In this document: one piece after another, positions 1-37,011 of the stretch
How the letters are laid out: each line of letters opens with the position of its first letter
Position numbering within the stretch: the stretch's first letter is position 1
NCBI GenBank assembly: GCA_002710725.1
Contig: PAKT01000021.1
Coordinates: 1 to 37,011 of the forward strand
Origin: Spongiibacteraceae bacterium
GTDB lineage: Bacteria > Pseudomonadota > Gammaproteobacteria > Pseudomonadales > Spongiibacteraceae
DNA: 37,011 nt
Direction of reading: 5' to 3'
Translations under genes and position numbers: made by a program
Notes under the pieces: model-generated
Seen by the model: the letters and a program-made list of their open reading frames with translations, nothing else
What the model was told of the DNA's origin: nothing
Databases searched by the model: none

Positions 1-34
1 AGTAGGTGATGTCCTGCGAGGATGTCGTTGCCAT
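1..34 (-). CDS. 5' end of a further gene downstream of the cytochrome oxidase subunit III gene (reads MATTSSQDIT...), truncated by window start
   Basis: Minus strand ATG at 34, 4 nt after the subunit III stop (39-41), open to the window edge; too short to identify. Confidence 0.35.
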   Translation of the reverse strand, partial: MATTSSQDITY

Positions 35-38
35 TGGC

Positions 39-695
39 TTACCCCAGTCCGCAGAAGGCGGCGATCATTGCGTAGGTTTCCGGCGTGCGCGTGAGCATGA
101 AAAACAGCACCAGCCAGAGCACAAACAGATAATGCCAGTAGGTAGCACAGGCGCGCAGCGCGACCTCTGTGTCAGCACCGGCCAGCAGTCGCTGACAGAC
201 CCAGCCGAGTGCTACCAGCCCGCCGACGATATGCAGCGCGTGAACCCCGGTCAGCATATAAAAATAGCTGTTGGCCGGATTGGCCGAAAGACCGTAGCCG
301 AGATTCAGCAGAAACTGCCATACGGACACCTGCAACAACACAAACAGCAGGGCGAAAAAAGCGCTGCCGCCCAACAGGCCCAGGGCAAGATTTCGATTGG
401 AGGTTTTCGCCGCGCCATGCAGGGTCACACTGGCCAGCAACAGAACGCCGGTATTGATCCACAAGCGCAGGGAATCCGTGAAGGGCTGCCAGGGCTCACC
501 GGCGAGAGCGTGAAAATCCTGAAACTGGGAACGCTCGATAAAGGTGACGAAAAACAGCATAAACAGGATGCTGATGGCACCGAGCAACATGCGCAGTGCA
601 ATCATTCCCGGTGGCCGACTGGTATCAATCAATGGCACTTCGCCGGCCGGTTCCGGCAGCCAGGGTTTGTCAGTAAAAATCTGCGTCCAACCCAT
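39..695 (-). CDS. Cytochrome c oxidase subunit III family protein
   Basis: 218 aa, hydrophobic, motifs such as 'FYMLTGVHALHIVGGL' and 'YWHYLFVLWLVLFF' typical of haem-copper oxidase subunit III; follows subunits II and I. Confidence 0.88.
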   Translation of the reverse strand: MGWTQIFTDKPWLPEPAGEVPLIDTSRPPGMIALRMLLGAISILFMLFFVTFIERSQFQDFHALAGEPWQPFTDSLRLWINTGVLLLASVTLHGAAKTSNRNLALGLLGGSAFFALLFVLLQVSVWQFLLNLGYGLSANPANSYFYMLTGVHALHIVGGLVALGWVCQRLLAGADTEVALRACATYWHYLFVLWLVLFFMLTRTPETYAMIAAFCGLG

Positions 696-724
696 ACCGT
701 TCTCCTAATCCTGCTCGTTTTCGC

Positions 725-2488
725 TCAGGTTTCATGACTCTTGCGGCCGCCGGGCTCGTAGTCCACGTCTTCCTCGGGCGTGCACTGGGGAATAAAGTCC
801 TTGCGCGCGCCGGGTACGCTGTAGTCGTAGGCCCAGCGATAAACCGTCGGCAGTTTGTCACCCCAGTTGCCGTGGGCAGGTGGCACGTCCGGCGTGTGCC
901 ATTCCAGTGACGCGGCGCCCCAGGGGTTGCGCTCGGACTGCGGCCCTTTGCGCAGGGTCCAGATGACGTTGTAGATAAACACCAGCTGGAACAGCGCCAC
1001 AATGATCGCCGCAATGGTGATGTCCTCGTTCATGGAATGCACTGATTCCGGCATAAAGGATGAATCGCCCAGTGCGTAATAGCGTCGTGGCACGCCGAGA
1101 AAACCGAGGTAGTGCATTGGCAGATAAATGGCATACGTACCGAGGAAGGTTCCCCAGAAATGAATCTTGCCCATGCCGGTGTGCAGCTGCTTGCCACTGA
1201 TCAGTGGGAACCAGTGATAGATGGCGGCGAACAGCACCATGATCGGCGACACACCCATGACCATATGAAAGTGAGCCACCACAAAGAAGGTGTCAGACAG
1301 TGGCAAGTCGATAACTACGTTCCCCAAAAACAGACCGCTGAGGCCGCCGTGGGTAAAGGTGAAAATAAAGCCGATGGCAAACAGCATTGGCACAGTAAGG
1401 TGAATGTTGCCGCGCCACAGCGTCAGCACCCAGTTGTACACTTTTATCGCCGTGGGCACGGCAATAATCAGCGTGGTTGTGGCAAAGAAAAACCCGAAGT
1501 AGGGGTTCATGCCACTCACATACATATGGTGAGCCCAGACGACAAAACTCAGACCACCGATAATGACGATGGCCCAGACCATCATGCGATAACCGAAAAT
1601 GTTTTTGCGCGCGTGCACACTCAGCACATCGCTGATCATGCCAAAGGCGGGCAGGGCGACGATATAGACTTCCGGGTGACCGAAAAACCAGAACAGATGC
1701 TGAAACAGAATCGGACTGCCGCCTTCATGTTCCAGCGGCTCACCCAGTGACACAATCGCCGGCATAAAAAAGCTGGTGCCAGCCAGAGTATCAAACAGCA
1801 TCATAATGGCGCTTACCAACAGCGCAGGAAAGGCAAACAAACCGAGAATGGTTGCGGTAAAAATACCCCAGATGGTCAGCGGCATGCGCATCAGGGTCAT
1901 ACCCCGGGTACGGGCCTGCAAAACGGTCGTCACGTAATTCAAACCGCCCATGGTGAAGGCGACGATAAAAATTGCCAGCGACAACAGCATCAACACAATG
2001 CCGCTGCCGACACCGGGTGTGCCTTCGAGAATCGCCTGCGGCGGGTACAGGGTCCAGCCGGCCCCGGTCGGCCCGCCCGGCGCAAAAAAACTGGCCAGCA
2101 GCACAATCACCGACAAGAGATAAAACCAGTAACTGAGCATATTGAGATAGGGAAAGACCATATCCCGCGTGCCCACCATCAAGGGAATCAGATAATTCCC
2201 GAAACCGCCGAGCAGCAGGGCGGTGAGCAGGTAGATCACCATGATCATGCCGTGCATGGTGACAAACTGCAGATAACTGTTGGGGTTGATGAAATCAAAC
2301 TGATCCGGGTAGCCCAGCTGCAGGCGCATCAACACCGACAGCGCCAGCGCAATCAGGCCGACAAAGATCGCGGTGCAGCCATACTGAATGGCGATGACCT
2401 TGTGATCCTGACTCCAGATGTATTTACCGATAAAGGTTTTCGGATGATGCAGATGGGGTTCCTGATCGGCAATGGCGACGTGACTCAT
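725..2488 (-). CDS. ctaD: Cytochrome c oxidase subunit I
   Basis: 587 aa with 'FFGHPEVYIVALPAFGMIS', 'WAHHMYVSGM', 'HFHMVMG' haem/CuB ligand motifs; overlaps upstream gene by ATGA. Confidence 0.96.
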   Translation of the reverse strand: MSHVAIADQEPHLHHPKTFIGKYIWSQDHKVIAIQYGCTAIFVGLIALALSVLMRLQLGYPDQFDFINPNSYLQFVTMHGMIMVIYLLTALLLGGFGNYLIPLMVGTRDMVFPYLNMLSYWFYLLSVIVLLASFFAPGGPTGAGWTLYPPQAILEGTPGVGSGIVLMLLSLAIFIVAFTMGGLNYVTTVLQARTRGMTLMRMPLTIWGIFTATILGLFAFPALLVSAIMMLFDTLAGTSFFMPAIVSLGEPLEHEGGSPILFQHLFWFFGHPEVYIVALPAFGMISDVLSVHARKNIFGYRMMVWAIVIIGGLSFVVWAHHMYVSGMNPYFGFFFATTTLIIAVPTAIKVYNWVLTLWRGNIHLTVPMLFAIGFIFTFTHGGLSGLFLGNVVIDLPLSDTFFVVAHFHMVMGVSPIMVLFAAIYHWFPLISGKQLHTGMGKIHFWGTFLGTYAIYLPMHYLGFLGVPRRYYALGDSSFMPESVHSMNEDITIAAIIVALFQLVFIYNVIWTLRKGPQSERNPWGAASLEWHTPDVPPAHGNWGDKLPTVYRWAYDYSVPGARKDFIPQCTPEEDVDYEPGGRKSHET

Positions 2489-3894
2489 GGGCGGTCATCC
2501 CCGGTTGAAGAAACGGAAAGGTTAGCGGACGGTTGCGGCGCCAGCGTGGCAATGTAAGCCAGCAGATCGTCGAGACGCTCCGGGTTTTGAATGGTGCGGG
2601 TCATAAAGCGCATCTGCGTGCCGAACTGATCGTGTGTGTGCTTACCGCGCCAACCCAGGCTGTAGAGTTTGAGCTGCCTGTGCAAATACCAGTCGGCCTG
2701 GCCGGCCAGACGCGGCGCACTTAACAAGCCCTTGCCCTGACCCTCGGCGCCATGACAAGCCACGCAGACCTCAAAAACGGCGCCCCCGGCTTTGGCATTG
2801 CCGCCCTCGCGTGTTGGACTCGACGCAATAGCTGGCAGTGATTGAATATAGGCCAGCAGGTTGCGCTCGTCCTCGGGCTGGCTGACCGTGCTCGCCATAC
2901 CCACCATCTGCTTGCCGATGGCATCCTGCGGATGAGCCCCGCGAATTCCCTCGCGGTAATAGCGCAGTTGCCGCGCCATATAATCCGCACTCAGAATGCT
3001 GAGGTTGGGAGCGTTGAGCTGCCGGTTGCCCGCCGCATCGGCACCGTGGCAGGCGGCGCAGTTGGCGTAAAGTTTTTTGCCCGCGGCCAGGTCCGCGTTA
3101 TTGATCACCTGGGTGTCAGCGAAGGTGGGGAAGCCCTCCAGCCACTGCGCAAACTTTTCTTCAGGTTCAACCACCACCGTGCCGCGCATGGTGTAGTGAG
3201 CCAGGCCACACAATTCTTCGCAGAGAATATCGAACTCGCCCTCGCGGGTCGGCTCAAACCACTGGTAGGTTTCGGTGCCGGGTACCAGATCCATTTTCAC
3301 GCGAAACTGCGGCACGGCAAAATTGTGCAGCACGTCGTTAGAGCGAAGATAGAGTTTTACCGATTGATTCAGTGGTAGATGCAGGCGCTGGCTGTTAACC
3401 AGAATATCGTCCTGACCGTCGGGGTCTTGCGGGTCGAGACCGAAGGGGTTGTCCGGCGTAACAAAGCGCGCATCCGCGCCACCGAGCTTGCCGTCGTCGC
3501 CGGGAAAGCGAAAGGTCCACTGCCACTGCTGGCCGATGGCCTCGGCTATCTGTGCGTCGTCCGGCGCGTTGATAATTTTGCCCCAGGCGATCAGGCCCGG
3601 CGTCAGCATCACGACCACGCCGATGGTAGTTATGATCGTCAGCCAGCTTTCAAGGGATTTGTTTTCCGGTTCGTAATGCGCCTTGTTATTACCGTGCTTG
3701 CGATAGCGCCACACCACCCACGCCAGAAAAACGTTAACCGCAATAAACACGGCGCCGGTTATCCAGAAAGAAATTTCAATGGTGGTATCAATCGCCTGCC
3801 AGTTAGAGGCAATGGGGGTAAGCCACCACGGACTGAACAGGTGGAAGAGAATCGTAACGACAACCAGCCCCAGTATAATCAGCGCTATAACCAT
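2485..3894 (-). CDS. ctaC: Cytochrome c oxidase subunit II with two C-terminal cytochrome c domains
   Basis: 469 aa; CuA motif 'CEELCGLAHYTM' (CxxxCxxxHxxM), then two CxxCH motifs 'CAACHG' and 'CVACHG'. Confidence 0.93.
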   Translation of the reverse strand: MVIALIILGLVVVTILFHLFSPWWLTPIASNWQAIDTTIEISFWITGAVFIAVNVFLAWVVWRYRKHGNNKAHYEPENKSLESWLTIITTIGVVVMLTPGLIAWGKIINAPDDAQIAEAIGQQWQWTFRFPGDDGKLGGADARFVTPDNPFGLDPQDPDGQDDILVNSQRLHLPLNQSVKLYLRSNDVLHNFAVPQFRVKMDLVPGTETYQWFEPTREGEFDILCEELCGLAHYTMRGTVVVEPEEKFAQWLEGFPTFADTQVINNADLAAGKKLYANCAACHGADAAGNRQLNAPNLSILSADYMARQLRYYREGIRGAHPQDAIGKQMVGMASTVSQPEDERNLLAYIQSLPAIASSPTREGGNAKAGGAVFEVCVACHGAEGQGKGLLSAPRLAGQADWYLHRQLKLYSLGWRGKHTHDQFGTQMRFMTRTIQNPERLDDLLAYIATLAPQPSANLSVSSTGDDRP

Positions 3895-4458
3895 GTCGCT
3901 TCCCTATGGCGTTGGGCCTGCCGCATACCGGTTTACAGACTACCGCGAGGTATACTGACAGGTATCATTTTTATCGTAGGACCGTCTCCACCAGAATCAA
4001 ACGCGCAAACACACTGGCCTGCGTTCAACTCACGCCTTTTGTTATTTCTGCCTTCAATGCGGCTTGTTTCCGCCAAGAGTGCATCGATATCAGTTTTTCG
4101 CTTGAGGCGTGTGGATTCAGCCAATCTTTCCCTGAACCAGCTTCAGTTCACTATAGACGAAAATCATAGGTTGCACAGAGTGTTTGTGCAGATTTCCTAT
4201 AAGGCGGACAAAAAGGTTCAGTGTTTTATTCTTCTAATAAGTAAACGGCCTTAAAAAATATTTTTACATTCTTATATGAACTTAGAAGACGAGTCGAAAA
4301 TCTCGTCTCCTAATAAGTAAAGCGTCTAAGAAGAGCTTTCTATAGTTTTAATCGTTCATAGCCAGCGTCTTCAGTTGTTGTAAAGTTATATGAAGGTCTG
4401 ATCTAGCAGACAATCTGTCTCGTAATTTTCAGAGACTCAGTAGAAATGGAGGGTGTGT

Positions 4459-5016
4459 ATGGAACGCCACTACTTTATCAGTGACGATCTGGACGAGCTT
4501 GATCGCGTCGAAGCGGAACTCGAATCAGAAGGCATGGACCGTCCCCAGATTCATGTCTACAGCGAAGATGATACCGGTGTTGAAACACACGAGCACCTGC
4601 ACAATATGGAGGCCGTACTGAAAAAAGATGTGGTCTACGGCACGGAGCTCGGTGCTGTGATCGGTGTGGCCGCCGCCGCGCTGGTGCTGGGCATCGCCTG
4701 GCTCAGCGGTCTGCCCGAAACCGTCACGTGGGTGCCCTTTATTTTTCTAGCCATTGTTGCGCTCGGCTTCTGCACCTGGGAAGGCGGGTTGTTTGGCATT
4801 CAGGAAATGCATCACGACTTCAAACGCTTCCGCGATGAAATCAAAGCGGGCAAGCATGTGTTGTTTGTCGATATTGAAGCCAATCAGGTACCAGCCCTAC
4901 AGCGTGTTATCGCGCGGCATCCGAGACTGAAATCAGCGGGTACCGGATCCGCAACACCGGGCTTTGTGATTCAGTTCCAGCGCAAGTGGAAGGAGTTTGT
5001 TCACTCCATGCCGTGA
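4459..5016 (+). CDS. Hypothetical membrane protein with two predicted TM segments
   Basis: ORF 4453-5016; ATG at 4459 preceded by GGAGGG; hydrophobic segments 'GAVIGVAAAALVLGIAWLSGL' and 'VTWVPFIFLAIVALGF'; ends before a clear terminator. Confidence 0.8.
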   Translation: MERHYFISDDLDELDRVEAELESEGMDRPQIHVYSEDDTGVETHEHLHNMEAVLKKDVVYGTELGAVIGVAAAALVLGIAWLSGLPETVTWVPFIFLAIVALGFCTWEGGLFGIQEMHHDFKRFRDEIKAGKHVLFVDIEANQVPALQRVIARHPRLKSAGTGSATPGFVIQFQRKWKEFVHSMP

Positions 5017-5042
5017 ACCGCGATCTGACAATTGATAAGTAA

Positions 5043-5075
5043 AAAAATCCGGCCTGGCTTCAGGCCGGATTTTTT
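5043..5075. terminator. Bidirectional intrinsic terminator between convergent genes
   Basis: aaaaATCCGGCCTGgcttCAGGCCGGATttttt: perfect 10-bp stem, 4-nt loop, A-run on one side and T-run on the other. Confidence 0.9.
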
Positions 5076-5090
5076 ATTGCCTAAAAGACA

Positions 5091-7229
5091 TTAAAAGTCG
5101 TAAGTAATATCCAGGCCGTAGCTACGCGGCTCCCCAAATATCGCACCGTTCAACACGCGCAAATCAAAGTGGGCGATATAGTATTCGCGGTCTTCCAGAT
5201 TTTTACCCCACGCAGCCACTCGCAGATTGCCCTTGGGCAGGGGAATGTTTGCCAGGCTGAGGCGGGCGTTTAGCAAACCGTAGTTGTCGATAATGTAGCG
5301 GCCGCTGTCGATGGTTGAGGAGGAGTATTTTTCATCCTGCCAGCTGTAGCCGACGCTAACGCTGACGTCGCCTATCGGTGTAGGCGGGAACAGATACTCA
5401 AGATCCAGCGTATAGCTGTGCTGGGGCGCATGGGGGTAGCGGAAGATATCGGCAATGTCGTCACCGTCGGCTTCTTTGACTTCGTCGTAGCGGCCGTTGA
5501 GATAGCCGTATTTTGCCACCACTTCCAGACCCGGCAGAGGCAGCACCGTTAGTTCCAGTTCAGCGCCTTCTACGGTCGCTTTACCGGCATTCAACACATC
5601 GGTGCGGCTTGGATCACTGGGGTCAGATTGCACATTGATCTGAATGTCGTCGTAATCCGAGCGGAACACGGCAGCGTTGACACGCAGGCGCTGATCCCAC
5701 AGTTCCGATTTTACCCCCGCCTCATAAGACAGCAGTGTTTCCTCATCAAAACCGCGATCAAAGCTGTCAAAGGAACTGGCGCGAGTGTTGAAACCACCGG
5801 TTTTGTAGCCGCGTACAATCTTGCCATACACATTCGTCTGTTCACTCAGATCATAGGCTGCCACCAACGACGGGCTGAAATCGGTAAAGCTGATTTTGCC
5901 GCGACTTTCACCATCGGAGGCGTCCGCGGGTGCCGTGGTTTTGTTGAGAAAGGCCTCGCGTTCATCTTTCGACCAGCGCGCACCCAGGGTCAGGTGCAGG
6001 CGACTGTCAAAGCGCGCGGGCGACCAGGTGCCTTGACCGAACACGGCGACCGCCTGGTTGTCGATGCGCTCACGATTAAAACGCGTATCGCGCGGTGTGC
6101 GGGTTTCGCTGTTGCTTTTACCTTCTTCGTCGAACAGATAGAGGCCGACGATGTAGGACAGGTTTTGCGCAGGCAAGTCGCCGAGCAGCTGCAACTCCTG
6201 ACTCCACTGTTCCTGCTCGGTATCGCGGTAGTTTTTAAAGAACGCGAAGGGGCCGCGCAAGCCGGTGCCGTAATCCTGATTCTGAAAGTTCTCCAACTCG
6301 CGGAAGGCAGTAATGCTGCGCAGTGAGGTGTAGTCGCTGAGCTGCCACTCGGCACTCAGGCTGTGGCCGCTGGATACCACCTTGTTGTAACGCACATCGC
6401 ACACCGCGGCATCGCCCGCTTTCGGTCGTTCGCCCTGCTCGGGATGCAAGGCTACCGGCACCACATAGGCGGGCGCATCGTCGATATTGGAGCGGTCAAA
6501 GGTGTAGCGCAGCTCGAGGTCGGCGTTTACGTCCCACAGCAAATCACCGCGCCAGGCGGAGCGATCGCGATCACCAAAATTGTCCACCTCGGTGCCGAGG
6601 TTCTCGATAAACCCGTCCTGTTCCATAGTCAGATACGCTAATCGCAGCGCCAGGTTATCGGCCAACGGTGCGTTCAGCATCGTGCGGCTGCGCCGCAAAT
6701 CGCGACTGCCGCCGGTCAATGTTTGAGAAAATCCGAGGGCTTCAAGATCGGGTTTGGCGGTAATGGTGTTGATCGCGCCACCGGTGGCGTTGCGGCCGTA
6801 GAGCGTCCCTTGCGGGCCCCGCAGCACTTCGATGCGCTCGACATCTGCCACGTCCATCACCAAGCCCTGACTGCGGGCGAGGTACACACCATCCAGATAC
6901 ACGGCAACGCTCGGGTCCTGAGTAATCTGATCGTCGCTGTTACCGATACCGCGAATAAAAATTCGCGCTGTAGCTGCACTGTTAGGGTGCGGCGTAATTT
7001 GCAGGTTGGGTACATTGCTGCGCAGGTCTTCGACGTTATGGATGCCTTTGGCTTCCAGATCGGCGCTGCCAAAGGTATCGAGCGAAATCGGCGTGTCCTG
7101 CAGCGACTCCGCTTTTTTCTGAGCGGTAACGATGACTTCTTCCAGTGTAGCGCGGCGTTCAGCTATTCCCGATGAAGCGGCGAGGCTTAGCAGCAGCCCG
7201 ACGCCGAGTTGCCTTGTTATTGTCTTCAT
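5091..7229 (-). CDS. TonB-dependent receptor
   Basis: Start taken as MKTITRQLGVGLL (ATG at 7229) instead of the longer ORF; signal peptide, plug 'EEVIVTAQKKAESLQDTPIS', 'VLRGPQGTLYGRNATGGAIN', C-terminal aromatic 'DITYDF'. Confidence 0.93.
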   Translation of the reverse strand: MKTITRQLGVGLLLSLAASSGIAERRATLEEVIVTAQKKAESLQDTPISLDTFGSADLEAKGIHNVEDLRSNVPNLQITPHPNSAATARIFIRGIGNSDDQITQDPSVAVYLDGVYLARSQGLVMDVADVERIEVLRGPQGTLYGRNATGGAINTITAKPDLEALGFSQTLTGGSRDLRRSRTMLNAPLADNLALRLAYLTMEQDGFIENLGTEVDNFGDRDRSAWRGDLLWDVNADLELRYTFDRSNIDDAPAYVVPVALHPEQGERPKAGDAAVCDVRYNKVVSSGHSLSAEWQLSDYTSLRSITAFRELENFQNQDYGTGLRGPFAFFKNYRDTEQEQWSQELQLLGDLPAQNLSYIVGLYLFDEEGKSNSETRTPRDTRFNRERIDNQAVAVFGQGTWSPARFDSRLHLTLGARWSKDEREAFLNKTTAPADASDGESRGKISFTDFSPSLVAAYDLSEQTNVYGKIVRGYKTGGFNTRASSFDSFDRGFDEETLLSYEAGVKSELWDQRLRVNAAVFRSDYDDIQINVQSDPSDPSRTDVLNAGKATVEGAELELTVLPLPGLEVVAKYGYLNGRYDEVKEADGDDIADIFRYPHAPQHSYTLDLEYLFPPTPIGDVSVSVGYSWQDEKYSSSTIDSGRYIIDNYGLLNARLSLANIPLPKGNLRVAAWGKNLEDREYYIAHFDLRVLNGAIFGEPRSYGLDITYDF

Positions 7230-7253
7230 GGCGTTCTCCAGTTTGTTGATGGT

Positions 7254-7284
7254 AAAAAAACCGGCTTGCCTGAGGCGAGGCCGG
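7254..7284 (-). terminator. Intrinsic terminator after the 7298-9532 receptor gene
   Basis: On the minus strand CCGGCCTCGCCTCAGGCAAGCCGG followed by a T-run (plus-strand a-run 7254-7260). Confidence 0.75.
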
Positions 7285-7297
7285 TTATGGTAAAGCG

Positions 7298-9532
7298 TTA
7301 GAAGCGATAGCTGAGATCGACACCGTAGGTGCGCGGGTCTCCGAATACCGCAGAGGGAAAGAGGGCGTTGAAATGGGCGATGTAATATTCCTCGTCGGTG
7401 ATATTGCGTGCCCACAGCGCGACGTCGATACCACCGCCGAGGGCGCGGATATCGGCCATTGAAAAACGGGCGTTCCAAAGACCGTGGGCATCAACAATGT
7501 AACGACCATCCTTGATATTGCTGCCGGTGAACTTGTCGTCCTGCCAGCTGTAGTCGACCGACAACCGGGTATCGGCGAACTGAATCCCGGTAAAGCTGTA
7601 GTCCACACCCAGAGTTGCGCTATGGCCAGGTGCATTAACGAAACGGAACTCGGCGGTTACGTCATTGCCTTCCGCATCGCGCACCACTTCGTAGTCGGTA
7701 TCGAGGTAGCCGTAACTGAAGCTCAGGGTTGTGGCTTCGCCCAGCAGGGCGGTGAGGTCCATCTCAACCCCCTCGATAATCGCCTCGCCTGCGTTCAACA
7801 CATCGGTAACCGTAGGGTCGTTGGGATCGGTCTGCACGTTAACCTGAATATCGTCGTAGTCAGCTGCAAACACCGCCATATTCAGGCGCAAACGACGGTT
7901 GAGGTACTCGCCCTTCAAACCCAGTTCGGTGGACACCAGATGCTCGGCATCAAAACCGGCGTTAAAGCGTTCCACGGTACTGGCGCGCACGTTATAGCCA
8001 CCGGTTTTATAGCCATTCACCCACTTGGCGTAGATATTGGTGGTTTCCGAAAGGTCATAAGCGACCACAAAGGACGGACTGCTGTCGCGGAAATCGCGAT
8101 CACCCCGGCCTTCCGGATCGGCAAGCACAAGCTCGGTGGGCGTGGGGAAGGGCAGGCCGCCCGCAGGCTGGATATTGCTCAGCTGATTGACGTTTCTCAG
8201 GGTAGCCTCGCGGCTGTCGCGCGAACTGCGCCAACCCACAGTCAGGTGGAGGCGGCTTTCCAGCCACTCCGGGGTATAGGTTGCCTGACCGAAAATAGCG
8301 GAGGCCTTGTTGTTGATGGTGACATCGCGCTTGGCGTTGATGGTGGCGCGGGCATCGTTGATGCCATCGCCGGTAAGGTCGATATCAAATTCCGGCACCA
8401 CGGTCAGGTCAAAACTGTCGGCGCTTTCGGCAAAGCTGTACACGCCAACCACGTAATCCAGACGGTCATCGAGCGCGTTGCCCAGCAGCTGCAGTTCGTG
8501 GGTGGTCTGATCCTGCTCGATATCAAACTCGGTGATAAAGGTCGCGTGATCTCCGCGCTCACCGGCGTGGTAGTTCTGATGGGTAAAGTTGTCCAGTTCG
8601 CGGTAGGCGCCGATGTATTTCAGCTCCAGCGAATCGGTGAGCAACCACTTTGCGGTCAGGCTGTGACCAGAGGGGGTAACGTCATTGGCTTTCAGCCCGC
8701 GAACCGATTCCGAGCTGCGCTCGGGGCGATCAGCCTCTTCCGGGTGCAGCGGCACACGCTCGACAAACATCGGCGTGTCTTCAATCTTTGATGCGTCATA
8801 GGCGTAGCGCACCTCAATCGCATCGCTCACATCCCACAGCAAATCCAGCCGCCAGGCCTGGCGATCACGATCGCCAAAACGATCCACACCGCTGCCGGCA
8901 TTGTCGACAAAGCCGTCCTTCTGCATGGTCATGTAAGCCAGCTTGGCGGCCAATCGCTCGCCCAGGGGCAGATTCAGGCTGGTTTTGCTGCGAAAATAGT
9001 CAAAGTTGCCGGCGCTGAACTTCTGGCTGAATTCGATCGCTTCCGGAGTCGGGGCTTTGGTAATCACATTGATCGCGCCGCCGGTGGCGTTGCGGCCGTA
9101 AAGCGTGCCCTGGGGGCCGCGCAGAACCTCAATGCGTTCGATATCCGCCACCTCCTGAGCCAGACCCAGGTTGCGCGCCAGATAAACGCCGTCCATATAC
9201 ACCGCGACACTCGGATCCTGGGTGACCTGGTCGTCGTTATTGCCCACGCCGCGCATATACACCCGCGCCGTGGTCGCGCTGTTGGGGTGGGGAGTGAGCT
9301 GCAGATTGGGGACATTGGCGCGCAAATCGACCAGATTGGAAATGCCCTTTTTCTCCAATGCATCGGACGAAAAAGCGGCGATGGAAATTGGTGCGTCCTG
9401 CAGTGATTCGGCTTTGCGCTGCGCCGTGACTACCACTTCTTCCAAGGCGATGCTGTTGGCCATGACCGAGCCCGACACCAGGCAAGCACCGGCCAGCCCG
9501 ATGCCGGCGCGTTTCAACAGGGCAGGTTTCAT
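7298..9532 (-). CDS. TonB-dependent receptor (paralogue of 5091-7229)
   Basis: 744 aa; 'EEVVVTAQRKAESLQDAPIS', 'VLRGPQGTLYGRNATGGAINVIT', C-terminal 'DLSYRF'. Confidence 0.95.
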   Translation of the reverse strand: MKPALLKRAGIGLAGACLVSGSVMANSIALEEVVVTAQRKAESLQDAPISIAAFSSDALEKKGISNLVDLRANVPNLQLTPHPNSATTARVYMRGVGNNDDQVTQDPSVAVYMDGVYLARNLGLAQEVADIERIEVLRGPQGTLYGRNATGGAINVITKAPTPEAIEFSQKFSAGNFDYFRSKTSLNLPLGERLAAKLAYMTMQKDGFVDNAGSGVDRFGDRDRQAWRLDLLWDVSDAIEVRYAYDASKIEDTPMFVERVPLHPEEADRPERSSESVRGLKANDVTPSGHSLTAKWLLTDSLELKYIGAYRELDNFTHQNYHAGERGDHATFITEFDIEQDQTTHELQLLGNALDDRLDYVVGVYSFAESADSFDLTVVPEFDIDLTGDGINDARATINAKRDVTINNKASAIFGQATYTPEWLESRLHLTVGWRSSRDSREATLRNVNQLSNIQPAGGLPFPTPTELVLADPEGRGDRDFRDSSPSFVVAYDLSETTNIYAKWVNGYKTGGYNVRASTVERFNAGFDAEHLVSTELGLKGEYLNRRLRLNMAVFAADYDDIQVNVQTDPNDPTVTDVLNAGEAIIEGVEMDLTALLGEATTLSFSYGYLDTDYEVVRDAEGNDVTAEFRFVNAPGHSATLGVDYSFTGIQFADTRLSVDYSWQDDKFTGSNIKDGRYIVDAHGLWNARFSMADIRALGGGIDVALWARNITDEEYYIAHFNALFPSAVFGDPRTYGVDLSYRF

Positions 9533-9768
9533 AAACTTCTCCCGAAAATATTGATCTACCAGTTGGTAGGCAAGCTACCGCCGAAGAAGCCGGGAGGTAA
9601 CTGGCATTCAGACTAGTCCAAATCAACTAATCGGCCTGTAATGGTATGCATTATGGGTAATCATTTGATATACAAACAGTTATTCTTGTTTCTCCGTCCC
9701 GCGCACAAGCGCACCAGTGACCGGGGAGTCCGCCAGTCTTGACCTCGGATACGGTCAGTTTATAACCT

Positions 9769-9782
9769 ACCTACAAGTAGGT
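9769..9782. promoter_or_regulatory. Candidate operator: dyad ACCTAC-AA-GTAGGT
   Basis: Perfect 6-bp arms with 2-nt centre, in the intergenic region between divergent receptor and SDR genes. Confidence 0.45.
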
Positions 9783-9783
9783 T

Positions 9784-9798
9784 GTATATCGGATATAC
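9784..9798. promoter_or_regulatory. Candidate operator: dyad GTATATC-G-GATATAC
   Basis: Perfect 7-bp arms with 1-nt centre, one base after the preceding dyad. Confidence 0.45.
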
Positions 9799-9927
9799 AG
9801 CGAAAATGGCGCTAAACTACCTGTATTATTAAACCTAGCGACGCCACCACCGTGCGAAGCTGCCGGAACAGAGGCGAAGGCCCGCGAACTCGATTGCACT
9901 CCATCCCCCGTCATCAGAGGATTCTCC

Positions 9928-10695
9928 ATGAGCGTTTCAACCAGCCCCACCACGCCCGCTATCGTTACCGGCGCCGCCTCCGGCATTGGCCAAGCCTGTG
10001 CCCAGGCGCTGGCAGAGGCGGGCCGCCCGGTGGCACTGTGGGATATCAGCGAGGGTGTTGTTGCCGTCGCAGAACAACTGCAAAAGACACATGGCGTTAA
10101 CTGTATTGGCATGGTTGTGGATGTGGCCGATGTCGAGGCCTTGCAGGCAGGCGTCGCACAAAGCCGCGCCGCACACGGGCCCATTGGCGCGCTGGTGCAC
10201 GCCGCCGGCGTCGCCGGTGTCGGCATGCTCGACCAGCTTGACCCGGCGCTGTGGGACAGCGTGCTCAATATCAATCTGCGGGCGGAAGTGTTTCTGGCCC
10301 AGGCTCTGCGAGGCGATATGAAAAGCCTGCCCGGCTCGGCGATTGTCGGTATCGCTTCGATCAACGCCACGCTGGGCAATGCCATGAACCCGAGCTACAG
10401 CGCCTCCAAGGGCGGCATGCTGGCCCTTAACCGGGCGCTGGCTGACGATCTGGGTCGCGACGGTATTCGCATCAACAGCGTTTCGCCCGGCCAGATTCTC
10501 ACGCCCATGATTCAGCAGGCGGTGGACAACGCACCCGGCCTGAAAGAAGAGTTCGAGCGCCGCATTCTGCTGGGCCGCATCGGCGACCCGATGGAGATCG
10601 GCAAGGCGGTGCGCTTTCTCCTGTCCGATGAAGCGAGCTACATCACCGCCACCGAACTGGTGGTCGACGGCGGCAATATTTCCTCTCAGCGTTAG
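9928..10695 (+). CDS. SDR family NAD(P)-dependent oxidoreductase
   Basis: 255 aa; 'VTGAASGIGQACAQAL' nucleotide-binding motif, 'YSASKGGMLALNRALADDL' catalytic YxxxK, 'ATELVVDGG' C-terminus. Confidence 0.95.
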   Translation: MSVSTSPTTPAIVTGAASGIGQACAQALAEAGRPVALWDISEGVVAVAEQLQKTHGVNCIGMVVDVADVEALQAGVAQSRAAHGPIGALVHAAGVAGVGMLDQLDPALWDSVLNINLRAEVFLAQALRGDMKSLPGSAIVGIASINATLGNAMNPSYSASKGGMLALNRALADDLGRDGIRINSVSPGQILTPMIQQAVDNAPGLKEEFERRILLGRIGDPMEIGKAVRFLLSDEASYITATELVVDGGNISSQR

Positions 10696-10760
10696 CGTTA
10701 TACCGCCCAAGCCTTTGGCATAATGGCGGCTTTGCACTGTTTAAAACTATCGAGGTTGCC

Positions 10761-11489
10761 ATGCGACAGTTTGTCCTGATCGTCACCGTTCTTCTGCTGG
10801 CTCTGGTGCTGTGGAGTCAGCTCAACGACTCGCCACTGGTGCCGCCCGAACCGCGGATTATCGCGGTGGAAGGTTACGGCGAGTTTGAAGTGCTGCCCGA
10901 CATTATTCGCCTGCATTTTAATGTGTCCAGCCTGCATGACAGCGACCCAGCCGTCGCCAAAACCGAGGTCGACCAGCACGCCAGCGCCGCCGTGCGCGCG
11001 CTGATGAAGCTTGGCGTCAAAGAAGAGGACATCACCTCGTCGGCGCTCAATGTCAGCATTCAGGAGGATTACAACCGCAACGACGGCAGCCGCACCCGTC
11101 GCCACCGGGTGCAGCGCAATGTTGAGGCCGTGCTGCGCGACACCAGCCTCTACAACAAGGCGCTGCAGGCACTGGTAGATAGCGGCGTCTCCGAAATCAG
11201 CCATATACAACCCGAGGTCTCCAACCTCGACGAGTTGAAACAGAAGGCACTGGCCGATGCCGCCCGCAAGGCGCGAGAGCAGGCGGATTTTCTGGCCGCC
11301 CAGTTTGATGCGGAAGTGGCGCGGGTTCACCAGATCGGGCGACAGGATATTCAGCGCCATTTCGGCATGCAGGAAATGATGGCCCGTGCGAGCAAAGATG
11401 GCGACGCTCCCGAGCCGCCCACCCACGATTTCAAACCCGCCAAAGTGAAGATCAGCTCAAATGTGTTTGTGGAGTTTGAGCTGGAGTGA
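10761..11489 (+). CDS. SIMPL (DUF541) domain-containing protein
   Basis: 242 aa; N-terminal TM, 'RIIAVEGYGEFEVLPDIIRLHFNV...' and 'ALADAARKAREQADFLAAQF' typical of SIMPL proteins. Confidence 0.85.
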   Translation: MRQFVLIVTVLLLALVLWSQLNDSPLVPPEPRIIAVEGYGEFEVLPDIIRLHFNVSSLHDSDPAVAKTEVDQHASAAVRALMKLGVKEEDITSSALNVSIQEDYNRNDGSRTRRHRVQRNVEAVLRDTSLYNKALQALVDSGVSEISHIQPEVSNLDELKQKALADAARKAREQADFLAAQFDAEVARVHQIGRQDIQRHFGMQEMMARASKDGDAPEPPTHDFKPAKVKISSNVFVEFELE

Positions 11490-11491
11490 GC

Positions 11492-11525
11492 TTGCCAAAG
11501 GTATAAAAAAGGTATATTTATAACT
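11492..11525 (+). promoter_or_regulatory. Putative promoter/operator of the brnA-like locus
   Basis: TTGCCA (11492-11497) followed by an AT-rich TATATTTATAA region; direct repeats GGTATA at 11500 and 11511, 11 bp apart. Confidence 0.4.
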
Positions 11526-11526
11526 C

Positions 11527-11608
11527 ATGGATGAGTTTGAATTCGACCCAGGGAAGAGTCGAGCCAACCGCGACAAGCCCTGCTTTATATGAAAGCCAAA
11601 GACTTTGA
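11527..11608 (+). pseudogene. Remnant of a BrnT-family toxin gene (N-terminal codons fused out of frame to apparent C-terminal codons)
   Basis: ATG at 11527 reads MDEFEFDPGKSRANRDK-PCFI*; another frame across the junction reads ...ALYESQRL* (stop 11606-11608), resembling BrnT N- and C-termini; the toxin core is absent. Confidence 0.65.
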
Positions 11609-11813
11609 CAAGAAATTCGACAGCGGCGATAACGACATCACCGCCGAACTCGACATGACTACGGCGCGCCGACAGCAACGGCGCGTCAATGTGGACTTCC
11701 CCGTGTGGATGATTGAAGCACTCGATCACGAAGCCGCCCGCCTGGGCGTCACCCGCCAGTCCATCATCAAGGTGTGGTTGGCGGAGCGACTTGAGCAAGC
11801 CGCTGACCGCTAA
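11589..11813 (+). CDS. BrnA-like ribbon-helix-helix (CopG-type) antitoxin, orphan
   Basis: 74 aa 'MKAKDFDKKFDSGDNDITAELDMTTARRQQRRVNVDFPVWMIEALDHEAARLGVTRQSIIKVWLAERLEQA'. Confidence 0.85.
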   Translation: MKAKDFDKKFDSGDNDITAELDMTTARRQQRRVNVDFPVWMIEALDHEAARLGVTRQSIIKVWLAERLEQAADR

Positions 11814-11818
11814 GGTTC

Positions 11819-12688
11819 TCAAGCCAACTTCTTCAAATCCGTCGCAAAAAACCGGTGCCAGATGCTGCGCTCTTCTTCCGGCGACTGCTTCCAGCCATAA
11901 ATGGCGGGCTTTTCCTTTTCTATCACCAACGAATCGAAGATCAACCAGTCGTAGATGGCCAGCAGATTGCACAGGTTGCTGCCGGAATTCTTGCCGCGGG
12001 CGTGGTGGTGGTGATGCTGGGTCGGGAAGGTCAGGATGTGGCACAGCCCGACCATGGTCTTGCGCACCCAGGCCCAGCGGTGGTTGAGAAAATAGAGGTC
12101 GTAATTCCAGTTCACATGGTTGTGGGCGGCCCACAGCCCCTTGAACACCGTGCCCACCAGAAATACTTCGGTCAGGCCTAAATAGACACAGAAAAACTGA
12201 AACCAGTAGTTGGGCATTATAAACCACCACAGCCAGTGTTCGACAAAAGTCTGGGTCACCGTGAGCTGGCCTTTGCCGTCGTTGCCGCCAGACAGGTGGT
12301 GGGGCCGATGGCCCATCTTGAACAGGGTCTGCAGGCGCTGCGCGTTCTTGCTTTTGGGTCGCCGAGCGTGGGCAAACCAGTGGCCGGCGCCGTGCAGCAA
12401 CTCTTCCAGCGCTATGTAGGCCAGCAAAACCCACCAGAAATTTGCCGCGGCAAACTCGCTCAATGCCCCCTGCCATTGAGGTACCAGCAAACCGCCAATA
12501 AAGGCCGTGGCCAGCACCAGCGCCGGGCGTTGCACCGCCACCATCGCCGCACCGGTCAACAGCGCCATATTCCAGTCTTCCCGGGTTTTGCGGCCGTCAC
12601 GGGTGCGGCCCGCCAACACCTCCCAGAGCATGGCAAACAGGATGAAAACAATCACCAGATGTTCGGGTTTGATGGTTATATCGGGCAT
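11819..12688 (-). CDS. Sterol desaturase / fatty acid hydroxylase superfamily protein
   Basis: 289 aa membrane protein with histidine boxes HGAGH, HRPHH, HHHHH. Confidence 0.8.
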   Translation of the reverse strand: MPDITIKPEHLVIVFILFAMLWEVLAGRTRDGRKTREDWNMALLTGAAMVAVQRPALVLATAFIGGLLVPQWQGALSEFAAANFWWVLLAYIALEELLHGAGHWFAHARRPKSKNAQRLQTLFKMGHRPHHLSGGNDGKGQLTVTQTFVEHWLWWFIMPNYWFQFFCVYLGLTEVFLVGTVFKGLWAAHNHVNWNYDLYFLNHRWAWVRKTMVGLCHILTFPTQHHHHHARGKNSGSNLCNLLAIYDWLIFDSLVIEKEKPAIYGWKQSPEEERSIWHRFFATDLKKLA

Positions 12689-12768
12689 GTCGCACCTCCA
12701 GTGGCAGTGTTGCCAGCCTAGCGCAGCCGTGATATTTGTAAATTGAATGTTTTATATGTTTATTATCC

Positions 12769-13674
12769 ATGAACCTGAACTTACGCTCCATCGACCTGAA
12801 TCTGCTGACTGTATTCGACAGCCTGATGGACACCGGCAAGCTGTCGGCGACCGCAGTCGCCCTCGGCATGAGTCAGCCCGCGGTCAGCGCCGCCCTGCAG
12901 CGACTGCGTCTTACCTTCGACGATGCGCTGTTTATTCGCCAGCGCAGCGGCATGCAGCCGACACCGCGCGCACGGCAGCTGCAAGGGGATATCCACGAGG
13001 CTCTGCAGCTGGTGCGCCGCGCCGTGACCGCCGCGCCGACCTTTGATCCCGCCAACGCCGACCGCCATTTCACCCTGATCGGCGAGGTCATGTTCGAAAG
13101 CATGGTGCTGGGTCAGCTCCTGAACCAGCTCGCCGACAGCGCCCCCGGCCTGCGCGTCGACTCCCTGCCGATTCAGCAGAACGAGCCCGTCAAAACCCTG
13201 GTGGATCTGACGGCCGATCTGCTGCTCGACTACGTCAACTACGATCACCCCCAGTTGCTACAGGCACCGGTCGGCACCGAAAAACTGGTAGTGCTGGCCG
13301 CAGCTGATCATCCACGCATCAAAACCGGTCTGACCATGAAAGACTACGTGGCAGAACCCCATGTCATTCTGTCCCGTCGCCACGGCAAGCAGACCTCGCT
13401 GGAATACGCCATCGGTCAGTCGAGTATGGAGCGGCAGATTCGGGCCAGCGTGCAGAGCTTTGCGTCCATGCCCATAGTGGTGGCGCAAACCCACTTTCTG
13501 GCCACCGTGCCCGAGCGCCTCGGCGCACTCTACGAGCAGGCCTATCCGGTGCGTTGCCACCCCTTCCCGCTGGCCATTGAGCCGATACCCCTGTATATGT
13601 ACTGGCCGCGCGTTCTCGACAGAGACCCGGGACATCGCTGGTTTCGTCAGCAGGTATCTGCGGTACTGGCCTGA
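12769..13674 (+). CDS. LysR family transcriptional regulator
   Basis: 301 aa; N-terminal wHTH 'DLNLLTVFDSLMDTGKLSATAVALGMSQPAVSAALQRLR'. Confidence 0.95.
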   Translation: MNLNLRSIDLNLLTVFDSLMDTGKLSATAVALGMSQPAVSAALQRLRLTFDDALFIRQRSGMQPTPRARQLQGDIHEALQLVRRAVTAAPTFDPANADRHFTLIGEVMFESMVLGQLLNQLADSAPGLRVDSLPIQQNEPVKTLVDLTADLLLDYVNYDHPQLLQAPVGTEKLVVLAAADHPRIKTGLTMKDYVAEPHVILSRRHGKQTSLEYAIGQSSMERQIRASVQSFASMPIVVAQTHFLATVPERLGALYEQAYPVRCHPFPLAIEPIPLYMYWPRVLDRDPGHRWFRQQVSAVLA

Positions 13675-13724
13675 TCCTTTATACTGCCCTTTTCGGTTTG
13701 AAGACTCTCGCTTAAGGAGCCCCC

Positions 13725-15290
13725 TTGGAACCCCTGGTGATACTGCTCGCCTTTTGTGCCGGCCTTGGCTTTCGGGCCCTCGGATATCCGCCCCTGCTGG
13801 GCTACCTGCTGGCCGGCTTTATCGCTCACGCCCTGGGTTTGGGGCAGGGCGAGGCGGTGGCCATCATCGCCGATCTGGGCATTACCCTGCTGTTGTTCAC
13901 CATCGGCCTGAAGTTGAACCTGCGCGAGCTGATTGCGCCCCAGGTGTGGGGCACCGCAAGCCTGCAAACCCTGCTGGTGGTACCGCTGACCTGGGGCATG
14001 CTCAGTGTGCTCGGTGCACTGTTGCCGGGGCTGGCCCTGTCCTCAGAAGCGGGCCTGACCCTGGCCTTTGCGCTGTCGTTTTCGAGCACGGTTTTTACCA
14101 CCAAAACGCTGGAGGACCGGGGCGAGGCACTTGCCCTGCACGCGGCCATCGCCATCGGCATTCTGGTGGTGCAGGACCTGTTAGCGGTCGGTTATCTGGC
14201 GGTAGCCTCCGGCAAATTTCCCACAGTTTACGCTCTCGGCCTGCTGGCGCTGCCGCTGCTGCGTCCGCTGCTGGGCCGCTTGCTGAGCTGGGTCGGACAC
14301 GGCGAATTGCTGGTGCTGTTTGGCTTTCTGGTCGCGCTAGGCGGTGCCGGCCTGTTTGAATCGGTAAACATGAAAGGCGATCTCGGCGCGCTGCTGATCG
14401 GGATGCTGCTCAACAGCCATGTCAAAAGCTCCGAACTCTATAAGAACCTATTGCAATTCAAAGACATATTTCTCATCGGCTTCTTTCTGCAAATTGGCTT
14501 TAATGGGCTTCCCGGCGGCGACATGCTGGTGGCGGCGCTGTTGCTGGGGGCGCTTGTTGTGATCCGGCCGATGGTTTATGTGGTGTTGCTGCTGTGGCTG
14601 CGACAACGGGCCCGGACGGCGATGCTGGTAGGTCTGTCGCTGGCAACCTACAGCGAGTTTGGCCTGATCGTCGCCCAGCTTGCTGCCCAAAGCGGCGCCA
14701 TAGAGACTCCCTGGGTAACCACCATCGCCCTGGCGCTGGCGCTTTCTTTTTTCATTGCGACACCGCTCAACAACCGGGCCCGGGAAATTTACGAGTATTT
14801 CGCGCCACTGTTGCAGGCCAATGAACGCGGCCCCGGCAGTACCGACACCGCCATTGCCAACCTGGGTGAGGGGGATATCGTCATCGTCGGCGCCGGCCGG
14901 GTTGGGGTAGGGGCCTACCGCTATCTGGTAGAGCGCTTTCCCGGCAATGTGGTCTGCATTGAGGAACGTGCCGACAAGGTCGCGGCCCTGCGGGCCGAGG
15001 GCATTAACTGTGTGCACGGCGACGGCAATGATCGGGATTTCTGGGAAAAGGCGAACCTGGCCGGGCGCAAGCTGATTCTGGTCAGCCTGACCAACCACAA
15101 GGAAAATATGTCGGTGGTTAAGTTTCTGAAAACACAGGATTTCAGCGGCGATCTGGCGGTCGTATCCCGCTACCCGGATGAGGAGCAGGAAATTCGCGAG
15201 GCGGGCTGTATCACCTTCAACCTCTACGCTGAGGCCGGCCACGGTTTTGCGGAACACGTTCTCACGCATACCGGGGCGCAGGCCGGCTAA
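13725..15290 (+). CDS. CPA2/KefC-type cation:proton antiporter with C-terminal RCK-N (TrkA-N) domain
   Basis: 521 aa; TTG start preceded by AAGGAG; 'GYPPLLGYLLAGF', 'LLLFTIGLKLNLREL', and 'VIVGAGRVGVGAYRYL...VVCIEERADKVAALRAEGINCVHGDGND'. Confidence 0.92.
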   Translation: MEPLVILLAFCAGLGFRALGYPPLLGYLLAGFIAHALGLGQGEAVAIIADLGITLLLFTIGLKLNLRELIAPQVWGTASLQTLLVVPLTWGMLSVLGALLPGLALSSEAGLTLAFALSFSSTVFTTKTLEDRGEALALHAAIAIGILVVQDLLAVGYLAVASGKFPTVYALGLLALPLLRPLLGRLLSWVGHGELLVLFGFLVALGGAGLFESVNMKGDLGALLIGMLLNSHVKSSELYKNLLQFKDIFLIGFFLQIGFNGLPGGDMLVAALLLGALVVIRPMVYVVLLLWLRQRARTAMLVGLSLATYSEFGLIVAQLAAQSGAIETPWVTTIALALALSFFIATPLNNRAREIYEYFAPLLQANERGPGSTDTAIANLGEGDIVIVGAGRVGVGAYRYLVERFPGNVVCIEERADKVAALRAEGINCVHGDGNDRDFWEKANLAGRKLILVSLTNHKENMSVVKFLKTQDFSGDLAVVSRYPDEEQEIREAGCITFNLYAEAGHGFAEHVLTHTGAQAG

Positions 15291-15430
15291 ACCACATAAA
15301 CAGCCACTCAGGGGCCTGCCCACAAAGGCCACAGCGCAGTTTTTTCGAGCTGAACTATACTGAATCCAGGACGCAACGATCCGATTCGACGACGTTGCAT
15401 AACGTTTCAGCTTCGACCCGCGCAGTGGAT

Positions 15431-15928
15431 ATGGCTCGCAGACAAAAAAACTCTGACCTGACAAGGCGCGAGCAGCGCAAAGTCCAGATTCTCCTGGCAG
15501 AGGATTCGCTGGGTGATGTCGTTCTGGTGCGCAAGGGCCTTGAAGCCATCAATATTCCCTTCGAGCTGACAGTGGTCAGCCACGGCGAAGAACTGCTGAG
15601 CTATCTGGTGAACGCCCTCGAGCTCGACGGCCAGAACAGCCTGCCCTTTCCGGATGTGGTGCTGATCGACCTCAACATGCCCAAGCTAGACGGTTTTAAG
15701 GCGCTGGAGCTGATATCGCAGCAGGAGGCCTGCAGCCAGCTGCCGCTGGTCGTGATCTCATCATCGTCAGCGTCCGAAGACGTCAGCCTGGCCTACGAGC
15801 TCGGCGCAGACGGTTTTATCGATAAAACCCTGGGGCCGGCGGGTTTTATTGAGCAACTGAAATTTATCGAGCACTACTGGTCGCGCGAAGGCAAGGTCAT
15901 TTACCCGGGCTCTACATCGCGGCACTGA
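15431..15928 (+). CDS. Single-domain response regulator (receiver only)
   Basis: 'ILLAEDSLGDVVLVRKGL', phospho-acceptor 'VVLIDLNMPKLDG', 'PLVVISSSS', 'GADGFIDKT'; start chosen at internal ATG 15431. Confidence 0.9.
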   Translation: MARRQKNSDLTRREQRKVQILLAEDSLGDVVLVRKGLEAINIPFELTVVSHGEELLSYLVNALELDGQNSLPFPDVVLIDLNMPKLDGFKALELISQQEACSQLPLVVISSSSASEDVSLAYELGADGFIDKTLGPAGFIEQLKFIEHYWSREGKVIYPGSTSRH

Positions 15929-16096
15929 CCCCCCATCAACGCCACGTTATATTGGGCACCCAAGGGCAGGCATGCGAAGTGCTTCGCTTCGTATCGACCA
16001 TATTTTTCGCCGGGCTTTCGCTGGTTATCGGCTTAGTGGGGGTCGCTTTATTCTGATCCTGCCGTTGATAAACCCAAAAAACACTTGCAACATAAA

Positions 16097-16112
16097 CTGT
16101 ATATAAATACAG
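16097..16112. promoter_or_regulatory. LexA (SOS) box
   Basis: CTGTATATAAATACAG matches CTGT-N8-ACAG, 31 nt upstream of the yebG-like start. Confidence 0.88.
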
Positions 16113-16143
16113 TTCACAAAACTGACCGACAAGAGGACGGATC

Positions 16144-16425
16144 ATGGCTGTTGTTGCCAAGTGGATGTGCGACCGGGATAACGCAATGTTTGATAGCAAA
16201 AAAGACGCCGATGCCTACGACAAAATGCTGGAGCTGGCGGAAAACCTAACCGAACTTCTGCACAAACACGTGCCCAGCGCCAACGAAAAAGAAGCCGAAG
16301 AATTCGGTATCCTGCTGGCCCGCAACAAGGAACTGCTGGTGCAGGCCTGCAAGGGCAAGGTGGAAGCACTGGAAGAGGTCAGCGCCGAACCCAGCAATGT
16401 CACCGCGCTTGCCGCTAACGGCTGA
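16144..16425 (+). CDS. yebG: YebG family SOS-regulated protein
   Basis: 93 aa 'MAVVAKWMCDRDNAMFDSKKDADAYDKMLELAENL...' resembling YebG 'MAVEVKYVV...FTSKKEADAYDKMLDTADLL'; LexA box upstream. Confidence 0.87.
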   Translation: MAVVAKWMCDRDNAMFDSKKDADAYDKMLELAENLTELLHKHVPSANEKEAEEFGILLARNKELLVQACKGKVEALEEVSAEPSNVTALAANG

Positions 16426-16465
16426 ACCGCCTTTCAACAAAACGCAGTGCCTGTAGCTGGCGGGT

Positions 16466-18259
16466 TTATTCCAACTCCCGCCGCTGCGACTGCTGCAGGG
16501 CCCACAGCGCCGCGTACTGCCCCCCCTGAATCAGCAGCTCGGTATGGGTGCCGCGCTCTGCCAGCCTGCCCTTGTCGAGCACAATGATTTCATCGGCATC
16601 GATGATGGTCGACAGACGGTGAGCAATCACCAGGCTCGTGTGATCGCTGGCAATGTCGCGCATGGCGTCAACTATACTGCGCTCCGAGCGACTGTCCAGT
16701 GACGAAGTGGCCTCATCAAACACCAGAATAGGGGGGCGTTTGAGGATGGTACGGGCAATGGCCACCCGCTGCCTTTCACCACCCGACAGTTTTAAGCCAC
16801 GTTCGCCGACGCGCGTATCGAGACCTTGCGGCAGGCTGTTGATAAAATGTTCCAGGTGAGCGGTGCGCACCGCCTCCCATACGTCGTCATCGCTCGCATC
16901 CACACGCCCATAGCGAATATTCTCGCCAATAGTCATATTGAACAGCACGCTGTCCTGGGGCACAACGCCAATAGCGGCACGCAAGGAGGCCTGACTCACT
17001 GAGCGAATATCCTGGCCGTCGATCAGGATGCGTCCGCCACAGACCTCGTAAAACCGAAACAGCAATTTGAACAGCGTGGACTTGCCCGCGCCACTGCTGC
17101 CAACAATCGCCAGTTTGCGGCGCGGCGCTACCGAAAAACTCAGGTTTTCAATGATCGGGCGCTCCGGGTCATAGTGAAAGCTGACCTGATCAAAGTCGAT
17201 ACGGCCCTCACTGACGACCAATTCAGCGGCATCGTCCGCATCCTGTATCGTTGGAACCTGCACGAGCAAAGCAAACAAGGCCTCAATATTAGCCATAGCG
17301 CCCTTCATTTCCCGGTAGACAAAACCGAGAAAATTGAGCGGCATGAAAATCTGCATCATAAAGGCGTTGATCAGCACAAAGTCGCCGAGCGTCATCTGCT
17401 CGGCCAGCACCTGCTGCGCCGCCAGGACCATCGCCGCGGTCATACTGGCGGCGATGATAAGGGCCTGACCGCCGTTCAGAGCAAACAGACTCAGGCGATT
17501 ACGGCGGCGCGCCGTTTCCCAGCTCGCCAGTTCCGAATCGTAGTGGCGCGCTTCAAAGCCTTCATTACCGAAGTATTTTACCGTTTCAAAATTCAGCAGA
17601 CTGTCCACGGCGCGGGTGCTGGTGCGCGACTCGGCCTCGTTGGCTTCGCGCACATAGCGGGTGCGCCATTCAGTGGCAAAAACCGAAAACGCCACATAAC
17701 AGCTCACCGCCAACAGCACGATCAGGGCAAACCAGATGTTGTAATTAACCCACAACAGAACCACCACCAGGCCAATCTCGATAAAGGTGGGTACGATATT
17801 GAAGACCATAAAACGCAGCAGGAAACTGATGCCGTTAGTGCCGCGCTCAATATCCCGCGACAGACCACCAGTGCGCCGGTTAAGGTGAAACTCCAGATCG
17901 AGCGCATGCAGATGCTGAAAGGCCTTCAGACCAATGCGTCGCATCGCCCGTTCCGTCACGCGTCCGAACAGCGTATCGCGCAACTCGCCGAACAGCACAT
18001 TGGCAAAGCGCACCGTGCCGTAGGCCAGCAACAGCCCCAGTGGCAGGGCGACCAGCATGGAGCTGGCCCGATCCAGATCATCCACCAGGTGTTTAAGAAT
18101 AAAAGGCAGGCCGACACTCGCGAGCTTGGCACCCACCAAACAGAGCAGGGCCAGCGCTATGCGGGAGCGGAATTCAAACAGGTAAGGCCAGAGCTGGCGC
18201 AACACGCGCCAATTGATATCGCGGGCGTTAACGTGTGTTTGCTGACTGCGCATGACCAC
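16466..18259 (-). CDS. Atm1/HMT-type ABC transporter (fused TMD-NBD exporter)
   Basis: 597 aa; Walker A 'GSSGAGKSTLFKLLFRFY', signature 'LSGGERQRVAIARTIL', Walker B 'ILVFDEATSSLDS', H-loop 'SLVIAHRLSTI'. Confidence 0.93.
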   Translation of the reverse strand: MVMRSQQTHVNARDINWRVLRQLWPYLFEFRSRIALALLCLVGAKLASVGLPFILKHLVDDLDRASSMLVALPLGLLLAYGTVRFANVLFGELRDTLFGRVTERAMRRIGLKAFQHLHALDLEFHLNRRTGGLSRDIERGTNGISFLLRFMVFNIVPTFIEIGLVVVLLWVNYNIWFALIVLLAVSCYVAFSVFATEWRTRYVREANEAESRTSTRAVDSLLNFETVKYFGNEGFEARHYDSELASWETARRRNRLSLFALNGGQALIIAASMTAAMVLAAQQVLAEQMTLGDFVLINAFMMQIFMPLNFLGFVYREMKGAMANIEALFALLVQVPTIQDADDAAELVVSEGRIDFDQVSFHYDPERPIIENLSFSVAPRRKLAIVGSSGAGKSTLFKLLFRFYEVCGGRILIDGQDIRSVSQASLRAAIGVVPQDSVLFNMTIGENIRYGRVDASDDDVWEAVRTAHLEHFINSLPQGLDTRVGERGLKLSGGERQRVAIARTILKRPPILVFDEATSSLDSRSERSIVDAMRDIASDHTSLVIAHRLSTIIDADEIIVLDKGRLAERGTHTELLIQGGQYAALWALQQSQRRELE

Positions 18260-18579
18260 TCTCTATAGAAGGATTGCGCAGTATACCTCTGATCCGGACA
18301 GGTACGAGGTTGGCTATACCCGGAACCGGATCACCCTTCCGCACTGATACGCCGTATTAGCTGATAGACCGCAGCTGGTGCACGCGCCTGGGCGATATTT
18401 GCCGCCGACAGCCTGTTTTACAGGTATAAATACACACAATGGGATAAAACACCCTGGACCCATACGCAGGATCTTGATTTGTTGATTCCACTCGGCGGAT
18501 GATAATTCTATAAGGCAATTCCGTGCTACCTGATAGAGCTTACTCAATGGAACACGAGTGACTTTCGAGGCCATAGCTT

Positions 18580-20079
18580 ATGGACAAAGCGATCGAGAGA
18601 CTGCTGCAAGGCAACATAAAACTGCCCAGCATCCCCGCCGTAGCGCAACAGGTGTTGGCCATGGCCAACAACCCCAATACCAGCACTGAGCAGCTCGCCT
18701 CGGTATTATCCAGCGACCCAGCTATAGCCAGTACCATTTTGCGCTATGTCAACTCAGCCGCCTATTCGCCGGTGGAACAGATAGCGTCCATACAGCGCGC
18801 CATTGTCGCCCTCGGTTTCAAGGAGGTCACCCGGATTGCGCTTACGTTCTCGCTGCTGGACAGCCGCAAGCGAAGTGGTGACGGCGGCCTCGACCCTGTC
18901 CACCTGTGGCAGCGCAGCCTGATATCGGCGATTGCAGCAAAAGCCATCGGCAACCAGGCGCGACAATCCGACCCTGAAGCACTGTTTCTCGCGGGCCTGT
19001 TGCAGGATATCGGAATGATGGGGCTGAATACCGTCAGGCCGAAACTGTATGAGCCTGTAGCTGCCAGGCAAATTGACCATATCGCCGTCGCAGCCTTTGA
19101 GCAACAAAAGCTTAAGCTCGATCACGCGAAGTTTGGTGGTTATATGTTGCAGCAATGGGGGCTGCCTGAAAAGATCGTCGAAGCGGTTGCACTGAGTCAC
19201 CAGACTCCCTTCTCCCGAGAGGGTGAAAGCAGCGACCCTTTTAATACCTGCGTCGCTATTTCCGGAATCGCCGCAGACGTTTTTATCGATTCGGAAAGGC
19301 GAGCCAAACATGCGAGCCTGATGGCCGACCTATTGAAACGTGGCCTCGGACTCAACGCGGAAGAAGCACGCAACATTCTGAAAAACATTCAGATTGAATT
19401 GAAGTCGATGGCCTGGGTGTTGGAAAAGCTGGTCACAGACCCCGAAGAAATTCAAGCGCTGCGCATTAAGGCGCAACAGGCAATCGCGAATTTAGACTTA
19501 GTGGAGCTGGCCCCGCCGGCATATCCTGCCGTTGAAATAGAAAGCGTTGATTTTGACGAGGTGAAAAATTCCAGCTTCTTGAATTCAGTGCCTGATTTTC
19601 AGGAGATTCTGGCTACCAAGAGCTTTGAAGAAAAGGTTACTCAGCTGCGGGCAACCACCCGTGACGGGTCCATGCATCTGGCCTTGTTGCGAATAGATAA
19701 CCTGCGGCGGATCGAAGAACTGCACGGAGAGAAAGTTGCCGCACTGCTGCTTAAAGTGATCGGAAGGAACGTCATCAAAGCACTGCGAGATACGGATCTG
19801 GTCACCCGCTACGGCGACGTGTTTGCCATAATCCTGGTGAACTCCACTGAAGACGGTTCCCACGTCGCCATGGATCGCGTACTCGAGCGCTTTCGTGGAG
19901 TAGGTTACAGTGTTGGCGAAAACCAGAAGGTCGAGCTAATTATGTCTGCAGGCATCGCTGTCGGCGCACCCGACTACGGCGCCTCACTCGATGACGCCAT
20001 GGGCGTCGCACTCGGAGCGCTGAAAGCCGCCCATCGCGCTGGTGAATATGAAATTGTTTCCCATTTGAACGCCGCCTGA
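18580..20079 (+). CDS. HDOD domain protein with C-terminal degenerate GGDEF domain
   Basis: 499 aa; 'LPSIPAVAQQVLAMANNPNTSTEQLASVLSSDPAIASTILRYVNSAAYSP' HDOD; C-terminal 'RYGDVFAIIL' in place of RYGGDEF. Confidence 0.88.
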   Translation: MDKAIERLLQGNIKLPSIPAVAQQVLAMANNPNTSTEQLASVLSSDPAIASTILRYVNSAAYSPVEQIASIQRAIVALGFKEVTRIALTFSLLDSRKRSGDGGLDPVHLWQRSLISAIAAKAIGNQARQSDPEALFLAGLLQDIGMMGLNTVRPKLYEPVAARQIDHIAVAAFEQQKLKLDHAKFGGYMLQQWGLPEKIVEAVALSHQTPFSREGESSDPFNTCVAISGIAADVFIDSERRAKHASLMADLLKRGLGLNAEEARNILKNIQIELKSMAWVLEKLVTDPEEIQALRIKAQQAIANLDLVELAPPAYPAVEIESVDFDEVKNSSFLNSVPDFQEILATKSFEEKVTQLRATTRDGSMHLALLRIDNLRRIEELHGEKVAALLLKVIGRNVIKALRDTDLVTRYGDVFAIILVNSTEDGSHVAMDRVLERFRGVGYSVGENQKVELIMSAGIAVGAPDYGASLDDAMGVALGALKAAHRAGEYEIVSHLNAA

Positions 20080-20213
20080 CCGTTCGCTTCCAAGGCTTGA
20101 TTACTGTGTATGCGTAGCTTCAGATCGCGCGTGCGGTGACCAGGGTTAGCGCTTTTTGCCACCGAAAGCTCGCAAAGCAATCTGACGGAGTCGTCCGACA
20201 GAATCCTTGGGTG

Positions 20214-21182
20214 TCAACGACTGACTTGCCCTTCTTTCTTCACGGCATACATCATCTCATCACCATCGGCGAGCAGGGCATCGAGGCTGTCATGGCGAAA
20301 TCGGCTGTATTCCACAACCCCGGCAGAAAAGGCTATCTCGTAGGGTTTGCCGGATGTGCGGTTGTACTTTGCCACCACCTTGGAAAGTTTTTCAACGCCG
20401 GCTTGCGCGCCCGCTTTATTGGTATCCGATAACAGCACCACAAATTCATCACCGCCAAGACGGGCAAATATATCCGAGCGTCGAAATTCTCTTTTCAGAA
20501 TCTCCGCAAAGTTTATCAGTACCCGATCACCTTCGGCATGCCCGAATTCGTCGTTTATCGGCTTGAATTTATTCAGGTCGAAAAACAGCAGGCTCAGGGG
20601 ATGTTGGTGGCGCTCCGCCAGATTCAGGCTTTTCTCGGCCAGCATGACAAATCCACGCCGATTGGACAGCCCGGTCAGATCATCGACGGTCGCCATTTTT
20701 GTGGCGATCAGCTCGTTCTCAGCCATGATCGCCAGATCCTGCAGGGATTCGAGGTCGTGCTCATCCAGAGTGCGTGGCTGCCGGTCGATCAGGCACAAAG
20801 TACCCAATGCGTGGCCGTCCTGATCCCGCAGCGGGTAGCCGGCGTAGAACCTGATATTGGGCCCGCCCACGACCAGAGGGTTGTCACAAAATCGTTCATC
20901 GAGACGGGCATCGTTGATAACCAACAGATCATCTTCATAAATAGCATGGCCGCAGAAGGATATGTCTCTTGGGGTTTCGGGGGCATCCAGTCCGTCTTTG
21001 GATTTGAACCACTGGCGGTTTTCATCCACCAGACTGACCAAAGCAATGGGCACATCAAACAGTTTTTTCGCCAGACGCGTCAACCGATCAAAGCGCTCCT
21101 CGGCCGGCGTATCCAAAACCTTCAATCGACGCAAGGCGTCAACGCGTTCACGATCGCTTCCTGGTATCGGTGCAGGATTCAT
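20214..21182 (-). CDS. GAF-GGDEF diguanylate cyclase
   Basis: 322 aa; N-terminal GAF-like 'FDVPIALVSLVDENRQWFKS', C-terminal 'RRSDIFARLGGDEFVVLLSD' with RxxD I-site. Confidence 0.94.
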   Translation of the reverse strand: MNPAPIPGSDRERVDALRRLKVLDTPAEERFDRLTRLAKKLFDVPIALVSLVDENRQWFKSKDGLDAPETPRDISFCGHAIYEDDLLVINDARLDERFCDNPLVVGGPNIRFYAGYPLRDQDGHALGTLCLIDRQPRTLDEHDLESLQDLAIMAENELIATKMATVDDLTGLSNRRGFVMLAEKSLNLAERHQHPLSLLFFDLNKFKPINDEFGHAEGDRVLINFAEILKREFRRSDIFARLGGDEFVVLLSDTNKAGAQAGVEKLSKVVAKYNRTSGKPYEIAFSAGVVEYSRFRHDSLDALLADGDEMMYAVKKEGQVSR

Positions 21183-21266
21183 CGTGGTACCACCTCATTA
21201 ACTTCAGCTTGAGTTGTAAACTTGATGTATTAATGAAACACGGTAGCAATCCACGCCGCTATCAGG

Positions 21267-22163
21267 CTAATTGTTATTCCGTAAATCTTGAAGCAAAGCG
21301 TCTTTCTCTCGCCACAACTCACCGACCCATTGCTGCACCTGCAAGCGATAGCTGTCGTCTTCCTGATAGTTCCGCCCACGCAATTCTTCAGGAATTGGCC
21401 GGGCCTCAATACGCACAACGATCCGGTTGATGCGGCCACAGAGCAGATCCCAGAACCCGAAGCGTGGGCCGGGGTAGTGAAGGGTAATATTCAGCAGCGT
21501 ATGCAGCTGTTTGCCCATCGCCCCGAGCACGAAGCCGGTGCCGCCGGCCTTGGGTTTAAGCAGATGACGGTAGGGGGAATCCTGGGCTTCGTGTTTTTGT
21601 GGGGTATAGCGGGTGCCTTCCATAAAATTGAAAACGGCCACCGGGGTGTACTGAAACTTCTCGCAGGCGCGGCGGGTGGTTTCCAGATCCTTGCCCTTCA
21701 AACTGGGTTTTCTCGCGATCTGTTCGGCGGTATAGCGCTTCATAAAGGGAAAATCCAGCGCCCACCAGGCCACACCGATAACCGGCACCCAGATCAACTG
21801 CTGCTTCAGAAAAAATTTAAGCATGGGTGTGCGGCGGTGCAGCACCTTCTGAACCACCAGAATATCCGCCCAGGATTGGTGGTTGCAGGTGACCAGATAC
21901 CAGTCATCAGGCCTGAGTTGGTCGAGGCCGGAGACATCCCACTCAATGCGGTTCATGGCGTCCAGCAGACGGTTATTAAACCCGATCCAAAGGGTGGCGA
22001 TCTCTATAAGCAGGCGGGTACAAAGCGCTCTCACCCCATGAATCGGGACAAGCAGTTTGATAAAGGCAAGCAGTATCAGCGGCATGAACCAGAACAGTGT
22101 CGATAGGGCGATCAGCAAAAGACTGAGGCTGCCGCGCAGCCAGTGAGGAAGAAACGCAAGCAC
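21267..22163 (-). CDS. Lysophospholipid (PlsC-like) acyltransferase
   Basis: 298 aa; 'CNHQSWADILVVQKV' (NHxxxxD) and 'FMEGTRYTP' motifs. Confidence 0.9.
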   Translation of the reverse strand: MLAFLPHWLRGSLSLLLIALSTLFWFMPLILLAFIKLLVPIHGVRALCTRLLIEIATLWIGFNNRLLDAMNRIEWDVSGLDQLRPDDWYLVTCNHQSWADILVVQKVLHRRTPMLKFFLKQQLIWVPVIGVAWWALDFPFMKRYTAEQIARKPSLKGKDLETTRRACEKFQYTPVAVFNFMEGTRYTPQKHEAQDSPYRHLLKPKAGGTGFVLGAMGKQLHTLLNITLHYPGPRFGFWDLLCGRINRIVVRIEARPIPEELRGRNYQEDDSYRLQVQQWVGELWREKDALLQDLRNNN

Positions 22164-22316
22164 GGTTAGAGTCCGTTGGTGTTATTGGTGACAACATTGT
22201 AGTGCCATTTCACCGCGATTGCATGGCGCTGGCTGCCCCTTTGGCTCTGAGCGCCAGCCCAACCGCGCAGCCCCCCAAACGGTGGGCCTATCCCACTTGA
22301 CCGCTTTTGTTGAGGA

Positions 22317-23273
22317 CTAGGACTTCGCTTTCTGTTGGTACATCAATTTATCGCTTTCCTGCAAAAGCTCATGCAAGGAAGCATGGCGGAAGGGGTTGTA
22401 GAACACGACGCCACTCGAAAACGCGATGCTGCAAGGCAGCTTTTCCTCCGCGCTTGAGTGAGCGACAAGCTCTCTGAAGTTTTCAATGGCCAGCGCTGCC
22501 TGCTGCTCCGTGGTATCCAGCATCAGCACGACAAACTCGTCGCCACCCAGCCTTGCGCAGATATCCGAGTCACGAAATTTTTCAAGCATCTTTGCCGAGA
22601 AGATTTTCAAGACCTGGTCGCCCACCGCGTGGCCGTGCTTGTCGTTAATGGCTTTAAACTTGTTGAGATCGAAAAAGGCCAGGCTGGCGGGAACATTGTG
22701 TCTGACGCAGTATTTAAGCGCTTTTTCCGCCAAGGCCTCTAAGCCTCGACGGTTTGACAAGCCGGTTAGGGAATCGTGCGTCGCCAGCTGTATAGCATTC
22801 AATTCGCGCTCTGCCATCTGTCCAAGATCGGTCAGGTTTTGCAAATCCTCACTGGAAAAGGGCCTGGGGACGGAGTCGATAATGCATAAGGTCCCCATGA
22901 CATAGCCGTCAATATCCTTAAGGGGATAGCCCGCATAAAACCTGATGTGAGGTGGGCCAGTGACGAGAGGGTTATCCGCAAAACGCGCATCCCTGGAGGC
23001 GTCTTTTATCACCAGGGTCTCATGGCAAAAAACCACGTGACCGCAAAACGAGATGTTTCTCGGCGTCTCCGAAACAGATAGCCCTTTAACGGATTTGAAC
23101 CACTGCCGGTTCTGATCAATCAGGCTGACCAAGGCGATCGGTACTTCGAACAATTTTGTCGCCAGGCGTGTCAGGCGGTCAAAGCGTTCTTCTGATCCGG
23201 TATCCAGAATGTTCAAGGCTCGCAGCGCCGCTACGCGCTCGTCGTCATTTCTTGGAGCAGGAGCGTCAAGCAT
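22317..23273 (-). CDS. GAF-GGDEF diguanylate cyclase (paralogue of 20214-21182)
   Basis: 318 aa; 'FEVPIALVSLIDQNRQWFKS' and 'RDSDICARLGGDEFVVLMLD'. Confidence 0.94.
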   Translation of the reverse strand: MLDAPAPRNDDERVAALRALNILDTGSEERFDRLTRLATKLFEVPIALVSLIDQNRQWFKSVKGLSVSETPRNISFCGHVVFCHETLVIKDASRDARFADNPLVTGPPHIRFYAGYPLKDIDGYVMGTLCIIDSVPRPFSSEDLQNLTDLGQMAERELNAIQLATHDSLTGLSNRRGLEALAEKALKYCVRHNVPASLAFFDLNKFKAINDKHGHAVGDQVLKIFSAKMLEKFRDSDICARLGGDEFVVLMLDTTEQQAALAIENFRELVAHSSAEEKLPCSIAFSSGVVFYNPFRHASLHELLQESDKLMYQQKAKS

Positions 23274-23390
23274 TAGGTGCCGCCATAATTTCTATTCATA
23301 AACGGCTGAGGCTAGAGGATGGCTAGCCGGATAGATACCCGTACTTTTACGCATGGATGCGCAACCAGAGGGGGGAGGGGGGAAAGGGTC

Positions 23391-23431
23391 GGTACAAAAA
23401 CGAAAGCCAGACGCCGGCCCGAAAGCCGGCG
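23391..23431 (-). terminator. Probable intrinsic terminator downstream of gyrB
   Basis: Stem CGCCGGC/GCCGGCG (23412-23431); on the minus strand followed a few nt later by CGTTTTTGT. Confidence 0.45.
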
Positions 23432-23440
23432 CCAGTCAGA

Positions 23441-26994
<3,554 letters not shown>

Positions 26995-27048
26995 AATCTA
27001 GCGAAAAAAAGGGTGGCCTGTGCCACCCCTCCTCATCGCCAATCCGCC

Positions 27049-28155
27049 TTACAGGCGCATCGGCATAACAACATAACTGCATTCGCTGGCTTCAGGCTCT
27101 TCCAGCAGGGCGCTGCTATTGGAGTCCGACAGCAGTATTTTGACGTTCTCACTGGTCATAACCGCCAGCACGTCCATCAGGTAACTGACATTGAAGCCAA
27201 TTTCGAGATCAGGCCCCTCGTAGTCAACCGCAATAATCTCTTCCGCTTCTTCCTGTTCCGGGTTGTTTGCCTGAATTTTCAGCTCACCGCTGGTCAGCAG
27301 CAGACGGATGCCCCGGTACTTTTCATTCGACAGGATGGAGGTTCGGCCAAAAGCCTGTCGCAAAACGCCGCGATCACCGAGGACTTCTTTTGTACTGCTG
27401 CGCGGCAGCACGCGCTCATAGTCGGGAAATTTGCCGTCGATCAGCTTGGAGGTAAAGGTAAAGCCGGGGGTCACCACCCGTAGATGGTTGTTGCTCAACT
27501 GAATATCCGCATCCTGGTCATCATCCATCAACAGACGAACCAGCTCGTTGACGCCCTTGCGCGGTACGATCACCTGGGCGTTCTGACTAATCCCCAGCTC
27601 AGCTGTCAGGGTGCACATGGCGAGGCGATGGCCGTCGGTGGCTACTGTGCGCAGGTGCGTTGCCGCCAGCTCCCAAAGCATGCCATTGAGGTAGTAACGA
27701 ACATCCTGCTGCGCCATGGCAAAGGAGGTTTTTTCAATCAGGCGCTTGATATCACCCTGCTTGACCGTAAAGCTCTGCCCGGATTCGGTTTGGTCCACAC
27801 TAGGAAAGTCTGAGGCCGGCAGGGTCGAAAGGGTAAAGCGGCTGCGACCGGATTTCAGAATCAGCCGGTTTTCGTCCAGCGAGAATTCCAGTTCGGAACC
27901 CTCCGGCAGCGACTTACAGATATCCACCAGTTTGCGGGCCGGTACGGTAATTTCGCCCTCGGAGGCGGGCGGCGAGGGCAGTTCAACCCGGCCAATCAGC
28001 TCAACTTCAAGGTCGGTCCCGGTGAGTGACAATTCCTGGCCTTCAAGCACCAGTTGTACATTCGCCAGAATAGCCAGTGTCTGGCGGCGTTCCACCACAC
28101 CAGCAACCAGATTCAGGGGTTTCAGCAAGGCCTCGCGGGCAATGGTAAATTTCAT
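27049..28155 (-). CDS. dnaN: DNA polymerase III beta sliding clamp
   Basis: 368 aa; 'MKFTIAREALLKPLNLVAGVVERRQTLAILANVQL', C-terminal 'YVVMPMRL'. Confidence 0.99.
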   Translation of the reverse strand: MKFTIAREALLKPLNLVAGVVERRQTLAILANVQLVLEGQELSLTGTDLEVELIGRVELPSPPASEGEITVPARKLVDICKSLPEGSELEFSLDENRLILKSGRSRFTLSTLPASDFPSVDQTESGQSFTVKQGDIKRLIEKTSFAMAQQDVRYYLNGMLWELAATHLRTVATDGHRLAMCTLTAELGISQNAQVIVPRKGVNELVRLLMDDDQDADIQLSNNHLRVVTPGFTFTSKLIDGKFPDYERVLPRSSTKEVLGDRGVLRQAFGRTSILSNEKYRGIRLLLTSGELKIQANNPEQEEAEEIIAVDYEGPDLEIGFNVSYLMDVLAVMTSENVKILLSDSNSSALLEEPEASECSYVVMPMRL

Positions 28156-28278
28156 AGTCGGCAGGCGATCCCAATTGGAATTATTGATTCATTTTTCAAC
28201 AGTAATCATACGGCACAAAACCGCAAAGTCCTATGCCGCGAGGTTAAAAAATGCAATAAAAGCAGTACCCTGCAAGCA

Positions 28279-29694
28279 TCAGGTGGTCAGAGAGCGCAGC
28301 AGGTTCTGATAGTCTTCGCGAATGTCGGCACTGGTCTCGCGCAACTCTTTGATTTTTCGACAGGCGTGCAAGACCGTCGTATGGTCACGACCGCCGAAAC
28401 CGTCGCCAATTTCCGGCAGACTCTGGTTAGTCAGCTCCTTAGCCAAGGCCATCGCCAACTGTCGAGGCCGGGCTACGGAGCGACTGCGCCGCTTGGAGGT
28501 GAGGTCGGCCACCTTGATTTTGTAGTACTCGGCAACCGTGCGCTGAATATTGTCGACACTGACCTGCTTGTCCTGCAGAGCCAGCAGATCCTTCAAGGAC
28601 TCTCGAATCAGGGGTATATCAATCGAGCGCGCCATAAAGCGGGCGCTGGCGATCACTCGCTTCAATGCGCCTTCCAGCTCGCGCACATTGGAGCGAACCC
28701 GCTGACCAATAAAGAAGGCCGCATCCTGGGGCAGATCAATTTTTTCCTGCTCCGCCTTCTTCATCAGAATCGCCACCCGGGTTTCCAGTTCCGGCGGTTC
28801 AACGGCTACCGTCAGCCCCCAGCCAAAGCGAGATTTGAGGCGCTCTTCCAGGCCGTTGATTTCTTTCGGGTAGCGATCGCAGGTCAAAATCATTTGCTGA
28901 CCGCCTTCAAGCAGGGCGTTGAAGGTATGGAAAAACTCTTCCTGGGAGCGATCTTTATTCGCAAAAAACTGAATATCATCAATCAGCAGTGCATCGACGC
29001 TGCGGTAATAGCGCTTGAACTCATTGATAGCGTTGAGCGACAGGGCCTTGACCATATCTGCAACAAAACGCTCGGAATGCAGATAGACAATTTTGGCATC
29101 CGGCTTGTGCTTAAGCATGGCGTTACCCACCGCATGCATAAGGTGAGTCTTGCCCAGACCAACCCCACCGTAGAGAAACACCGGGTTGTAGGCCTGACCC
29201 GGGTTTTCCGCCACCTGCATGGCCGCCGCCCGAGCAAGCTGATTGGATTTACCTTCTACAAAAGTGTCAAAGGTATGATTTTCTATCAGTGAACTCTGGT
29301 GCCGAATACCACCTTCCACCTCAACCCGCCGTACCCTCGCCGGTCTTGAGGCCTGCGGTTGCGGTTCCACTGCGGGTCGGGGCGCAGGTTCGGGCCGTGG
29401 AGCGCTCTGGGTAGCAATGGGTGCCGGACTTCCTATGGGGCGAATCGGCGCGCGCGCACCAATATCCACCACCACATCGCAACCGGGCTGAGTGCTGACC
29501 TCGCTGACAATCTGAGAAATCCGGTCCAGATAACGATCAACAACCCAGTCCTTGATAAAACGGTTAGGCGCTAACAGTTGCAGCTGGCTGCCATTGGCAA
29601 CCGCCCGCAAAGGTCGAATCCAGGTGTTAAACTGTTGGGATGGCAACTCGCTCTGCAAGTAATTGAGACACTGTTCCCAAGCGGCTTCCGGCAC
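28279..29694 (-). CDS. dnaA: Chromosomal replication initiator protein DnaA
   Basis: 471 aa, GTG start; '[19 protein letters not shown]', '[11 protein letters not shown]', C-terminal '[20 protein letters not shown]'. Confidence 0.99.
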
Positions 29695-29731
29695 TGCAAC
29701 CTCTCCTGCCTTGTTATCGTTTTAATTGTTA

Positions 29732-30357
<626 letters not shown>

Positions 30358-30386
30358 TCGGGCATTCGCGATGGTCATCCAGCACC

Positions 30387-30788
30387 GTGACGAACGCAGG
30401 TTTTGGAAAAGCGTCACGGTTGCTGAACGCACGGGATTTCAAATCAGTCTTTGATAATGCCCGCCTGAAGGTTTCCTCCCCGGAACTCCTGTTTCTCGCT
30501 GTACCCAATCAACTCCCCCACGCCCGCCTTGGTCTGGTTATTGCCAAGAAGAACGTCCGCCTTGCGGTGCAACGCAATCGGGTCAAACGCATCATTCGTG
30601 AAAGCTTTCGCCAGCAACAGGTCATCACCGGCCTGGATATCGTAGTGCTTGCGCGCAGAGGATTGGATACACTAGACAACCCTCAGCTTCACGACAGTTG
30701 CAACCAACTGTGGAAGCAACTTCAACGTCGCGTCGAAAAGCAGGCGCGCCGGCAGCAGCAGGAAGATGAAGCCAAGTCATGCGACTGA
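30387..30788 (+). CDS. rnpA: Ribonuclease P protein component
   Basis: '[21 protein letters not shown]...[28 protein letters not shown]'; GTG at 30387 is the likely start (the listed ORF from 30210 runs across rpmH). Confidence 0.93.
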
Positions 30789-31033
30789 TACTGACAGCCC
30801 TGATTCGACTTTACCGCTATGCCATCAGCCCAATGATGGCCAGTCACTGTCGCTTTCACCCCAGCTGTTCCCAATACGCCCTTGAGGCCATAGAGCATCA
30901 CGGCAGTCTTCGCGGCGGCTGGCTGGCCCCCCGCCGGCTCTGTCGCTGCCATCCCTTTAACCCCGGCGGCTACGACCCAGTGCCTGCCGGGAAAACCCAA
31001 ATCAAACCTTCAACGCAGGCATCTCAGTCATAA
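30779..31033 (+). CDS. yidD: Membrane protein insertion efficiency factor YidD
   Basis: '[61 protein letters not shown]'. Confidence 0.97.
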
Positions 31034-32703
31034 TGGATATACAACGCACCTTGCTGATCGCCGCGATCGCGGTACTGTCGTTTATGCTGGTCGTGGAATG
31101 GGCCGCATTCCGCCAGCAGGAACCCGCCGCCATCAGCGCCCAGGCCGATTCCACCCAAACCCCGGCCAGAGCAGCGGCTCAATCCTCCGGTGAAGATATT
31201 CCGGAAGTCAGCTCAACAGCGACTGAACAGGATGCCGAACTCATATCCAGCCACGGCAGCGATACCGTCAGCGTCAGCACCGATGTGTTAGAGCTGACCA
31301 TCGATCTCTCGGGCGGCGATATTATTTATGCCGCACTGCCAAAACATCACGCAGAGATTGATACGCCGGAGCAGCCCTTCGTCATTCTCGAACAGAATCG
31401 CCGGCGCGAATACATCGCCCAAAGCGGTCTGATCGGTAAAAACGGCACCGATACCCGCGACGGTCGCCCCACCTTTGTTACCGAAAACGCCAGCTACCAG
31501 CTCAGCGACGGTCAGGACGAACTGACCGTGACCCTGGCCTATGGTCAAAGTCGCGATATCACCATCTATAAACACTATCGCTTCAAGCGCGGCTCCTACC
31601 TTGTCGAAATGGACTACGAAATAGACAATCGCAGTGATGAACAGTGGCAGGGTGTGCTGTTTACCCAGCTAAAGCGCGACAACAGTGAAGACCCGGCCAC
31701 CCAGGACAGCGGCATGATGGGCATGCAGCCTTTTCTCGGTGTGGGCTATCGCACATCGGAAGAGCGCTTTGAAAAGCTCGCCTTCGACAAAATGCGCGAC
31801 AAGCCCCTCAAGTTGGAAATGCAGGGCGGCTGGATCGCGATGATCCAGCATTACTTCCTCAGCGCCTGGGTTCCACCCGCGGAGCAACAGAACTTTTTCT
31901 CCACCTCGGTCACCCGCAGTGGCGACAATATTGCCCGCTATACCTCGGCACCTCAGGTGGTAGAACCCAAATCCACCGGCCATATGACTGCCCGGCTGTA
32001 TATCGGACCGAAAGATCAGTACGCCCTGCAGGAAATATCCGCGGGGCTGGAGTTGAGTGTCGACTACGGCTGGCTGTGGTGGATAGCCCAGCCCCTGTTC
32101 TGGCTCCTGACCCAGATTCACAAGCTGGTGGGGAACTGGGGTCTGGCTATTATCGGCGTCACCCTGCTGGTGAAGATTGTCTTCTTCCAGCTCAATGCCA
32201 CCGCCTTCCGCTCCATGGCCAATATGCGCCGTGTACAACCCAAGCTGCTCGAAATTCGCGAGCGCCACGCCGACGACCGCCAGAAACAGTCTCAGGCAAT
32301 GATGGAGCTCTACAAGAAAGAGAAGATCAATCCGCTCGGTGGCTGCCTGCCCATTTTGGTGCAAATGCCGGTCTTTATCGCCCTGTACTGGGTGCTGATG
32401 GAAAGTGTAGAGCTGCGCCACGCGCCATTCTTCGGCTGGATCAATGACCTGTCGGCGATGGACCCTTACTTTATTCTGCCGATCATCATGGGCGCTTCCA
32501 TGTTTGTTCAGCAGAAACTCAACCCGCCGCCGCCCGATCCGATGCAGGCCAAAGTCATGCAGTGGCTGCCGGTGATCTTTACCTTCTTCTTCCTGTTCTT
32601 CCCGGCAGGTCTGGTGCTGTACTGGGTCGTCAACAACCTGCTGTCCATCGCCCAGCAGTACATTATTACCCGCAGTATTGAGAAAAACGCAGCCAAAAGC
32701 TGA
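31033..32703 (+). CDS. yidC: Membrane protein insertase YidC
   Basis: 556 aa; '[20 protein letters not shown]', 'NWGLAIIGVTLLVKIVFFQLNATAFRSMANMRRVQPK', 'PLGGCLPILVQMPVFIALYWVL'. Confidence 0.99.
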   Translation: MDIQRTLLIAAIAVLSFMLVVEWAAFRQQEPAAISAQADSTQTPARAAAQSSGEDIPEVSSTATEQDAELISSHGSDTVSVSTDVLELTIDLSGGDIIYAALPKHHAEIDTPEQPFVILEQNRRREYIAQSGLIGKNGTDTRDGRPTFVTENASYQLSDGQDELTVTLAYGQSRDITIYKHYRFKRGSYLVEMDYEIDNRSDEQWQGVLFTQLKRDNSEDPATQDSGMMGMQPFLGVGYRTSEERFEKLAFDKMRDKPLKLEMQGGWIAMIQHYFLSAWVPPAEQQNFFSTSVTRSGDNIARYTSAPQVVEPKSTGHMTARLYIGPKDQYALQEISAGLELSVDYGWLWWIAQPLFWLLTQIHKLVGNWGLAIIGVTLLVKIVFFQLNATAFRSMANMRRVQPKLLEIRERHADDRQKQSQAMMELYKKEKINPLGGCLPILVQMPVFIALYWVLMESVELRHAPFFGWINDLSAMDPYFILPIIMGASMFVQQKLNPPPPDPMQAKVMQWLPVIFTFFFLFFPAGLVLYWVVNNLLSIAQQYIITRSIEKNAAKS

Positions 32704-34059
32704 ATGAACGTTCACACCGACACCATCGCCGCCATCGCCACCCCGGCTGGGCGGGGTGGCGTCGGCGTTATTCGTATTTCCGGCCCCAAGTGTCTGTCCA
32801 TCGCCCAGGCCATTCTTAATAACAAAACGCTTAAGCCGCGGTACGCACACTTCTCTCAGTTCTATGCCGCATCTAACACTTCAATTGAGGCGATAGACAG
32901 CGGCCTCGCCCTGTATTTTCCCGGACCAAATTCCTTTACCGGCGAAGACGTACTGGAACTGCAGGGTCATGGCGGCCCGGTAGTTTTACAATTGTTGCTG
33001 CGCGAAATAGTCCGGCTCGGTGCACGTCAGGCAAAGCCCGGCGAGTTTTCCGAGCGGGCTTTTCTCAACGACAAAATCGATCTGGCCCAGGCTGAAGCCA
33101 TTGCCGATCTTATCGACAGTGCCTCAGAACAGGCGGCAAAAAATGCCGTTCGTTCGCTGGAAGGGGAGTTCAGCCGCCGCGTTCACGATCTGGTCGAGGC
33201 CTTGATTCACCTGCGCATGTACGTGGAAGCGGCAATCGATTTTCCCGAAGAAGAAGTGGATTTTCTCAGCGACGAAACCGTTCGCCTCGGATTGGAAAAT
33301 CTCGATAGAGATCTAACTACCTTATTAAGCAGCGCAAAACAGGGGGCTCTGTTGCGCGAAGGCATGACCGTGGCCATTGCCGGCAAACCCAACGCGGGAA
33401 AATCCAGTCTGCTTAACGCGCTGGCTGGACGCGAGTCGGCCATTGTCACCGATATCGCCGGCACCACCCGCGACGTGCTGCGCGAGACCATTCTGATCGA
33501 AGGTATGCCGCTGCATGTCATCGATACTGCTGGTTTGCGCGACAGCGTCGATCAGGTAGAACAGGAAGGCATTCGCCGCGCCTGGCAGGTGATTGACGAC
33601 GCCGATCGCATTCTGCTGGTAATCGATTCCACCGACCCACACAGCGCCGACGATCTTCTTGCTCAATTCCAAAGCCACCGCGACAAGCTGACCGTTATCC
33701 ACAACAAGGCGGACCTGTCCGGCCTGTCGATCGGTGAGCGCGACAACGGTCATGCGCTAAACCTTTCAGCCAAGGCGCAAGCGGGTATTGATCGCTTGCG
33801 AGAGCACCTGAAAGACTGCATGGGCTATCACGGCGGCAGCGACAGCCAGTTTACGGCCCGCCAGCGCCATATCGATGCCTTGCTCGACGCCAAACTGCAT
33901 TTTGATCAGGGCAGAGAGCAACTGATGGTTTACCGTGCCGGTGAGCTGCTGGCTGAAGAATTGCGCCTCAGCCAGAATGCTCTGAGCAGCATTACCGGCG
34001 AATTTACCCCCGACGATCTGCTAGGAAAAATCTTTTCCAGTTTCTGTATTGGCAAATAG
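32704..34059 (+). CDS. mnmE: tRNA uridine-5-carboxymethylaminomethyl(34) synthesis GTPase MnmE
   Basis: 451 aa; '[22 protein letters not shown]', G1 '[14 protein letters not shown]', 'DTAGLR', C-terminal 'FCIGK'. Confidence 0.99.
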
Positions 34060-34218
34060 CCTTTCTCTAATCCTACCAAGCGCTGTAAAACCAACCCCGG
34101 ACTCCATCGGCAAACAGGCGTTTATCTCTCTACTAGCGTCACTTTCCAGGTCGATTACGATTCTCAACCCTTAAACCTGATCAAATAGTCACCACAAGCC
34201 CTTAATTTTTTAACTTTT

Positions 34219-34541
34219 TTGCTGTGAATTGAGGGCGCACAGCACGAGGAAAGACTGTGCATAACTTGGGGGATAAGTTTTAAACCTGTGGACGGAAAAT
34301 CAGTACAAATACTTACCCCCAAACCGTTCATGGCTTGTCACCATCCGGGGAACAGCTTTACAAGGGGTTTGTACGCCCACTTGTTAAGTACTTTAAATAC
34401 ATTAAAAACAAAAGCTTATAGAGGTTATCCACATTTTTACGTCAACTAATAATTACAACAACAATAATCTTTCTTACTTTCTCTTCTAGATAAGATTTTT
34501 ATTTAATAACTTTTTTAAAAACCAGCCCTGATTAAATTTTC
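34219..34541. other. Second oriC-like region (mnmE-mnmG intergenic): DnaA boxes plus AT-rich tract
   Basis: Perfect DnaA box TTATCCACA at 34425-34433, TGTGCATAA at 34256-34264, near-match GGGGGATAA at 34268-34276, CCTGTGGACGG at 34285-34295; AT-rich 34437-34541. Confidence 0.6.
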
Positions 34542-34611
34542 ACCAGCTTATTGCAGTGCGAAATTCGCCCCGTATAATCACACTCCCTTTCAGCTCAGAG
34601 CAGGATTTCCC

Positions 34612-36504
34612 GTGGATTACCCCGAGCAATTCGACGTTATCGTCATCGGCGGCGGCCACGCTGGTACCGAAGCGTGCCTGGCGGCGGCGCGCATGGGTGC
34701 TAAAACCCTGCTGCTGACCCATAACATCGAAACGCTGGGCCAAATGTCCTGCAATCCTGCGATCGGGGGCATTGGCAAAAGCCACCTGGTCAAGGAAATC
34801 GATGCCCTCGGCGGCGCCATGGCCCTAGCCACCGATCGCGGCGGGATACAGTTTCGGGTTTTGAACGCACGCAAAGGCCCGGCGGTGCGCGCGACCCGGG
34901 CCCAGGCCGACCGGGCGCTGTACAAGGCCGCGATTCGCGAAATACTGGAAAACCAGCCCAATCTGTCGATTTTCCAGCAAGCCGTTGACGACCTGATCGT
35001 CGAGGGTGAGCGGGTTTGCGGCGCTATCACCAACACGGGTATTCGCTTTCGGGCGAAAACCGTCGTGCTGACAACCGGAACTTTTCTGGGCGGCAAAATC
35101 CATATCGGTCTGGATAATCACAGCGGCGGCCGCGCCGGCGACCCACCGGCGATCGCCCTGGCCGCGCGTCTGCGCGAGCTGCCCTTGCGCGTCGATCGGC
35201 TGAAAACGGGCACGCCACCGCGCATCGACGCCAAGTCGGTGAATTTCGAAGGCCTGCAGGAGCAGTGGGGTGATCAGCCCGAGCCAGTGATGTCCTATCT
35301 CGGCAGTCTCGACCTGCACCCGCGTCAGACCTGCTGCTGGATTACCCACACCAACGAGCGCACTCACGAAATCATTCAGGGCGGGCTGGATCGCTCGCCC
35401 ATGTACACCGGCGTGATCGAAGGCGTCGGGCCGCGTTATTGCCCGTCCATCGAAGACAAAGTTCACCGCTTTGCGGACAAAAACAGCCACCAGATTTTTA
35501 TCGAGCCGGAGGGGCTGAATACCCACGAGCTTTACCCCAACGGCATCTCCACCAGCCTGCCGTTTGATGTGCAAATGCAATTGGTGCGCTCGATCAAGGG
35601 CTTTGAAAATGCCCATATCACGCGCCCGGGCTACGCCATTGAATACGACTACTTTGACCCTCGGGATCTGAAAACCTCCCTTGAAACCAAGGTCATTGAA
35701 AATCTCTTCTTCGCCGGTCAGATCAATGGCACGACCGGTTACGAAGAAGCGGGTGCCCAGGGCCTGCTGGCGGGTCTGAACGCCGCCCTGAAAGCGGCCG
35801 ACAAAGACACCTGGTTTCCCAAGCGCGATGAGGCCTACATTGGTGTGCTGGTCGACGATCTGATCACCATGGGCACGCTGGAGCCCTACCGGATGTTCAC
35901 CTCCCGTGCCGAATACCGTTTGCTGCTGCGCGAAGACAATGCCGATACCCGGCTGACCGAAAAGGGCCGGGAACTAGGTCTGGTGGACGATGCGCGTTGG
36001 GCAGCCTACTGCGACAAGCGCGAAACGGTGGAGCGCGAACGTCAGCGCATGGCCAGCACCTGGATTCAGCCGAATACCCCGGAAGCTGACATTCTGAATG
36101 GCAAAATCCCGACACCGATCAGCCGCGAACACAACCTGCTCGATCTTCTCAAGCGTCCTGAGCTAAACTACTCAGACGTAGCAAGCCTTAAAGGAGAAGC
36201 AAGCGCTAACTTACAGGTTGCGGAACAGATCGAGATCGGTGTGAAGTACGCCGGCTATATCGACCGCCAGACCGAGGAAATCGAGCGCCTGCGGCGCTTT
36301 GAGCACACCAGCCTGCCGCTGGATTTCGACTATCAGACGGTCGAGGGTCTGTCGAACGAGATCAAACAGAAACTGTCCAGCGCGCGCCCGGAAACTCTGG
36401 CCCAGGCCTCGCGGATTCCCGGCGTGACGCCGGCGGCGGTTTCACTCTTGCTGATTTACCTGAAAAAACGGGGCCTGCTCGATCGCAGCAGCAAAACGGC
36501 CTGA
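34612..36504 (+). CDS. mnmG: tRNA uridine-5-carboxymethylaminomethyl(34) synthesis enzyme MnmG (GidA)
   Basis: 630 aa, GTG start; '[23 protein letters not shown]', '[22 protein letters not shown]', '[23 protein letters not shown]'. Confidence 0.99.
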
Positions 36505-37011
36505 TGGCCGAGCGCGACATTCTCGAGCGGGGCCTGCGGACGCTGGAGCTCGAACTGAGTGAGCAGCAGCGCGATCTGCTGATGCGCTATCTGGCGCTGC
36601 TGGTGAAATGGAACCGGGCCTATAACCTGACCGCCATCCGCGACCCCGAAGAAATGGTCACCAAGCATTTGCTCGACTCACTGGCGGTCGCGCCCTTTGT
36701 CAGCGGCGAGCGCCTGCTCGATGTGGGCACCGGCGCCGGCTTGCCGGGCATCCCTTTGGCCATCGTCTACCCGGACAAGTTATTTGAACTGCTCGACAGC
36801 AACGGCAAGAAGACCCGTTTTCTGGTGCAGGTTGTGGCGGATCTGGCATTGCCAAATGTGACAGTGCACCACAAGCGCATCGAGTCGGGTGAACTGGCGC
36901 CGGTCTTTGACGGCATCCTGTCCCGGGCCTTTGCTTCGCTTGCGGACATGACCCGTGACTGCGGGCCGCTGCTGGCAGAAGGCGGTGAGTTGCTGGCCAT
37001 GAAGGGCCAAT
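36504..37011 (+). CDS. rsmG: 16S rRNA (guanine(527)-N(7))-methyltransferase RsmG (GidB), truncated by window end
   Basis: Not in the ORF track because it has no stop in the window. ATG at 36504 overlaps the mnmG stop (TGATG); reads [62 protein letters not shown]...LLDVGTGAGLPGIPLAI. Confidence 0.96.
   Translation, partial: MAERDILERGLRTLELELSEQQRDLLMRYLALLVKWNRAYNLTAIRDPEEMVTKHLLDSLAVAPFVSGERLLDVGTGAGLPGIPLAIVYPDKLFELLDSNGKKTRFLVQVVADLALPNVTVHHKRIESGELAPVFDGILSRAFASLADMTRDCGPLLAEGGELLAMKGQ

Follow-up and report, generated by a model that had tools for sequence, protein, structure and literature searches.

The 552-bp intergenic region between mnmE and mnmG of a Spongiibacteraceae bacterium (positions 34060 to 34611, plus strand) combines DnaA boxes, an AT-rich tract and E. 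coli-like spacing, and we propose, with a probability of roughly 0.66, that the chromosome has an origin of the mnmG-adjacent, E. coli-layout type here, which is probably also the main one in the family. Following Pseudomonas, the usual practice in this order is to assign the origin to dnaA-rpmH, and none of the open-license papers found and examined attributes an mnmG origin to the marine families of the order. Under our proposal, replication forks in Spongiibacteraceae, and probably in several neighboring families, would long have started at mnmG, contradicting the usual assumption; near the origin, the annotation of genomes and growth estimates drawn from copy number would need correction, and the relation of the E. 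coli and Pseudomonas origin types would become testable in culturable bacteria such as Litorivivens lipolytica and Zhongshania.

The window, that is, the whole stretch of 37,011 bp analyzed here, is contig C21 of a 2.9-Mb, 118-contig, 71%-complete MAG, and chromosome-scale skew was therefore taken from relatives. Its minus strand carries dnaN-dnaA, followed on the plus strand by rpmH, rnpA, yidD, yidC, mnmE and mnmG. MnmG of the window is 96% identical to that of L. lipolytica (L001), and because the isolate genome of this species shows the same arrangement, the arrangement is not an assembly artefact. A perfect parS match (TGTTCCACGTGAAACA) occurs at 25916 to 25931 and a one-mismatch copy at 26558 to 26573; as sequence matches, the pair is consistent with an origin neighborhood.

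Architecture of the mnmE-mnmG gap

The gap is delimited by the end of the mnmE ORF at 34059 and the GTG start of mnmG (gidA; 34612 to 36504, plus strand). It contains only two near-consensus DnaA boxes, both present as the initial annotation described them for a gap of about 550 bp. The perfect box TTATCCACA at 34425 to 34433 (plus strand, −187 from mnmG) is R1-like, and TTATGCACA at 34256 to 34264 (minus strand, reading TGTGCATAA, −356 from mnmG), which differs from the perfect box by one base, is R4-like. Two weak, half-matching words on the minus strand adjoin the R4-like box, namely TTATCCCCC at 34268 to 34276, whose surrounding GGGGATAAGTTTTAAA is kept across the genus, and CCGTCCACA at 34287 to 34295 (TGTGGACGG on the plus strand), where TGTGGACG is likewise kept. 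A Markov model built on the composition of the gap itself predicts 0.025 copies of TTATNCACA in it and gives a probability of 0.0004 for at least two.

GC content is 0.31 over 34400 to 34599 and falls to 0.17 in the poorest 60 bp, which start 152 bp before mnmG. The predicted unwinding element (about 34434 to 34530, T-rich on the minus strand) carries TTATTGTTGTTGTAATTATTAG beside the R1-like box, with similar words in L001, L029 and L062. TTGT and TTATT words are bound single-stranded by E. coli DnaA; the T-rich strand beside the R1-like box has three TTGT and two TTATT, and TT[AG]T words occur there 6 times in 60 bp vs 1.4 expected. The AT-rich tract had been placed directly before mnmG; the tract itself is present, but about 80 bp separate it from the gene. 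This spacer includes a TATAAT at 34573 to 34578 (plus strand), a string match that is the probable −10 element of the mnmG promoter and lies about 140 bp from the nearest DnaA box. A promoter and terminator scan gave no result and did not score this TATAAT. The gap has one GATC, and no IHF consensus site was found in it or in the dnaA-rpmH gap.

Conservation of the region in relatives

The 500 bp upstream of mnmG were compared in 78 loci from the window and related species. TTATNCACA occurs there 102 times, vs 2.3 expected, with no copy within the last 150 bp before mnmG in any of the 78 loci, and it is absent within 500 bp of mnmG in about 40% of them. The AT-richest stretch has a median start at −170, and TTGT/TTATT words number 280 on the predicted strand, where 162 are expected, and 64 on the other. 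Conservation in close relatives, set beforehand as a test, was observed directly: in L. lipolytica and UBA5047, which make up three genomes of the genus with the window, both boxes lie within 3 bp of their window positions. The R1-like box is at −189/−190 in L001 and L004, and the R4-like box at −358/−359 in the same two loci and at −348 in L070.

Directly at mnmG, Parahaliea maris (L022:8678-10000) lacks both an AT tract and a strict TTATNCACA box; it has an AT-rich, box-bearing gap after mnmE, separated from mnmG by an ORF, as if a gene had been inserted. Two records titled Verrucomicrobiaceae (L005) and Flavobacteriales (L073) encode MnmG proteins 80% and 73% identical to that of the window and are likely mislabelled or mixed bins.

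Strand composition and fork direction

The rpmH-rnpA-yidD-yidC-mnmE block (30209 to 34059, plus strand) lies between the two candidate regions, and its strand composition discriminates between them, as it is leading if forks start at dnaA-rpmH and lagging if they start at mnmG. We used skews at fourfold sites, with each genome's own leading and lagging genes as calibration; such skew records the long-term average fork direction, not present use, and was uninformative when trained on the 37-kb window alone. As a control, the method placed E. coli oriC exactly.

All seven genomes tested in the sister genus favored mnmG; after allowing for variance between genes the margin was +8 to +20 ln units, and deflated site counts agreed with this preference. 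The change point fell at mnmG in G008 and G010; in G010 the optimum coincided precisely with the gap in front of mnmG and outscored dnaA-rpmH by 34 ln units, and the coarse whole-chromosome skew switched within that same 20-kb step. In the sister genus mnmE is separated from the region upstream of mnmG by three genes, and it is mnmG that the switch accompanies. This composition switch places the long-term start of forks in the sister genus at mnmG and not at dnaA-rpmH. By eye, the three intervening genes (L008:4838-9648 and the sister-genus genomes) encode a TonB-type receptor, a periplasmic binding protein and a hybrid sensor kinase, and their direction of transcription opposes the leftward fork. 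For G013 the best change point lay 16 kb right of mnmG, with mnmG still beating dnaA by 43; change points of G054, G063 and G066 were left out, as the best local one falls elsewhere in the stretch. In G056, with dnaA 39 kb away, the switch was at mnmG. In G025, where mnmG is 34 kb from dnaA and has neither boxes nor an AT tract, the skew pointed to dnaA. The initial annotation had taken dnaA-rpmH as the main origin and the mnmG region as a secondary one; skew in the sister genus and most other relatives speaks against this ranking, as it has forks starting at mnmG.

In the window's own genus the preference for mnmG was +3.4 ln units summed over three genomes, mostly from the window, the two relatives alone giving +0.4 and 0.0. 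Because this value is small, the case for a principal origin at mnmG in the window organism rests on the sister genus and the layout, and we infer that the two genera behave alike. A full codon-usage classifier, which is confounded by codon preference and noisier, gave +2.2 in the window's genus and mixed values in the sister genus (G008 −1.8, G015 +0.2). Among five Pseudomonas genomes, two leaned slightly to dnaA, two were near flat and one (G077) favored mnmG; given these mixed results, the skew test can go either way. G077, a genus relative of Pseudomonas fluvialis, gave +9.6 for mnmG with a lagging-like skew and, unlike the other four, has extra genes in its dnaA-mnmG block.

A natural contrast is provided by 27 relatives (Porticoccaceae, SAR92 and similar), in whose genomes the rpmH-rnpA-yidD-yidC-mnmE block is inverted between the two DnaA-box regions while the boxes stay at dnaA and the AT tract stays at mnmG (L007, L010, L015, L019, L020, L026-L030, L032-L034, L037-L040, L043, L049, L051, L057, L059, L062, L063, L069, L075 and L078). 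In colinear genomes yidC and mnmE together fell below leading-gene values in 27 of 29 cases, and in the 27 inverted genomes they were leading-like (P = 3e-7; the count of inverted genomes overstates independence, since they are largely one clade). This contrast supports an origin at mnmG, because an origin at dnaA-rpmH predicts the reverse.

Comparison with known origins

With mnmG read rightwards, E. coli K-12 oriC has R4 at −356 (minus), R1 at −176 (plus) and its AT minimum at −158; the corresponding positions in the window are −356 (minus), −187 (plus) and −152. As in the mnmG/gidA-mioC interval that holds E. coli oriC, the gap is directly upstream of mnmG, R4(−) and R1(+) keep their order and spacing, R1 adjoins the unwinding element, and R1 is separated from mnmG by an AT-rich element whose T-rich strand carries TTGT/TTATT words. 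The region had been labeled oriC-like; with order, orientation and spacing all following E. coli oriC and kept in relatives, the label is stronger than first claimed, and as an origin the region would be a further case of the known E. coli-layout type. Unlike in E. coli, the left neighbor is mnmE and not mioC, strong boxes are fewer, an IHF consensus is lacking, and dnaA is 4.5 kb away instead of about 40 kb. The single GATC is a further difference, as is the lack of SeqA: a search of 19 genomes, among them that of the window, recovered no SeqA, with a positive E. coli control. The window thus stands outside the Dam/SeqA-controlled subset (Enterobacterales and Shewanella), which is marked by many GATC sites and a SeqA gene, and the best reading is that an mnmG-adjacent oriC works here without Dam/SeqA control through GATC.

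The Shewanella mnmG region (L065-L067, L076, L077 and L080) likewise has boxes in the same zone upstream of mnmG, and in L076 dnaA-rpmH-mnmE is nearby and the skew also favors mnmG; unlike the window, Shewanella has 18 to 20 GATC in 500 bp and three to five perfect boxes. The window resembles Pseudomonas in that its dnaA-rpmH gap contains clustered boxes and an AT tract, the arrangement that defines the Pseudomonas-type oriC. That gap has up to seven boxes in Pseudomonas, where four of five genomes are flat or slightly dnaA-leaning, whereas the sister genus is strongly for mnmG. Two DnaA-box clusters near dnaA also recall the bipartite origins of Bacillus subtilis and Helicobacter pylori, where a spacer gene, in most cases dnaA, separates the two parts and the whole extends over up to about 2 kb (PMC4285127); in the window, by contrast, the clusters are separated by 4.5 kb that include rpmH-mnmE, and an AT-rich tract accompanies each of them.

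The dnaA-rpmH region and alternative explanations

The dnaA-rpmH gap (29695 to 30222) contains three DnaA boxes (29821 on the plus strand, 29940 and 29963 on the minus strand) and a tract even richer in AT, 4.3 to 4.6 kb from the mnmG-upstream boxes. The earlier view that both locations look origin-like, about 4.5 kb apart, thus holds, and with more boxes and lower GC this gap is at least as origin-like as the mnmG gap on composition alone. E. coli, with oriC about 40 kb from dnaA, keeps a DnaA box at −218 from dnaA, matching in orientation the window's box at −135, so boxes at dnaA are also expected for autoregulation. Control of dnaA is probably the main role of the dnaA-rpmH cluster, which may retain some capacity as an origin. 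Two other observations fall nearby: between the two origin-like regions, mnmE contains a perfect DnaA box in its coding sequence (33695 to 33703), and the sole match of an Rfam search of the window is AsdA, an antisense RNA of dnaA mRNA, within dnaA at 29092 to 29172 (52.5 bits vs a threshold of 52).

The initial annotation had offered a bipartite origin, a relic and a regulatory region, and these fare differently. That dnaA-rpmH is the working origin, with the mnmG region reduced to a relic or to a DnaA-responsive mnmG promoter and titration site, we regard as improbable: the greater number of boxes and lower GC at dnaA-rpmH, the placement of P. aeruginosa oriC beside dnaA (PMC3642087) and the indecisive skew of the window's genus speak for it, but the sister-genus skew, the inverted-block contrast and the conserved unwinding layout upstream of mnmG run counter to it. 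A relic should not keep the R4-R1 spacing and the TTGT/TTATT array, and a promoter role fits poorly with the distance from the nearest box to the likely −10 element. Chance occurrence of boxes in an AT-rich gap, as their being only two might suggest, was rejected with near certainty, being refuted by conservation: the gap itself gives P = 0.0004, the excess across relatives is 102 vs 2.3, and in three genomes of the genus the positions differ by no more than 3 bp.

A twin or bipartite arrangement keeps some standing. Here dnaA-rpmH and mnmE-mnmG would both initiate, or would work jointly, 4.5 kb from each other, as one split origin, and which of them dominates would vary by lineage. DnaA boxes and AT-rich tracts in both gaps, the intermediate block skew of the window's genus and the divergence between the sister genus (mnmG) and four of five Pseudomonas genomes (flat or dnaA-leaning) would fit, as would the two autonomously replicating elements on record for P. 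aeruginosa, only one of them essential according to a later paper's account of that work (PMC4403523, citing Jiang et al. 2006). We nevertheless hold it to be unlikely, as the fully lagging-like block of the sister genus is hard to reconcile with regular firing at dnaA-rpmH, and boxes at dnaA have the autoregulatory explanation given above. In a related and similarly tentative form, two complete origin modules at dnaA-rpmH and mnmG would flank the rpmH-mnmE block 4.5 kb apart, with the dominant module having changed between lineages; if true, this arrangement would be a living link between the Pseudomonas and E. coli origin types.

For the preferred reading, an E. coli-layout origin at mnmG, the layout suggests how initiation could proceed. 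DnaA would occupy the R4-like (34256) and R1-like (34425) boxes, and weak sites between them would let it build an oligomer that melts the AT-rich tract adjoining R1. The T-rich strand would then be held by DnaA at the TTGT/TTATT words, where the helicase would be loaded. The leftward fork would copy mnmE-yidC-rnpA-rpmH against transcription, and the rightward fork would copy mnmG-rsmG-parA co-directionally.

A further group of DnaA boxes was observed on another contig of the same genome (C23:10207-10417; L251:3207-3417), where three perfect boxes occur within 211 bp just upstream of an ORF for an RluA-like pseudouridine synthase, the last box overlapping the ORF start. Judged from its boxes, this trio is a candidate DnaA-titration or DARS/datA-like site.
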